NCBI GenBank assembly: GCA_018818165.1
Contig: JAHISP010000082.1
Coordinates: 1 to 64,000, forward strand
Length of the DNA stretch: 64,000 nucleotides
Direction: 5' to 3'
Source: Bacteroidota bacterium
GTDB taxonomy: Bacteria; Bacteroidota; Ignavibacteria; Ignavibacteriales; Melioribacteraceae
Position numbers and translations under genes: made by a program. The notes beneath the pieces are model-generated. The model searched no databases, was not told the origin of the DNA, and saw only the letters and a program-made list of their open reading frames with translations. Shown piece after piece: positions 1-64,000 of this stretch; positions within the stretch are counted from its first letter, which is position 1; the number at the start of each line of letters is the position of its first letter.

Positions 1-2897
1 ATGGAGCTCCTGAAGCTTCTTATGGTTTTGATGATGTAAAATTAGAATTAGTTTCCGAAGTACCCGACGAAACTAACTTATTAGTTAATCCAGGTTTTGA
101 AGAAGGAGCTGATTCAAACGGTGTCCCACTTGGTTGGTTAGGTTACGCTCAAACAGGAGCAAGTATTGAATTTATAAGCAATGCACAAACTTCACATAGC
201 GGTGTTAACTGGGTAAAATGTACCAGTACTCAAGGTGGATATTATCTACTATACCAAAACACTTTTCCTGCTAAACCAGGAGATGTTTGGGATCTAAGTT
301 CATTTATTAAAGATGTTTCTCCCTCTAATCCGGGTGCTGTTTATGCTGCGTTAAAGATTACAGCAAAAACTAGTGCAGGGGCAAATATCAAAGCATGGGA
401 AGTTTATCAAGATAGTGTAACAGATGAATGGAAACAATTTTCCAATATTCAAACAATGCCAGAAGGTACGGCTTTCATCCAAGCTGTAATAGTTGTGCAT
501 GCAGCAGATGGTGTTTCCGAAGCTTCTTATGGTTTAGATGATGTAAGTTTAGACCTGATTTATGAAAATCAAATACAATCGGCTAATTTAAATTATTTAG
601 CGAATCCAGGTTTTGAAGAAGCAGACCAAGATTCAAATGGTATTCCAGATGGTTGGATTGGTTATGCTCAAACTGGTGCAAGTATAGAATTGATTAATAA
701 AAATACAACAGCTTACAATGGTAAATATTGGACAAAATGCACAAGTACAAGTGGTGGATTTTATCTCCTTTATCAAAATACATTTCCGGCCAAAGAAGGA
801 GATATTTGGGATTTTAGTTCTTTTATAAAGGATGTTTCGCCAGCGGATCCAGGTGGTAGTTATGCTGCATTAAAGATAACTGCTAAAACGAGTTCTGGAT
901 CTAATATTCAAGCATGGGAAGTTTTCCAAGATAGTGTAACATCATATTGGAAAAGATTTTCAAATTCCCAAACTATGCCGGAAGGTACTGGGTATATTCA
1001 AGCTGTAATAGTTGTTCACGGTGCAGATGGAGCTCCTGAAGCTTCTTATGGTTTTGATGATGTAAAATTAGAATTAGTTTCCGAAGTACCCGACGAAACT
1101 AACTTATTAGTTAATCCAGGTTTTGAAGAAGGAGCTGATTCAAACAGTGTCCCACTTGGTTGGCTAGGTTACGCTCAAACAGGAGCAAGTATTGAATTTA
1201 TAAGAGATGCACAAACTTCACATAATGGTGTTAACTGGGTAAAATGTACAAGTACTCAAGGTGGATATTATCTACTATATCAAAATACTTTCCCAACAAA
1301 AGAAGGAGATGTTTGGAAATTAAGCTCATTCTTTAAAGATGTATCTCCCAATGATTCTGGAGGTTATTATGCAGCTCTGAAAATATCAGCTAAAAGTGTT
1401 ACAGGATCAACATTCCAATCTTGGGAAATTTATCAGGACAGTGTTACCAAAGAATGGGCAGAATATTCAAATACTCAAACTATGCCTGAAGGTACAGCGT
1501 TTATACAAGCAGTAATTGTCATCCATGCTGCTGATGGTGCACCAGATGCCTCATATGGAATTGATGATGTAAAGTTAAAATTGGTTGCTGAGAAAGATCC
1601 ATCAAATTATTTAGCAAATCCAGGATTTGAAGCTGGTGTAGATTCAAATGGTGTTCCAATAGGCTGGATTGGTTATGCCCAAACAGGTGCAAGTATGGAA
1701 GTGATAAATGATGCGTCAACAGCAAACTCAGGAGATACTTGGGTAAAATGTACAAGTACAGAAGGTGGCTACTATCTATTGTATCAAAATACTTTTAAGG
1801 CTAAGGAAGGAGATATTTGGAAATTAAGTTCATTCTATAAAGATGTTTCCCCAAGTTATCCAGGAGCAAATTTTGCAGCTTTGAAAATTTCAGCCAAAAG
1901 TGTTACAGGTGCAACTTTCCAATCTTGGGAAATTTATCCAGATAGTGTAACTACAGAATGGGAAGAATACGTAAATACACAAACCATGCCTGAAGGTACT
2001 GCCTACATTCAAGCAGTTGTTGTTATTCATGCTGCTGACAATGCCCCAGAAGCTTCTTATGGAATAGACGATGTTAAATTAGAATTGTTGCCGGAAGTTG
2101 ATACACTAAACTATTTAGCAAATCCTGGTTTTGAAGGCGATATCGATGCTAATGGAATCCCAACTGGATGGATAGGCTATTCTCAAACTGGTGCTAGTAT
2201 GGAAGTGATTAAAGATGCAGCTACTGCAAATTCAGGATATAATTGGGTAAAATGTACAAGTACTGAAGGCGGATATTATTTGTTATATCAAAACGCATTC
2301 CCTGCTGCAGAAGGTGATGTTTGGGAGTTTAGCGCACACTTCAAAGATATTTCTCCAGCATACCCTGGTGGGCATTTTGCAGCATTAAAAATTTCAGCAA
2401 AAAGCGTTACAGGATCTACATTTTTATATTGGGAAGAATTCCAAGATAGTGTTTCTTCAGAATGGATAAAATGTAGTAATATTCAAACCATGCCGGAAGG
2501 AACTGCATATATACAAGCTGTATTAGTAATACATGGAGCAGATGGAGCTACTGAAGCTTCTTATGGAATTGATGATGTAAGATTGGTTAAAGAAGTATCT
2601 GTGGGGGTTGAGAATAATACCAATACAATTCCAATTGATTATTCACTAAATCAAAACTATCCAAATCCATTTAATCCATCAACAATTATTAAATATAGCT
2701 TGAAAAATCCAGGGAAAGTATCATTGAAAGTATTTAACGTACTTGGACAGGAAGTTGCTACTCTAGTAAATGAGTTCAAAAATACTGGCAATTATGAATT
2801 CAATTTTAATGCTAGAAACTTAGCCAGTGGTGTTTACGTTTATCGATTGCAATCAGGTGCATTTGTTGATGTTAAAAAGATGGTTTTAATTAAGTAA
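1..2897 (+). CDS. Secreted tandem-repeat protein with T9SS tail (5' partial)
   Basis: The frame is already open at the window edge (codons begin at base 3), so the true start and any signal peptide lie upstream; the in-frame ATG at 456 falls inside a repeat and is not a start. About 965 residues are visible: the end of one module, then five complete modules of 168-172 residues. Each module begins with a LxNPGFE motif and carries GYAQTGAS, a KCTST..GG..LLYQN block and TMPEGTA.IQAV. The pattern suggests a beta-sandwich of the CBM4/9 or galactose-binding kind, but I cannot assign a family. The last ~85 residues are a T9SS type A sorting domain (NQNYPNPFNPST, ending KKMVLIK), so export to the surface or medium is expected. 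Glycan binding or adhesion are plausible roles. A terminator follows directly. Confidence 0.85.
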   Translation, partial: GAPEASYGFDDVKLELVSEVPDETNLLVNPGFEEGADSNGVPLGWLGYAQTGASIEFISNAQTSHSGVNWVKCTSTQGGYYLLYQNTFPAKPGDVWDLSSFIKDVSPSNPGAVYAALKITAKTSAGANIKAWEVYQDSVTDEWKQFSNIQTMPEGTAFIQAVIVVHAADGVSEASYGLDDVSLDLIYENQIQSANLNYLANPGFEEADQDSNGIPDGWIGYAQTGASIELINKNTTAYNGKYWTKCTSTSGGFYLLYQNTFPAKEGDIWDFSSFIKDVSPADPGGSYAALKITAKTSSGSNIQAWEVFQDSVTSYWKRFSNSQTMPEGTGYIQAVIVVHGADGAPEASYGFDDVKLELVSEVPDETNLLVNPGFEEGADSNSVPLGWLGYAQTGASIEFIRDAQTSHNGVNWVKCTSTQGGYYLLYQNTFPTKEGDVWKLSSFFKDVSPNDSGGYYAALKISAKSVTGSTFQSWEIYQDSVTKEWAEYSNTQTMPEGTAFIQAVIVIHAADGAPDASYGIDDVKLKLVAEKDPSNYLANPGFEAGVDSNGVPIGWIGYAQTGASMEVINDASTANSGDTWVKCTSTEGGYYLLYQNTFKAKEGDIWKLSSFYKDVSPSYPGANFAALKISAKSVTGATFQSWEIYPDSVTTEWEEYVNTQTMPEGTAYIQAVVVIHAADNAPEASYGIDDVKLELLPEVDTLNYLANPGFEGDIDANGIPTGWIGYSQTGASMEVIKDAATANSGYNWVKCTSTEGGYYLLYQNAFPAAEGDVWEFSAHFKDISPAYPGGHFAALKISAKSVTGSTFLYWEEFQDSVSSEWIKCSNIQTMPEGTAYIQAVLVIHGADGATEASYGIDDVRLVKEVSVGVENNTNTIPIDYSLNQNYPNPFNPSTIIKYSLKNPGKVSLKVFNVLGQEVATLVNEFKNTGNYEFNFNARNLASGVYVYRLQSGAFVDVKKMVLIK
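81..2612 (+). repeat. Five tandem ~504-516 bp coding repeats
   Basis: Repeat units start at about 81, 597, 1107, 1611 and 2115, each at the leucine before NPGFE, with periods of 516, 510, 504 and 504 bp. All stay in frame. Bases 1-119 of the window equal bases 1027-1145 exactly by eye, and similarity continues for another ~150 bases before the copies diverge. That is an offset of two units (1026 bp), which points to recent duplication or gene conversion between non-adjacent units. Confidence 0.92.
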
Positions 2898-2907
2898 AAA
2901 ATCCATG

Positions 2908-2940
2908 AGCCCCAATCTGTAATGATTGGGGTTCTGTTAT
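2908..2940 (+). terminator. Rho-independent terminator after the repeat protein
   Basis: The arms AGCCCCAATC (2908-2917) and GATTGGGGTT (2924-2933) form a 10 bp stem with one G-U pair around the loop TGTAAT. A T-rich stretch CTGTTATTT follows. It sits 11 bases after the stop at 2897 and separates this gene from the receptor gene at 3007. Confidence 0.85.
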
Positions 2941-3006
2941 TTGATATAAATATTAAAACAATATCTTGAACTAAATGATATTTATTGTAATAATATGAGT
3001 TTGTAA

Positions 3007-6000
3007 ATGACAACGAAATTAAAAAATTTCTTAATAAAAATTAGAGTGCTTGGTATGATCAATCACCTATTATGTTACAATTTCTTTCGAATTAAACATA
3101 TATATCTATTATTTTTATTTATTTCAGGAGTTTTACTCGCAGGAAATACTGGTAAAATTAGTGGTGTTGTAGTTGATGCTGGCACTCAAGAACCTTTAAT
3201 AGGTGTAAATATTTATATAGAAAGCTTAAGTAGAGGAACCGCTTCCGATGTTGATGGCAAGTTTATTATACTAGGTATTACACCAGGGATCTATGAACTA
3301 AAAATATCTTACATGGGTTATCAGACTGTTACTATTACTGAGGTTCAAATAGTGATTGATAGAACAACTGATATCAACGTTGAAATGAATAAAGTATCCA
3401 TTGAGCTTAAAGATGAAATAGTTGTGAATGCTACTCGACCTCCTATTGCTATGGATGTATCTTCAAGCAAAATTGACATACAAATTACAGAAATTGAAAC
3501 GGTTGCTCTTGTTGATTTTAATAGTTTATTAAATCTTCAGCCAGGTACAATTTATAAACCTCGAACAAATGATGCTCAAGAGCAAATTACTAATGAATTA
3601 TCAATCAGAGGTGGAACTGGAGTTGGAGTATTTGTTGATGGACTTAATGTTACTGAAGCGCTATCAAGTGGTTCTCTAACAAATTTCAATTTAAGTTCGT
3701 TAAAAGCTGCTGAAATATTGACAGGCGGATTTAATTCAGAATACGGGAATATTAGGTCAGGTGTTATTAATGTTGTAACAAAAGATGGAACGGAAAATTA
3801 TCATTTTAGTGCTGATTTTAAATATAGCCCTGCTGCTAAAAAGCATTTTGGAAGTTCCATTTTTGATCATAAAACTGCTCCAGAATGGTTACTATATGGA
3901 TATGATGATGCTTTATATGGACCAGATGGAATTCATGATGCAAGTAATCCTGATAGCTATTGGGAATGTTTTTCTGTCTATGATACTGTATATGGCTTTA
4001 CTCCTGAACAAGCGCAAGAAGTGTGGAAATATAACCATAGAGAAAGGGAATATGGACATAAACCAGACTATATTGTTGACGCTAGTTTAGGGGGACCGAT
4101 ACCATTGCTAAACTATCTTACTAACGACGATATTCTTAAATTTTTTACAAGTTTTCGTTACGAATATAATATGTTTGCGGTACCACTATCTCGTGACCAT
4201 TTTGAAGATATGAACTGGTTTTGGAAACTAACACTTACTCCAGGTGCTGCTATAAAAATAAATTTTCAGGGCACTTATCAACAGAATCTTTCAAGCACAA
4301 CATATAATACACCTCAAGTATCAGTTGCATCTACAGAACAAGCAATCTATAGCATGCAATATCCACTAACTAAATACTATCAGGCAATGAGATCAGTAGC
4401 AGATAGATATAGAAATCAGTTTGCTGTAAACATAACTCATGCTTTTTCTGAGAATTCATTTTACGATTTTAAAGCATCATATTTGCTTCGTAGATCATTT
4501 GTAAATCATGGGCCTGATAGAAATAGTGAAATTAAGTTTCAGGTTGGGGAATTTGGTTTTGATGAACAGCCAAATGGTTGGACTCCCGTTAATTATGGAG
4601 GTGATTTTGGTGGTAGGGAAAGTGAATTTGGCATAACAACCTCAGGATATTCATTTATTTTTGGGGGACATGGAAAAGAAAGAGACTACTCGCGCGAAAT
4701 TTTAATTAATACAAGATTTGATTTAGTTAGTCAACTTAATAATTATCATCAAATAAAAACTGGGTTTGAATTTAACTATGATGATATGGACATGGATCAT
4801 GGACTCGTTCAATATTCACCCCCATTAATAAAGCATGATAAATTTAGACAAATTCCAATAAAAGCTGCATTCTATGCTCAGGATAAAATTGAATTTAGCG
4901 GAATGGTTGCTAATCTTGGCATTAGACTTGACTATACTGACAGGAGAGGAACATATTATACTGATTTGTTTTCTGAATATTACACTACTGATAGTTTGGA
5001 CTATGTCTCAACAAAAAAAATAGATCCGTTTTTCTACGTTAGCCCAAGAATAGGTATATCACATCCAATAAGTACAAAAAGCAAGTTATTTTTTAACTAT
5101 GGACATTTTTATGATGAACCAGGTGTACTTTACTTGTACAATAAAAGAGAAAGATATGGTGGATTCTATGACAGAATTGAAAATACTAATTTGAAACCTC
5201 AAAGAACAATTGCTTATGAATTAGGTTTTGAACAACAAATTGGTGATGAATACCTTTGCCACATTTCTGGATACTATAGAAACATTACTAATCAGATTAA
5301 GTGGGTTGATTATTATTCTGAGGCAGGTAATAAAATATCATCCTATTCAAATGGAAATTACGCAGATTCAAGAGGTTTGGAAGCTATTTTTGAAAAAAAA
5401 TTGGGTGAGTTTTTAGTTGGTAATTTAAGCTTCGACTATTTGATCACTTCTTCTGGAGATTTTGGAGATGCGGTTATATATGAGGATGTATTAAAAACTC
5501 CAGTAATGAGCAGTAGCACTCAATATACGCCTGGCGCTTCATATTCATTTATTGCAAATCTAACATTTAAAACTCCTGTTGATTTTGGAAGAGATATTTT
5601 AGATATAGATTTGTTTGGTGATTTAAATTTGAATTTTACTTATGAATATAGAAGTGGAAGAACATTTACTTACAATCCCCAAAATCTACCTGGAGTTAAC
5701 AATAATATGAGATGGAGACCTCATCAAAATACAAATATGAGGTTATCTAAAGGTCTAAATATAAGTGGAGTTTATTTTCAAATTTATTTAGATATATATA
5801 ATTTATTTAATGTTAAAGAACTAAATAGTAATCTAAGATCATTATTACTTCCTTACTTAAAATTATATAATGAATATTTAGAGTCGTTAGAACTTCCTGA
5901 AGAAGGTGGAAATGATCAGCCAGGAGATTATAAAGCAGATCATATAAAGCTACCTAATCCCGGAGATTTCCCAACTCAGTTGCTCTTTAATGCACCTAGA

Positions 6001-6033
6001 GATATCTATTTTGGGATAAAGATTAATTTTTAA
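3007..6033 (+). CDS. TonB-dependent outer-membrane receptor (SusC-like, first triad)
   Basis: This 1008-residue protein has a CarboxypepD_reg-like domain (about residues 49-135, starting GKISGVVVDAGTQEPLIGVN), a plug domain with LSIRGGTGVGVFVDGLNV near residue 198 and ..GGFNSEYGN..SGVINVVTKDG after it, and a long aromatic-rich beta-barrel to the C-terminus (FGIKINF). It should import oligosaccharides across the outer membrane using TonB energy. The hydrophobic signal segment (IYLLFLFISGVLLAG) lies about 30 residues in, so a later start such as the ATG at 3055 is possible. No SusD gene follows; instead a secreted VVPNPY-tail protein and a PorV-like barrel come next, the same order as at 31317-38651. 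It is the first gene of the amino-sugar locus. Confidence 0.93.
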   Translation: MTTKLKNFLIKIRVLGMINHLLCYNFFRIKHIYLLFLFISGVLLAGNTGKISGVVVDAGTQEPLIGVNIYIESLSRGTASDVDGKFIILGITPGIYELKISYMGYQTVTITEVQIVIDRTTDINVEMNKVSIELKDEIVVNATRPPIAMDVSSSKIDIQITEIETVALVDFNSLLNLQPGTIYKPRTNDAQEQITNELSIRGGTGVGVFVDGLNVTEALSSGSLTNFNLSSLKAAEILTGGFNSEYGNIRSGVINVVTKDGTENYHFSADFKYSPAAKKHFGSSIFDHKTAPEWLLYGYDDALYGPDGIHDASNPDSYWECFSVYDTVYGFTPEQAQEVWKYNHREREYGHKPDYIVDASLGGPIPLLNYLTNDDILKFFTSFRYEYNMFAVPLSRDHFEDMNWFWKLTLTPGAAIKINFQGTYQQNLSSTTYNTPQVSVASTEQAIYSMQYPLTKYYQAMRSVADRYRNQFAVNITHAFSENSFYDFKASYLLRRSFVNHGPDRNSEIKFQVGEFGFDEQPNGWTPVNYGGDFGGRESEFGITTSGYSFIFGGHGKERDYSREILINTRFDLVSQLNNYHQIKTGFEFNYDDMDMDHGLVQYSPPLIKHDKFRQIPIKAAFYAQDKIEFSGMVANLGIRLDYTDRRGTYYTDLFSEYYTTDSLDYVSTKKIDPFFYVSPRIGISHPISTKSKLFFNYGHFYDEPGVLYLYNKRERYGGFYDRIENTNLKPQRTIAYELGFEQQIGDEYLCHISGYYRNITNQIKWVDYYSEAGNKISSYSNGNYADSRGLEAIFEKKLGEFLVGNLSFDYLITSSGDFGDAVIYEDVLKTPVMSSSTQYTPGASYSFIANLTFKTPVDFGRDILDIDLFGDLNLNFTYEYRSGRTFTYNPQNLPGVNNNMRWRPHQNTNMRLSKGLNISGVYFQIYLDIYNLFNVKELNSNLRSLLLPYLKLYNEYLESLELPEEGGNDQPGDYKADHIKLPNPGDFPTQLLFNAPRDIYFGIKINF

Positions 6034-6045
6034 TTTGGAGCTTAA

Positions 6046-8010
6046 ATGAAATTTAATTTGTTAAAGAAGGTAACGCTTTTAATGTTAGTACTCCAATTAC
6101 CTATGTTGGCTCAAATAAAATTTGAACATCATATCAATCGATTAGCTTTAGAAGTAAGTGAAAATGGTGCCTCTCTATATAGAAATAATACGATTTTGTA
6201 TCCAACATGGCCTTTTGATTCACGATATTTTAATTTTTCAGCAAGAAAAATGTACATTGAATCGTGGGGTGTTTGGCTTGGAGCTAAAAATTTTACTGGC
6301 GTAAGTGATACTACTGCAAAGGATGCCTTTGTTGCTTGTGGAAATTTTTATATAAATACAAATGACATTGTTCCACTAAGTCTGAGCAAAAGAATTAGAT
6401 ACCCTTATCCAAAAGTAAGAGTAGATGATGGTAGTGGAAAAATAAAAGAAGAAAGTTTTGATGCTGCGGATTTAGTCACCTCACTTATTTGTGATGAACA
6501 GATTGAAAGTGTTTGGACAACTTCATTAGGAATTACCATTCAATTAAAAACTTATGCATATGCAGTTGAAGGACATAAAAATTATATTATTTATGATTAT
6601 AAATTCATAAATACGGGTAATATTGATAAGGATGTAGGCACAAGAGAATTATCAAATCAGCTTAGTGATGTTTGGTTTGGTATTTCATTTTCAACTGATA
6701 TAAAACCAAGATTTGGCGGAACTGAGCTTGATGATAATTATGAGTATTATGGCTCTACTTATGATGATTATGTTAAAGGTGATCAAACAGCTGATTCAGC
6801 AAGAGTGTTAATTGCATGGGACGGAGAACACGTTGATACGGAAAACTTTGATCCAGATCCAATAACAAAAGAAGCTAGAGTCCCAGGATATTATGGTTTG
6901 GGAATATTACATGTAGATAAACAAGCAATTGATGATTTAGAATATGGATCTTCTGACGATCCTGCACAACCAGTAAATGTTGATGACGATGCAGGTACAG
7001 AGTCAAGTGTAAGTACTCAGATTCAAAAATTATCTCAAGGAGGTAATGAAAACTTTTCTGGTTATGGTGCAGGTAATTTTTTAGTAAGTGTTGGACCTTA
7101 TAATATACCAATAAATGAAGATGTTCGTGTGGTATTGGTTCAAATTATAGATGGTATATCTAGAGAAAAAGCTGAAGATCTTGGATTAAAATTATTGAAC
7201 GGTGACATAACAAAAGAACAATATGATGCAGAAGTAAGAACGGGAAGGGATTCATTATTTAGCTCACTTCATGCAGCTCAAGTTGCTTACAAAAGAAAGT
7301 TTAATATTCCTGATCCCTTACCCTCTCCAGATTCAATAACTGTATCAACCTGTATTGGTAATATTAAAATTGAATGGTCAAATAGTGCTGAAACTGCTAT
7401 TGATCCTGACTCAAAAACAGCAGATTTTGCTGGATATAGAGTTTATAGAGCAGCTATTTCACCAGATAATAGATGGGAAAAAATCTATGAAGTTGGAGGG
7501 AATAGTGGTAATCAAATAGTTCATTCTTATATTGATACAAATGTAATAATGGGATTTGATTATTATTATGCAGTTACTGCCTTTGATGACGGAGTAAATA
7601 ACTATCTGAATCCAGGACAATCTTTAGAAAGTTCCAAACAAGCATCAACGGCTTATGTGGGAACATCAGCGGCTATGAAACCTCAAATTACTCATGAAGC
7701 TTTTAAGAATAATATTAGAGTTGTACCAAATCCGTATAATAAACGTTCTGCAAATTATGGTGATCCTAATAATCCTAGTGATACGGAAAATAATAAATTA
7801 TTATTTGTTGGATTACCAGGTCATTGTACTATTAGAATATATACAGTATCGGGTGATTTGGTTAAAACAATTCATCATGAAAGTGGTTTAGGTTCTGAAG
7901 AATGGAACCAAGTTACTGACTCAAATCAATTTATTGTTAGCGGACTATATATTGCACATATAGAATCCGATTTAGGAGATGAAATAATAAAATTTGTGGT
8001 GATACGATGA
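6046..8010 (+). CDS. Secreted partner protein with Fn3-like region and VVPNPY tail
   Basis: This 654-residue protein starts 12 bases after the receptor stop, with GGAG at 6037-6040 as ribosome site. It has a signal peptide (MKFNLLKKVTLLMLVLQLPMLAQ), a large unassigned region (about 25-425), an Fn3-like stretch containing FAGYRVYRA and YYAVTAFDDG (about 430-545), and a C-terminal FlgD-like sorting-type domain beginning NIRVVPNPY (about 560-654). The tail differs from the NYPNPFNPST form but is the same kind of T9SS-linked Ig-like domain. It is homologous over its C-terminal third to the 1166-residue protein at 34101. Its fixed place between a TonB receptor and a PorV-like barrel suggests a surface glycan-binding or receptor-lid role in place of SusD. 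That role is inference. Confidence 0.8.
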   Translation: MKFNLLKKVTLLMLVLQLPMLAQIKFEHHINRLALEVSENGASLYRNNTILYPTWPFDSRYFNFSARKMYIESWGVWLGAKNFTGVSDTTAKDAFVACGNFYINTNDIVPLSLSKRIRYPYPKVRVDDGSGKIKEESFDAADLVTSLICDEQIESVWTTSLGITIQLKTYAYAVEGHKNYIIYDYKFINTGNIDKDVGTRELSNQLSDVWFGISFSTDIKPRFGGTELDDNYEYYGSTYDDYVKGDQTADSARVLIAWDGEHVDTENFDPDPITKEARVPGYYGLGILHVDKQAIDDLEYGSSDDPAQPVNVDDDAGTESSVSTQIQKLSQGGNENFSGYGAGNFLVSVGPYNIPINEDVRVVLVQIIDGISREKAEDLGLKLLNGDITKEQYDAEVRTGRDSLFSSLHAAQVAYKRKFNIPDPLPSPDSITVSTCIGNIKIEWSNSAETAIDPDSKTADFAGYRVYRAAISPDNRWEKIYEVGGNSGNQIVHSYIDTNVIMGFDYYYAVTAFDDGVNNYLNPGQSLESSKQASTAYVGTSAAMKPQITHEAFKNNIRVVPNPYNKRSANYGDPNNPSDTENNKLLFVGLPGHCTIRIYTVSGDLVKTIHHESGLGSEEWNQVTDSNQFIVSGLYIAHIESDLGDEIIKFVVIR

Positions 8011-9035
8011 CAAAACAAAATATCTTTAAGATCACATTAATAGTTGTATTTATTTCAAACTATTTATTGTTAGGCCAAGATAATTTTAATAAAGTCGGTC
8101 AAAGTGGAATGCAGTACTTAAAAATTGGTGTAGGTGCAGAAATGGTTGGTCGCGGCGAAGCTGGTATATCGGATGTGAAAGGTGTTAATGCTATGTTTTG
8201 GAATCCGGCAGGATTGGCAGATTTAGAGGGTAATGAATTTCTATTTAGTCATAATGCATGGATAGCAGATATATCTATGAATGCAGTTGGAGTAGGAATG
8301 AACTTTGATGATTGGGGAACATTTGGTATAAATATGTTATGGATGGATTATGGTAAATTATATAAAACATCAGTAGCCACTACTATTGAAGAATCTGCTC
8401 AGTATGGTTATGTGGACGAAGGTACTTTTTCACCATCTGATCTTGCAATTGGTCTTACATATTCAAGAAAAGTTTCTTCTCAATTTTCATTTGGTGGTCA
8501 AGTAAGATATTTATACGAAAATTATGGAAGCAATAGAACAATAAATATTTCAGGAAAAGAAACTACAACTAATAATACAATGTCTGCTTTTTGTTTTGAT
8601 TTTGGTACTAAATATTATCCCGGATATGAAAGTTTAGCATTCTCAATGACAATCCAAAATTTTTCAACAGATTTAAAATATCAACAGGAGGCATTTAGTA
8701 CACCACTGACTTTTAAAATTGGTATCTCGATGAATATGCTAGATTTTCTTGGAGATAAATCGAGTAGTTCATTATTGTTAGCTATTGATGCAGTTCATCC
8801 GAGAGATTATTCTGAAAGAATAAACGTTGGATTAGAGTACAATTATCTCGGGATATTTAAATTACGTAGCGGATATAGAATCAATTATGATGAAGGAAAT
8901 TTTACAGCTGGAGCTGGCTTAAGGTATACTTTATCTAACTCACTTGGTATAAAATTAGACGTAAGTTATATTTTTATGTCATCAGGCAGATTCTCTTGGC
9001 CATTGCAATTAACCGCAGGACTGATAATGTTTTAG
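8007..9035 (+). CDS. PorV/UPF0164-like outer-membrane beta-barrel
   Basis: This 342-residue protein overlaps the previous gene by 4 bases (ATGA at 8007), implying translational coupling. It has a signal peptide ending near LLLGQ, then the family hallmark GMQYLKIGVGAEMVGRGEAG followed by AMFWNPAGLADLEGNEF, and many alternating beta strands to the end. These motifs are those of the PorV/PorQ/UPF0164 family, whose best known member PorV shuttles T9SS cargo in the outer membrane. Because it is coupled to a gene for a sorting-tail protein, it may be a dedicated sorting or anchoring partner. A paralogue occupies the same place in the second triad (37611). Confidence 0.88.
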   Translation: MTKQNIFKITLIVVFISNYLLLGQDNFNKVGQSGMQYLKIGVGAEMVGRGEAGISDVKGVNAMFWNPAGLADLEGNEFLFSHNAWIADISMNAVGVGMNFDDWGTFGINMLWMDYGKLYKTSVATTIEESAQYGYVDEGTFSPSDLAIGLTYSRKVSSQFSFGGQVRYLYENYGSNRTINISGKETTTNNTMSAFCFDFGTKYYPGYESLAFSMTIQNFSTDLKYQQEAFSTPLTFKIGISMNMLDFLGDKSSSSLLLAIDAVHPRDYSERINVGLEYNYLGIFKLRSGYRINYDEGNFTAGAGLRYTLSNSLGIKLDVSYIFMSSGRFSWPLQLTAGLIMF

Positions 9036-9101
9036 GTTAAATAAAATTGTAATTTAAAACTATTAAGTATTAAAAAATTAAATAAGTGTGAGAGTAATTG
9101 A

Positions 9102-10343
9102 ATGAATAATAACAAACAAAGTACAATAAAAGGTCAAACTTTATTACGACAAAGAAATGTTTTACTTGTGCTGAACACAATTAATAGTTCTGGTCCTATA
9201 TCTAAAAGAGAAATAGTCTACTTAACAGGCTTAAGTTTTGCAAAAGTTAATTCAATAATAATTTTCTTGAATAACCTAAATCTTATACTTGAGGTAGGAA
9301 AAGAAAAATCGAGTGGTGGTCGTCCTTCTTCTATTTTTGAATTTAATTCAAACTTTAGATACACAATAGGATGTCAATTATCACATACTCAAATTCATAC
9401 CATTGTTAGCAATCTCAAAGGAGAAATCCTTTTTAATGATATTAAACCATTTGATAAATCAACGGGGAAAGAATTTGTTATAGATTTGATGATTGATTCC
9501 ATTGATAATTTGATAAATTTATCAGGAATTCCACATGATAAATTTATAGGAATAGGTGTAGCCATTGCCGGTTTGTTTAATCCTAAAGATGAAACTACAC
9601 TACCTTTTCCTCATTTAGTAAGTTGGGGAAATGTATCGTTTAAAAGTATTCTCTACAATAAATTTAAACTCCCTTGCTATGTAAACAATATAGCTAACGC
9701 TGCTGCTTTGGCAGAAAGAAATTATGGATTGGGGAAAGGCATTGAAAATGTTCTTTATTTGAACATAGGTAGTGGACTTGGAATGGGAATTATTTTCAAC
9801 GGTAAATTATACGAAGGTGTCTCTGGAACAGCTGGTGAGTTTGGACATATAACTGTTGATGAAAATGGTCCAATATGCGCATGTGGCAATGTTGGATGTC
9901 TGGAAGCTATTGCAAGTACAAAAGCTGTAATAAACGATGCAAAGGACAGATTAAAACAGGGTGTCTTGTCTGTACTTTCAAATATGGTTAAAGACAATAT
10001 AAACGATCTCGATTTTAAAATGATTTGTGCAGCTGCAATTCAAAGCGATAAACTTGCTTTTAGTGTTATTGATAAAATGGGACAAAATCTTGGAGAAGGA
10101 ATTGTAACACTAATAAATCTTTTAAATCCAGAAAGAATAATTCTTGGTGGAAAAATTGTAGATGCTAAAAATCTAATAATTATTCCAATAATGAATATAG
10201 TTCAAAAAAGAGCTTTAGAAATTCCAAGAAGAAATACAGAAATAGTATTCTCCAACATGGGCAGTAATGCTGGAACTGTAGGGTCTACTATTCCTATTAT
10301 TGAAAGATTCTTTGAAAATGAAGTAAACAAATTGATCGAATAA
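9102..10343 (+). CDS. ROK-family transcriptional repressor (NagC/XylR type)
   Basis: This 413-residue protein has an N-terminal winged helix-turn-helix (about 15-75, KREIVYLTGLSFAKVNSII) followed by a ROK domain. The zinc site is present as GHI...CACGNVGCLE (about residues 249-268). Sugar-kinase function is unlikely: the usual N-D-A-N-A catalytic motif reads NNIANAAA, so the aspartate is missing, and the N-terminal phosphate loop D-x-G-G-T is replaced by CQLSHT. It is therefore read as a sugar-sensing repressor, probably of this amino-sugar locus, with GlcNAc, GlcNAc-6-P or an oligosaccharide as effector. It lies 66 bases after the barrel gene without a visible terminator between. Confidence 0.92.
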   Translation: MNNNKQSTIKGQTLLRQRNVLLVLNTINSSGPISKREIVYLTGLSFAKVNSIIIFLNNLNLILEVGKEKSSGGRPSSIFEFNSNFRYTIGCQLSHTQIHTIVSNLKGEILFNDIKPFDKSTGKEFVIDLMIDSIDNLINLSGIPHDKFIGIGVAIAGLFNPKDETTLPFPHLVSWGNVSFKSILYNKFKLPCYVNNIANAAALAERNYGLGKGIENVLYLNIGSGLGMGIIFNGKLYEGVSGTAGEFGHITVDENGPICACGNVGCLEAIASTKAVINDAKDRLKQGVLSVLSNMVKDNINDLDFKMICAAAIQSDKLAFSVIDKMGQNLGEGIVTLINLLNPERIILGGKIVDAKNLIIIPIMNIVQKRALEIPRRNTEIVFSNMGSNAGTVGSTIPIIERFFENEVNKLIE

Positions 10344-10376
10344 AAAGTGATTTATCATTATGGATAATAAATTAAT

Positions 10377-11450
10377 ATGAAAACTATTCGAATTGGTGTT
10401 ATTGGTGCTGGAAGATTTGGAATATATCACTTACATGCTTTTAGGCAAATGGAAAGCAAAAGTGCAATCCAACTTGCAGCTATATCAGAATTAGATCCGG
10501 TAAAAAGAAAATTATTAGAGTTAGAATTCAATATTCCTATATACTCAGATTACAAAGAAATGATTGAAAAAGAAGATTTAACTGCAGTTTCAATAGCAAC
10601 ACAGGATCATCTTCATAAGGATGTTGCAATATTAGCGCTTTCAAAAGGTCTTCACTTATTTGTGGAAAAACCTCTTGATGTTTCTTCAGAAGGGGCTAGA
10701 GAAATATCTGACCTTGCCAAAAATAATAATTTGCTACTACAAGTGGATTTTCATAAAAGATATGATCCATACCATATAGAGATAAAACAATTAATAGAAC
10801 AAAATAAATTTGGAAATTTTTTATATGGTTATTGCCACATGGAAGATAAAATTATTGTTCCACGCGATTGGTTTAAGGATTGGGTTTCGCATAGTTCACC
10901 TATTTGGTTTCTGGGCTGCCATTTTATTGATCTTATGATTTGGCTGATGGGAAGTAAGCCAGTTAGTGTATATGCAAAAGGACAAAAAATAAAATTAAAG
11001 GGACTTGGCATAGATACTTTTGATGCCATACAAAGTATGATTACGTTTGAAAATAATGCAGTAATAACATTTGATAATTCTTGGATACTTCCGGAGCAAT
11101 TTTCATCAATTGTTAACCAAGGATTTAGACTAATCGGTACAGAAGGTATTATTGAAGCCGATTCTGAGAATCGTGGAACACTATCTTGTTTCTCCTCGGA
11201 AAATGGTGTTAGAAATCATAATTCAGGCTTTATGTATACCATTAAAGAATCAAGTGGTAATGAAAAATATGTTGGATATGGAATTGATAGTATTCAGCAT
11301 TTTGCAAAAAATCTTTGTTCCCTTAATAATGGTGAAACACTTGAATCACTTAATGGAACATATCCTTCTGGGAGAGATGGTTATGAAGTATCAAAAGTAA
11401 GCGAGGCAATCCATATCAGCATTAATAGCGGTAAAGAAATTGTACTTTAA
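10377..11450 (+). CDS. Gfo/Idh/MocA-family NAD(P)-dependent oxidoreductase
   Basis: This 357-residue protein has an N-terminal Rossmann fold with GAGRFG (residues 10-15), the family EKP motif (about 97-99, VEKPLDV) and a C-terminal alpha/beta substrate domain. There is no signal peptide, so it is cytoplasmic. Members oxidise or reduce sugars, inositols and amino-sugar derivatives; some relatives (GH109) use NAD to cleave alpha-N-acetylgalactosaminides. Here it lies between the ROK repressor and a GH20-type gene, so an N-acetylhexosamine or uronate derivative is a reasonable substrate, but the sequence does not decide this. Confidence 0.9.
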   Translation: MKTIRIGVIGAGRFGIYHLHAFRQMESKSAIQLAAISELDPVKRKLLELEFNIPIYSDYKEMIEKEDLTAVSIATQDHLHKDVAILALSKGLHLFVEKPLDVSSEGAREISDLAKNNNLLLQVDFHKRYDPYHIEIKQLIEQNKFGNFLYGYCHMEDKIIVPRDWFKDWVSHSSPIWFLGCHFIDLMIWLMGSKPVSVYAKGQKIKLKGLGIDTFDAIQSMITFENNAVITFDNSWILPEQFSSIVNQGFRLIGTEGIIEADSENRGTLSCFSSENGVRNHNSGFMYTIKESSGNEKYVGYGIDSIQHFAKNLCSLNNGETLESLNGTYPSGRDGYEVSKVSEAIHISINSGKEIVL

Positions 11451-11475
11451 TAAATATATTTGGGATAACGTAACT

Positions 11476-13137
11476 ATGAGAAAATCAATACTATTTTTAC
11501 TTTTTGCAGTTTTTAGTATTTCTAACTCAATTAATGCAAATTTACCATTGGCTAATGAGCCATTAATAGTATTTCATTTTGATTTTAACTCCGTTTCACT
11601 AAATGAAAATTATGTACGATTATGGCTAAAAAAAGCTGCAGCTATGGGTTACAATTCTGTTCTATGGGAAATTGAAAACGAAGTACAATGGGATATTTGT
11701 CCAGAATGTTCAAGCCCAGATGCATTTTCGAAAGAAACATTTAGAAGTATTTTAAACTACTCTAGAGAATTAGGATTAGAACCTATACCTCTTTTGCAAA
11801 CTATAGGTCATGCCGAATATGTTTTGGAAAATGAAAATAATAAATCGTTTCGTGAGGATTCTACAAGGTACGATTGTTATTGCACAACAAATCCACAAGT
11901 AAGAATATTTCTTAAAAATTGGATTGATGAATATTTAGAATTATTTGGAGACATTAAATATTTCCATTTAGGTGGTGATGAAGCATATGCCTTTGCTAGT
12001 TGCAGCAAGTGTAAGCAACAAGTAAGCAAAACTAGTGAAAATAGTTTATATGTTGAACACATAGCGGATATTTCGCAGAATCTATTGAAGAAAGGAATTC
12101 GCCCTGGTATTTGGAGCGATATGATCTTGAAATATCCAAATGAAATTGGACAGTTAAACAAAGAGTTTGTGATTTGGGATTGGAATTATTGGGATGGAGA
12201 TGAAATTCCTGAGCGTGTAATGGTTTGGAGCAAAGGCGGAAGATTAAGTAAAAGTGAAATATCTGATTCTATTCTATCTGATTTTCCCGAAATAATTAAC
12301 AATGCAGGAGAGTTAAATCCTTTTTACACTTGCGATGTTTTAAAAAGATTAAAGTACGACGTAATACTTTGCAGTTCATCCCGTTCTTATGGGGATGGCG
12401 TGTTTGCTGGAAGAAATGAATTACATGTAAGTAATATAATAGGAGCTGCAAAAAAGACAGTAAATCTTGGTCTACTAGGTAATTGTGTTACAAGCTGGGC
12501 AGTTAGAATACATAATAATGAAATACAGGAACCTTGGTTTTTTCTTGCTCCGCTAACAATGAAAAATTACTCTCTTTCTAAAAAGGAACTACTAGGAAAA
12601 ACATCACAAGAACTCTTTGGTGTTAATGGTTGTGATTTTTTTGAGCATGCAAATAAAATTGGTTATTCATTTACATTTGCTAATGAAAAATCGACAGGAA
12701 TAATGTGGACAGGTATGAAAGATTCCAAACCAGCCCCAGAAAATTATATTCAAGAATTAATCAATAAAATGAAGTCTGGAAATAGATGGAACGGAACGGT
12801 TGATGAAATAAAAAACTCTACAGGAATTATAAGTGCAGGAATCACAGATTTGAATAAGTTTATTCCAACTACTAAAAAAGGAATTGAAGTATTCTATTCA
12901 TGGAAAAGAGCAGGATATTTTCAATATTGGCAATCAATTATTGCTAATGAAATTGTAAATATATCCGAAAGGAAACCTGGAATAAATACTTCAGAAATGG
13001 TTAAGCTTATAGAAAATATTAAAGAAGAATATAAAAATTGGGCTGAAAATTGGATGACTCCAACTTCAGCTGAACAAAATGCAGGTCTTATCTACGATGC
13101 AGTTCAAAATTTATTTAAACAAAATTTAATTGACTAA
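11476..13137 (+). CDS. Exported GH20-like beta-N-acetylhexosaminidase, cysteine-rich
   Basis: I start the gene at ATG 11476, which gives a signal peptide (MRKSILFLLFAVFSISNSINA) and 553 residues; the frame is open upstream through a TTG inside the previous gene, which is unlikely as a start. It is a TIM-barrel protein with the GH20 hallmark HLGGDEA (about residues 164-170), where Asp-Glu polarise the 2-acetamido group and act as acid. TIGHAEY corresponds to the usual PGH-type block. Unlike the classic GH20 enzyme at 19282 it has no obvious N-terminal GH20b domain, and it has cysteine pairs CPEC, CYC and CSKC around the active-site face. No T9SS tail is visible, so it is probably periplasmic and acts on imported oligosaccharides. 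Confidence 0.8.
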   Translation: MRKSILFLLFAVFSISNSINANLPLANEPLIVFHFDFNSVSLNENYVRLWLKKAAAMGYNSVLWEIENEVQWDICPECSSPDAFSKETFRSILNYSRELGLEPIPLLQTIGHAEYVLENENNKSFREDSTRYDCYCTTNPQVRIFLKNWIDEYLELFGDIKYFHLGGDEAYAFASCSKCKQQVSKTSENSLYVEHIADISQNLLKKGIRPGIWSDMILKYPNEIGQLNKEFVIWDWNYWDGDEIPERVMVWSKGGRLSKSEISDSILSDFPEIINNAGELNPFYTCDVLKRLKYDVILCSSSRSYGDGVFAGRNELHVSNIIGAAKKTVNLGLLGNCVTSWAVRIHNNEIQEPWFFLAPLTMKNYSLSKKELLGKTSQELFGVNGCDFFEHANKIGYSFTFANEKSTGIMWTGMKDSKPAPENYIQELINKMKSGNRWNGTVDEIKNSTGIISAGITDLNKFIPTTKKGIEVFYSWKRAGYFQYWQSIIANEIVNISERKPGINTSEMVKLIENIKEEYKNWAENWMTPTSAEQNAGLIYDAVQNLFKQNLID

Positions 13138-13146
13138 AAGAATTTC

Positions 13147-13181
13147 ATTGTAAGTAAAATATTATAAAAACATTTTACAAT
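13147..13181. promoter_or_regulatory. Inverted repeat ATTGTAA...TTACAAT upstream of the symporter gene
   Basis: ATTGTAA at 13147-13153 and TTACAAT at 13175-13181 are inverted around 21 bases in the 106-base gap between the GH20-like gene and the symporter. It lacks a T tract, so it may be a regulator site (for example for the ROK repressor) rather than a terminator. In such AT-rich DNA chance is a real alternative. Confidence 0.22.
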
Positions 13182-13243
13182 AGTTAAGAGAATCGGAAAA
13201 ATATGTAAAAAAGTATTTTACTCAATTTATAGTAGGAATATTT

Positions 13244-14710
13244 ATGCGGTTAGAAACGGCTGATTATTTAGTAATTATAGTTTATACAATACTTATGGCT
13301 ATTCTTGGATTTGTAGCAAAAAGAAAAGTTAAGAACATGCAAGACTATTTTGCAGGAGGGAAAGCAGTACCTTGGTGGATGGCTGCAATTTCACATCATA
13401 TGTCAGGCTACAGTGCCTTTGCATTTGTAGGTCATGCTTCAGTTGCTTACATGAGTGGTTTTTCAATTTGGACATTTTTTGCCGTGCCAATATTTGTTGC
13501 AATGATTCTTGGTTCACAGTTATGGGCTCCTAAATGGGTTAAATTAAATGTAATAACTCCAATAGAATACCTTGAGACAAGATTTAATCTTAAAACTCGC
13601 CAAGTATTTGCTTGGAGCGGGATAAGTATAAAATTTATTGATGAAGGTGTTAAGCTTTATTCCCTGGCAGTAATAGTACATGTAGTTTCCGGATTCCCTC
13701 TTGAAGCCACAATAATTGCGTGCGGTTTTGTAACAATGTTCTACATAATGTTTGGTGGACTTTGGGCTACAATGTTAACAGATTTTGCACAGTTTATTGT
13801 TCAGTTTGTTACATCATTTATCCTTGTATATCTCGTTTTACAAGCTGTTGGTGGATGGACCAATATGTGGGAAAGTTTACCTCCTGGTCATTCTTCACTT
13901 TTTAGCGATGCAATTTCACCATGGTTCGTTCTTGTCTATCTGTTTGTGATTATACTGAGTTATAATGGTGGAACGTGGGGTTTGGCTCAGCGTTTTTATT
14001 CAATTGGAAAACCTAGAGATGCAAAAAAAGCAGCTATACTTTCAGCGTGCTTATATTTAATCTATCCAATTGCTATTTATATTCCCATTTGGTCAGCAAG
14101 ATTAGTAATAGGTGAAATAGAAAATCCAGAGCATGCATATGTGTTAGTAGCCGAAAAATTTTTAAGTCAAGTATCGCCAGGCATGTTGGGTCTTTTTATC
14201 AGTTCAATATTTGCAGCAACAATGTCGATGATTAGCTCAGATCTCAACTCTTTAGCCGCAGTTTTTACTAAAGATATTTATCAGCGTTCCATAAATGGAA
14301 ATGCATCAGAAAAAAAGCTTATTGGTATTGGTATGATATCTACAATTGTCTTTGGATTACTCACAATAGTTTCTGCACTAATAACAATTCAAATGCAGGG
14401 TGCTTTTAATACAATGGTGGAATGGTATGCCGCCATTCTTGGACCTATTTCAATTCCATTATTATTCGGAATGATATTTAGAAAACCAACGTGGCGTGGT
14501 GCAATATACTCATGGGCTGCTGGTTTTATAACCTTTATTATTTGTAAATACGGTGTACCATTGATAATTGGCCAAGCTACTACTTTTGCATTCTACACAG
14601 GTATGGAATTATTGGTTTCTTTCTCTGTATTCTATTTTGAAGGAATGATAAACAAACAAACCCCAGAAGAAGAAACGCGAGTCAATGAACTATTTCAAAA
14701 AATTAAATAA
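13244..14710 (+). CDS. Sodium/solute symporter (SSS family), amino-sugar locus
   Basis: This 488-residue polytopic inner-membrane protein has about 13 hydrophobic segments and typical SSS features: the KNMQDYFAGGKAVPWW loop after helix 1, the ISHHMSGYSAFAFVG discontinuous helix, and MSMISSDLNSLAAVFTKD near residue 330 (Na+ site region). Family members import sugars, sialic acid or amino sugars with Na+. It is followed 9 bases later by nagA, so N-acetylhexosamine or a small oligosaccharide is the likely cargo. GTAGGAATATTT precedes the start. Confidence 0.92.
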   Translation: MRLETADYLVIIVYTILMAILGFVAKRKVKNMQDYFAGGKAVPWWMAAISHHMSGYSAFAFVGHASVAYMSGFSIWTFFAVPIFVAMILGSQLWAPKWVKLNVITPIEYLETRFNLKTRQVFAWSGISIKFIDEGVKLYSLAVIVHVVSGFPLEATIIACGFVTMFYIMFGGLWATMLTDFAQFIVQFVTSFILVYLVLQAVGGWTNMWESLPPGHSSLFSDAISPWFVLVYLFVIILSYNGGTWGLAQRFYSIGKPRDAKKAAILSACLYLIYPIAIYIPIWSARLVIGEIENPEHAYVLVAEKFLSQVSPGMLGLFISSIFAATMSMISSDLNSLAAVFTKDIYQRSINGNASEKKLIGIGMISTIVFGLLTIVSALITIQMQGAFNTMVEWYAAILGPISIPLLFGMIFRKPTWRGAIYSWAAGFITFIICKYGVPLIIGQATTFAFYTGMELLVSFSVFYFEGMINKQTPEEETRVNELFQKIK

Positions 14711-14719
14711 AGCAGATAA

Positions 14720-16060
14720 ATGAAAATACAAATTATAGATGGTAATGTACTACTTCCAACTGGATTAAAAAAGGTTTCAATTGAACTTGAAAACGGACTA
14801 ATAACCAGGATTGGAAATAGAATAAAGGAAGATCCATTAGCAGTTAAAATATCTGCTGCAGGAAAATATGTTTTACCTGGTTTTATTGATTTACACACCA
14901 ACGGAATAGCTGGTTTTGACCTCACTAATGGATTATTTAATTTAGAAAAAAGTACTTTTATTAGTCAGGAAGACGATTATTTAAAAGGGTTAGATAATGC
15001 ATTAAAACAATTCTCTAAGCAAGGAACTACTTTAGTAGGATTTACTACGCTTGAAGCTCCAATAAATAAGATGAAAAGAATTTTTCAACTTATTGCAAAG
15101 TATAAAAACGAAAGCCCTAGTATTTACAAAGAGCTTTTCCATGGTATTTATCTAGAAGGCACTTTCATGAAGGACAAAAGATTTCGTGGGGCGCATAATC
15201 CAAAATATTTTTTTAAGCCTTCAATTCAATTGTTTAAAGAACTCCAAGAAGCTGCAAATGGAAATATTAAGATAGTTAATGTTGTACCTGAATGGGGAGA
15301 TGCTGCGTTAGAATTAATAGAATACTTAGCAACCAAAAATATTGTGTGTGCTGCTGGGCATACAAGTGCGACAGGTAATCAATACCGTGCTGCAATTTCA
15401 AAGGGGCTTACACTCGCCATCCATGTTCTTAATGGACCGTCATCTTCATCATATAAACCATTTGATGGTGGTGGTTCTCTTGAATCTTTCCTACAATCTG
15501 ATGATATGTTTGTGGAGATTATCACAGATGGTTATCATGTGGATAAGTCTTATGTTCTTGATCTTATTAAAAAGAAAGGAACGGAAAAATGTGTAGCTAT
15601 TACAGATAGTATGTTTGTTACAAAAATGAAAAAAGTTAAAGAATTTCAAATATCTGGTGTAAAAGGAAAGGTTAGTGAAAATGGTGAATACATTCAAATA
15701 GCGGGCAGGGAAAATGATAATGCCCTTTTCGGGAGCGTCCTTACTATGGATAAAGCTTTCGAAAATCTTTTAAATTGGTTTACGAGCTCTGTTAAAAGTG
15801 TTTGGAGTGATAATCATGAATCCCTTTCCTTAAATGATGCAATAGTAAATGCTTCCAAAATGTGTTCTGCTAATCCAGCTAAAATACTTGGAATTTATTT
15901 TCTACAAAATGGAGAAGTGAAAAAAGAGGATAATAATATTACTGGCAGTATAGAGCTTCATAAAAGCGGAGATATAGTAATTGCAGATATCTCAGAGCAT
16001 AATAAAAAATATAAGATAAAAATTGAGAAAACGCTCGTTAAAGGTAATCTAATAGATTAG
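14720..16060 (+). CDS. nagA: N-acetylglucosamine-6-phosphate deacetylase
   Basis: This 446-residue cytoplasmic amidohydrolase removes acetate from N-acetylhexosamine-6-phosphate. Motifs in order: VLPGFIDLHTNG (about 53-64), LEGTFM with GAHNP, AGHTSATG near 212, HVLNGP near 234, TDGYHV near 272 and ITDS with the catalytic Asp near 295. Several are drifted from the usual forms (HLFNAM, VTDA), so it is a divergent branch and might prefer the galactosamine isomer (AgaA-like). It is longer than the usual ~380-400 residues. It sits between the symporter and a secreted protein, only 9 and 7 bases away, so the operon is tight. Confidence 0.86.
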   Translation: MKIQIIDGNVLLPTGLKKVSIELENGLITRIGNRIKEDPLAVKISAAGKYVLPGFIDLHTNGIAGFDLTNGLFNLEKSTFISQEDDYLKGLDNALKQFSKQGTTLVGFTTLEAPINKMKRIFQLIAKYKNESPSIYKELFHGIYLEGTFMKDKRFRGAHNPKYFFKPSIQLFKELQEAANGNIKIVNVVPEWGDAALELIEYLATKNIVCAAGHTSATGNQYRAAISKGLTLAIHVLNGPSSSSYKPFDGGGSLESFLQSDDMFVEIITDGYHVDKSYVLDLIKKKGTEKCVAITDSMFVTKMKKVKEFQISGVKGKVSENGEYIQIAGRENDNALFGSVLTMDKAFENLLNWFTSSVKSVWSDNHESLSLNDAIVNASKMCSANPAKILGIYFLQNGEVKKEDNNITGSIELHKSGDIVIADISEHNKKYKIKIEKTLVKGNLID

Positions 16061-16067
16061 TGAGGAA

Positions 16068-17288
16068 ATGTTGAATAAAATTTTAATAAATATTTTTATA
16101 GTTTGTTCTTTCTTAATTATAACATGTGAGGGATATAGCCAAAATTCAAGAGCAATGTGGATTTGGAATCGCCAAAATCAAATTTATAGTATGATTATTG
16201 ATTACAGTAGTTACAGGGACAATTTGTTTGAATTTTGTAGTGCGCCTCATGGCGATCCCGACCATCGGATTAGTGTTTTATTTTTAGATTGTAAAAGTGG
16301 AGTATATGATAACCAAGATAAACTTAGAAATTTTATTTCCGAAGCCTCAGATAGTGGAATTACAATTGAATATCTAGATGGAGATCCAACATGGGCAACT
16401 TACAATCGGGAAACAGGATTTGAGAGAATACAAAAAGCGATTGAGTTTAATGCTGCAACACTTATAGATAAGGAAAAAATTAAAGGGATACAATTTGATG
16501 TTGAGCCTTACTTATTAAAAGAATCTAGAGGATACATGCCACCATATTATGATGTTGAAAGAATGGTGGTTTGGAATCTGTTTGTAACATTTGTAGATAG
16601 TTGTCAAAAAATAATAGATAGTGCTAAAACGGATTTATATTTTGGAATAGCAATACCAAGGTGGTATGAAAATCATGTTGGTGAAGAAGAACTAAAGAGA
16701 CTCCAAGAAAAGGTTGATTATGTTGCAATTATGGACTACAATGAAAACTCTGATGTTATTATCAGAGATGCAGAAAATGAAATAAACAATGCGAACGAGT
16801 TATCTAAAAAAGTATGGATTGGAGTTGAAACCAAAGAAGTAACCCCTGAAACAGTTTCTTTTTTTGAGGAAGGTGTTACATTTATGGAATCTCAATTGGA
16901 TAGTGTTCTAAATGTTTATGGAAATAATCCTGACTTCCTTGGAATTGCAATACATTCTTATACTTATTATAAGTCATTGTTTGTTGATCCAGTTAGTGTT
17001 GATGAAATTAATTATGAAATTAAAAATGGATTTATTTTAGAACAAAATTATCCTAACCCTTTTAATCCCTCAACAAAAATAAAATTTTATTTGGATAAAG
17101 CTGGTTATACTTCACTAAACATATATAATATTCTTGGTGAACAAATAAAATCATTATTAGATAAAAATATTGATGCAGGCTGGCATGAATTAACTTTTAA
17201 CAGTAGTAAGTTTTCATCTGGAATTTACATATATGAACTAATTTCAAATAATTATAAATCTCGAAAAAAAATGGTTTTAACTAAATAG
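16068..17288 (+). CDS. Secreted TIM-barrel-like protein with T9SS tail, possible new glycosidase
   Basis: This 406-residue protein has a signal peptide ending in GYSQ, a ~310-residue barrel-like domain and a T9SS sorting domain (LEQNYPNPFNPSTKIKF to the C-terminus). The core shows strand-end blocks KGIQFDVEPY (about 143-152), YFGIAIPRWYE, VDYVAIMDYNE and FLGIAIHSYTYY. The acidic FDVEP strand end and the IMDYNE strand recall GH18 (DxxDxDxE and M-x-Y-D), but the GH18 signature is not there, so I do not assign it. As the only T9SS-exported barrel in the amino-sugar locus it is a good candidate for the endo-acting enzyme that makes the first cut. GAGGA precedes the ATG. Confidence 0.7.
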   Translation: MLNKILINIFIVCSFLIITCEGYSQNSRAMWIWNRQNQIYSMIIDYSSYRDNLFEFCSAPHGDPDHRISVLFLDCKSGVYDNQDKLRNFISEASDSGITIEYLDGDPTWATYNRETGFERIQKAIEFNAATLIDKEKIKGIQFDVEPYLLKESRGYMPPYYDVERMVVWNLFVTFVDSCQKIIDSAKTDLYFGIAIPRWYENHVGEEELKRLQEKVDYVAIMDYNENSDVIIRDAENEINNANELSKKVWIGVETKEVTPETVSFFEEGVTFMESQLDSVLNVYGNNPDFLGIAIHSYTYYKSLFVDPVSVDEINYEIKNGFILEQNYPNPFNPSTKIKFYLDKAGYTSLNIYNILGEQIKSLLDKNIDAGWHELTFNSSKFSSGIYIYELISNNYKSRKKMVLTK

Positions 17289-17289
17289 T

Positions 17290-18426
17290 ATGGATAACAA
17301 GATAAACAAACCAAAATCTGGTCAAAGATTAGCATCAATTGATGCCTATAGAGGCGCAACTATAGCTGGAATGATTATGGTCATTAATCCAGGAAGTTGG
17401 AAATATATATACCCAGCTTTTCGTCATGCAAATTGGAATGGATGCACATTAGCCGATCTAGTATTTCCATTCTTTCTATTCATAGTAGGAGTTTCTATTA
17501 CATATGCATTTTCGAACAGTTTAAATAAAGGTATAACAAAGAAATTGCTGTATTCAAAAATAATTAAACGTTCTATTATTTTATTTATAATAGGTTTATT
17601 CCTTAATAGTTTTCCAAATTTTGACCTTGCAAATATTCGCATAATGGGAGTTCTTCAAAGAATTGCTTTGTGCTATTTAATTGTTTCATTTCTTTTTTTG
17701 AATTCAAATTACTATGTTCAAATAATTGTGTCAATATCATTGTTGTTTATTTATTGGGCTTTAATGGAATGGGTTCCACTTCCAGAATTAGGTTTAAGCG
17801 CTTACGAAAAGGGAACAAATGTTGCCGCTTATTTTGATCGCCTTATTTTAAGTGGGCACATGGGATATTATGAAAAAATTGGGGAGCCAGAAGGATTTAT
17901 TAGTATGTTACCCGCAATATCAACAACTCTTTTCGGTGTATTAACTGGACATTTTTTAAAATCGAAAAAGGAACCATTAATTATTAGTTCTGCTTTGTTC
18001 ATTACCGGGGTACTTGGAGTTTTTGGTGGAATGATTTGGGCACAATGGCTTCCAATTAATAAAAATTTGTGGACAAGTTCATATTCTGTTTTAACTGCAG
18101 GCTTTGCATTAATAGTTTTTAGTTTATTTTACTTTTTTATTGATGTGCTTGATTATCGAAAGTGGGCTAAACCATTTATTGTTTTTGGCATGAATGCAAT
18201 TACAGTATATGTTTTGTCAATAATTTTTGCAAGACTAATTGTAATGATAAAATTTACCACAGAAAGCGGTGTTAGCTATCATGTTCGATCTTGGTTTTAT
18301 GATAATATTCTAGCTGTAGTATTGGGTAATTATAATGCTTCATTAATTTATGCTTTTTTATATAGTCTTTTTTGGTGTGGTATAATGTGGATTTTTTATA
18401 ATAAAAAAATATTTATTAAAATATAA
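17290..18426 (+). CDS. nagX: Transmembrane N-acetyltransferase, heparan-glucosaminide type (NagX-like)
   Basis: This 378-residue protein has about ten membrane helices. The N-terminal signature RLASIDAYRGATIAGMIM, then FRHANWNGCTLADLVFPFF, matches the HGSNAT/DUF5009 family, including the histidine in H-A-x-W-N-G that serves as the acetyl acceptor in the human lysosomal enzyme. That enzyme moves acetyl from cytosolic acetyl-CoA to glucosamine residues on the far side of the membrane. Here the protein would acetylate periplasmic glucosamine ends so that GH20 enzymes, which need the 2-acetamido group, can act. The bacterial NagX name is used for relatives in Nag regulons. It starts one base after the previous stop and ends one base before nagB. 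Confidence 0.85.
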   Translation: MDNKINKPKSGQRLASIDAYRGATIAGMIMVINPGSWKYIYPAFRHANWNGCTLADLVFPFFLFIVGVSITYAFSNSLNKGITKKLLYSKIIKRSIILFIIGLFLNSFPNFDLANIRIMGVLQRIALCYLIVSFLFLNSNYYVQIIVSISLLFIYWALMEWVPLPELGLSAYEKGTNVAAYFDRLILSGHMGYYEKIGEPEGFISMLPAISTTLFGVLTGHFLKSKKEPLIISSALFITGVLGVFGGMIWAQWLPINKNLWTSSYSVLTAGFALIVFSLFYFFIDVLDYRKWAKPFIVFGMNAITVYVLSIIFARLIVMIKFTTESGVSYHVRSWFYDNILAVVLGNYNASLIYAFLYSLFWCGIMWIFYNKKIFIKI

Positions 18427-18427
18427 A

Positions 18428-19237
18428 ATGAATAGTAATTTGAATAGGAATCTGACAGATATGCAAGGTAATTCAAAATCTAAAATATTTAAAATTGAGA
18501 AATTAGACGTTGAAATTTCTTCTACTCGCCAAATTAATGGTCTTGCAGCAGCAAATGATGTTGCCAAAATTATGCACAAAATAATTGCAGAAAAAAATGA
18601 ATTAAGAATGATTTTTGCCGCAGCACCTTCCCAAAACGAACTACTTAGTGAGCTTATTAAAGTTGAAAATATAGATTGGACAAAAGTTTCTGCTTTCCAT
18701 ATGGATGAATATGTAGGGTTAAAATTGGATGCCCCTCAATCTTTTGGACAGTTTCTAAAAGAAAGGATATTTAATAAAGTTCCGTTTGGAAAAGTTAATT
18801 ATATAAAAACTGATGAAATTAATTTAGCTGATGCTTGTGAAAATTATTCAAAGCTATTACAAGAAAAACCAATTGATATTGTTTGCATGGGAATTGGTGA
18901 AAATGGACATATTGCTTTTAATGATCCTCCATTTGCAAAATTTGATGACCAAGTATGGGTAAAAGCTGTTCTATTGGATAATGTGTCAAGACAGCAACAA
19001 GTTAATGATGGATGTTTTCCTCAATTGGAAGATGTTCCCAAAGAAGCTATAACTTTAACAATACCTGCACTTCTTTCAGCGAAATATTTGTTTGTTGTTG
19101 TGCCTGGTAAGTCAAAAGCTAAAGCTGTTAAAGCAGCCTTATTTGGACCAATTGAAGAAGACTGTCCTGCATCAATTTTAAGAAATCATAATAATGCCAA
19201 GCTATATTTAGATAAAGATTCTGCTGCTAATATTTAA
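18428..19237 (+). CDS. nagB: Glucosamine-6-phosphate deaminase
   Basis: This 269-residue cytoplasmic enzyme converts glucosamine-6-phosphate to fructose-6-phosphate and ammonia. It carries FHMDEYVGL (about 92-100) with PQSFGQFL behind it, and GIGENGHIAFNDPP (about 155-168) where NagB normally has GIGxxGHIAFNEP. The later histidine region is changed as well, so it belongs to a divergent branch shared with AgaI-like isomerases; the galactosamine pathway is an alternative. A second ATG at codon 12 is a possible start. It lies directly behind the acetyltransferase gene and completes the NagA-NagB route. Confidence 0.87.
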   Translation: MNSNLNRNLTDMQGNSKSKIFKIEKLDVEISSTRQINGLAAANDVAKIMHKIIAEKNELRMIFAAAPSQNELLSELIKVENIDWTKVSAFHMDEYVGLKLDAPQSFGQFLKERIFNKVPFGKVNYIKTDEINLADACENYSKLLQEKPIDIVCMGIGENGHIAFNDPPFAKFDDQVWVKAVLLDNVSRQQQVNDGCFPQLEDVPKEAITLTIPALLSAKYLFVVVPGKSKAKAVKAALFGPIEEDCPASILRNHNNAKLYLDKDSAANI

Positions 19238-19281
19238 AAAGAAAACAGTAAACAATTTTGTAATCACACTAAAGGAAAACT

Positions 19282-21327
19282 ATGAGAATAAATGGATTTT
19301 CGAAATTAAAAATTATGATAGTGGCTTTATTTATGAGCATAAATTTATTAGCTCAAACAAATTTCAAGAATTTAAACTTAATGCCTGTTCCAGAGGAAAT
19401 GACTGTTGTCTCTGAAAAGTTTTTGCTAAATCAATCTTTTACTATATCAATTAATATTGATGATGCAAGATTATATAAGGCAGCTAAAAGAACTCTGGAT
19501 AATTTAGCCAAAAGAACGGGATTATTAATTAAAGATCAATTTCCTATAATTTCTAAATCCTCAAAAGACAATTCAATGTTAATTAATGTTGATAAAGCAG
19601 TTGAATTAGAATTAGGAATAGATGAATCATATGATTTAATTGTTGATGAAACCTCAGTAAGATTAAATGCTGCAACTACTTTTGGTGCTATTCATGGTCT
19701 TGAAACTTTAGAGCAATTATTGAATTCGGATGAAACGAGTTATTATATACAAGGAGTTCAAATTAAAGATAAACCTCGTTTTCCATGGCGTGGTTTATTG
19801 ATAGATGTTTCTCGTCATTTTATGCCCATTGAAGTAATTAAAAGAAACCTTGATGCGATGGCTGCCGTAAAAATGAACGTACTTCATTGGCATTTAACAG
19901 ATGACCATGGTTTTAGAATAGAATGTAAATCATTACCAAAGCTGCATGAATTGGGCTCAGATGGTTTATACTATACCCATGAACAAATTTTAGACATTGT
20001 TGATTATGCTGCGGACAGAGGAATAAGAGTAGTTCCAGAGTTTGATCTACCTGGACATGCAACAAGCTGGTTAGTTGGATATCCTGAATTTGCAAGTGCA
20101 CCTGGCCCTTATTCAATTGAAAGAAATTGGGGTATTTTTAATCCAACTTTTGATCCTACTAATAAAGAAACTTATGAATTCCTTACTGTTTTCTTCAAAG
20201 AGATGAGCACTCTTTTTCCCGATAAATATTGGCATATTGGCGGTGATGAAAATAATGGAAAACAGTGGGACACAAATTCCAAAATTCAGGAGTTTATGGT
20301 TCAAAATAAATTTAAAAACAACCACGCACTTCAAAACTATTTTAACATAGAAGTTGAGAAAATTTTGTCAAATTTAGACAAAACAATGATTGGTTGGTAT
20401 ACAGATGAGATGCCAGAACTTTCAAAGGATTATATAATCCAGGCTTGGAAGGGAAGAGCATCATTGTACCAAACTTCACGTAATGGTTTTAGAAGTTTGT
20501 TATCACACGGATTTTATATCGACCTTGTTCAGCCAACGGATTATCATTATTTGAATGATCCTATACCACCTGATTCAATTTTAGATGATTCAGTAAAAGA
20601 GAAAATATTAGGTGGTGAAGCCACAATGTGGGCTGAATTTGTTGGACCAGAAACTATAGATTCAAGAATTTGGCCTCGCACAGCTGCTATTGCAGAACGT
20701 TTATGGTCACCCAGTGATGTAAATGATGTTCAAGATATGTACAGACGACTCAAAATCGTTAGTCTACAATTAGAGAATCTAGGTTTAACTCATATAAAGA
20801 ATTATGAAATGATGTTGCGCCGGCTAACCAATAATTTTAATGTTGAAGTATTAAAGAATTTTGTTGATGTTATTAAACCTCTTTATACTTATTCGCGCGA
20901 TCACCCACATGTTTTTAAATCATATTATCCTTTAACAAGAGTTGTTGATGTTGCAATTCCTGATCCAAAAGTAGCCAGAGAGTTTAATCAATTAGTTGAT
21001 AGTTACTTAGATGATGCAGAAAAAGATGAAGACAAAACTGTAGTTATAAAAAAATGGTTGAAATTATGGAAAAATAACCACGATAATTTGGTTAATATTA
21101 TAAAAGTAAGACCAGTTCTTAAAGAAATAGAAACGCTTTCAGAAGATTTATCAAAATGTGCATCCATAGGCTTGGAAGCTCTTGATTTCATCAGCAGCAA
21201 TAGCAAAGCAAATGAAATATGGGTTACTGCTAGTTATGGAACATTAAAAATGGCTGAGATTCCAAAAGGTGAAACTGAACTTGCAATACTGAAATCTATT
21301 GAAAAGCTAATAAGTGTAGTACAATAA
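19282..21327 (+). CDS. GH20 beta-N-acetylhexosaminidase
   Basis: This 681-residue exported enzyme has a signal peptide ending NLLAQ, a GH20b-type domain (about 25-165) and the catalytic barrel from PRFPWRGLLIDVSRHF. Key blocks are LHWHLTDDHGFR, PEFDLPGHATS, HIGGDEN (about 319-325, the Asp-Glu pair) and the tryptophans of the substrate pocket (WGIF, EATMWAE, IWPR). It removes terminal GlcNAc or GalNAc by substrate-assisted catalysis. A ~170-residue helical C-terminal region follows the barrel. There is no T9SS tail, so a periplasmic site is likely. AAGGA precedes the ATG. Confidence 0.95.
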   Translation: MRINGFSKLKIMIVALFMSINLLAQTNFKNLNLMPVPEEMTVVSEKFLLNQSFTISINIDDARLYKAAKRTLDNLAKRTGLLIKDQFPIISKSSKDNSMLINVDKAVELELGIDESYDLIVDETSVRLNAATTFGAIHGLETLEQLLNSDETSYYIQGVQIKDKPRFPWRGLLIDVSRHFMPIEVIKRNLDAMAAVKMNVLHWHLTDDHGFRIECKSLPKLHELGSDGLYYTHEQILDIVDYAADRGIRVVPEFDLPGHATSWLVGYPEFASAPGPYSIERNWGIFNPTFDPTNKETYEFLTVFFKEMSTLFPDKYWHIGGDENNGKQWDTNSKIQEFMVQNKFKNNHALQNYFNIEVEKILSNLDKTMIGWYTDEMPELSKDYIIQAWKGRASLYQTSRNGFRSLLSHGFYIDLVQPTDYHYLNDPIPPDSILDDSVKEKILGGEATMWAEFVGPETIDSRIWPRTAAIAERLWSPSDVNDVQDMYRRLKIVSLQLENLGLTHIKNYEMMLRRLTNNFNVEVLKNFVDVIKPLYTYSRDHPHVFKSYYPLTRVVDVAIPDPKVAREFNQLVDSYLDDAEKDEDKTVVIKKWLKLWKNNHDNLVNIIKVRPVLKEIETLSEDLSKCASIGLEALDFISSNSKANEIWVTASYGTLKMAEIPKGETELAILKSIEKLISVVQ

Positions 21328-21367
21328 ATTATTAAAGAATAATTACTAAACGGTTTTAAGGAATTTT

Positions 21368-23269
21368 ATGATTCATCTTCAAATATTGGACATTGTAATT
21401 GTTGTTGTTTTTTTTCTAATTATTTTTGCAATAGCTGCATATTATTCAAAAAAAGCTGGTAAAGGTACTGATGAATTCTTTTTATCAGGAAGAAATATGC
21501 CCTGGTATATTGCTGGAACAGCTATGGTAGCTACCACATTTGCTGCGGATACTCCACTTGCAGTAACTGAACTTGTAGCAAAAAACGGTATTGCTGGAAA
21601 TTGGTTATGGTGGAATTTAGCTATTGGTGGAATGCTAACAGTCTTCTTTTTTGCCAAGTTATGGCGACGTGCTGGAATAATGACAGATGTTGAATTGGTT
21701 GAGTTGAGATATTCAGGTAAAGCTGCAGCTTGGTTGCGAGGCTTCCGTGCACTTTATCTTGGTTTGTTTATGAATGCAATTGTAATGGGTTGGGTTCATA
21801 AAGCAATGGAAAAAATATTTAAAGTAACAATTCCAGATTTAGATCCATTTACTCTAGTTATAATAGCAGCTTTTATTATTGCAATTTATGCTTCCGCATC
21901 AGGATTACTCGGAACTGCAAGAACTGATAGTTTTCAGTTCGTGTTTGCAATGCTTGGCTGTATAATTCTCGCTATAATAGTTATTCAGTTACCCGAAATT
22001 GGGGGAATAGTTGCACTTAAAAGTAAATTAGATCCACAAGTTCTTGACTTTTTCCCTCGAATAGGTGATGTAACAGTTGGAGGAATTACAGGGGGTGCTA
22101 TGGCAATTACTGTCGGAGCCTTTTTTGCACATATTGGGTTGCAGTGGTGGTCTAGCTGGTATCCAGGAGCTGATCCTGGCGGTGGTGGTTATATTGCTCA
22201 ACGCATGATGTCTGCAAAAGATGAGAAACATAGTTTGTTTGCTACTCTTTGGTTTACAATTGCTCATTATGCTCTTCGTCCCTGGCCTTGGATATTAGTA
22301 GCTTTAGCAGCACTAGTAATTTTACCACGTGCAGAAAATACAGAAATAATTGAAAAAGAAAATCCAGCAATGTATAAAGTTGTTGTAGAAGCCTATAATA
22401 ACAATAACGTTATGCAATCAGACAATCAAGTATATAAATCTACCGAGTTCAAGGAACTTTATGAAAAATATGAAAACACAGTTGACCCGGGAGTAATGTA
22501 TCCAAAGTTAATGGTTCGTTATTTACCAAACGGATTGCTTGGATTGTTGATTGCTGTATTCCTAGCTGCATATATGTCAACAATAGCTTCTCAATTAAAT
22601 TGGGGAACTTCGTATTTAATAAATGATTTTTACAGACGCTTTATCGTAAAAGCGGCAACCGAAAAGCATTACGTTCTTGTATCTAGAATAGGCATTATTG
22701 TGATGATTGTCTTTTCTCTTCTAGTCACAAAATATTTTTTAACTACTATTTCTGGAGCATGGGAATTTATTATTAATGCAAGCGCTGGAATGGGAGCTGT
22801 TTTAATATTACGATGGTATTGGTGGAGAATAAATGCCTGGTCAGAAATTTCTGCGATGATTGCACCTCTAATTATATATCCAATTGCCAAATTTGGTTTT
22901 GGAATGGAATCGCCAATAACACTTTATCCAATTGTTTTAGGTACTACCATTGTTTGGTTAGTTGTAACTTATTTAACAAAACCAGTTGATGAAGAAAAAC
23001 TGATCGAATTTTATAAACGTACATACCCTGGTGGGCGAGGCTGGAAGAAAATTTCAAGCAAAATTAAAAATGTTAAGCAGAGTAGTGGTTTTGGAAGACT
23101 TTTTCTCAATTGGTTTTTAGGAATTATTCTTGTCTATTCCTTTCTATTTGGAATAGGTCATGTAATATTACACGAATATATAACAGGGTTTATAATATTA
23201 GCAATTGGATTAGTAGCAGCAATGATTATATACTTCGATTTTAACAAAAATGAGTTTACGGTAAAATAG
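21368..23269 (+). CDS. Sodium/solute symporter (SSS family), large form
   Basis: This 633-residue polytopic protein is a second SSS transporter in the same locus. It shows KKAGKGTDEFFLSGRNMPWYIAG after helix 1, TTFAADTPLAV, the LGTARTDSFQFV block and AAYMSTIASQLNWGTSYL (Na+ site region). It is ~145 residues longer than the transporter at 13244 because of a hydrophilic insertion between helices (about 320-375) and extra helices at the C-terminus. The large form is often found next to polysaccharide lyase genes, which fits the heparinase-type gene 72 bases downstream, so uronate-containing oligosaccharides are one possible cargo. Confidence 0.92.
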   Translation: MIHLQILDIVIVVVFFLIIFAIAAYYSKKAGKGTDEFFLSGRNMPWYIAGTAMVATTFAADTPLAVTELVAKNGIAGNWLWWNLAIGGMLTVFFFAKLWRRAGIMTDVELVELRYSGKAAAWLRGFRALYLGLFMNAIVMGWVHKAMEKIFKVTIPDLDPFTLVIIAAFIIAIYASASGLLGTARTDSFQFVFAMLGCIILAIIVIQLPEIGGIVALKSKLDPQVLDFFPRIGDVTVGGITGGAMAITVGAFFAHIGLQWWSSWYPGADPGGGGYIAQRMMSAKDEKHSLFATLWFTIAHYALRPWPWILVALAALVILPRAENTEIIEKENPAMYKVVVEAYNNNNVMQSDNQVYKSTEFKELYEKYENTVDPGVMYPKLMVRYLPNGLLGLLIAVFLAAYMSTIASQLNWGTSYLINDFYRRFIVKAATEKHYVLVSRIGIIVMIVFSLLVTKYFLTTISGAWEFIINASAGMGAVLILRWYWWRINAWSEISAMIAPLIIYPIAKFGFGMESPITLYPIVLGTTIVWLVVTYLTKPVDEEKLIEFYKRTYPGGRGWKKISSKIKNVKQSSGFGRLFLNWFLGIILVYSFLFGIGHVILHEYITGFIILAIGLVAAMIIYFDFNKNEFTVK

Positions 23270-23341
23270 GTTCATTACTTTTAGTAAAGAATTTTAAATG
23301 GAAATAAATTATTAATTATACTGAATTATATAGGAGAAGTA

Positions 23342-25825
23342 ATGAAAAAAGTTTATAAACTTAAAATATTTGTAATATTAACCACATTTAGTTTGTTTGC
23401 ATGCTCACAAATGATGAGTTCTAATGTTAAACTTGATGAAACACCTGCTAATGAAAAGGAATGGGGATTTCACCCATCGGAAGGTTCGATTTCAGATTTT
23501 AATCCTCCTTCATTTTCATGGAGACCACAAAAGGAAATTATTTCTTGGGAATTAGAATGTGAAAGTAATACTGAATCATTTAAATATGTGTACAATAATA
23601 TTGATATGAATGTTCATTGCCCTTCAAAGATATTTCCAATAGGAGGTTATTCTTGGCGATATAGAGGAGTTGACTCTTCTGGCGGAAAAACTGATTGGAG
23701 TATTACGCGTAAGTTTAATATCAATAATAACGCTGTAAAAATGCCAATGCCTTCAAAAGAGGAATTAATTGCTAGAGTTCCTAAAACTCACCCTAGACTT
23801 TTTATGCGACCTGAGCAATTGGAAGATTTACGCAAGAAATCAAAAGGGGAATTTAAGTCTAAATATGATGACTTGGTTTCAAAATGCGAAGAATTACTTA
23901 AAAATCCACCACCTACAGAAGAACCCAAAAAATTTCCAGATTCTATGGTTAGATATGGATACGATTGGGTTATACAGTGGTGGGGAAATAGAGTTTATGT
24001 CATCAACGCACTAGATGCAGCAGCAACACTTGCATTTACTTATCAAATTGGTGGGAATAAAGATTATGCAAAACTAGCTAAGCAAATTTTAATTGATTGT
24101 GCAAAGTGGGATCCCAAAGGAGCCTCAGGCTATCGTTATAATGATGAAGCTGGTATGCCATATATGTATTATTTCTCAAGAGCCTATACTTTTTCTTATG
24201 ATTTTCTTTCTGATGAAGAACGAAATATTTGCCGTAATGTAGCTCAAATAAGAGGCAAAGAAATGTATGAACATTTATATCCAAGACAATTGTGGGATTC
24301 TTATGTTAGTCATAATGCACGTGCATGGCATTTTTTAGGAGAAATGTCGATAGCGTTTTTAGGAGAGGTTGAAGGAGCGGAGGACTGGCTTTGGTTTGCT
24401 ATGAATATTACTTTTAATGAATATCCAATTTGGGCAGATGATGATGGTGGCTGGCACGAAGGTTTCAGCTACTGGCATAGTTATCTTGGTCGTTTCAAGA
24501 ATTGGTCTTTTGCAATACGCTCAGCAATGGATATAAACGTTTATGCAAAACCATATTTTGCAAACACAGCAGGGTATTATGCAATGTATATGATGCCACC
24601 TGGAAGAGATGCTGCTGAGTTTGGTGATGCATCTGTTAGGGTGAAGGAAACAAATATTGTCCCATTGTTTGGTGAAGGAACATTCCTTCGTTCACAAGCT
24701 GTTAATGCCGTGCCTCTTATGAGTCGCCTAGCAGCAGAATCTGGAAATGGATATTGGCAGTGGTATGTTAACCAAATGGGAGGTTCAGTTGAAGAAACTG
24801 GTTATTTGGGTTATCTACAACCATTACCCCCAAAACCAAAACCAATTGTACCAACTGATATACCTACTTCGCGTTTATTTGAAGGCATTGGTATAGCTGC
24901 ACTTAATTCAAATTTAATAAATGCTAAGGATGATGTACAAATTCTTTTTAAATCTAGCCAAATGGGTACACAATCTCATGGAATTGAATCTAATAATACT
25001 TTTGCGTTATGGGCATATGGTGAGCGAATGCTAATCAGAACCGGGCATTATTATATGTATGGAGCACCTCATCATGCAGACTGGGTTTGGGAAACAAAAT
25101 CTCAGAACAATATAACGGTTGATGGTAAGGGACAGTTAAAGCATTCGCCTTTTTCAAAAGGTAAAATTACTGCATTTAAAACAACACCGAAAATTGATTA
25201 TGTTGTTGGGGAAGCTGGCGAAGCTTATAGATTTGAGCAAGATAATGTTGAACAAAATTTATTAAATAGGTATACTCGTACCATTCTTTTTATAAAACCG
25301 GAATTAATGATTGTATTTGATAGGTTGGAAGCAAAAGAACCATCTACGTTCGAATATCGTTTGCATGCTCTTAATAAATTCGAGCTCGAAGATAAAGAAA
25401 ATCTAATGGTTCAATCAGGCGATGTAGTTTGTGAAATTGACATGTTAACACCCATAAACTTAACAATTAGTCAAACTGACCAGTACGATCCAAATCCATG
25501 GGAACAAATAAAAAACCGTGATTGGCATTTTACTGCTGCTACCGGAACTAAAAGTAAAAATGCTGAATTTGTAACCCTTTACCGTCCACATAAAAAGGAA
25601 CAAAGTGTTCCAAATAAAGCCGAACTCAATAGAGTAGAAGGTGGATATGTTTTAACAACAGAAGTTACAGAAGGCAAAATTGTAGCTCTTCTACCATTAA
25701 CAGATTCAACCTCAATATCAGCTGAGGGATTAGAATCAAACGGTGAGGTAGTTATTCAACTTAGTGGGATAAACGGGGAAATTATTGAAACAGTTAAGGT
25801 TGAGAAAACATTATTTGATAAATAA
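23342..25825 (+). CDS. Heparinase II/III-type polysaccharide lyase, lipoprotein
   Basis: This 827-residue protein has a lipoprotein signal with lipobox LFAC (Cys 21). A DUF4962-like Ig-type region (about 35-130) is followed by an alpha/alpha toroid (WWGNRVYVINALDAAATLAF, SHNARAWHFLGE, EGFSYWHSYLGRFKNW) and a beta-sandwich heparinase II/III-like domain (QSHGIESNNTFALWAYGERML). The family cleaves uronate-containing polymers (heparan, chondroitin, alginate) by beta-elimination through Tyr/His residues. Together with the GH20 genes and the heparan-type acetyltransferase it favours a glycosaminoglycan-like substrate, but the exact polymer cannot be read from sequence. AGGAGA precedes the ATG. Confidence 0.85.
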   Translation: MKKVYKLKIFVILTTFSLFACSQMMSSNVKLDETPANEKEWGFHPSEGSISDFNPPSFSWRPQKEIISWELECESNTESFKYVYNNIDMNVHCPSKIFPIGGYSWRYRGVDSSGGKTDWSITRKFNINNNAVKMPMPSKEELIARVPKTHPRLFMRPEQLEDLRKKSKGEFKSKYDDLVSKCEELLKNPPPTEEPKKFPDSMVRYGYDWVIQWWGNRVYVINALDAAATLAFTYQIGGNKDYAKLAKQILIDCAKWDPKGASGYRYNDEAGMPYMYYFSRAYTFSYDFLSDEERNICRNVAQIRGKEMYEHLYPRQLWDSYVSHNARAWHFLGEMSIAFLGEVEGAEDWLWFAMNITFNEYPIWADDDGGWHEGFSYWHSYLGRFKNWSFAIRSAMDINVYAKPYFANTAGYYAMYMMPPGRDAAEFGDASVRVKETNIVPLFGEGTFLRSQAVNAVPLMSRLAAESGNGYWQWYVNQMGGSVEETGYLGYLQPLPPKPKPIVPTDIPTSRLFEGIGIAALNSNLINAKDDVQILFKSSQMGTQSHGIESNNTFALWAYGERMLIRTGHYYMYGAPHHADWVWETKSQNNITVDGKGQLKHSPFSKGKITAFKTTPKIDYVVGEAGEAYRFEQDNVEQNLLNRYTRTILFIKPELMIVFDRLEAKEPSTFEYRLHALNKFELEDKENLMVQSGDVVCEIDMLTPINLTISQTDQYDPNPWEQIKNRDWHFTAATGTKSKNAEFVTLYRPHKKEQSVPNKAELNRVEGGYVLTTEVTEGKIVALLPLTDSTSISAEGLESNGEVVIQLSGINGEIIETVKVEKTLFDK

Positions 25826-25920
25826 TGATAATGTAAATAACCGTTGTTTATTTGCTTTCAAATAGCAATAGTCACTTAATTTGAACAGAATTATAAATTA
25901 TTTGTAGATAAGGAGAAAAT

Positions 25921-27003
25921 ATGTTAAAAAAGATGATAGTATTTTTGATTATAATACCAGCAATTTGTTTTTCATATAATGGAAACAAAAAGAATGAAAC
26001 CAAGAACCCAAATGCTGATACTCTCAAAATTCATCCTATTGGGGATTCTATTACACGAGGAACAAGAGGTGATACTTATAGAAATTATTTAAAAACTATA
26101 CTAAGGGATCATAATATTGAAGTAGATTTTGTAGGTCAGTGTTCTAATGCTGCTAATTCTGGTTCTGTATGGGCTGATTATCCTGATTTGTATAATCTTT
26201 TGGAAGGTGATATTGAACATGATGGCTATGGAGGGCTCAGAATAGACCAACTTACTGATATGACCTATAATACACGTGGTTATCCTCAAAAAACAATTGA
26301 ACAATTGGTAATAGATAATCCTTCAGATATAATATTATTGATGATGGGAACGAATGATATAATAAGCCAATTCCAATTGGACAATGCTCCAGCAAGATTA
26401 GATACATTAATTAGGAAAATTCTTAATTCAACCTCTGGGCATTTAATTGTTTCAAACATTACCCCAACTCCACTCCCACTAGCAACTGAACGTATAAATA
26501 CATTAAACTCATTTATCCCTGCTATAGTTGATTCATATAAAACTTTAGGAAAAAATATTTCTTTCATCGATATAAATTCTATGTTGGGTAATTCAGATAT
26601 TTCTGACGATTCGTATCATCCTAATAGTCAAGGTTATGAAAATATTGCAAAGGGTTGGTATGAAGCGATTACACCATTAGTAAGTAGTATTGAGGAAAAT
26701 ACTATTGAAGGCAAAATTCCAGAAAAATATGAGTTAATGCAAAATTACCCAAATCCATTTAATCCAAGCACAATTATAAAATATGGGCTATCTGAGCAGA
26801 GTAATATTAAAATTGAGATATTTAATATGCTTGGACAAAGTGTAGCCAAATTAGTTGATACGGAAAAATCGGCTGGATATTACGAAACCACTTGGAATGC
26901 GGATAACTTACCTAGTGGAGTTTATCTTATAAGCAATAGAGCAGTTGGTTTAGATTCTAAGAATAACTTTATACAAGTAAAAAAAGCACTTCTGTTAAAG
27001 TAA
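25921..27003 (+). CDS. Secreted SGNH/GDSL esterase with T9SS tail
   Basis: This 360-residue protein has a signal peptide (MLKKMIVFLIIIPAICFSY), an SGNH hydrolase domain and a T9SS sorting domain from about residue 270 (LMQNYPNPFNPSTIIKYGL). The four SGNH blocks are visible: GDSITRGTRGDT (catalytic Ser), DGYGGLRID (block II Gly), MGTNDI (Asn) and DDSYHPNSQGY (catalytic Asp and His). The arrangement is like CE3 acetylesterases. It probably removes O-acetyl or N-acetyl groups from the polymer outside the cell. AAGGAG precedes the start, and it is the last gene before a strong hairpin. Confidence 0.9.
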   Translation: MLKKMIVFLIIIPAICFSYNGNKKNETKNPNADTLKIHPIGDSITRGTRGDTYRNYLKTILRDHNIEVDFVGQCSNAANSGSVWADYPDLYNLLEGDIEHDGYGGLRIDQLTDMTYNTRGYPQKTIEQLVIDNPSDIILLMMGTNDIISQFQLDNAPARLDTLIRKILNSTSGHLIVSNITPTPLPLATERINTLNSFIPAIVDSYKTLGKNISFIDINSMLGNSDISDDSYHPNSQGYENIAKGWYEAITPLVSSIEENTIEGKIPEKYELMQNYPNPFNPSTIIKYGLSEQSNIKIEIFNMLGQSVAKLVDTEKSAGYYETTWNADNLPSGVYLISNRAVGLDSKNNFIQVKKALLLK

Positions 27004-27092
27004 TTTATTGAATCGGCACTTATAAATAGTACTAGATTTCAGTAAAACTTATAGTTTCAAACAAATACTATATCTTCATAGTACCTCCTAGT

Positions 27093-27138
27093 TCTTAAGA
27101 GATGAGGGGTGTAATAATTCCCCTCTCGCTTAAGGAAA
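27093..27138 (+). terminator. Hairpin closing the amino-sugar locus
   Basis: TTCTTAAGAGATGAGGGG (27092-27109) pairs with CCCCTCTCGCTTAAGGAA (27120-27137) through GAGGGG/CCCCTC and CTTAAG/CTTAAG with small bulges, loop TGTAATAATT. A short ATTTTAATT follows. It lies 90 bases after the esterase stop and is a likely end point of the 3007-27003 transcription unit. Confidence 0.55.
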
Positions 27139-27480
27139 TTTTAATTCGAAATTGATTTGTAGCGTCCTGAAATAGGTGGACTGAAAAAAGGAAAGAAAGT
27201 TAACCAAAACATCTGCTATTTGAAATGTTCCAATTGTAATCATATTAGCTGCAATAATTGGGATTCCTTACCACTCCTCCCTAGTATGTAAAAAAACGTA
27301 ATTTTCAAATAACCTGAATCTTTTTCATTCAGTTAATATGTAACCTATCTCAGTAGAAAGTGCTTATTGTAATAATTATCAAACTAACTTAAACAGGATG
27401 AAACAGGGAATATGTAATTGACAGTTTCTTTTTTTAAGTTATTCTAAAAATAACTTGACTAAATAAAATTTGTTTATTAA
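27139..27480. other. Gene-free stretch, possible small mobile-element remnant
   Basis: No gene is recognised between the hairpin and the LacI operator. CTGAAATAGGT (27167-27177) and ACCTATCTCAG (27343-27353) form a nearly perfect inverted pair (10 of 11) about 185 bases apart, and between them a short stretch without a start codon would read C-x3-C-x2-C-x4-C (27214-27255). This could be the remains of an insertion sequence, but no transposase is recognisable. TTATTGTAATAAT (27364-27376) also occurs upstream of the receptor gene (2982-2994). Confidence 0.25.
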
Positions 27481-27483
27481 GTT

Positions 27484-27508
27484 GCAAACGATTGCGGGAA
27501 CGTTTGTG
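27484..27508. promoter_or_regulatory. Tandem LacI-type operators upstream of the regulator
   Basis: GCAAACGATTGC (27484-27495) is a near-perfect palindrome of the LacI/GalR/CcpA operator kind. A second, weaker site with an AACGTT core (GGAACGTTTGTG, 27497-27508) follows, with the centres 12 bases apart, about one helical turn. They lie 23-47 bases before the ATG of the LacI-type gene, suggesting autoregulation. The same core reappears at 28559. Confidence 0.8.
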
Positions 27509-27530
27509 TAAATTAAATTTCTAAAAACTT

Positions 27531-28538
27531 ATGAATCAGATTACAATAAAAGATTTAGCATTAAAATTAGGATTGTCTACTTCAACTATTTCAAGAGCTT
27601 TGAATGATCATCCAGATATTAATATTCAGACAAAGAAACTTGTTAATGATTTAGCTACAAAACTTGAGTACGAACCCAATTTTATGGCGCGAAACTTACA
27701 ATCTAAAAATTCTCATCAGATTGGCATTATAGTTCCAGAAATTAAACACGATTTTTTTTCAAAGGCAATTAGTGGAATTGAAGAAGTTGCATACAAAAAT
27801 GGATTTACTGTTGTTGTTTCTCAATCAAATGAAGATGTTGAGCGAGAAAAATTAAATGCAAATTCACTTTATCTTAATAGAATAGCTGGAATTATTGTTT
27901 CCTTATCGCAAACCACAAAAAATGTTGATCATTTTAAAACCTTGCTTAGCAAAGGTGTAAAAATAGTAATGTTTGATCGCGTTGCTGAGGGAATTGATAC
28001 TTATAAAGTGGTAGTTGATGATTATCAAGCTAGTTATGATGCAGTTAAATATCTTATTGGTAAAGGTTTTAAAAGTATAATTCATCTTGCTGGACCCCAA
28101 ACACTATTAAATTGTAAAAACCGTTATTTAGGATATAAAGCAGCCATTGAAGATTCCAATATTGAGTTTAAAGAAGAATTGGTTTTTTATGGTGGAATGC
28201 ATGAAGATGACGGAAAAATGGATATTGAAAATTTAATTAACAATAAAATTCACTTTGATGCAATTTTTGCAGTAAATGACCCTGTTGCAATTGGTGCATC
28301 AGTTGTTTTGAAAAAGAATGGCTTAAGAGTACCAGAAGATGTTGCAATAATTGGGTTTTCTAATAATCCAATTACCGAATATGTGAGTCCTTCGATTACA
28401 ACAATTGATCAACCAGCTTATGAAATGGGAAAAATGTCAGCCTCAATTTTAATTGCTTTAATACGAGGTGAAGAAATGCCCACAACATCAAAAAACACTA
28501 AGTTAGAAGCGAAATTGATTTTAAGAGAATCAGCATAA
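27531..28538 (+). CDS. LacI-family transcriptional regulator, galactan locus
   Basis: This 335-residue protein has the LacI helix-turn-helix and hinge (residues 4-55: TIKDLALKLGLSTSTISRAL, then PNFMARNLQSK) and a periplasmic-binding-protein-like sugar domain (GIIVPEIKHDFFSKAISGIE, FDAIFAVNDPVAIGA, TTIDQPAYEMGKMSA). It is placed directly before galT and flanked by palindromes of the kind this family binds, so it probably controls the galactan genes and itself, with galactose or a galactoside as inducer. The inducer is an inference from neighbours. Confidence 0.94.
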   Translation: MNQITIKDLALKLGLSTSTISRALNDHPDINIQTKKLVNDLATKLEYEPNFMARNLQSKNSHQIGIIVPEIKHDFFSKAISGIEEVAYKNGFTVVVSQSNEDVEREKLNANSLYLNRIAGIIVSLSQTTKNVDHFKTLLSKGVKIVMFDRVAEGIDTYKVVVDDYQASYDAVKYLIGKGFKSIIHLAGPQTLLNCKNRYLGYKAAIEDSNIEFKEELVFYGGMHEDDGKMDIENLINNKIHFDAIFAVNDPVAIGASVVLKKNGLRVPEDVAIIGFSNNPITEYVSPSITTIDQPAYEMGKMSASILIALIRGEEMPTTSKNTKLEAKLILRESA

Positions 28539-28558
28539 ATAATTTTTTAGATAAAATT

Positions 28559-28570
28559 GCAAACGTTTGC
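28559..28570. promoter_or_regulatory. Perfect LacI-type operator before galT
   Basis: GCAAACGTTTGC is a perfect 12-base palindrome in the 43-base gap between the LacI-type gene and the galT ATG at 28582. It matches the site upstream of the regulator in all but two bases. Its position next to the galT start fits repression by blocking initiation or early elongation. Confidence 0.85.
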
Positions 28571-28581
28571 GGAAAAAAGAT

Positions 28582-29586
28582 ATGAAAAATACACACAGAA
28601 GATATAACCCATTAACAGATGAGTGGATACTAGTTTCGCCAAATAGAACACAAAGACCTTGGCAAGGACAAAATGAAAAATCAACTAAAGAAGATAAACT
28701 TTCGTATGATCCCGATTGTTATTTGTGTCCTAATAACATAAGAGCAAATGGTGTACAAAACCCTGATTATAAAAGTACGCATGTATTTGTAAATGACTTT
28801 AGCTCTCTTGTAATGGGGGTTAAAAAGGAAAGTATAAACATTAATAACTTAATAATTGCAGAATCGGAAGAAGGAATTTGTAAGGTGGTTTGTTTTTCTC
28901 CTAAACACAATCTTACATTAACAGATTTATCCAACAATGAAATAAAAAATGTAATTACGACTTGGCAAAATGAATTTGATCAATTAGGTAGTTTAAAAGA
29001 GATAAATCATGTTCAAATATTTGAGAATAAAGGTTCTGTAATGGGTGCAAGCAATCCTCATCCACACGGACAAATTTGGGCACAGCATTCAATACCGATG
29101 GAACCATTAAAGGAGCAAAATAATCAGAAAAAATATTTTGATGCTCACAAAACTACTCTGTTAAATGATTATCTTAAACTTGAACTAGATAGAAATGAAA
29201 GAATAGTTTATGAAAATGAAAATTTTGCTGTTATTGTTCCATATTGGGCAGTTTGGCCCTTTGAAACAATGATTATTAGTAAAAAAGCATTTAAAAATAT
29301 TTTAGAATTTAACGACTCAGTTAGTCTTGATTTTGCAGATGCTATTAAAACAATATCTACTAAATATGATAATGTGTTTAATATTTCTTTTCCATATTCT
29401 GCTGGAATTCATCAAGCACCGACTGATGGAAACCTGCATCCTGAGTGGCATTTCCATATGCACTTTTATCCACCTTTACTTCGCTCGGCAACAATTAAAA
29501 AATTTATGGTTGGATATGAAATGCTTGCCAATCCGCAAAGAGATATTACTGCTGAGCTAAGTACAGAAATTTTAAGAAAAGCATAA
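28582..29586 (+). CDS. galT: Galactose-1-phosphate uridylyltransferase
   Basis: I start at ATG 28582 (334 residues, MKNTHRRYNPLTDEWILVSP). An in-frame TTG at 28567 lies inside the operator and is rejected. The enzyme swaps UMP between UDP-glucose and galactose-1-phosphate. Visible motifs are RRYNPLTDEW (N-terminus), CYLCPNN (metal-type Cys pair), and SNPHPHGQIWAQ (about residues 154-165), where the second His of HPH is the uridylylated nucleophile, followed by the C-terminal HxHxxPP-like HFHMHFYPP. With galK downstream this gives two of the Leloir enzymes; galE is not in the window. Confidence 0.96.
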   Translation: MKNTHRRYNPLTDEWILVSPNRTQRPWQGQNEKSTKEDKLSYDPDCYLCPNNIRANGVQNPDYKSTHVFVNDFSSLVMGVKKESININNLIIAESEEGICKVVCFSPKHNLTLTDLSNNEIKNVITTWQNEFDQLGSLKEINHVQIFENKGSVMGASNPHPHGQIWAQHSIPMEPLKEQNNQKKYFDAHKTTLLNDYLKLELDRNERIVYENENFAVIVPYWAVWPFETMIISKKAFKNILEFNDSVSLDFADAIKTISTKYDNVFNISFPYSAGIHQAPTDGNLHPEWHFHMHFYPPLLRSATIKKFMVGYEMLANPQRDITAELSTEILRKA

Positions 29587-29619
29587 CGAGTAAATGTATT
29601 GAAATTTGAATTTATCATA

Positions 29620-31296
29620 ATGAAAAAAATGCAAAACAAAACATTTGAAAAACACACATTACGTTTTGTATTAATCATGTTATTTTTGAATTTTGTGCCA
29701 CAAATTATTTTTGCGGAATTACCTGATACTCTTGCTATAATTGGTGATAAAATTATTACAGTTGACCAATATCTAAAACGCTTCAACGAAAAGAAAAATG
29801 AAACAGGAATTTCTGATAACCTAGAAATTCGAAAAAATTATTTGGCTAATCTAGTTAGTGACGAACTTCTAATCGCAAAAGCAAAAAAAAGTGGAATAGA
29901 TAAAACAGAAGAATCTATTAATGAGTTAAAGCGTATTCAGCTTCAAGAATTATTAAATTCTTACTCAGAAAAATACGTATCGCCACAAGTAAAAGTGACA
30001 GAGGAAGATTTAAAAAGTCTTTATATAAATATGAATACTAAATTAGATGTCAGTCATTTATATGCTCCCTCAATTGAAAAAGCAAATTTGTTAAATAAAT
30101 CTTTACAAGAAGGACATTCTTTTGAAGAATTAGCTTTGCAAAATTTTGATGACCCAGTTCTAAAAAATAACGGTGGTAGTTTAGGATTTATTACTATTGA
30201 TGAAATGGATCCGGAATTTGAAAAGGTCGCTTATTCATTAAAAGTTGGTGAAATATCAAAACCAGTTAAGACGGTTAGAGGTTATAGCATAATAAAGTTA
30301 AACGGGATTAAAAAAAATCCACTAACTACTGAAACTGAGTATTTAAAAATCCACGATAAATTAAAAGCATTGGCACGAAAACGAGAATATGAAAATGTTA
30401 CAAAAGCATTTACGAAAAATCATGCTGATAAATTACAAATTAAGTTTAATGATAGCATAATAGAAGATCTTTTTAATTCAACACAGGATAATCAAAATAT
30501 TTTTGAAGTTGAAAAAGCATTAACTAGAAATGATTTAAATAAAATTATTGTTTCATCAAAACTAGGTAATTGGGATTTACGATTAATAGTAAATGAAATG
30601 AAATTAACTACTATTAAAATGAAGCAATGGATAAGAACAGAGGAAAATTTAAAGGATTTTATTTCAGGTTTGGTTACTCGTAAATATATCTGGATGGAAG
30701 CATTAAATGAAAAATTAGATACTTCAAATTCCTACAAGGTAAATGTAAATTATGGATTTGAAACATATTTGCTTGGTAAGATTGAGGAAAATACTAAAAG
30801 TAAAATCCAAATTTCATCAAATGAAATAGAAAAATATTATTCTGAAAACAAAAATTACTTTTTTATTGAACCCGAAATACGTTTAAGTTCAATCTTACTT
30901 GATAACCAGAAAAAAGCGGATAGCGTAAAAACTCTTTTGCAAAGTGGTGAATCTTTCAAAGAAATGGCAAAAAAATATTCTATGCAAGAGGAAACAGCAG
31001 TATTTGGAGGCGATCTAGGATATTTCAGAATAAAAGAGCTTGACGAATTAGGCAAAGAATTATTTGCACTAAATGTTGGTACTTGGGTTGGTCCGTATTT
31101 GAATGAAGGAAAATATTTGTTCCTTCAATGCACAGATATTAAAAAAGGAGAATACAAAACTCTTTCGGATTGTTCCCAAGAAATTGAAGAAAATATAAGT
31201 TCATTAAAATGGTTTACACTTAGAGAAAACTTTGTTAAGGAATTAAAAAAAGAATTTGAAGTAAAATTATTTGAAGAAAAACTAAAGAAAATTTGA
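29620..31296 (+). CDS. SurA-like periplasmic peptidyl-prolyl isomerase with two parvulin domains
   Basis: From ATG 29620 the protein has 558 residues; the frame extends upstream to a TTG at 29599, but the ATG gives a better exported start (signal segment LRFVLIMLFLNFVPQIIFA). It has a SurA-type N-terminal helical region and two rotamase (PPIC) domains, about 140-235 (GGSLGFITIDEMDPEFEKVAYSL) and about 420-515 (GGDLGYFRIKELDELGKELF). Such proteins escort outer-membrane barrel precursors. Its place between galT and a TonB receptor gene suggests it helps fold the barrels of this locus, though a general role is possible. Confidence 0.87.
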   Translation: MKKMQNKTFEKHTLRFVLIMLFLNFVPQIIFAELPDTLAIIGDKIITVDQYLKRFNEKKNETGISDNLEIRKNYLANLVSDELLIAKAKKSGIDKTEESINELKRIQLQELLNSYSEKYVSPQVKVTEEDLKSLYINMNTKLDVSHLYAPSIEKANLLNKSLQEGHSFEELALQNFDDPVLKNNGGSLGFITIDEMDPEFEKVAYSLKVGEISKPVKTVRGYSIIKLNGIKKNPLTTETEYLKIHDKLKALARKREYENVTKAFTKNHADKLQIKFNDSIIEDLFNSTQDNQNIFEVEKALTRNDLNKIIVSSKLGNWDLRLIVNEMKLTTIKMKQWIRTEENLKDFISGLVTRKYIWMEALNEKLDTSNSYKVNVNYGFETYLLGKIEENTKSKIQISSNEIEKYYSENKNYFFIEPEIRLSSILLDNQKKADSVKTLLQSGESFKEMAKKYSMQEETAVFGGDLGYFRIKELDELGKELFALNVGTWVGPYLNEGKYLFLQCTDIKKGEYKTLSDCSQEIEENISSLKWFTLRENFVKELKKEFEVKLFEEKLKKI

Positions 31297-31316
31297 AATT
31301 AATTAAATGATGCAAT

Positions 31317-34079
31317 ATGAAAGCTATAATAAAAATAATATCAGTAATACTAAGTTTTGTGTTTGTTAGTGGAGTTTTTGCTCAGGGTTCTGGAAAACTA
31401 GTTGGTAAGGTGACAGATGCTCAAACTGGGGAAGCTATTATTGGGGCTAATATTTTGATTGAAGGAACAAGTATTGGTGGGGCAACCGACTTTAATGGAG
31501 ATTATATTATTTTGAAAATTCCTTCTGGAAAGTTTAGTATTAAAGCCTCATACATTGGATACTCAAATACTATTATTAAAAACGTGCAAATATTAACTGA
31601 TTTAACAACTAATTTGGATATTACAATTTCAGAATCTTCAGTTAATTTGGGCGAAGAGGTTGTGGTTATTGCTCAAGCACAGCTTGTTAAAAAAGATTTG
31701 ACTTCCACAGAATCAAGAGTTACGTCAGAAGAAATTGATAAACTTCCGTTACAAGATGTTAACCAACTTATCAGTTTACAAGCAGGCGTTAATAGAGATC
31801 AAAATGGAGGAATACACATTCGTGGTGGAAGAAGCAGCGAAGTTTCTTATTTAGTAAATGGAATTAGTATAACTGATGATTTTTCTCGATCGCAAGCATT
31901 TTCAGTAGAAACTGGGTCAATCCAAGAATTGCAAGTTATTAGCGGAACTTTTAACGCTGAATATGGAAATGCAATGAGCGGAGTTGTAAATATAATTACA
32001 AAAGCTGGTAGTTCGGAATTTAAAGCAGATTTTGAAGCCTGGACAGGGGATTATTTTAGTGGCAATAATAGTTTATTCTGGAATATTGATAGTTTTAATC
32101 CAGCGGCTAATTACAATTTTCAAGGGTCTATCGGAGGTCCTTTATTTTATAATAACATAAGATATTTTGCTGCAGTTCGTAGATATAATAATAGTGGATA
32201 TATTTATGGAATAAATGCAAATAATCCAGCGGGTAGATCAAAATTTGAAAATGGTGAAATTGTACCAAATCCTGGTGACAGTTCATTTGTATCAATGAAC
32301 AATAATGATAGATGGAGTGGACAAGCAACCATTGAAATTGGAATTTCCGAAGCATTTAAATTGAAAATAGATGCTTTTGGTAGCTCTGAATTCAGTAAAA
32401 GTTATAATCATTTATATCGTTTAAATCCAAATGGATATCCTGGTACAAAGACAATTGGGTATAGTGTGTTTACAAATTTGACACATGTAATTTCAAATAG
32501 TACCTTCCAAGAACTAACATTTGCGTATAAATTTAATGAGAATAGTTATAAGCTTTATGATATTGCTTATGACTCACGCTATGTTCATCCCGATTCGCTC
32601 AATGTGCCAGGATATCATTTTTATACTGCAGGAACAGAATTAAATCGATTTAACCGCAACACTCGTAGTTTAATTGCCAAATGGAATTTAGTAAGTCAGC
32701 TTGACCAAATCAATCTTGCAAAAATTGGCGTTGAAGTTCAATTTGATAATTTATTTTATGAGGATATTGATTTAATTCCAGCAACCAATTCACTTGGTCA
32801 ACAAATTTATCCATTTAAGCCATTCATTCAGGGAATTGAAACAACCCAGCACGATAGATTTGAAAGGAAACCATATAAATATAGTGCATACATTCAGGAT
32901 AAAATAGAATTTGAAAGTTTAATAATTAATGTTGGATTAAGATTTGATGTATTTAATCCTAATGGAAAAGTTCCTAATGATCCATCTGACCCAAATATTT
33001 ATAATCCATTCAAATTGGAAAATATTTATCATGATACTAATAAAGACGGAAAGATTGGTTTGGATGAACAAGTTGATGGAAACCAGTTAAGTCTTGCCGA
33101 AAAAGAAGCGTATTGGTATAAAAATACATCTATAAAAAAACAGCTCAGTCCACGTTTTGGAATAGCTTATCCTATAACGGACAAAGGAATTATTAGATTT
33201 TCATATGGAATATTCCAACAAATTCCCGAGTACAGTCAACTTTACCAAAATGACCAATTTAAACTTACAACCGACCAAGGTATTCAAGGTCCTTTTGGAA
33301 ATAATGATTTGAAACCGCAGCGTACAACAATTTATGAAATAGGATTGCAGCAACAATTCTTTGATAATTTGGCATTGGATGTTACAGCTTTTTACCGCGA
33401 TATTCGCGATTGGATTTCTTCAAGTCAAGCAATACCAACGTTTCTTGCGGGTATTGCATATTCTCAAAGAATTAATAGAGATTTTGCTAATGTGAAAGGA
33501 GTTACTCTTTCAATTAATAAAAGGTTTGCTGATATGTATTCCTTTGGAATTGATTACACATTTCAAATAGCAGAAGGAACTAATTCATCTGCTGATGAAG
33601 AATTTTTTGCTCAGCAAAATGGTTCAGAACCAAAAAGATTGTTAACTCCACTTGATTGGGATCAAACGCATACGCTAAACAGTAGTATTTACGTGGGCGA
33701 TATTGATTGGGGAGTAAGTTTAATATCAACGATTCATACTGGACAACCTTACACTCCTACTATAATTGAAGGTGCTATTTCTGGAAGAAATGTTTTAACA
33801 GGTCTTACTTCCAACAGTAGACGTAAACCACTTATCGCAAATTTTGATTTGGAGTTGCATAAGGATTTTGATTTATCTTCTTTCTACTTACAAATATTTG
33901 TGAAAGTTTTCAATTTGCTTGATGCACAAAATCCATTAATTGTTTTTGGAGATACTGGAAAGCCAGATTATACATTAGATGAAAAGCAGGTTAGAGGATA
34001 TGATGAAAATTGGTTTGTTTATCCAAATTATTATAGCGAACCAAGAAGTATTTATGTTGGTACAAAAATATCATTATAG
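31317..34079 (+). CDS. TonB-dependent outer-membrane receptor (SusC-like, second triad)
   Basis: This 920-residue protein has a signal peptide (ending VSGVFAQ), a CarboxypepD_reg-like domain (about 25-110, GKLVGKVTDAQTGEAIIGAN), a plug domain with GGIHIRGGRSSEVSYLVNGI near residue 162 and GTFNAEYGNAMSGVVNIITKAG, then a barrel ending VGTKISL. It should import galacto-oligosaccharides. It shares architecture with the receptor at 3007 but has low similarity in the barrel, as expected for a different substrate. It starts 20 bases after the SurA-like gene. Confidence 0.94.
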   Translation: MKAIIKIISVILSFVFVSGVFAQGSGKLVGKVTDAQTGEAIIGANILIEGTSIGGATDFNGDYIILKIPSGKFSIKASYIGYSNTIIKNVQILTDLTTNLDITISESSVNLGEEVVVIAQAQLVKKDLTSTESRVTSEEIDKLPLQDVNQLISLQAGVNRDQNGGIHIRGGRSSEVSYLVNGISITDDFSRSQAFSVETGSIQELQVISGTFNAEYGNAMSGVVNIITKAGSSEFKADFEAWTGDYFSGNNSLFWNIDSFNPAANYNFQGSIGGPLFYNNIRYFAAVRRYNNSGYIYGINANNPAGRSKFENGEIVPNPGDSSFVSMNNNDRWSGQATIEIGISEAFKLKIDAFGSSEFSKSYNHLYRLNPNGYPGTKTIGYSVFTNLTHVISNSTFQELTFAYKFNENSYKLYDIAYDSRYVHPDSLNVPGYHFYTAGTELNRFNRNTRSLIAKWNLVSQLDQINLAKIGVEVQFDNLFYEDIDLIPATNSLGQQIYPFKPFIQGIETTQHDRFERKPYKYSAYIQDKIEFESLIINVGLRFDVFNPNGKVPNDPSDPNIYNPFKLENIYHDTNKDGKIGLDEQVDGNQLSLAEKEAYWYKNTSIKKQLSPRFGIAYPITDKGIIRFSYGIFQQIPEYSQLYQNDQFKLTTDQGIQGPFGNNDLKPQRTTIYEIGLQQQFFDNLALDVTAFYRDIRDWISSSQAIPTFLAGIAYSQRINRDFANVKGVTLSINKRFADMYSFGIDYTFQIAEGTNSSADEEFFAQQNGSEPKRLLTPLDWDQTHTLNSSIYVGDIDWGVSLISTIHTGQPYTPTIIEGAISGRNVLTGLTSNSRRKPLIANFDLELHKDFDLSSFYLQIFVKVFNLLDAQNPLIVFGDTGKPDYTLDEKQVRGYDENWFVYPNYYSEPRSIYVGTKISL

Positions 34080-34100
34080 AATTTATTTATTGGAATTAAT

Positions 34101-37100
34101 ATGATTCACAAAAAACTTAAAAATATTTTAATACCCTTAATGATTTTATCAACGTCATTAACGGCTCAAGTAATTAGCCATAAACCTTCAGATTTTAGAG
34201 GTGAAGTTAATCTTAGAAGAAATTCAAATGTTGATGGAAATAATATTCGTGCTACAATTTTTAATTCAGGCTATAGCGGTGATCAAAGTGGAAGACCAGA
34301 TTACATAGAATACGAATGGCCAAAAAACACAAATAGAATATATATTGCTGTAATTGATATTCTTTTAGGCGGTGAAGTTAAAAGTAATGCAGGGGAAACT
34401 ATCCAATTAGTTGAAGTACCAACTGGACGAACAGATCCTGCATCTGGAAATTCGTGGAACTTAGAACCTGTCCCAGGATTTATTGATCCGCAACAATCAG
34501 AAATAGCTCGTAGCGATAATACAAGTTCTTGGCCAAACTCAGCGCAAGGTGGCTGGCGTGATAAGCGAACAGATATGCTTGATCCAGGTTGGATTGGTTC
34601 TTGGAACGGATTTTTTGGGAAAAATATTTTTAATGCTGACCAAGAATTTTATTATGTAACTTCTGATGATTTGTACAAGCGCCAGCCTTACACTCCAGAT
34701 ACAACAGATTATACACGAGGCGGGCTAGGTTTGGTGATGGACGTTAGAACTTTAGCATGGTCGCAAGTATTAATAAATGATGTAATATTTTTTATACACG
34801 ATATAAAAAACGATGGCACAAAAACAATTGAAAAAACTTCGTTTAATATGTTTGTTGCCGATTGGGTTGGTGGTGATAATCCTGATGATTACCCATATGT
34901 AGACCTTCAAACGGCAACTACATTCCTTACCGACGCAAATAGAATTGGTTCTGAAGCTTTTGGAAGTTCTCCTGTTGGTGTAGCATCAATTAAATATTTG
35001 GAAACTCCAGGTAATCAAGTAAATGGAATTGATGATGACGGTGATGCGGACGAAAATGCTGACTTGCTAACAAGAATTATTGGTGATTATGAAATCATAA
35101 TTCCACATTTTACTACTGATGATTTTATTCAAAAAGTAATTTTACCTGGTGATAAAATAGTTTTAATCGAACCAGAAACTTATGATAGAAAAATTACAAC
35201 GTATCCAATTGGTGGCGGTATTGTTTATAGTTTGGGGAAAGAATATGTTCTTCCTCCAGAAGGCATCAATGTTTTTGAAGATACACTTGCAAATGGTTTT
35301 GATGAAGATTTAGATGGATTGATTGACGAAAAAGAATCTCTTCACCTATTCCACATTAATGAATTAACACAACTAACAAATCCTGTTAGATATATTAATT
35401 ATTTGTCATTTAATGTTGGAGAAATAGTAAAACGCGGTTTTGTTGTTGCTGGTTTAGATGCAGAATGGAATTATCAAAATGTTGCTCCAATGATTGATGA
35501 ATCCCGCGATGATGGTTTTGATAATGATAATGATTGGGACAAATTTCTTGATGATAATGGACTTGATGGAGTTCGTGAAACTGGTGACGCTGGAGAAAGT
35601 GATGGTTTACCAAGTTCAGGAGTTGGAACAGAATTTCCTGGTGAAGCAAGTATTGATAAAACAGATGTAAGCGAAACTGATTTAATCGGGGTTACAAGTG
35701 CTTTCCAAATAAATGATGGAATTCTAAATTTTAATACTACTCCAGACAGAAGTCTTTGGAATTTATTAATGATTCCTGGAAAAATAAATTTGGTTAGGCA
35801 AATTGGTGAATTCCAAACTTATGTTTCATCTGGATATTTTCCACTACTGCCTGGACAAAGACAAAGAATGGCAGTATCAATTGCTATTGCTGGCGGAGGA
35901 ATATCTGGTGCTGCTGATATTGAAAGTGCTGTTAAAAAACAAAGTGAAGCTCAAAAAGCTTACAATGCTGATTATCAGTTTGCACAAGCACCTTTGCAAG
36001 TGAGTTTAACGGCGGTTCCTGGTGATGGAAAAGTAACTCTTTATTGGGATAGCGATGCTGAAAAATCATTTGACAGATATATAAACAAAATTGGTGGCAA
36101 TGGCGAAGACTTTGAAGGTTACAGAATATATAGAGCAACCGATGCTGCATTTTTAGATGCAAAAGTTATAACAGATGCCTATGGTGTAACTACTCTTATG
36201 CGTCCAATTGCATCATTTGATTTAGCCGATGGCGTTACTGGATTGCATCCGATTGATATAAATGGTGTTAAGTTTGATTTAGGAAATGATACTGGACTTC
36301 AACACGAGTTTATTGATACAGATGTAATAAATGGACAAAGATATTTCTATGCAGTTACTGCTTACGATTTTGGATATGAAACAGCAATATTTGCTCCTTC
36401 CGAAACTCCAATTCAAGTAAATATTGCAACCGATGGCACAATGACATATGGAAAAAATGTAGCTGTTGTAAGACCAACTGCTTCAGCTGCTGGATATTTG
36501 CCACCTGAAGTTATTTCCTTTAATCATACAACTGGTGGAGCAAGTGGAACAGTCGGTTTTGATATTATAGATCCAAATGAAATTAAAAACGGTCATGAAT
36601 ATGAACTAACCTTTAAAGATACAGTTTATACTGAAAATAAAAAGGACATATTTAAAACAATCTCTTTTTCATTGGAAGATCTAACAAGTGGAAATTATGT
36701 GTTGGAAAATGATAAAAGAGTTGGATTAAATGATGAAGTTCCAATAACAGACGGATTTAGATTAAAACTATCGAATGTAGAAGACATTTCAATTAATAAA
36801 TCACAAACTCTTTGGAATAATCCAGAAGTATATTCGTTTGATTTTACAAAATTCTTGTTTCTTTCATTCGTCGGTGTTGAACTTCCAAGTGATTACAAAA
36901 TTATTATTGGCGAAGTTGGAATGGCTACTTCGGTTGATACTACATTGTTAATCTCAAAATATCCAGCTAAAGATGTTAATTTCAAAATTCTAAATACATC
37001 ACTAAATAAAGAAATCGATTTTGTATTTAGTGAAAAAGATGGTTCTGATGGAAAGTTGAGTATTAATTCTTCTACTGGAAAAGTAGATGCAATTTACTTT

Positions 37101-37601
37101 TTGGAAGAAGACCAAACTGGTAAAAGAAGATTTACTTGGCAGCTAGTATTAAACTTGATTGGTGAAAGAAATCCAGAACCAGGTGATACATTAAACATTA
37201 CAATTAATAAACCATTTCTATCATTTGATAAATACAATTTTACTTTAAATGGGTCAGCTATTTCTGAATCAAAAGCAAAAATAGAATTGGATAATATCAG
37301 AGTTGTTCCAAATCCATACATTGCCGCCGAAACATGGGAGCCTAGAAATACATACACAAGTGGAAGAGGTCCAAGAGAAATTCACTTTATTAACTTACCA
37401 AACGAATGTACAATTAGAATATTTAATGTTAGTGGAACTTTAGTTAAAACTATTAATCATAAAACGACATTCGAAAATGGGACTGAAATATGGGACGTGT
37501 TGAGCGAAGAAAAATTTGAAATAGCATATGGAATTTATGTTTATCATGTTGATGCACCTAAAGTTGGACAGAAGACAGGTACTTTTGCAATTATTAAATA
37601 A
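34101..37601 (+). CDS. Large secreted partner protein with Asp-rich loops and VVPNPY tail
   Basis: This 1166-residue exported protein (signal ending STSLTAQ) is the second-triad counterpart of the 654-residue protein at 6046. The two share an Fn3-like block with F-x-GYR-x-YRA and Y-AVTA-D, and the C-terminal NIRVVPNPY domain with LPxxCTIRI-x-SG-LVKTI. It has three Asp-rich loops: NGIDDDGDADENAD at about residue 308, NGFDEDLDGLIDE near 398 and DGFDNDNDWDKFLDDNG near 472. These look like Ca2+-binding thrombospondin-3/EF-type motifs. The rest is unassigned. A surface glycan-capture role with the receptor is inferred from position. Confidence 0.78.
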   Translation: MIHKKLKNILIPLMILSTSLTAQVISHKPSDFRGEVNLRRNSNVDGNNIRATIFNSGYSGDQSGRPDYIEYEWPKNTNRIYIAVIDILLGGEVKSNAGETIQLVEVPTGRTDPASGNSWNLEPVPGFIDPQQSEIARSDNTSSWPNSAQGGWRDKRTDMLDPGWIGSWNGFFGKNIFNADQEFYYVTSDDLYKRQPYTPDTTDYTRGGLGLVMDVRTLAWSQVLINDVIFFIHDIKNDGTKTIEKTSFNMFVADWVGGDNPDDYPYVDLQTATTFLTDANRIGSEAFGSSPVGVASIKYLETPGNQVNGIDDDGDADENADLLTRIIGDYEIIIPHFTTDDFIQKVILPGDKIVLIEPETYDRKITTYPIGGGIVYSLGKEYVLPPEGINVFEDTLANGFDEDLDGLIDEKESLHLFHINELTQLTNPVRYINYLSFNVGEIVKRGFVVAGLDAEWNYQNVAPMIDESRDDGFDNDNDWDKFLDDNGLDGVRETGDAGESDGLPSSGVGTEFPGEASIDKTDVSETDLIGVTSAFQINDGILNFNTTPDRSLWNLLMIPGKINLVRQIGEFQTYVSSGYFPLLPGQRQRMAVSIAIAGGGISGAADIESAVKKQSEAQKAYNADYQFAQAPLQVSLTAVPGDGKVTLYWDSDAEKSFDRYINKIGGNGEDFEGYRIYRATDAAFLDAKVITDAYGVTTLMRPIASFDLADGVTGLHPIDINGVKFDLGNDTGLQHEFIDTDVINGQRYFYAVTAYDFGYETAIFAPSETPIQVNIATDGTMTYGKNVAVVRPTASAAGYLPPEVISFNHTTGGASGTVGFDIIDPNEIKNGHEYELTFKDTVYTENKKDIFKTISFSLEDLTSGNYVLENDKRVGLNDEVPITDGFRLKLSNVEDISINKSQTLWNNPEVYSFDFTKFLFLSFVGVELPSDYKIIIGEVGMATSVDTTLLISKYPAKDVNFKILNTSLNKEIDFVFSEKDGSDGKLSINSSTGKVDAIYFLEEDQTGKRRFTWQLVLNLIGERNPEPGDTLNITINKPFLSFDKYNFTLNGSAISESKAKIELDNIRVVPNPYIAAETWEPRNTYTSGRGPREIHFINLPNECTIRIFNVSGTLVKTINHKTTFENGTEIWDVLSEEKFEIAYGIYVYHVDAPKVGQKTGTFAIIK

Positions 37602-37610
37602 AAAAATATT

Positions 37611-38651
37611 ATGAAAAAAATAATAACATATTCTAAAAATATTTTAGTGCAAATTGTCCTATTAGGCTTTTTGCAAATAAGTTATGCTGGTGGAATAACA
37701 AAGGTTGGAACTTCTGCGGCTCCATTTTTAAGAATTCCAGTTGGCGCGCGCGCAACAGGCATGGGTAGTGCATTTGTTTCAATGATTAACGATCCATCTG
37801 CATTGTATTGGAATCCATCAGCTCTTGCTTCAATTAATTCTAATGCACTAATGGTTGATCATTCACCTTGGCTACCTGGAATTAGTTTTGACTATTTTGG
37901 ATTGGTACTTCCACTTTCTGATTTAGGGACAATCGGAATAAGTGCTACAGTTTTGCAAACTGATGAAATGGAAGTTACAACACCAACATCACCAATGGGA
38001 ACTGGAGAAACATTTACAGCTTCCAGCATTTCACTTGGAATTTCATATAGTAAATATCTAACCGAACAATTTTCAATTGGTGGAACATTTAAATATATAA
38101 GAGAAACAATATTTAATTCTTCAGCAACAGGAATTGCTTTTGATATTGGTACAATATACACGACACCATTGGCAGGAATTAGATTGGGGGCAAGCATTTC
38201 TAATTTTGGTACTAAGATGCAAATTAGCGGTGAAGATTTAAATGTGAGAGTCGATATTGCTCCAGGTCAAGAAGGTAATAATCAGAGTATTGTGGGAAAA
38301 TTGAATACTGATGAATTTGATCTCCCTTTATTAATGCGGATTGGAATTTCTGGTGAATTATTGAATACAAATAATCTTAGGTGGACAATTGCAGTTGATG
38401 GAGTAAACCCAAATGACAATTCACAAAGCGTAAACATAGGAACTGAGTTAGGATTTCTAAATGAATTAGTAAGAATTCGAGCTGGATATACTGAGCTATT
38501 TCTTGAAGATAGTGAAGCAAATCTTACTTTTGGTGTTAGTCTAAACGAGATCAAAGTTATAAGCAATATCCTGATTTCTGTCGAATATGCTTATCAGAAT
38601 TTTGTCCATTTAGGAAATTCAAATAGATTTTCTGTAATGATAAAATATTGA
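37611..38651 (+). CDS. PorV/UPF0164-like outer-membrane beta-barrel, second triad
   Basis: This 346-residue protein has a signal peptide, then SAAPFLRIPVGARATGMGSAF and DPSALYWNPSALASINSNAL, the N-terminal hallmark of the PorV/PorQ/UPF0164 family, and alternating beta strands to FSVMIKY. It follows the sorting-tail protein by 9 bases, as its paralogue at 8007 does with a 4-base overlap. The repeated pairing suggests it helps sort, tether or shuttle the neighbouring secreted protein. Confidence 0.9.
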   Translation: MKKIITYSKNILVQIVLLGFLQISYAGGITKVGTSAAPFLRIPVGARATGMGSAFVSMINDPSALYWNPSALASINSNALMVDHSPWLPGISFDYFGLVLPLSDLGTIGISATVLQTDEMEVTTPTSPMGTGETFTASSISLGISYSKYLTEQFSIGGTFKYIRETIFNSSATGIAFDIGTIYTTPLAGIRLGASISNFGTKMQISGEDLNVRVDIAPGQEGNNQSIVGKLNTDEFDLPLLMRIGISGELLNTNNLRWTIAVDGVNPNDNSQSVNIGTELGFLNELVRIRAGYTELFLEDSEANLTFGVSLNEIKVISNILISVEYAYQNFVHLGNSNRFSVMIKY

Positions 38652-38717
38652 CAAGATAAAAGCATAAAATGTTGTTGAAAATAGTTTCAAAACACAATTA
38701 TAGAACATATTAAAAAT

Positions 38718-38723
38718 AGGAGG
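38718..38723 (+). promoter_or_regulatory. Full-length Shine-Dalgarno AGGAGG
   Basis: A complete AGGAGG lies four bases before the ATG at 38728, much stronger than most sites in this window, where GGAG, GAGGA or nothing clear is usual. It suggests high expression of the binding-type protein that follows. Confidence 0.6.
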
Positions 38724-38727
38724 CCTT

Positions 38728-40773
38728 ATGAAGGCAAAACAATTTCCTTTTTTCCTAAAAGTAATGTTTATATTACTTTTTACTATTAGTTCAAGCAATA
38801 TTATTGCACAAACAGTAAATGTAAAAATGAAAATCAATACTTCTACATGTCTTGACACATTAACATCAAATCATGTTGTACTTTTGTGTGGGTCCTCTAC
38901 ACAAGGCACAATTCCTGCAATCACTTGGGACAAGACCACTGGAATTTCAGCAGCAAACGTTGGAGGAGACTATTGGGAAGTAAATTTTCAAGCAAAAGTG
39001 GGTGATGAAATCTCTTATAAATTCGTTACTTATTTTAATCTTAACACTCCTACATTTCATTGGGATGGTTGGGAGGGTCCAATAAATGGACCTGGTGATA
39101 ACAGACAATTGGTAGTTGGTTCAAACGATACTACTCTTGCACTTCAATTCTATAATGGATGGGAAAACAAAGTGAATCAATATTGGCGACCATACGAAGT
39201 TAAAAATGACTCAGTTGCTGTATATTTTAGAGTTAATATGGGTGGAGCTGATTTTGACCCTGCAAGCCAGTTTGTTGATGTTCGAGGCGGAATTCCTCTT
39301 GATCCAACAGATGCTTGGGTTAATATTGTTACTTTAAAAAGAGAGCCAAATAGTGTAAACGGTGGTTCATTTTGGTCTGGAGTTGCTTATGTTCCCGTTA
39401 GCAGTTTAACTCAAGGCATGCAACAAAACTTCAAATATGTAATTCAGCCAGAAATATGGGAAAATACAGAAAATAGAACTTTCTCCTTTTCTGATAATGT
39501 AATTGCCAATGGTGATACTACTATTCACTGGGCTTATTATAATAATAGAAAACCAAGCGGGCCAAAAGTAAATGCAAATATTCTTTTCAGACTAAAACTT
39601 GATGCTTTAGAAAAAGCTGGAATGTTCAATAGAGCATTGGGTGATAAAGTTGCAATAACTGGCGCTAAAGGTTGGCCAGCATCAGGCTTCGATTTTGATA
39701 CTGAATCTACAATGTTAAAAATGACATATAATTCTGATTTGGAAGAATGGAATTTATACGAAGCATTTACGAAATATCCAGAAGAAATAATTCCTTTTAA
39801 ATATTATATTGCTTGGGATGCAAGCAGAATTGATTCCGCAAGCCAGAATTGGATTCCAAACTTGACACTAGACGATGGTTGGGAAGAACCAGGTGCAACT
39901 GGTGGAGCAGATAGAAATTATATTTATACAGATCAAACTGAGCAGATAGTTGCTGGTGATTTTGGTGCGGATCAACAATTTTTTAATAGCCTTCATCCAA
40001 ACGGTGTAATTACAAATCCTATTTCAGTAACATTTAGTATTAATATGGCACCGGCTACTAACGAAACAGATAATCCAACATTTGCTCTTTTCAGACCTGG
40101 TGTTGATACAGTTTATGTTCAGTTCGATGGAAGTCTTGTTCCAGCAACACAAGGAAAATCAATGTGGGGTACCGATAATAGATTAATACTCGAGGATGTT
40201 GATGGTGATGGAATTTATACTGGTATTTATAATCTTACTCCTCCAACATTCAACCAATTCTGTTATAGAATAGTTTACACTTCTCCAACTGGTGAAGTAT
40301 GGAATGGTTCTGGAAGTGCTGTTAGAGGAAGAAGATATTATCAATATGCTAAACCAGTAAGCATTAACCCTATAGTTTGGCCCGCATCATATTCACTTGC
40401 TAAAATGGAATGGATGACTGCGGATTTAACTATTGAAGATATGCCTGATTTAGGCGAAGTCACTGATGTACAAGGAAACTCAAATAGTATTGCAGTACGT
40501 TATGAACTAATGCAAAATTATCCAAACCCATTTAATCCAAGTACAATAATTACCTATTCTGTTCCTGCAAAAGTTAATGTAAATATTGAAGTATTTGATA
40601 TACTTGGACAAAGAGTTGCAACACTTTATCATGATACACAAGTTGCTGGAACACATAGCATTGAGTGGAATTCTAGAAATGATTTTGGAATGCAAGTCGC
40701 ATCTGGAATTTATTTACTAAAAATGCAAGCGGGTTCATTTAATCAATCTAAAAAGATGTTACTTTTAAGGTAA
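38728..40773 (+). CDS. Multi-module secreted carbohydrate-binding-like protein with T9SS tail
   Basis: This 681-residue protein has a signal peptide ending SNIIAQ, about four beta-sandwich modules (roughly 30-160, 161-280, 281-430, 431-570) and a T9SS sorting domain (LMQNYPNPFNPSTIITYSV, from about 590). Modules 1 and 2 match the two modules behind the catalytic domain of the neighbouring GH53 protein: V-K-x-N-TST..D.L, W-x-GWEGPI and TTLAL-F-YN in the first, D-S-x-x-V-x-FRV-MG and FWSG in the second. No catalytic domain is seen. It may act as a surface galactan-binding protein, functionally like SusE/SusF. That role is inferred. Confidence 0.78.
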   Translation: MKAKQFPFFLKVMFILLFTISSSNIIAQTVNVKMKINTSTCLDTLTSNHVVLLCGSSTQGTIPAITWDKTTGISAANVGGDYWEVNFQAKVGDEISYKFVTYFNLNTPTFHWDGWEGPINGPGDNRQLVVGSNDTTLALQFYNGWENKVNQYWRPYEVKNDSVAVYFRVNMGGADFDPASQFVDVRGGIPLDPTDAWVNIVTLKREPNSVNGGSFWSGVAYVPVSSLTQGMQQNFKYVIQPEIWENTENRTFSFSDNVIANGDTTIHWAYYNNRKPSGPKVNANILFRLKLDALEKAGMFNRALGDKVAITGAKGWPASGFDFDTESTMLKMTYNSDLEEWNLYEAFTKYPEEIIPFKYYIAWDASRIDSASQNWIPNLTLDDGWEEPGATGGADRNYIYTDQTEQIVAGDFGADQQFFNSLHPNGVITNPISVTFSINMAPATNETDNPTFALFRPGVDTVYVQFDGSLVPATQGKSMWGTDNRLILEDVDGDGIYTGIYNLTPPTFNQFCYRIVYTSPTGEVWNGSGSAVRGRRYYQYAKPVSINPIVWPASYSLAKMEWMTADLTIEDMPDLGEVTDVQGNSNSIAVRYELMQNYPNPFNPSTIITYSVPAKVNVNIEVFDILGQRVATLYHDTQVAGTHSIEWNSRNDFGMQVASGIYLLKMQAGSFNQSKKMLLLR

Positions 40774-40796
40774 CATGTTTCTTTTAGATTAACAAT

Positions 40797-40846
40797 TTGA
40801 AGTGGAGAGTCTAAATAAAGATTTCTCCACTTCAATTATTTTTATT
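40797..40846 (+). terminator. Strong hairpin between the binding protein and GH53 genes
   Basis: TTGAAGTGGAGA (40797-40808) and TCTCCACTTCAA (40824-40835) form a perfect 12 bp stem with a 15-base loop, followed by TTATTTTTATTTT. It lies 23 bases after the stop at 40773 and before the GH53 ATG at 40859. It should stop or attenuate transcription, so the upstream gene may be expressed more strongly than the genes downstream. Confidence 0.85.
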
Positions 40847-40858
40847 TTGGAAATTTAT

Positions 40859-43075
40859 ATGACAAAAAATATTTTATTTATAATCCTTTTATTTGTTCAG
40901 TTTTCAGCAATTGCTCAAACAGATTCAGTAAAATTTATTAAGGGAGTGGATATATCTTTTTCTCAACAAATTGAAGATTTGGGTGGAAAGTATAAAGAGA
41001 ATGGAATAGAAAAAGACATTATGGATATTTTGGTTAATCATGATATCAACTACGTACGTCTTAGAATATGGAATGATCCCGTTGATGGTTATAGCAATCT
41101 TGAAAAAATAATTGAATATGCTGTTAGAGTGAAAGCAAAAGGATTAAAATTTCTTTTGGATTTTCATTATTCTGATTGGTGGGCTGATCCAGGACAACAA
41201 AATAAGCCTGCTGCATGGTCAAATCTGAGTTTTCAAGAATTGAAAGATAGTGTTTACTCATATTCTAAGTATGTAGTCACGGCATTAAAAAATCAGAATA
41301 CACTTCCGGATATGGTTCAAGTTGGTAATGAAATTACTGGTGGAATGCTTTGGCCTGATGGTAAAATATACGGTGTTGGCAGTGAAGCTGACCAATGGGT
41401 AAAATTTGCTGAGCTTGTTAAAGAAGGAATTAAAGGAGTACAAGATGTTGCTGAAAGTGAAAATGTTAAAATAATGATTCACATTGATAAGGGTGGAAAT
41501 AATAGTGGCTCAAGATATTTTTATGATCATATTATTCAGCAGGGAGTCAAGTTTGATGTTATTGGGCTTTCGTATTATCCCTGGTGGCATGGAACTTTTG
41601 AAAATTTACGTAGCAATTTAAATGATTTGGCTTTGCGTTATGATAAAGATATTGTTGTTGTGGAAACTGCTTATCCCATGAATCATACATGGTTAAATGA
41701 TGGAATGAATAATGTTGATTTCGATCCAAATAAATTATTGAGTGGTTACCCAGTTTCAGTGGGTGGACAAAAGGATTTTCTTATTGCCATTTCTCAAATT
41801 ATTAAAGAAGTGCCTAATAATAAAGGAATTGGATTATTTTATTGGGAACCAGCCTACATATCAGTTGCACCAATTGGTTCATCATGGGAATATTTCACAT
41901 TATTTGACCCAGTAACAGGTGAAGCATTAAGTTCACTTGATGCATTCATAAATCAGGATAGCTTAAAATCAATTAAAGTAAAAGTTAAGCTCAATACCTC
42001 CACACACTCAGATAGTCTTAATTCAACTGGATTTGTGGTAATTGTTGGACAGATAAATGGAAATGGTACAAATTTTCTTCCAAGCGGAGAAAAGCTTTCA
42101 TGGGATTATAATTCGCAATTAATTATGCAAAACATTGATGGTGATAATTGGGAATACGAATTTAGTATGTTCCCAGATGATCAGATAGAATTTAAGTTTT
42201 GGACAGGACATAGCAAAACACAACCAACTTTTCCACGTTTGGGTTGGGAAGGTCCAATTATTCCATTTGATAATTCAAATAAAAATGCACGTTTATTCAA
42301 TGCAGGCTTTGAGGATACAACTTTACAGATTCAATATTATAACTCCAAGCCTGATTATGTGTCACAATATTATTCACCAATTGTTGAAAATGAAGACTCA
42401 ATAGGAATAATATTTCGGGTATATATGGGAGATTTAATTGAAAAGAATTTGTTCAATCCACTTATGCATGGTCCTGTATCAGTAAGAGGGGACTCAGTAA
42501 ATTCATCTGGAGTGCTTTCATGGAATTCCAATAAGGTAGTTTTGAATAAGGAAGATTTTAGCTATAGCGATAGTTCCTTTTGGTCTGGAAGAGTTTATTT
42601 CCCAAAGAACAATATAAATGTTGGAAGTGAGATTAAATACAAATTTTATGTTGAAGGTTCCAGTTTTGGAGGTTGGGAATCAGGTATTAACGATAGAACT
42701 TTTACATTTCCAACTAATGATACTACCTTAGCTTGGAAGTATTTTAATAATAAAATTCTCCTAACTGATATTAAAACAAAGACAAATACTGCACCAAGTA
42801 GTTTTAAACTATTTCAAAACTATCCAAATCCATTTAATCCAGAAACTAAAATAAAATTTGAGTTAGCTACTCAATCACAAATATCATTGACTATTTATAA
42901 TACACTTGGTGAAAAAATAACTGAACTTATAAATGAGATTAAACTAGCAAACAGCTACGAAATAAATTGGAATGGTAGAAATAGTAAGGGAATTATAGTT
43001 CCATCTGGAATTTATTTTGCCCAACTAAAAACAGGAGATAACATTTTCACAATAAAAATGATTTTACTGAGGTAA
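40859..43075 (+). CDS. GH53 endo-beta-1,4-galactanase with binding modules and T9SS tail
   Basis: I start at ATG 40859 (738 residues), which gives the signal peptide MTKNILFIILLFVQFSAIAQ; the longer frame from 40802 would begin inside the terminator stem. The GH53 domain (about 25-385) shows FIKGVDISFSQQIEDLGG, LLDFHYSDWWADPGQQ, the acid/base in QVGNEITGGMLWP (about 158-170) and the nucleophile in VVVETAYP near 275. Two beta-sandwich modules (about 390-640) match modules 1-2 of the neighbouring protein, and a T9SS domain (LFQNYPNPFNPETKIKFEL) ends it. It cuts type I (arabino)galactan outside the cell. Confidence 0.95.
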   Translation: MTKNILFIILLFVQFSAIAQTDSVKFIKGVDISFSQQIEDLGGKYKENGIEKDIMDILVNHDINYVRLRIWNDPVDGYSNLEKIIEYAVRVKAKGLKFLLDFHYSDWWADPGQQNKPAAWSNLSFQELKDSVYSYSKYVVTALKNQNTLPDMVQVGNEITGGMLWPDGKIYGVGSEADQWVKFAELVKEGIKGVQDVAESENVKIMIHIDKGGNNSGSRYFYDHIIQQGVKFDVIGLSYYPWWHGTFENLRSNLNDLALRYDKDIVVVETAYPMNHTWLNDGMNNVDFDPNKLLSGYPVSVGGQKDFLIAISQIIKEVPNNKGIGLFYWEPAYISVAPIGSSWEYFTLFDPVTGEALSSLDAFINQDSLKSIKVKVKLNTSTHSDSLNSTGFVVIVGQINGNGTNFLPSGEKLSWDYNSQLIMQNIDGDNWEYEFSMFPDDQIEFKFWTGHSKTQPTFPRLGWEGPIIPFDNSNKNARLFNAGFEDTTLQIQYYNSKPDYVSQYYSPIVENEDSIGIIFRVYMGDLIEKNLFNPLMHGPVSVRGDSVNSSGVLSWNSNKVVLNKEDFSYSDSSFWSGRVYFPKNNINVGSEIKYKFYVEGSSFGGWESGINDRTFTFPTNDTTLAWKYFNNKILLTDIKTKTNTAPSSFKLFQNYPNPFNPETKIKFELATQSQISLTIYNTLGEKITELINEIKLANSYEINWNGRNSKGIIVPSGIYFAQLKTGDNIFTIKMILLR

Positions 43076-43078
43076 ATA

Positions 43079-45652
43079 ATGAAAGTCAAACTTGTTCTAA
43101 TTTTTTTGATAATTATTTCATTCCAGGTGTTAGCTCAAAGTAATAGTAATCTGATTCGCATTGATAACAATGGAATTATGCGATGGTCTGAGAATAATGA
43201 ACCTGCAAATTTTTGGGGAGTCAATTATACAGTCCCATTTGCGTTTTCATACCGTGCAATACAAAAACTTGGATTATCGCACGAAGAAGTGATAGATCAT
43301 GATATTCAGCAATTTAAAAGACTTGGCATAAATGCTTACCGAATTCATGTTTGGGATAGAGAAGTATCGGATAGAAATGGAAATCTTATCGAAAATGAAC
43401 ATTTACGATTGATGGATTATTTGGTAAAGAAACTTGTGGAAAATGATATCTATATAATTCTTACTCCTATAGCTTGGTGGGGAAATGGTTATCCGGAACC
43501 AGATGATTCTACGCAAGGCTTCTCATCGTTTGGCAGCAAAATGGATTTATCCACAGAACCAGAATTTATAAAAGCTGAGAAAAATTATATTGAGCAATTT
43601 GTTAATCATGTTAATTCATATACTGGTAAATCATATAAAGATGAACCTAAAATTATTGCATTTGAAATTATAAATGAGCCAAATCTTCCCGCTGATAGTG
43701 CAGCCGTTACAAATTATGTGAACGAAATGGTTGATGTTTTACAAAATGCTAATGTTACCAAGCCAATATTTTTTAACATAAGTCAAAACCCAGATAAAGA
43801 GCAATGGATTGGTGTTGCAAATTCAAAAGTAGATGGTATTTCATTCCAGTGGTATCCAACGGGTTTGGTTCATGGAAGTACTCTTAATGGGAATTATTTG
43901 CCACACGTAAGTCAATATCCATTGCCAACTTATTCAATAAAAATTGCTAATAAAGCTAAAATGGTTTATGAATTTGATGCACCAGATATTGCAGCTTCCA
44001 CAATGTATCCGATGATGGCTTCCAGTTTTAAAAATGCTGGAATGCAATGGGCTACAATGTTTAGCTACGACCCGACACCTATAGCTGCTTATAATGCCGA
44101 ATACATTACGCATTATTTAAATCTTGCCTACACGCCAAGTAAAGCCATCGGATTTTTAATTGCTTCCAATTTATTTATGGACAAGCAAAATCAAAAAATT
44201 GATATCAGTTCAAATACTAATTCTATAAGTAATTTCAGTATTAATTATGAAGAAGATTTTAGCTTGTTAAATAGTAACACCAAATATATTTATAGCAACT
44301 CAACAAATAAGAAACCTAAAAATTTTGAAAAACTTGAACATCTTGCAGGTGTAGGAAATTCTGAGTTAATTAAATATGAGGGAACTGGTGCTTACTTTAT
44401 TGATAAAATTGAAGAAGGAAAATGGAAGCTTGAAGTATTCCCAGATGCAGTTTGGTTAAAAGATCCGTTTGGAAATAATAATCTCGAAGATCCGGTTGCA
44501 AGGCTAATATGGTTAGCTAGAAAAATTAAAATTATTTTGCCCAAAGTTGGAAGTGAGTACTATGTTTATGAGAATGGAGTAAACGCTAAATACATTGGAA
44601 ACGCCATTAGAACTGAATTTGAATTATTGCCTGGGAGTTATATTATTTCTGATGTTGAATTAAATAACAACTTTAATTCTAAGTTATCAGTATTCGATTT
44701 TAATGAATTAAGAAAATTAACCAACCACAAATACAACACAATCAATATCAAGAATAATACTTACAAAGAAATAAGTGAAGGTGATTCATTAGTAATAAAT
44801 GCTGAAATATATACTGATTTAAGTGATATAAAGGTTTCAGTTTATGCACGCAGATTCGGATGGAAAGGTTTCAGTAAAATTGAAATGATAAAAACGAATA
44901 TGTTTAAATACCAAGCAAAAATTCCAAATGAACTTTTAACAAACGGTATAATTGAATATTATTTAACTGTTCAAAATGATAGTAAGATTATTACATATCC
45001 AGGCAATTATTCAATAGACCCAAATAATTGGGGCTTTAATGCAAATAATGGATATCAGGTTTTGGTTAAGCCTTATGATAAATCAAAAATAATATTCAAT
45101 CCAAATGAAAATAGTAATAATATAATTATATCTAATGACTGGAATACGCTAAGAGATAGGACTGATTTGTTACCATCAAAATCTAATTCGTATTCTTATT
45201 CAATATCTTTATATGACTATATGAAAAAAACGGATGAATTTGTAGCACAAATATATGTAGGTGATGAGGTTAAAAAATATGGGAATCAATCAATTTCATC
45301 TATATTATTAGATACAGAATTATATTGTGATGTAATTGATTCAGTTGACTTCAGATTTATTTATAGCAATAATATGGGATTTGTGAAACGGGTTTCAAAA
45401 GATGACCTTAAAAACGGAATGGAATTGATAGACTGTGATTATAAATCAATTGAATATGCATTGTTGCCAAGACCATATCCAACATTTTTGCCATACTGGT
45501 ATAAATCTAGTAGTAAAGAAAACTATTTGGAATCAGAAAATGCTAGACTGGAATTTATTCAAATTGCAATCCCATTAAATAAAGTTGAAGTTAATTCAAA
45601 TACTAATATAACGTTAAGAATAAATGAAGTGCGTGCAGTATTTGAGAGATAA
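43079..45652 (+). CDS. Exported GH5-like (clan GH-A) glycoside hydrolase
   Basis: This 857-residue protein has a signal peptide ending FQVLAQ and an N-terminal clan GH-A barrel (about 20-370): FWGVNYTVPFAF, RLGINAYRIHVWDRE, acid/base in AFEIINEPN (near 200) and probable nucleophile in MVYEFDAP (near 300). The remaining ~480 residues form several unassigned beta-rich regions. No T9SS tail is visible (it ends NEVRAVFER), so it is likely periplasmic. It starts two bases after the GH53 stop and precedes galK, so a galactoside or galactan side-chain substrate is likely, but the GH5 subfamily is not clear and GH2- or GH42-related forms are not fully excluded. Confidence 0.8.
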   Translation: MKVKLVLIFLIIISFQVLAQSNSNLIRIDNNGIMRWSENNEPANFWGVNYTVPFAFSYRAIQKLGLSHEEVIDHDIQQFKRLGINAYRIHVWDREVSDRNGNLIENEHLRLMDYLVKKLVENDIYIILTPIAWWGNGYPEPDDSTQGFSSFGSKMDLSTEPEFIKAEKNYIEQFVNHVNSYTGKSYKDEPKIIAFEIINEPNLPADSAAVTNYVNEMVDVLQNANVTKPIFFNISQNPDKEQWIGVANSKVDGISFQWYPTGLVHGSTLNGNYLPHVSQYPLPTYSIKIANKAKMVYEFDAPDIAASTMYPMMASSFKNAGMQWATMFSYDPTPIAAYNAEYITHYLNLAYTPSKAIGFLIASNLFMDKQNQKIDISSNTNSISNFSINYEEDFSLLNSNTKYIYSNSTNKKPKNFEKLEHLAGVGNSELIKYEGTGAYFIDKIEEGKWKLEVFPDAVWLKDPFGNNNLEDPVARLIWLARKIKIILPKVGSEYYVYENGVNAKYIGNAIRTEFELLPGSYIISDVELNNNFNSKLSVFDFNELRKLTNHKYNTINIKNNTYKEISEGDSLVINAEIYTDLSDIKVSVYARRFGWKGFSKIEMIKTNMFKYQAKIPNELLTNGIIEYYLTVQNDSKIITYPGNYSIDPNNWGFNANNGYQVLVKPYDKSKIIFNPNENSNNIIISNDWNTLRDRTDLLPSKSNSYSYSISLYDYMKKTDEFVAQIYVGDEVKKYGNQSISSILLDTELYCDVIDSVDFRFIYSNNMGFVKRVSKDDLKNGMELIDCDYKSIEYALLPRPYPTFLPYWYKSSSKENYLESENARLEFIQIAIPLNKVEVNSNTNITLRINEVRAVFER

Positions 45653-45715
45653 AGTAAAATAATGAGTTATAAAACAAGACATATTAATCATTTAAAAAAT
45701 AAACGGTAGTAATTA

Positions 45716-46990
45716 ATGGAAAAAATAAAGTTAGATGATTTCAAAAATAATATTAGTTTTCTTTACGGTGAGGATAGCGCCGTAATTGAATACCAAAAGG
45801 ATAGATATAATAAACTTCTTGAAAACTATTATTCATATTTCCCACAGAATGAAAAGGTTTCGATAATAAGTACTCCAGGCAGAACTGAAATAAGTGGTAA
45901 CCACACTGATCACAATGGTGGTAAAGTTATTGCGGCTAGCATAAATCTTGATATTCTTACATGTATATCAAGAAATGAAAATATTGTAATTCTAAAATCA
46001 GACAAGTACGATGAGAAATTTGTAGTTAATCTAACGGATTTAAATCCAAACTTGAAAGAAGAAGGAACAACTAATTCTTTAATTCGTGGCATTGCCGCTG
46101 GATTTGTAAAACATGGATATGCAATAGGTGGATTTAAGGGGGTTTTAACTAGTGATGTTTTGCAAGGTTCCGGCTTAAGTTCATCAGCCTCAATTGAAAT
46201 AGCTATTGGAGCAATTTTTAATTTTCTATATAACAATAATGAAATAGAGCCACATATAATTGCAAAGATTGGCCAGTTTGCAGAAAATGAATATTTTGGC
46301 AAACCATGCGGACTTATGGATCAGCTTGCTTGCGCAGTTGGTGGTGTTGTAGCTATTGATTTTAATAACACACAAAATCCAATAATTAAAAAGGTAAAAT
46401 TTAGTCTTTCCGATTATGATTATAAACTTCTTGTTGTTGATACTGGAGGAACGCATCAAAATTTAACTGAAGACTATGCATCTATTCCAAACGAAATGAA
46501 ACAAGTTGCAAAATATTTTGGCAAAGAAAAATGTTCAGAAATAGATTTTCAATTATTACTTGATAATTGGAATGAATTAAGAAAAAAAATATCCGACAGA
46601 GCAGTATTACGCGCATTTCATTTTTTCAAAGAGAATGAGCGAGTTGATTTGCAAGTGAAAGCTTTGCAAGAGAAAAACTTGAACAAGTTTTTAAAGCTTG
46701 TAAAAGTTTCTGGTGATTCTTCATTTAAATATGTTCAAAATATTTATTCCACAAAAGATGTTAACACTCAACCAATGTCTTTAGCTTATGCACTAACAGA
46801 AGATTATATTGATGATATTGGTGAAGGTGCATACAAAGTTCATGGTGGCGGATTCGCCGGAACCATTGTAGTGTTTTTACCTAAAAAATATACTGAAGAT
46901 TACATTATCAAAATGGAAAAAGTATTTGGCAAAAACTCCGTAAGTCAATTGGATATTAGACCATACGGCTCATTTGTTATTTACGAGTAA
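45716..46990 (+). CDS. galK: Galactokinase
   Basis: This 424-residue GHMP kinase makes galactose-1-phosphate. The N-terminal signature reads TPGRTEISGNHTDHNGGKVIA (normally GRVNLIGEHTDYNxG), the ATP loop LQGSGLSSSASIEIAIG (about 147-163) is intact, the CGLMDQLACAVGG block carries the catalytic Asp region, and HGGGFAGTIVVF is the third GHMP motif. The altered first motif (EISGNHTDH) marks a divergent branch, but both the H-T-D and the loop are kept. With galT it forms the cytoplasmic end of the galactan pathway. Confidence 0.92.
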   Translation: MEKIKLDDFKNNISFLYGEDSAVIEYQKDRYNKLLENYYSYFPQNEKVSIISTPGRTEISGNHTDHNGGKVIAASINLDILTCISRNENIVILKSDKYDEKFVVNLTDLNPNLKEEGTTNSLIRGIAAGFVKHGYAIGGFKGVLTSDVLQGSGLSSSASIEIAIGAIFNFLYNNNEIEPHIIAKIGQFAENEYFGKPCGLMDQLACAVGGVVAIDFNNTQNPIIKKVKFSLSDYDYKLLVVDTGGTHQNLTEDYASIPNEMKQVAKYFGKEKCSEIDFQLLLDNWNELRKKISDRAVLRAFHFFKENERVDLQVKALQEKNLNKFLKLVKVSGDSSFKYVQNIYSTKDVNTQPMSLAYALTEDYIDDIGEGAYKVHGGGFAGTIVVFLPKKYTEDYIIKMEKVFGKNSVSQLDIRPYGSFVIYE

Positions 46991-47040
46991 TTTACTGTAA
47001 AATTTATCAATTATAAAAAGACACTTATTTGAGACAAATT

Positions 47041-49488
47041 ATGAAAAATTTGAAAATACCATTATTTCTTATATTTAGTTTTCTTCAACTATCTAATTTA
47101 AATATCATAGGCAAAGAGAACTATAATTTTAACACTGCATGGAAGTTTTCCAAAGGTGAAATAGTTGGTGCTGAAAAGATAAATTATGATGATACTAAAT
47201 GGGAGAATGTAAACATTCCACACGATTGGGCAATTGCTGGACCTTTTGACCCATTGGGAGAATCAGAAACTGCAAAATTACCTTGGCAAGGTGAAGGTTG
47301 GTATAGAAAGAATTTTAATATTGATAAAAATCTTGAAGGCAAAAAAATATATTTTATGTTTGATGGCATAATGGCTTTTCCTAAAATATATATAAATGGT
47401 AAGCTAGCAGGTGAGTGGGATTACGGTTATAATTCATTTTATATTGATGCAACAGATTATCTAAGTTATGGGAATGAAAATACTATTGCAATCCACGTTG
47501 ATACACGAGAGCACGAAAGCAGATGGTATCCAGGAGCTGGGATTTATAGAAAAATTCAAATGATTGTTGCAAACCCAATTCATATTGATGTTTGGGGTAC
47601 CTATGTTTCAACGCCAGCGGTTGATGATACATGGGCGGATGTAAAAATTCTTACGTCTGTTAGAAATGATGAGTTTAAAGAAAAACTTGTCACAATTGAA
47701 TCTACAGTTTTAAGTCCTTTGGGAAATGTGGTTGCAGTTGCAAAACATGAAGAGAAAATTCAATCAAATTCTAAATACGAATTTGAACAATGGGTGACTT
47801 TAACTTCACCACAACGTTGGGATGTTGATTCTCCTGTTCTTTATACTGTTAAAACAATCATTAAAAGTAATGGAATTGATTCGGATACAAATTATACAAA
47901 GTTTGGAATTAGAACTTTTGAGTTCACTGCAAATGATGGATTTCATTTAAATGGTAGAAGATTACAAATAAAAGGTGTTAATCTTCATCACGATCAAGGT
48001 CCACTAGGAGCAGCATTTTACAAAAGATCGATGCAAAGGCAACTGGAAATTATGAAAGAAATGGGCTGCAACGCAATTAGAACAAGTCATAATATGCCAG
48101 CGCCAGAATTACTTGAGCTCTGTGATGAAATGGGATTTTTAGTAATTGATGAAGCTTATGATAAATGGGATAGAAAAGGAGATTTCCTTCCTGGAAAGGA
48201 TTTCTTTGAATCAGCCGAGAGAAATATTACAAACTTCGTTAAACGTGATAGAAATCATCCTTCAATAATTCTTTGGAGTATTGGAAACGAAATGAGGGAC
48301 ATTCAAGCAAATGCAAATGGAAGTTATAATAAATTAGTAGAAATGATAAGCTATTTCAAAAAGTTTGATTCATCCAGACCGATAACAATGGTGAACGATA
48401 ATATGGAAAGTGTTAAGTATCGTCACTACGAATTAATAGATGTTCATTCGTGGAACTATGGTAGAAGATATCTTCCAGCACGAAATGCAGAGCCAACAAA
48501 AGCAGTTATAATCAGTGAATCGGCTTCAACAGTTAGTACTCGTGGATATTATTCCTTGCCTTTGCCAAAAGAGAAAACTGATTTTTCAATTGATGATCTT
48601 CAAGTAAGTTCATATGATATGAATGCTCCTGATTGGGCAGAGCCGGCTGAATTTGATTTTATGTGGCAGGAAGAAGATAAATACGTTGCGGGTGAATTTG
48701 TCTGGACTGGATTTGATTATCTTGGCGAACCTACTCCATACAATTATTCTTTTCGGCAAGAAGGGAAGATTACAAAAGGACAAACAGCAAAAAGCTCTTA
48801 TTTTGGAATAGTTGATTTAGCTGGTATTCCAAAAGACAGATATTATTTATACCAAAGTCACTGGGTTCCAGAAAAAACTACTATTCATATTCTTCCTCAT
48901 TGGAACTGGGAAGGTAAGGAAGGTGAAAATATTCCAGTATTTGTTTATACCAATGGTGATAAAGGGGAATTATTTTTAAACGGAAAATCTCTTGGAATAA
49001 AAGAGAAGCAACCTAAATCTAATAATCCTTTTGAGCGTTATAGATTGATGTGGGAGAATGTTAAATATCAACCTGGTGAATTAAAAGTTGTTGCTTATAA
49101 AGAAGGTAAAATTATTGGTGAAAAAGTTATTAAAACTTCAGGCAAGCCAGCTTCTATTAAACTTTCACCAGATAGACAAATACTGAATAGAAGTGGAGAA
49201 GATTTGTCATATATTCTAGTTGAAGCTTTTGATTCTGACGGCAACTTTTGTCCACTTGCTCAGAATTTGCTAAAATTCAAAATAGAAGGACCAGCGGAAA
49301 TTATTGGTGTTGGAAACGGAAATCCACAATCCCTTGAACCATTTAATTCCAATGAAAGAAAGTTATTCTATGGAAAAGCTATGGTTGTAATTAGGGTTTT
49401 AAAAAATGGAGAAGGAGAAATAAAAGTTGAAGCAGAAAGTGAAGGTATTAAAGGTGATTCAGTTATATGTAAGAGCATAGAATTTTGA
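47041..49488 (+). CDS. GH2 beta-galactosidase, exported
   Basis: From ATG 47041 the protein has 815 residues; an in-frame TTG at 47029 is rejected because the ATG gives a clean signal (MKNLKIPLFLIFSFLQLSN). Domains in order: GH2 sugar-binding (NIPHDWAIAGPF, LPWQGEGWYRKNF), Ig-like, and the catalytic barrel with NGRRLQIKGVNLHHDQGPLG, CNAIRTSHNMPAPELL and acid/base in LWSIGNEMRD (near 420). The nucleophile is probably the Glu of IISESAS, followed by the FVWTGFDYLGEPTPY pocket. DUF4982-like and Ig-like C-terminal domains follow. It should release galactose from galacto-oligosaccharides in the periplasm. Confidence 0.94.
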   Translation: MKNLKIPLFLIFSFLQLSNLNIIGKENYNFNTAWKFSKGEIVGAEKINYDDTKWENVNIPHDWAIAGPFDPLGESETAKLPWQGEGWYRKNFNIDKNLEGKKIYFMFDGIMAFPKIYINGKLAGEWDYGYNSFYIDATDYLSYGNENTIAIHVDTREHESRWYPGAGIYRKIQMIVANPIHIDVWGTYVSTPAVDDTWADVKILTSVRNDEFKEKLVTIESTVLSPLGNVVAVAKHEEKIQSNSKYEFEQWVTLTSPQRWDVDSPVLYTVKTIIKSNGIDSDTNYTKFGIRTFEFTANDGFHLNGRRLQIKGVNLHHDQGPLGAAFYKRSMQRQLEIMKEMGCNAIRTSHNMPAPELLELCDEMGFLVIDEAYDKWDRKGDFLPGKDFFESAERNITNFVKRDRNHPSIILWSIGNEMRDIQANANGSYNKLVEMISYFKKFDSSRPITMVNDNMESVKYRHYELIDVHSWNYGRRYLPARNAEPTKAVIISESASTVSTRGYYSLPLPKEKTDFSIDDLQVSSYDMNAPDWAEPAEFDFMWQEEDKYVAGEFVWTGFDYLGEPTPYNYSFRQEGKITKGQTAKSSYFGIVDLAGIPKDRYYLYQSHWVPEKTTIHILPHWNWEGKEGENIPVFVYTNGDKGELFLNGKSLGIKEKQPKSNNPFERYRLMWENVKYQPGELKVVAYKEGKIIGEKVIKTSGKPASIKLSPDRQILNRSGEDLSYILVEAFDSDGNFCPLAQNLLKFKIEGPAEIIGVGNGNPQSLEPFNSNERKLFYGKAMVVIRVLKNGEGEIKVEAESEGIKGDSVICKSIEF

Positions 49489-49508
49489 TAAAAATTACAA
49501 CACAATAG

Positions 49509-49844
49509 AAAAGGACAAAGTTATTAACTGACGAAATAGTTGAAGTTGATAATCAATCTATTCCAAACGGAAATAGAAACTTATACAATAAGTTTAATAA
49601 ACTTATTCAAATTAGTAAAAGAGAATTTGTTACTTGCTTCAAACTCAACTACAATAAAGACATTTATTATGCAGAATTATTTAATAAAGAACAGAAAGTG
49701 AAAATTATGTTATGGCAAGAAGTTGGCAAAGGAAAATACAATTATCTGCAGTTTTATACTCCACCAAAAAGAAATTCAGTTGCAGTTGAACCAAAGACAA
49801 GAAATGTAAACAGTTTAATAATTTGTATAACTAAATATTTTTAA
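49509..49844 (+). pseudogene. galM: Decayed aldose 1-epimerase (galM) C-terminal fragment
   Basis: A 111-codon open stretch without a proper start reads like the end of a mutarotase: IPNGNRNLYNKFNKLI, then YYAELFNKEQKVKIMLW, LQFYTPPKRNSVAVEP and TRNVNS. The segment around YTPP and VAVEP matches the conserved C-terminus of the GalM family (YTP...EP-T...N-F-N). The N-terminal two thirds with the catalytic histidine are gone. After NVNS the frame turns to LIICITKYF, whereas inserting one T in the AGTTTAATAATTTG stretch near 49812-49820 would give NSFNNLYN, the expected continuation, so a 1-base deletion is likely. A fully in-place galM would fit the locus. Confidence 0.7.
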
Positions 49845-50163
49845 GTCCAATGGAATATTTAATGCTTGCAACGGAATCAAAATAGTATAAAAAATTTAGT
49901 TAATTAATAATTCCAACAAAGAATTCATCCAATTCAAAATGTTTAAATATCTCAAATAAGATTCTCGTATTAATAATATTTATTTATTGAAAAAAGAGTG
50001 AAATAATTGTCATGTATGGAAATAGAATTTAATCACATTTTGCCGCATCTTAAATAAAATTATATGAATAATGAAAATAATTAAATTTATTACTTGCATA
50101 TAATAAGTTATATCAAAATATTCAGAGGTTAATTTCTTTTTATAGTATAAATAGCGAGGTGTT
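49845..50163. other. Gene-free AT-rich spacer before the OPT transporter
   Basis: No gene or RNA is recognised. The stretch marks the boundary between the galactan locus and the next unit, and must hold the promoter for the transporter gene at 50164; GCGAGGTG (50154-50161) is its probable ribosome site. No clear hairpin was found here. Confidence 0.4.
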
Positions 50164-52116
50164 ATGAGTGAAGACAAAAAAACAAGCTTCAAACCTTATA
50201 TATCTGCAAATGATTATATCCCGGAATTTACGCCAAAAGCAATAATTCTTGGTGCGTTATTTGGAATTATATTTGGAGCAGCTACCGTCTATCTTGGACT
50301 TAAAGTTGGACTTACAGTTAGTGCTTCAATTCCAATTGCTGTATTATCAATTTCGGTTATTAAAAAATTTGGTAAGGGAACCATCCTTGAAAATAATATG
50401 GTTCAAACAATTGGTTCTGCTGGCGAATCGGTTGCTGCTGGTGTAGTTTTTACAATTCCCGCACTTCTGTTTTTACCAGGAGGAGCAGAGTATTTTCAAT
50501 ATTTTCAAATTTTTGTTTTAGCTCTTGCTGGTGGAATTTTAGGCGTTCTTTTCATGATTCCTTTACGTCGTTCAATTATTGTTAAAGAACATGGCAAACT
50601 TCCTTTCCCCGAAGGAACAGCTTGTGCTGACGTGCTTATTGCTGGAGAAAAAGGTGGTAAGCTTGCACAAAAAGTTTTTTATGGTCTTGGGATTGCATTT
50701 GCTTATAAAATTTTAATGTCACTTTTCGGTCTTTGGAAGGATGTACCTCGTTATATTTTTAGCCGAAATTCTGCACTTCCAAATGGAACTGTAACTGGAG
50801 AAATTACTCCAGAATTACTCGGTGTTGGTTATATAATTGGGCCTAAAATTGCTGGAATAATGGTTGCCGGTGGTGTCCTTTCTTGGCTTGTACTTATTCC
50901 ACTAATTACTTTACTTGGCGATCACATGACTACAGTTTTCGCTCCAGCAACAAAGTTAATTTCGGAAATGTCTGCTGCAGAAATATGGAGTAATTACATC
51001 CGTTATATCGGTGCTGGTGCTGTTACTTTTGGCGGAGTTGTAACATTGGTTCGTTCTTTCCCAACAATTATAAATGCATTCAAAGACTCCTTCAGGGATT
51101 TGCGCGACAATAAAGCAAATGCTCATATAGAAAAACTTAGAACTGAAAAAGATATTCCATTAGTTTACGTTTTAGTAGGCAGTGTATTACTTGTAATTTT
51201 GATGGTTGCAATTCCTTCAATACCAACTAACTTACTTTCATCAATTATGATTGTCGTTTTTGGATTTTTCTTCGTAACTGTTTCTTCAAGAATTGTTGGA
51301 TTAATTGGTTCATCATCAAATCCAATTTCTGGAATGACAATTGCAACTCTTATGGCAACAGCGCTTATTTTTGTTGCAGTTGGTTGGACTGGCGAAGTTT
51401 ATCAACCTATAGTTCTTGTTGTTGGCTCTATTGTTTGCATTGCTTCCGCAAACGCTGGCGCAACTTCACAGGATTTAAAAACTGGTTACATTGTTGGAGC
51501 AACTCCAATTAAACAACAGATTGGTTTACTAATAGGTGTTTTTGCTTCTGTACTTGTAATCGGGTTTACAATAATTTTATTAAATGATATTCTTGTAATT
51601 GGCTCCGATCAACTTCCAGCACCACAAGCAACTTTAATGGCCACTGTAATTAAAGGTTTGTTAAGTCAAAATCTTCCTTGGGGTTTGGTGCTTGTCGGGA
51701 TGGGAATAGCCGCAGTTATGGAGTTAAGCGGTGTTCGCTCGCTTCCGTTTGCAGTTGGCGCTTATTTACCGCTTTCTGTAAGTAGTCCAATTTTTCTTGG
51801 TGGATTGGTTAAAATGTTAGTTGATAAAATTAAAAAATCTGACGAAAGTGAATCTGACATTGGGCCTGGTGCGTTATTGAGTTCTGGACTAATTGCAGGT
51901 GGTGCGCTAACTGGTATTGTTATTGCATCGTTAAAAGGTTGGATTTGGGAAACTAACGCGAGTGGAGTTGAAATTTCTGTTGCTGATAAATTAAACACCG
52001 GAATTGGCGAAAGTCTTGGACTTACTGGCGATTTTATTTCCTTAGTTCTTTTTCTAGGATTGGCAATAGTATTATTTTCATTTGCTCTATCAAAAAATGA
52101 AGAAGAAAAAATATAA
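50164..52116 (+). CDS. OPT-family oligopeptide transporter
   Basis: This 650-residue inner-membrane protein has about 15-16 hydrophobic segments. The N-terminus FTPKAIILGALFGIIFGAAT followed by YLGLKVGLTVSASIPIAVLS, and ENNMVQTIGSAGESVAAGVVF, are the signature of the bacterial OPT family (oligopeptide or metal-chelate uptake, H+ driven). Further marks are LPFPEGTACADVLIAG and SNPISGMTIATLM. An MFS gene follows 15 bases later and an M29-like aminopeptidase lies nearby, which supports peptides as substrate. Confidence 0.94.
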   Translation: MSEDKKTSFKPYISANDYIPEFTPKAIILGALFGIIFGAATVYLGLKVGLTVSASIPIAVLSISVIKKFGKGTILENNMVQTIGSAGESVAAGVVFTIPALLFLPGGAEYFQYFQIFVLALAGGILGVLFMIPLRRSIIVKEHGKLPFPEGTACADVLIAGEKGGKLAQKVFYGLGIAFAYKILMSLFGLWKDVPRYIFSRNSALPNGTVTGEITPELLGVGYIIGPKIAGIMVAGGVLSWLVLIPLITLLGDHMTTVFAPATKLISEMSAAEIWSNYIRYIGAGAVTFGGVVTLVRSFPTIINAFKDSFRDLRDNKANAHIEKLRTEKDIPLVYVLVGSVLLVILMVAIPSIPTNLLSSIMIVVFGFFFVTVSSRIVGLIGSSSNPISGMTIATLMATALIFVAVGWTGEVYQPIVLVVGSIVCIASANAGATSQDLKTGYIVGATPIKQQIGLLIGVFASVLVIGFTIILLNDILVIGSDQLPAPQATLMATVIKGLLSQNLPWGLVLVGMGIAAVMELSGVRSLPFAVGAYLPLSVSSPIFLGGLVKMLVDKIKKSDESESDIGPGALLSSGLIAGGALTGIVIASLKGWIWETNASGVEISVADKLNTGIGESLGLTGDFISLVLFLGLAIVLFSFALSKNEEEKI

Positions 52117-52131
52117 AATATTGAGAAAAAT

Positions 52132-53403
52132 ATGATTAAAGATGCAGTTAAAAAAGTACCATCTCCATTTTATAGATGGTCAGTATTAATTTTAGTAAGC
52201 CTTGCAATGTTTGGCAATTACTATATTTATGATAGCATTGCTCCAATAGCAGATATGTTAAAAACTACATTAGGTTTTTCAGATGTGGATATTGGTTCAT
52301 TATACTCCATCTATAGTTTTGCCGCTGTTTTTATTTTACTTATTAGTGGTCCTATAATTGATAGAATTGGAGTTAAAGCTTCAATTATGATTTTTGGAAC
52401 CCTTACTTCTATTGCGGCACTTGTAACAGCACTTAGTTCAGAATACTATGTAATGCTGGCCGGAAGATTACTATTAGGATTTGGTGCAGAGCCACTTATT
52501 GTTGCTATAACCACTGCTTTGGCAAAATGGTTTAAAGGAAAAGAGCTTGGTTTTGCTTTTGGAATAAATTTGACAATTGCACGATTAGGTTCGTTTGCTG
52601 CCGATTGGTCACCAACATGGGGAAAGAGTTTTTATGATAATTGGAGCGACCCACTTTATGTTGCTTTTATTATTGGCTTAACTTGTATAGCTGGTGGATT
52701 GATTTATTGGTTTATGGAAAGTTACGCAGAAAGAAAATATGAACTTGGTGAAGCTAGTGAAACCGATAAATTCGTTTTTTCTGACTTGTTTAACTTTGAA
52801 AAATCATTTTGGTACATTGTAATACTTTGTGTAACATTCTACTCAGCTATTTTTCCATTTAGAACTTTTGCAATTAAATTTTACATGGAAGCACATGGCG
52901 CAAGCAGAGAGTTAGCTGGACAGTTAAATAGTGCGCTAATTTTCGCCTCAATGATTGCTACGCCATTATTTGGACTTTTAGCTGATAAGATAGGCAAACG
53001 TGCTTCAATGATGATGTTTGGTTCAATTTTGATTCTCCCAGTTTATTTATTACTAGTTTATTCTGGAATTACACTTTACGTTCCAATTATTTTAATGGGT
53101 GTAGCATTTTCTCTTATTCCTGCAATTATGTGGCCTTCAGTTGCATATTTAGTTAAGCAAAACAGATTAGGCACAGCATATTCAATTATGTCTTTAATTC
53201 AGCAAATTGGAGTATTTGCGTTCAATTATTTGCTCGGCTGGTCAAACGATATTTCTGGAGCATCTGCCGAGAATCCTGGTGGTTATGCAATGGGAATGTG
53301 GATTCTTTCTATTTTAGGAATTATTGGATTTGTTTTTGCATATTTATTGCGACGTGAAGAAAAAGGTCCTAATGGACATGGTTTAGAAATAGGTATGAAA
53401 TAG
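52132..53403 (+). CDS. MFS transporter, MFSD1-like
   Basis: This 423-residue protein has 12 predicted helices. The N-terminus RWSVLILVSLAMFGNYYIYD, SIYSFAAVFILLISGPIIDRIG and the second-half motif GLLADKIGKRASMMMFGS show an MFS carrier; the YYIYD and SIYS features resemble the MFSD1 group, whose animal member exports dipeptides from lysosomes. Here it is transcribed with the OPT gene, so di- or tripeptide movement is a reasonable guess. A perfect palindromic terminator lies 22 bases after the stop. Confidence 0.88.
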   Translation: MIKDAVKKVPSPFYRWSVLILVSLAMFGNYYIYDSIAPIADMLKTTLGFSDVDIGSLYSIYSFAAVFILLISGPIIDRIGVKASIMIFGTLTSIAALVTALSSEYYVMLAGRLLLGFGAEPLIVAITTALAKWFKGKELGFAFGINLTIARLGSFAADWSPTWGKSFYDNWSDPLYVAFIIGLTCIAGGLIYWFMESYAERKYELGEASETDKFVFSDLFNFEKSFWYIVILCVTFYSAIFPFRTFAIKFYMEAHGASRELAGQLNSALIFASMIATPLFGLLADKIGKRASMMMFGSILILPVYLLLVYSGITLYVPIILMGVAFSLIPAIMWPSVAYLVKQNRLGTAYSIMSLIQQIGVFAFNYLLGWSNDISGASAENPGGYAMGMWILSILGIIGFVFAYLLRREEKGPNGHGLEIGMK

Positions 53404-53424
53404 TTATTTAGACCTAAATAAATC

Positions 53425-53458
53425 TCCGAGGTTTTTAAAAACCTCGGAAGTTTATTAT
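53425..53458 (+). terminator. Perfect 24-base palindromic terminator
   Basis: TCCGAGGTTTTT (53425-53436) and AAAAACCTCGGA (53437-53448) are perfect inverted halves, followed by AGTTTATTA. It ends the OPT-MFS unit and, being symmetric with A and T tracts, could work from either side. Confidence 0.85.
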
Positions 53459-53489
53459 AATAGTATTACATTACAAATAAAAAGAAAAA

Positions 53490-53834
53490 ATGACAGATGA
53501 AAAATACTTGGAACTTGTTCCAAAAAGAATTTGTGAAAGTGAAATAAATGATAGCTTAGTCACTATCCTTTATATTAAGAAACCTACATTTATTGAAAAA
53601 ATGTTTTTTAGAAAGTTAATAAATAAACCTCATAAAATTGATTTAGATGAAATTGGTTCTTTTATTTGGGAAGAAATTAACGCATCTATTAGTGTAAAAG
53701 AAATCATTAAATTGGCTAAAGAAAAATTTGATGAAAAAATTGAACCTGCAGAAAATAGAGTTGTTCAATTTATCAGACAAATGCATTCTACAAAATTAAT
53801 TATGCTTTTTGAAAAACAAGTAAGTGACAAATGA
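53490..53834 (+). CDS. Orphan PqqD-like peptide-chaperone protein
   Basis: This 114-residue protein fits the PqqD family: IDLDEIGSFIWEEINASISVKEI followed by KFDEKIEPAENRVVQFIRQM and a short C-terminal strand (LIMLF). PqqD domains bind the leader of ribosomally made peptides and present it to a radical-SAM or other modifying enzyme. No radical-SAM protein, peptidase or obvious precursor peptide is in the window; the next gene encodes a small exported barrel-like protein. The N-terminal ~45 residues (PKRICESEINDSLVTILYIKK) include the wing-type part of the fold, with a 15-residue basic insertion (MFFRKLINKPHK). Confidence 0.8.
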   Translation: MTDEKYLELVPKRICESEINDSLVTILYIKKPTFIEKMFFRKLINKPHKIDLDEIGSFIWEEINASISVKEIIKLAKEKFDEKIEPAENRVVQFIRQMHSTKLIMLFEKQVSDK

Positions 53835-53851
53835 ATTGACTATATTATAAA

Positions 53852-54646
53852 ATGAAAAACCAAAAATTGAATATGAAGAATGCCGTTATTAAATATTTTG
53901 TTATCACAATTGTAGTTTTAACTTTTTCAAAAACTAATGCTCAATCTTGTGGATTTGGCTGTTTGGGCTTGTCGGGAATATTTGGCGGTTATTCTGTTCA
54001 AAAATATGAAGCAGATGGATTAAATACTCACTTGAATATTCTTGTAAATCCACCTTGGTCATCATTTGTTCATAATGATTCATATAATTTCAACGAAGGA
54101 AAAGGCTTTAAAGTAGGAATCAATCTTGTTCGTGCTCAATATTCAAAATTCTTTTTTACTTTTAAAGGGTACTATCAGTTCCTTTCAGAAGAGCAATCAA
54201 TCAAAATACCAAATGGACCTGATTATTATACATTTTATGATGCAAAATTTGAAATGAATAATTGGGGAATTGGATTAGATTTAGGAATTCCACTACTTAG
54301 TTTCGTTGATTGGAAAATTATAGATGGCGAGCTAAAATTCTTTTCGCCTAAACTCACTTATAAAAATTATAGTAATAATCCATTAGCCAACTATATTTCT
54401 TTAGAAAGTACTTATACTCCAGATAAAGTAAAAATGGGTTATTCTGTTGGCTCGGGATTAATTTTTAATATTATTCAAGATTATATTAGCATTGAAGCAA
54501 CTGGAATGTTTACATTTATTGAAATTGATAATTTGACTGACGATCAAGATCGCTCATCTGTTCCAAGTCAAGATTTGAACACAAAATTAATTTTAAATGG
54601 AGGATTTCAAGGAGCTGTGCAATTAAATGTAGGAATTCCTTTCTAG
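53852..54646 (+). CDS. Exported beta-barrel-like protein of unknown function
   Basis: This 264-residue protein has a signal peptide ending TNAQS, a short cysteine-bearing stretch (SCGFGCLGLSGIFGG) right after it, then alternating hydrophobic/polar strands typical of a small outer-membrane barrel (GFKVGINLVRAQYSKFFFTF, WGIGLDLGIPLL, MGYSVGSGLIFNI) and a C-terminal aromatic (LNVGIPF). I recognise no family. It follows the PqqD-like gene by 17 bases and may be co-transcribed. A second ATG at 53873 would still leave a signal peptide. Confidence 0.7.
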   Translation: MKNQKLNMKNAVIKYFVITIVVLTFSKTNAQSCGFGCLGLSGIFGGYSVQKYEADGLNTHLNILVNPPWSSFVHNDSYNFNEGKGFKVGINLVRAQYSKFFFTFKGYYQFLSEEQSIKIPNGPDYYTFYDAKFEMNNWGIGLDLGIPLLSFVDWKIIDGELKFFSPKLTYKNYSNNPLANYISLESTYTPDKVKMGYSVGSGLIFNIIQDYISIEATGMFTFIEIDNLTDDQDRSSVPSQDLNTKLILNGGFQGAVQLNVGIPF

Positions 54647-54733
54647 AAAAATGAACTGTAAATATTGTTAATCATTTTATCCCAATATCTTATCTCAGAA
54701 ATTGTTAATAAATAAAACTAATTGGAGAAAATT

Positions 54734-55696
54734 ATGAAATTAACCAAATTAGACAAAGCATGCAGAATTGCAATAACCGATTGTATGGCAACTAAGAAAA
54801 AAGAAAAAGTTTTAGTTGTTACAGATGAATTAACAAATGAAATTGGTAAAGCATTATATTTAAACGCATTGGATTTAGGTCACGAATCACTTTTTGTTGA
54901 ATTAAAATCATGGGAAACTCACGGGCAAGAGCCACCTAAATATGTTTCAGAACTTATGAAGGAATTTGATGTTGTTCTTCTTCCAACTCGAAAATCTCTA
55001 ACTCACACCAATGCAAGACGTGCAGCGTCTGAGTTGGGAGTTAGAGTTGCTACTTTTCCTGGAATTACTACGGACGTAATGATTAGAGGTTTAAGTGCTG
55101 ATTATAATAAAATTGCTGCTCTAACTCTTAAAATGAAAAAAGTATTTGAAAAAACAAATGATGTTAGAATTACAGCTCCAAACGGTACTGATATTTCACT
55201 AAAAATTGGTGGAAGAACTGCAATTGCAAGCAAAGGTTTATTCCATAAAAAAGGAGAGGGTTGCAATCTTCCAACTGGCGAAACTTTTGCAGCACCAATA
55301 GAAGGAAGCACAAATGGAATATTTGTTGTTGACGGCTCCATGTCTGGAATTGGAATAATTGGTAAACAACCAATTAAAATTATAGTTGAAAATGGATTTG
55401 CAACAAAAATAACTGGTGGAGCAAAAGCCAAAAAGCTAATAAAAATGCTGGATGCTCATGGAAAAATGGCTAGGAACATTGCAGAAATTGGAATTGGAGC
55501 AAATGATAAAGCAAAGTTAAATGGCAATTTACTTGAGGATGAAAAAGTACTTGGAACTGTTCATTTAGCTTTGGGAAACAATATTACAATGGGTGGAAAT
55601 GTAGATGTTCCAATTCATTTAGATGGTGTTATTACAAAACCAACAGTTTTCTTTGATGGTAGAGTAGTTATGGAAAACGGACAATTATTAATATAA
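54734..55696 (+). CDS. M29-like aminopeptidase
   Basis: I start at ATG 54734 (320 residues, MKLTKLDKACRIAITDC); a TTG at 54722 overlaps the GGAG ribosome site and is rejected. The protein is a short thermophilic-type (M29-like) aminopeptidase: LVVTDELTNEIGKALYLNAL, LLPTRKSLTHTNARRAA, FPGITTDVMIRGL, GEGCNLPTGETFAAPIEGST (metal-site Glu residues) and LGTVHLALGNNITMGGNVDVPIHLDGV (metal-site His/Asp). It is cytoplasmic and would trim imported peptides, matching the OPT and MFS genes just upstream. Confidence 0.88.
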   Translation: MKLTKLDKACRIAITDCMATKKKEKVLVVTDELTNEIGKALYLNALDLGHESLFVELKSWETHGQEPPKYVSELMKEFDVVLLPTRKSLTHTNARRAASELGVRVATFPGITTDVMIRGLSADYNKIAALTLKMKKVFEKTNDVRITAPNGTDISLKIGGRTAIASKGLFHKKGEGCNLPTGETFAAPIEGSTNGIFVVDGSMSGIGIIGKQPIKIIVENGFATKITGGAKAKKLIKMLDAHGKMARNIAEIGIGANDKAKLNGNLLEDEKVLGTVHLALGNNITMGGNVDVPIHLDGVITKPTVFFDGRVVMENGQLLI

Positions 55697-55774
55697 GTTA
55701 AATTATACAATTGATATGATTTTACTCATTTTTTTATTTTATTAACCTCATTAAATAAAGTTTATATAATTAAC

Positions 55775-55800
55775 AGCCTAAAAGTCTTAGCTTTTAGGCT
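55775..55800 (+). terminator. Hairpin after the aminopeptidase gene
   Basis: AGCCTAAAAG (55775-55784) pairs with CTTTTAGGCT (55791-55800) around loop TCTTAG. It is followed by A-rich rather than T-rich sequence, so it may be a weak terminator or mRNA 3'-end stabiliser. It is in the 248-base gap before the helicase gene. Confidence 0.55.
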
Positions 55801-55944
55801 AAAAACCAAATAAAAAGTAATAAAAAGCCTCCCATTATTTTGATTCCGTCAATGATTTACGTAATTTTGCAGATTAAAAATTTAAATAATTACTATAGCA
55901 AAAAGCTAGCTTATTAAATCAATCTCACAAAAAAAAAGAAGTTT

Positions 55945-58122
55945 ATGAAATCACTGAAAGATCTTAATGAAGCACAACTTGAAGCAGTTCAATATAATGC
56001 AGGTCCACATTTAATTGTTGCAGGAGCTGGTTCAGGAAAAACCAAAGTTTTGACCCATAAAATTGCATTTTTAATTGAAGATGGTTTTGAACCATCAAAT
56101 ATATTAGCTTTAACTTTTACAAATAAAGCTGCAAAAGAAATGAAAAATCGTATCACTGCTATGATTGGAGTTTCTAAAGCAAAACAACTTTGGATGGGAA
56201 CTTTTCATTCCATTTTAGCACGTATTTTACGAACAGAAGCAGAACACCTTAATTATAAAACAAATTTTTCAATTTATGATAGAGAAGATTCCGTTGCACT
56301 TGTTAGTAACGTTTTATTAGCTCTTAATGTTTCCATTGATGATAAATCACCATCTGCTATTCAACATATGATAAGCTCACTTAAGAATAGAATGATTCTT
56401 CCAGATGAATATGCAAAACACCATGCTGAAAATCCTGCCGAAAAACGATTAGCTCAAGTATACATTGAGTATAACAAAAGATTATATGAAAATAATTCAA
56501 TGGATTTTGATGATTTGCTTCTCAAACCAATTCAATTGTTTAATAACAATGAGAGAATTCTTGCAAAATATAAAAAAGATTTCAAATATGTTCTTGTAGA
56601 TGAATTCCAAGATACAAACAAGGCTCAGTACGAAATTATTAAATTATTTGTTACTGGAAGAACCAAACTTTGTGCTGTTGGAGATGATGCTCAATCAATA
56701 TATGGTTGGAGAGGTGCTGAACTTGATAATATGCTAAACTTTGAGAAAGATTTCCCTAAAACTCAAACATTTCGATTAGAACAAAATTATAGATCAACAA
56801 AAAGAATTCTTAAAGCTGCTGGCTCTGTAATTAAAAACAATCCAAATCAGATTGAAAAAACCCTTTGGACTAACAACGAAGAAGGGGAGTTGCTTTCAAT
56901 TATTCGCTGTACAGATGAAAAAGATGAAGCTTATCAAATTTCCAAACAAATAAAAAAAGAAATTTCTGCTCAAAAAATTTCTTTGAAAGATATAGCTATT
57001 CTATACAGAATTAATTCTCAATCCAGAGCTATGGAAGAGGCTCTGCGTCGTGAAAAGTTGCCTTATAAAATAGTTGGTGGTGTAGAGTTTTATAGAAGAA
57101 AAGAAGTAAAAGATATTGTTGCTTATCTAAGAATTTTGGCAAACCAGAATGATGAAGAAAGTTTATTAAGAATAATGAACTTTCCTCAACGTGGTATTGG
57201 TAATACTTCAATAAGTAAAATGATAGCTTTTGCACGAAAATTTGATATTACTTTGTTTGCAACAATGGCGCGTATTTTTGAGGTTATTGAAGTAAAAGAA
57301 AGAATTCAAAAAAATGTTAAACAATTTAAAATATTGCTTGATAAATACATTGATTTAAAAGAACAATTCTCTTTAACCGAACTTACATCTGCTTTAATCG
57401 CTGATCTTGGTGTTCTAAAAATGTATAAAGATGAAAATTCTGTTGATTCTCGACAAAGATATGATAATGTTCAAGAATTATTAAATAGTATCACTGATTT
57501 TATTAAAGATAATAAAAATGCAACTATTGATGATTTCCTATCAGAAGTTTCACTCATATCAGGTGCCGATTCTTATGAAGAAGATGAAAATTTTGTTACT
57601 TTAATGACAATTCATAGTGCAAAAGGTTTAGAATTTCCAGTAGTATTTATTACTGGCTGCGAAGAAGATATTTTTCCATTAAATAAAAAATTTGATTCAG
57701 ATTCAAATACGGAAGAAGAAAGAAGATTGTTTTATGTTGCTGTAACACGTGCTGAAAGAAAAGTGATTTTTTCATATGCTCGTTCTCGTTACAGATTTGG
57801 AGAAGTCGCTTATCAAGATGTATCTCGTTTTATTGGAGAAATTGATCCTACAACAGTAAAAGAACTTAATAGTGGGCTAAGAAAAACATCCTCCCGAAGA
57901 CGAAGAGCATATTATGATGAACTTTATCAAGAGGATTTTGATGAATTTGATCAAGAAAGACGCTCACTTAGAGTTGGTAGTAGAGTAAGTCACGAAAAAT
58001 TTGGTGAAGGAAAAATACTAGCAATTGGTGGAATTGGCGAAAGTCAAAAAATAAGTATTGCGTTTGAAGATTTTGGTACAAAGCATCTTCTAACAAAATT
58101 TGCAAAGTTAACATTAATATAA
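55945..58122 (+). CDS. pcrA: UvrD/PcrA-type ATP-dependent DNA helicase
   Basis: This 725-residue SF1A helicase unwinds DNA 3'-5' in repair and replication restart. Motifs in order: AGAGSGKTKVL (Walker A, about 27-37), ALTFTNKAAKEMK, VLVDEFQDTN (Walker B), GDDAQSIYGWRGA, LEQNYRSTK, TIHSAKGLEF and VAVTRAER. The C-terminus (GSRVSHEKFGEGKILAI) is the Tudor-like domain that binds RNA polymerase in PcrA. Length and order are normal. The gene stands in its own unit with pfk behind it. Confidence 0.96.
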   Translation: MKSLKDLNEAQLEAVQYNAGPHLIVAGAGSGKTKVLTHKIAFLIEDGFEPSNILALTFTNKAAKEMKNRITAMIGVSKAKQLWMGTFHSILARILRTEAEHLNYKTNFSIYDREDSVALVSNVLLALNVSIDDKSPSAIQHMISSLKNRMILPDEYAKHHAENPAEKRLAQVYIEYNKRLYENNSMDFDDLLLKPIQLFNNNERILAKYKKDFKYVLVDEFQDTNKAQYEIIKLFVTGRTKLCAVGDDAQSIYGWRGAELDNMLNFEKDFPKTQTFRLEQNYRSTKRILKAAGSVIKNNPNQIEKTLWTNNEEGELLSIIRCTDEKDEAYQISKQIKKEISAQKISLKDIAILYRINSQSRAMEEALRREKLPYKIVGGVEFYRRKEVKDIVAYLRILANQNDEESLLRIMNFPQRGIGNTSISKMIAFARKFDITLFATMARIFEVIEVKERIQKNVKQFKILLDKYIDLKEQFSLTELTSALIADLGVLKMYKDENSVDSRQRYDNVQELLNSITDFIKDNKNATIDDFLSEVSLISGADSYEEDENFVTLMTIHSAKGLEFPVVFITGCEEDIFPLNKKFDSDSNTEEERRLFYVAVTRAERKVIFSYARSRYRFGEVAYQDVSRFIGEIDPTTVKELNSGLRKTSSRRRRAYYDELYQEDFDEFDQERRSLRVGSRVSHEKFGEGKILAIGGIGESQKISIAFEDFGTKHLLTKFAKLTLI

Positions 58123-58146
58123 TTATAAATAAATTTAAGGTGTGAA

Positions 58147-59196
58147 ATGAAAATAGGTGTTTTAACAGGTGGAGGCGATTGCCCAGGGTTAAATGCAGTT
58201 ATTCGTGGGGTAGTTCGTAAATCCCTTTTATTGGGTCACGAAGTTGTTGGTATTAAAAATGGTTGGAGAGGTTTGCTTAATAAAAATTATTATATGCTTA
58301 ATCATGAAGCAATATCTGGAATTCTTCATCGTGGTGGAACTATTCTTGGCTCATCAAGAACTAATCTTTACGAAGAAGGGAAAAATTATTATCAACAAGC
58401 GATTGATAATTTCAAAGAAATGGAGCTTGATGCGCTAATTGCTATTGGTGGAGAAGATACTCTTGGTGTTGCAGCAAAATTATATAAAGATGGCATAAAT
58501 GTAATTGGCGTTCCTAAAACAATTGATAATGATTTAAGTGGAACCGACTTTACTTTTGGATTTGATACTGCTGTTAATATTGCTACTGATGCAATTGATA
58601 GATTACACACCACGGCTGAATCTCATAATAGAGTTATTGTTGTTGAAGTTATGGGTCGTCATGCTGGTTGGATTGCATTACATTCTGGACTTGCTGGTGG
58701 AGCTGATATTACGCTTATTCCAGAAAAACCATTTAAAATTAAAGAAGTTTGCGATGTTATTAGAACAAGACATGCAAGAGGAAAATTGTTTAGTATTGTT
58801 GTTGTTTCTGAAGGTGCAAAAATAAACACAGAAGATGAACACGACAAAGATGGTTCTTTTGTTCTTCAAAATTTGAAAAAAGATTCTTTTGGTCACGTTG
58901 CTCTTGGTGGAATTGGTAATATTGTTGCAGAAGAAATTGAAAAAGAAACTGGTTATGAAACAAGAGCTGTTGTGCTTGGCCACATTCAACGTGGTGGTAC
59001 TCCTTCTGCATTTGATAGAGTTCTTGGAAGCAGATTTGGCATAAGAGCTGCTGAATTAGTTGAAGCTAAGGATTTTGGAAAAATGGTTGCTTTAAGAGGA
59101 ACTAAAATAGTATCTGTTTCACTTGAAGAAGCTGTTGGAACTCTTAAAACTGTTGATGATGAAACGTATAATGAAGCTCAAAATCTATTTGGATAA
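58147..59196 (+). CDS. pfkA: 6-phosphofructokinase, probably pyrophosphate-dependent
   Basis: This 349-residue enzyme phosphorylates fructose-6-phosphate. It aligns without gaps to the classic numbering: GGGDCPGLN (9-17), GGEDT with Asp at position 104, PKTIDND with Lys at 124 and the catalytic Asp at 127, MGRHAGWIA, and HIQRGGTPSAFDR. ATP-dependent enzymes have Gly at 104 and Gly at 124; Asp104 with Lys124 is the PPi-using combination, so I expect PPi as donor and a reversible reaction. Length fits the mixed-substrate group III. It starts 24 bases after the helicase stop and a terminator follows. Confidence 0.93.
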   Translation: MKIGVLTGGGDCPGLNAVIRGVVRKSLLLGHEVVGIKNGWRGLLNKNYYMLNHEAISGILHRGGTILGSSRTNLYEEGKNYYQQAIDNFKEMELDALIAIGGEDTLGVAAKLYKDGINVIGVPKTIDNDLSGTDFTFGFDTAVNIATDAIDRLHTTAESHNRVIVVEVMGRHAGWIALHSGLAGGADITLIPEKPFKIKEVCDVIRTRHARGKLFSIVVVSEGAKINTEDEHDKDGSFVLQNLKKDSFGHVALGGIGNIVAEEIEKETGYETRAVVLGHIQRGGTPSAFDRVLGSRFGIRAAELVEAKDFGKMVALRGTKIVSVSLEEAVGTLKTVDDETYNEAQNLFG

Positions 59197-59225
59197 AAGT
59201 TTGTTTAAGTAGTAATGAATGTTGT

Positions 59226-59256
59226 AACCTCTTCAATTTTGGAGAGGTTTTTTTAT
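59226..59256 (+). terminator. Rho-independent terminator after phosphofructokinase
   Basis: AACCTCTTC (59226-59234) pairs with GGAGAGGTT (59241-59249, one G-U) around loop AATTTT, followed by a T run to 59254. It lies 29 bases after the stop and closes the helicase-kinase unit. Confidence 0.88.
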
Positions 59257-59377
59257 ATCAAATTATTACAAAAAAAAACATGAAGCGTATTACATTTTCA
59301 CAATAAATTATAATTTTAATAAATTATTGCTTCAAAAATTCTACATAAAAATAATTATAAATAACCAATACTGACTA

Positions 59378-59445
59378 CAATGACTAACATTGACAAAGAA
59401 TAACATGCAATAACTAATGTTGACAATGAATGACCACCAATGACA
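59378..59445. repeat. Short degenerate 30-base tandem repeat
   Basis: CAATGACTAACATTGACAAA plus ten bases (59378-59407) is followed by CAATAACTAATGTTGACAAT plus ten bases (59408-59437) and a third partial copy starting CAATGACA (59438). The TGAC/TAAC words recur about every ten bases. It sits just upstream of yjbQ and could be a local slippage product or a regulator site. Confidence 0.5.
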
Positions 59446-59503
59446 GTAAATATTTTTTAGAATGGAACATGTATATCATTATGCAAAAGAGAAAAATTTT
59501 ATC

Positions 59504-59923
59504 ATGACACTTCAAAAAGAGATAACTATTACGGCAAAGAGCCGAGGGTTTCACATCATTACAAATGAAATCTTAAAGCAAATTCCAGAAATTGCAAAAA
59601 TCAAAATTGGGATTGCAAATATATTTATTAAACATACTTCAGCTTCACTTACATTAAATGAAAATGTTTCATCGGATGTTTTAAGAGATATGGAAAAGTA
59701 TTTTGAAAAATTTGTTCCAGAAGATAACTCTTTTTATGAGCACAATTATGAAGGAAACGATGATATGCCTGCTCATATAAAATCATCAATACTTGGTCAA
59801 TCAATTTCAATTCCAATTACGGATGGAAAATTAAATCTTGGAACATGGCAAGGAATTTATCTTGGCGAACATAGAAATTATGGGGGAGCAAGAAAAATTG
59901 TAATTACAATATTGGGAGAATAA
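59504..59923 (+). CDS. yjbQ: YjbQ-family protein (secondary thiamine-phosphate synthase type)
   Basis: From ATG 59504 the protein has 139 residues, the usual size; an in-frame ATG at 59462 would add 14 poorly conserved residues. The UPF0047 signature is clear: FIKHTSASLTLNENVSSDVL, HNYEGNDDMPAHIKSSILG and DGKLNLGTWQGIYLGEHR. Members can complement thiamine-phosphate synthase weakly; the true substrate is unsettled. The His and Asp/Glu residues of the putative metal site are all present. It stands alone between the terminator and the SNF2 gene. Confidence 0.92.
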   Translation: MTLQKEITITAKSRGFHIITNEILKQIPEIAKIKIGIANIFIKHTSASLTLNENVSSDVLRDMEKYFEKFVPEDNSFYEHNYEGNDDMPAHIKSSILGQSISIPITDGKLNLGTWQGIYLGEHRNYGGARKIVITILGE

Positions 59924-60034
59924 TGGGGTAATAAATTCTGTTTCTTTTAGTAAATTTATTTTTATAAAATTAAAACTATTGATATAATGACATTCAATTA
60001 AACATAATAAATACCTTAATTTAAACCACAACAA

Positions 60035-63000
60035 ATGAATAACAATTTAAAACTCTATTTGAACAACAATTTTTCAGCAATTATTAGGGGGAGAGGTAAA
60101 AAATATTTTAATATTGGGGCAGTAAAAAATGTTCAAATTTCTAATAATTTTGTTTCTGCAAAAATAAAGGGTTCAAAAAATTATTCTACAGTCATAACTT
60201 TTAGTGAAAATATAGAACCACATAGCATGTCGTGCTCATGTCCATATTTTGAAGTGGAAAACTGTAAGCATCTCGCTGCATTATTGTATTATTTAGATGA
60301 TGTAGGATTTGAAAGCACCGCACCAAAAGTTTCTATAAAGGAAAATATGCAGATTGTTTTCCCTTTTGCTAAACAAAATATGAATAAAGAACAAACAAAA
60401 GAAGATTTAGAAAAAAGAAAACTTGCTAAACTTATTGAAAAGTTTGCTCCAATTATTGAAGACAATAAGCGTGAAGTAAAAGCAACTAACAAGTCAGAAC
60501 AAAAAAATGGTTATGCAATTTCACATACAGGATTCCGTACTTTTATTTATCCAATAAGAATAAACACCAAAAAAAATGGTAGCATTGGAGCTATTAGTAG
60601 AATACATACGATGAGTTATAATTCTTTTGATAAAGTAAACTTTAGTGAAAGACTTGTGCTGGATTATCTCTGTGACTACAAAAATTCTCCAATATATATT
60701 GGAAATACTGTGCAGTCACGAAATTCAATAAATCAACGAGAAATGTATAATGATATATTAAATTTCTTAAATGAAAAGGAAGTATTTATTGAAAACAAAT
60801 ATGAAACTTACCAAACTGTGGAGGTTCTTTCAGAAACTGCTATATGTAAATTAGTTATTACTGAAAATTTATTAGAACTAATTCTCGAACTTAACATTGT
60901 TGTTAATGGACAAGAATTTATCAAGCGTGAAGATATTTCCATTATAATTGATAATCCACTTTGGATTTTTTGCGATAATAAAATATTTAAAATTGATAAT
61001 ATGTCGTTTGAAAGATTTGAATATTTCAAAGGAAATTCATTTAAATTAACATTCCCAAAAGATTATTTGGATGTTTTTGAAAAGGAGTTCCTTCCTAAAA
61101 TTGCTTCCAAATTGCCAATTATTTCCGATAAATATAATGTGGAAAATGTTCATTTAACTCCAACAAAAAAATTGTTTCTTAAAGAACAAGAATCAGATTT
61201 GCTTTTGAAAATAAAATTTGGGTACCAAGAAATCGATTTTGATTACGATCCAAAGGAAATGTTTACAACTATTTATAATAATGAAAAAATATTAACGATA
61301 CACAGAGATAAAGAATTTGAGAATAATGCAATAGAGGAGATAAAAGCTCTTTATGTAAAAAATATTGGAGTTGGAACGTTTACACCACGGAAAGATCCTT
61401 TGGATTTTATTTTTCAAAATTTTACTTATTTAAAAGAAATAGGATTTGAAATATTTGGTGAAGAAGACCTCAAAAAATTTAAAATTAATATATCAAAACC
61501 AAAAGTCTCTTTTAATGTATCGTCGGGTATAGATTGGTTTGATGTAACTACAGAAGTTGAATACAATGGCACTGCGGTTCCATTTTCGGAACTTGTAGCG
61601 GCAATTAAAGAGAAAAAGAAATACTTTAAATTATCAGATGGTTCTTCTGGCATTATTCCAACTAATTGGGTAAATAAATTTAAACAGACTTTATCAATTG
61701 GAAAGTTGAATGAAGAGGGAGTTCGGTTTTCTAAAATACAAGCTCTTGCGTTGGAAACAATTTTGGAAGAAGCTGATGATTTTGTAACTGATGAACACTT
61801 TAAAGAGCATGTAGAAAAACTTAAATCATTCGATAAAATTGAGCGACAAAGCATTCCCCGCACATTTAACGGTAAGTTACGTAATTATCAAAAAACTGGA
61901 GTTGACTGGCTCTACTTCCTAAAAGAATATTCGTTTGGTGGAATACTTGCCGATGATATGGGGCTTGGAAAAACTATTCAGTCAATTATTCTTTTACTGA
62001 AAGAGAAAAAAGAAAATAAAAATTATACAGCTTTAATAGTTGCGCCTACATCCGTAATTTTTAATTGGATTGATGAAATTGGTAAATTTGCTCCAAGTTT
62101 AACAACCTTAAATCATACAGGCAATGAAAGAGAAAAGACAGACAATGCTACTATAAATAAATATGATGTTGTATTAACAAGCTATGGTATTTTGTTACGA
62201 GATTATGAATTATTAAAGGATTTTCAGTTCCATTATATTATTTTGGATGAATCACAAAAAATTAAAAATCCAATATCTAAAACTGGCAGAGTTGTTAGAA
62301 AATTGAAAGCAGATTATCGTCTTTGTTTAACGGGAACACCAATTGAAAACAATTTAACAGAATTATGGTCACAGATGGCATTTCTTAATCCAGGTTTGTT
62401 AGGGTCGTATCAAAAATTTAACGATTTATTTGTTAAACCAATTTCTAAAGATAATTCATCAGAGACGATGAACTTATTGAAAAGGACTATATACCCATTT
62501 GTTCTCCGACGTACAAAAGATGTGGTTGCAAAAGATCTTCCAGAGAAGACTGAAACTATTCACTTTTGTGAAATGGAAAAAGCACAGGCTAAAGTTTACA
62601 ATTTTTGGAAAAATTCAATAAAATTGGAAATTCTTGAAGAAATTAAAAAGAAGGGAATTAAAAAAAGTGGATTTAAAGTAATGGAAGGTTTGTTGCGATT
62701 AAGGCAAATATGTAATCATCCAGTTTTGGTGCAAAGTGATTATAAAAGGGAATCGAGCAAATTTGAAGAATTTAAACTGATGCTTTCCAAAGTTGTTGCC
62801 GAAGGACATAAAGTGCTTGTCTTTTCACAGTTTGTAAAGATGCTTGAAATAATGAGAGAATTTTTAGACAAAGAAAATATTAAGTACGAATATTTAACAG
62901 GTAGCACACAAAACCGAGAAGAACGTGTAAAAAATTTTAAGAATAACGATGATATAAAAGTCTTTCTTATTAGCTTAAAAGCTGGAGGTTTTGGACTTAA

Positions 63001-63259
63001 CTTAACTGAAGCCGATTATGTTTTTCATTACGATCCTTGGTGGAATCCAGCCGTTGAAATGCAAGCAACTGACAGAACACACAGAATTGGACAGGACAAA
63101 AATGTTTTTGTTTATAAATTTATCACAAAAGATTCCGTTGAAGAAAAAATATTGTATCTTCAGGAAAAGAAAAAACAACTTGTTCAAGAAATAATATCAA
63201 CTGATTCGAGCTTATTAAAAAATATTACACAAAAAGATATAGAAATTTTGTTTGAATAA
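60035..63259 (+). CDS. SWI2/SNF2-family ATPase with SWIM zinc finger
   Basis: This 1074-residue protein has a SWIM zinc finger (SCSCPYFEVENCKH, about 67-80), a long middle region (about 110-610, the bacterial SNF2-associated type) and an SF2 core: ILADDMGLGKTIQS (Walker A, near 645), APTSVIFNWIDE, DESQKIKN in place of the usual DEAQ/DEAH, LTGTPIENNLTELWSQ, and the helicase C domain ending GGFGLNLTEADYVFHYDPWW and DRTHRIGQ. Such RapA/HepA relatives remodel protein-DNA or RNA polymerase complexes. An acidic unknown protein follows 14 bases later and may be its partner. Confidence 0.94.
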   Translation: MNNNLKLYLNNNFSAIIRGRGKKYFNIGAVKNVQISNNFVSAKIKGSKNYSTVITFSENIEPHSMSCSCPYFEVENCKHLAALLYYLDDVGFESTAPKVSIKENMQIVFPFAKQNMNKEQTKEDLEKRKLAKLIEKFAPIIEDNKREVKATNKSEQKNGYAISHTGFRTFIYPIRINTKKNGSIGAISRIHTMSYNSFDKVNFSERLVLDYLCDYKNSPIYIGNTVQSRNSINQREMYNDILNFLNEKEVFIENKYETYQTVEVLSETAICKLVITENLLELILELNIVVNGQEFIKREDISIIIDNPLWIFCDNKIFKIDNMSFERFEYFKGNSFKLTFPKDYLDVFEKEFLPKIASKLPIISDKYNVENVHLTPTKKLFLKEQESDLLLKIKFGYQEIDFDYDPKEMFTTIYNNEKILTIHRDKEFENNAIEEIKALYVKNIGVGTFTPRKDPLDFIFQNFTYLKEIGFEIFGEEDLKKFKINISKPKVSFNVSSGIDWFDVTTEVEYNGTAVPFSELVAAIKEKKKYFKLSDGSSGIIPTNWVNKFKQTLSIGKLNEEGVRFSKIQALALETILEEADDFVTDEHFKEHVEKLKSFDKIERQSIPRTFNGKLRNYQKTGVDWLYFLKEYSFGGILADDMGLGKTIQSIILLLKEKKENKNYTALIVAPTSVIFNWIDEIGKFAPSLTTLNHTGNEREKTDNATINKYDVVLTSYGILLRDYELLKDFQFHYIILDESQKIKNPISKTGRVVRKLKADYRLCLTGTPIENNLTELWSQMAFLNPGLLGSYQKFNDLFVKPISKDNSSETMNLLKRTIYPFVLRRTKDVVAKDLPEKTETIHFCEMEKAQAKVYNFWKNSIKLEILEEIKKKGIKKSGFKVMEGLLRLRQICNHPVLVQSDYKRESSKFEEFKLMLSKVVAEGHKVLVFSQFVKMLEIMREFLDKENIKYEYLTGSTQNREERVKNFKNNDDIKVFLISLKAGGFGLNLTEADYVFHYDPWWNPAVEMQATDRTHRIGQDKNVFVYKFITKDSVEEKILYLQEKKKQLVQEIISTDSSLLKNITQKDIEILFE

Positions 63260-63273
63260 ATGAGGTAACTATC

Positions 63274-64000
63274 ATGAACTTATCTGAAGATGCAAATAAT
63301 TATTTTTTAAATGAACAGAATAAAAAAAAGAAAAAGGAAATTGAGGATAAGTATGATGCCACTTTTCACAAACCAGATGATAGTGATTTGTCTCCTGCTT
63401 TGGAAAACGAATTTTTGAATTACATTCAACAGTTTGAAGAGCAATTTGAGACAACAGATGATATAGAAGTTCTTGAATATTTGGGAAATCCTATATTTAA
63501 AAAATTAGAAGAAATTCTTCCAAATGAAATAGAGAGTGAAATAGAAAAAGTCTTAAATATTTATTTTGAAAACAATGTGAACATTCATGTAAGTGAAGAG
63601 AGCGAAATTACCGATGCGGAATATTATACTTTTTTAACAGAAGAATTGCCAAAGCATAAAATGCAAAATATGCGCATTTCTGGAATGAATATAAATTTTA
63701 TTTACGAAGAATTTCACCCAAGTATTAAGCTAGATTCCAAAATGGCTATTGAAGATACTCTACTTTCTGCAATTTCAAAAAATAGAGAATATGGAATGAC
63801 ATTTGTAAGTAACGAGAATTTACATAACTCCGAAGGCAAGTCTATTTCAAAAATAGAGTTTAAAAACAGTCTTTATAAATTATTTGATGATGTTGATGAA
63901 ATAATTGAAAAGGAATTTGTATTCAATAAATTTGAATTTGGAAATGAAAATATTGTAAATACTGATTTTATAATCCGTTATAAACAGAAGAAATCTTTTA
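63274..64000 (+). CDS. Unknown acidic protein downstream of SNF2 gene (3' partial)
   Basis: An ATG at 63274, 14 bases after the SNF2 stop with TGAGGT as ribosome site, opens a frame that is still open at the window edge (242 codons, MNLSEDANNYFLNEQNKKKK). It starts with a Lys/Asp/Glu-rich hydrophilic stretch (about 15-45) and continues as an acidic, mixed helix/strand sequence (DVDEIIEKEF, FNKFEFGNENI) without signal peptide or membrane segment. I recognise no family. Base composition matches its neighbours, and its tight spacing suggests co-transcription with the SNF2 gene. Confidence 0.75.
   Translation, partial: MNLSEDANNYFLNEQNKKKKKEIEDKYDATFHKPDDSDLSPALENEFLNYIQQFEEQFETTDDIEVLEYLGNPIFKKLEEILPNEIESEIEKVLNIYFENNVNIHVSEESEITDAEYYTFLTEELPKHKMQNMRISGMNINFIYEEFHPSIKLDSKMAIEDTLLSAISKNREYGMTFVSNENLHNSEGKSISKIEFKNSLYKLFDDVDEIIEKEFVFNKFEFGNENIVNTDFIIRYKQKKSF

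Follow-up and report, generated by a model that had tools for sequence, protein, structure and literature searches.

The window, meaning the whole 64,000-nucleotide stretch of a Bacteroidota bacterium genome analysed here (contig JAHISP010000082.1), carries on its + strand a gene at 16068..17288 that starts with ATG and encodes a protein of 406 amino acids. Its N-terminus, read by eye from the translation, is a probable signal peptide (residues 1-25, MLNKILINIFIVCSFLIITCEGYSQ; 16068..16142). This is followed by a predicted (beta/alpha)8 barrel domain, delimited from an AlphaFold2 model and the family alignment A2 (residues ~27-307; 16146..16988), and by a T9SS type A sorting domain (residues 328-403; 17049..17276), which scores 38.2 bits against PF18962 (cut-off 27) and is also over the cut-off of TIGR04183. 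The T9SS tail is common in this genome, with about 150 other occurrences; the barrel domain occurs once, and Pfam and NCBIfam gave no match to it over cut-off. The gene had originally been predicted to encode the only secreted, T9SS-exported barrel-like protein of an amino-sugar locus, and the predicted signals agree with this: the GDSL protein encoded at 25921 bears a T9SS tail too, but does not belong to a TIM barrel family.

The surrounding genes form a cluster in the order NagC-like ROK regulator, Gfo/Idh, GH20-like protein, SSS transporter, NagA, barrel, NagX, NagB, GH20, SSS, PL15-like lyase, GDSL/T9SS protein and LacI. The cluster genes given below with start and end coordinates lie on the + strand. 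The regulator (9102..10343) is NagC/Mlc-like. A second, diverged GH20-like protein (11440..13137) matches PF00728 at 3.5e-13 and 8qk1 at 7.7e-21. As predicted, the barrel gene lies between nagA and an acetyltransferase: upstream is a NagA-like GlcNAc-6-P deacetylase (14720..16060; TIGR00221 4e-45, below the curated cut-off) and downstream a NagX-like transmembrane glucosamine N-acetyltransferase (17290..18426; NF046061 7.7e-54, below the curated cut-off). Next come a NagB-like glucosamine-6-P deaminase (18428..19237), assigned from the Pfam and NCBIfam scans, and a GH20 beta-N-acetylhexosaminidase (19282..21327; PF00728 3e-91, 6yhh 1.7e-166). The heparinase II/III-like protein at 23342..25825 (DUF4962 and Hepar_II_III_C) is nearest to PL15-type lyases, not to heparinase II; the closest solved structure is the oligoalginate lyase 3a0o (6e-69), with 6lja at 1e-26. 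This PL15-like lyase suggests that the substrate contains uronate. Outside the cluster, an 858-residue frame has a GH5 match (PF00150, E 4.7e-9) at 43295-43780.

The barrel family and its two genomic contexts

Searches of the PDB and of phages with the single window sequence returned nothing. Distant homologues of the barrel were first found on Bacillales plasmids, in records that label them hypothetical protein or 'amidase', and these were aligned as a search profile. A scan of GTDB genomes with this alignment yielded at least 592 pattern matches and at least 474 confirmed homologues, of which 80 were retained; alignment A2 comprises 47 rows, and residues were counted over 108 domains from a profile search of all fetched loci. 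A GH31 match at E 0.011, below cut-off, came from a single family member only. Members also lie on the Bacillales plasmids L016, L017 and L018, and four more contigs that carry one (L192-L195) are classified as viral; no signal peptide is evident in L016. The 'amidase' label of the plasmid member at L014 5890-6792 is likely a misnaming. In Paenibacillus cellulositrophicus (L013 5047-11024) an Ig-fused member adjoins a sulfatase-like gene, and a lytic polysaccharide monooxygenase lies farther along.

Invariant in A2 are G, D, E and P of strand 4, M and Y of strand 6, and a G of strand 8. The strand-4 motif of the window protein is KGIQFDVEPY (residues 139-148; 16482..16511), whose D144, E146 and P147 are kept in 108/108 domains, and the strand-6 motif is VDYVAIMDYNE (residues 216-226; 16713..16745), with M222 kept in 107 and Y224 in 101 of the 108. 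The residue preceding E146 is V, I or T (26, 19 and 2 of the 47 rows). At the end of strand 7, E254 (16827..16829) is a second possible catalytic or sugar-binding acid, Glu in 96/108 domains, and H296 (16953..16955), at the end of strand 8, is kept in 99/108. The remaining domains at position 254 have Asn (11, all from the Brevibacillus/Paenibacillus tandem group) or Asp (one, L010), with D144 and E146 intact in every case. Three large groups differ in architecture, namely single domains with a membrane anchor, Ig-fused proteins and tandem barrels; all three appear extracytoplasmic judging by their N-termini. In the tandem barrels of L062, L075, L076, L080, L082, L083 and L092 the first domain has Asn for E254 and keeps Tyr224, and the second keeps E254 and has Phe for Tyr224.

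The barrel is tied to amino-sugar catabolism genes beyond the window, lying in a NagA/NagB/GH20 cluster in five other genomes (L019, L020, L021, L199 and L200). It occupies the same place in L019 and L200, lies between NagA and NagB in L021/L185, and is shifted to the 3' side of the cluster in L020 and L199. Among 39 near relatives, the NagA orthologue and a full barrel are found in the same three genomes (the window's own, G545 and G557; Fisher p 1e-4, uncorrected for ancestry); a 66-residue partial barrel match in G556 was left out of this count. Neither gene is present in four further genomes of the genus. Among the labelled rows of the tree, those linked to nag genes make up a single group (99/84); the unlabelled row L022 also falls inside it. 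The DNA examined around the barrels of other genomes of the class (L186-L191) contained no nag cluster, so the nag link is limited to one clade (L019, L020, L021/L185, the window, L199 and L200).

A second context is found in the bacilli. At 22 Paenibacillus-type loci, one of them labelled Neobacillus, a membrane-anchored barrel is the last gene of a conserved operon, behind the same five genes: a 750-residue anchored protein with no Pfam match, a HEAT protein, a GT2 glycosyltransferase, a response regulator and an NDP-sugar dehydrogenase (L073 1-8807 is one example, with 21 similar loci). The GT2 matches the PgaC/IcaA model at 1.3e-39, below cut-off, and the dehydrogenase is nearest to UDP-ManNAc/UDP-GlcNAc dehydrogenases. 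Overall, a GT2 lies within six ORFs of the barrel in 33/80 loci. In four Brevibacillus tandem-barrel loci the GT2 and the regulator are a few genes farther away, and scattered organisms (L029, L069, L081, L093, L095, L096 and L097) also have a nearby GT2. Synthase-dependent exopolysaccharide operons can include a hydrolase gene of their own, PgaB being an example (PMC5933820), and from its gene content the Paenibacillus-type operon looks like an undescribed system of this kind. Each of the two contexts points to a polymer containing aminosugar, and the lyase of the window together with the sugar dehydrogenase of the bacilli hint that it may also hold uronic acid.

Predicted fold and relationship to GH18

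AlphaFold2, run on alignment A2, gave a model with eight strands in (beta/alpha)8 order (pLDDT 94.5, pTM 0.91; model residue n is protein residue n+21). D144 and E146 are modelled just past strand 4 and Y224 just past strand 6, E254 is the final residue of strand 7 and H296 that of strand 8; the pocket geometry was deduced from secondary structure and sequence. The two acidic motifs are thus modelled where strands 4 and 6 end, in keeping with the original prediction of acidic strand ends. When the model was compared with known structures by VIA-align, Cwp19 (GHL10) ranked top with Z 21.3, superposing 256 residues at rmsd 3.6; the next protein reached Z 17.8. Cwp19 was followed by GH5, the putative chitinase 4wiw and PgaB near 17.5, and by GH18 near 16, and a range of clan A enzymes preceded most GH18 entries (16 to 17). 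GH53, GH5 and GH1 were among the top folds by Foldseek and VIA; GH191 and other folds in the list had TM-scores of ~0.5 or less. As modelled, the common barrel fold does not by itself choose among Cwp19, GH5, PgaB and GH18.

We aligned the A2 profile by hhalign with 25 GH18 domains taken from genomes of the phylum and obtained 96.7% (E 3.5e-10; 222 columns on realignment), in a register that sets FDGIqlDVE over FDGvdiDwE and IMaY over LMcY, so that D144-x-E146 coincides with the GH18 D-x-E and M222-x-Y224 with the GH18 M-x-Y. Restricting the profile to the window's own group (five rows) gave 95.1%. Controls with GH5 and with the reversed alignment gave 1.7% and 0.1%; GHL10 gave 91%, but over strands 2-3 only, in 45 columns away from the active site. 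Between the reference families, GH18 scored 84.6% against GHL10 and 9.4% against GH5. Of 150 column-shuffled profiles, 148 scored at most 23.6 against 77 for the real profile, and two were end-alignment artefacts at about 130; because of these two, the case for GH18 is made by the way the motifs line up and by the GH5 and reversed-alignment controls, not by the E-value alone. A search of PDB sequences with the A2 profile returned 10yv first (E 6e-33), then chitinases at 0.019 and 0.049.

The original prediction described the barrel as recalling clan K without a GH18 signature. The first part is upheld by the profile relationship. The second is literally correct, as IKGIQFDVE of the window protein fails PROSITE PS01095 at positions 2 and 5, but it misleads, since the strand-4 and strand-6 motifs are, by their alignment, divergent versions of those in GH18. 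Exact PS01095 matches occur in 23/80 relatives, chiefly in the Ig-fused and proteobacterial groups (for example FDGVNIDTE). None of the 108 domains retains the second GH18 motif Asp, having H, Q or N instead, and only 44 keep the first. Against PF00704 the window protein had no match at E 1, and 4/47 relatives match weakly (best 2e-6). A plain GH18 assignment was rejected for the window protein, for which PF00704 and PS01095 both fail. By these sequence criteria the family is GH18-related, the window protein does not itself qualify as a GH18 member, and the barrel family is uncurated, lying outside every curated family checked in Pfam and NCBIfam.

Proposed function and comparison with known systems

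Our favoured interpretation, which we hold to be slightly more probable than not, is that these proteins form an uncurated, GH18-related family of extracellular hydrolases acting on an N-acetylhexosamine polysaccharide, possibly with uronic acid, by substrate-assisted retention. This mechanism is favoured because D144-x-E146 and Y224 stand in GH18 register. D144 is predicted to be the assisting Asp and E146 the general acid/base; D144 and Y224 would position the N-acetyl group of the substrate as the nucleophile, in a retaining reaction through an oxazoline intermediate. The T9SS would export the barrel protein, which would cleave the polymer outside the cell, perhaps as the endo-acting enzyme that the original prediction envisaged. 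Freed oligosaccharides would then pass to the GH20 enzymes, the PL15-like lyase and the GDSL protein, and the resulting GlcNAc and GlcN to NagX, NagA and NagB. In Paenibacillus-type bacteria the related barrels would shorten or set free a similar polymer, produced by the synthase that their operon encodes. A bolder proposal, which we advance only tentatively, is that this is a new glycoside hydrolase family processing an undescribed synthase-made exopolysaccharide of aminosugar and uronic acid in Paenibacillus-type bacteria, and that its T9SS-exported Ignavibacteriota branch lets other bacteria eat the same class of polymer.

The well-conserved E254 speaks against a GH18-like mechanism, in which it has no part; it lies where clan A enzymes and PgaB keep a Glu. 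In GH20, an acidic residue binds the hydroxyls of the -1 sugar, and by analogy E254 may do so here. If the protein were instead a clan A-type glycosidase, E146 would be the acid/base and E254 the nucleophile, with the N-acetyl group of the substrate dispensable. The conserved Glu ending strand 7, the E-P that closes the strand-4 motif as in NEP, and the GH53, GH5 and GH1 folds among the top matches would fit. However, with GH5 as representative of the clan, the Asn before the strand-4 Glu is never present (0 of the 47 rows), the hhalign control with GH5 was negligible, and E254 is replaced in otherwise intact relatives. On the missing Asn and this replacement we rate a clan A enzyme as unlikely.

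We regard as less probable still a peptidoglycan lytic transglycosylase, serving cell-wall turnover or the lysis of other bacteria. Cwp19, the top fold, is such an enzyme with a GHL10 domain (PMC6016235), and GlcNAc catabolism would fit this role, yet Cwp19 resembles the family without a sequence relationship at the active site. It has Asp195-Asp196-Tyr197 in strand 4 and Gly in strand 7 (PMC5765458), a D-D-Y/Gly arrangement absent from the family, which has D-x-E-P (108/108) and mostly Glu. Moreover, neither the window protein nor its relatives matched PF02638 (GHL10) in Pfam scans, the hhalign overlap with GHL10 avoids the active site, and in bacilli the family is linked to the synthase of an exopolysaccharide. 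Several GH18-like proteins are lectins, and Tyr224 is lost in the second domain of tandem members, but a non-catalytic polysaccharide-binding barrel is the least probable reading of all, as the D-x-E usually lost in GH18 lectins is invariant here.

Taken together, the observations behind the original prediction are confirmed and its interpretation is partly supported: a barrel was predicted, acids stand at its strand ends, and no match to a non-hydrolase arose. A predicted fold, a proposed catalytic mechanism and two genomic contexts can now be attached to a family of hundreds of loci across many species, and the window protein is a testable candidate enzyme for an aminosugar polymer. If our reading is right, it adds a clan K-like family with an altered catalytic motif, and an enzyme that acts on a synthase-dependent exopolysaccharide in soil bacilli and might serve as a biofilm-trimming tool.

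The family was also predicted to be undescribed. This holds in that it lacks a curated model and that our literature search found no paper describing the barrel family, the Paenibacillus-type operon or 10yv, but a relative with a solved structure exists in 10yv itself ('Putative GH97 from Cellulomonas fimi'). An hmmsearch with A2 covers its residues 6-271 of 275, so that it belongs to the same sequence family along its entire domain, and it carries both the strand-4 D-x-E-P and the strand-7 Glu; unlike the window protein it is a single 275-residue domain. As Pfam scans of the window protein and its relatives gave no match to the GH97 model, the family name in the 10yv title looks wrong or provisional. 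The C-terminal domain of PgaB (GH153) is alike in being an extracytoplasmic hydrolase whose gene adjoins that of a PgaC-like GT2 synthase within an exopolysaccharide operon and in having a strand-7 Glu (E607 in E. coli; PMC5765458). It differs in that its probable acid is reported to be D474 and the second residue of the GH18/GH20 pair to be missing (PMC5933820), whereas D-x-E is invariant in the barrel family, and no Pfam match to the PgaB hydrolase domain was seen for the window protein or its relatives. With GH18 chitinases and endo-N-acetylglucosaminidases the family shares the fold, the strand-4 D-x-E, the strand-6 M-x-Y and the profile relationship. Unlike them, it has first and second motif Asp residues that are variable or lost, an extra strand-7 Glu, a strand-8 His and a shorter barrel, and it stays under the Pfam cut-off.
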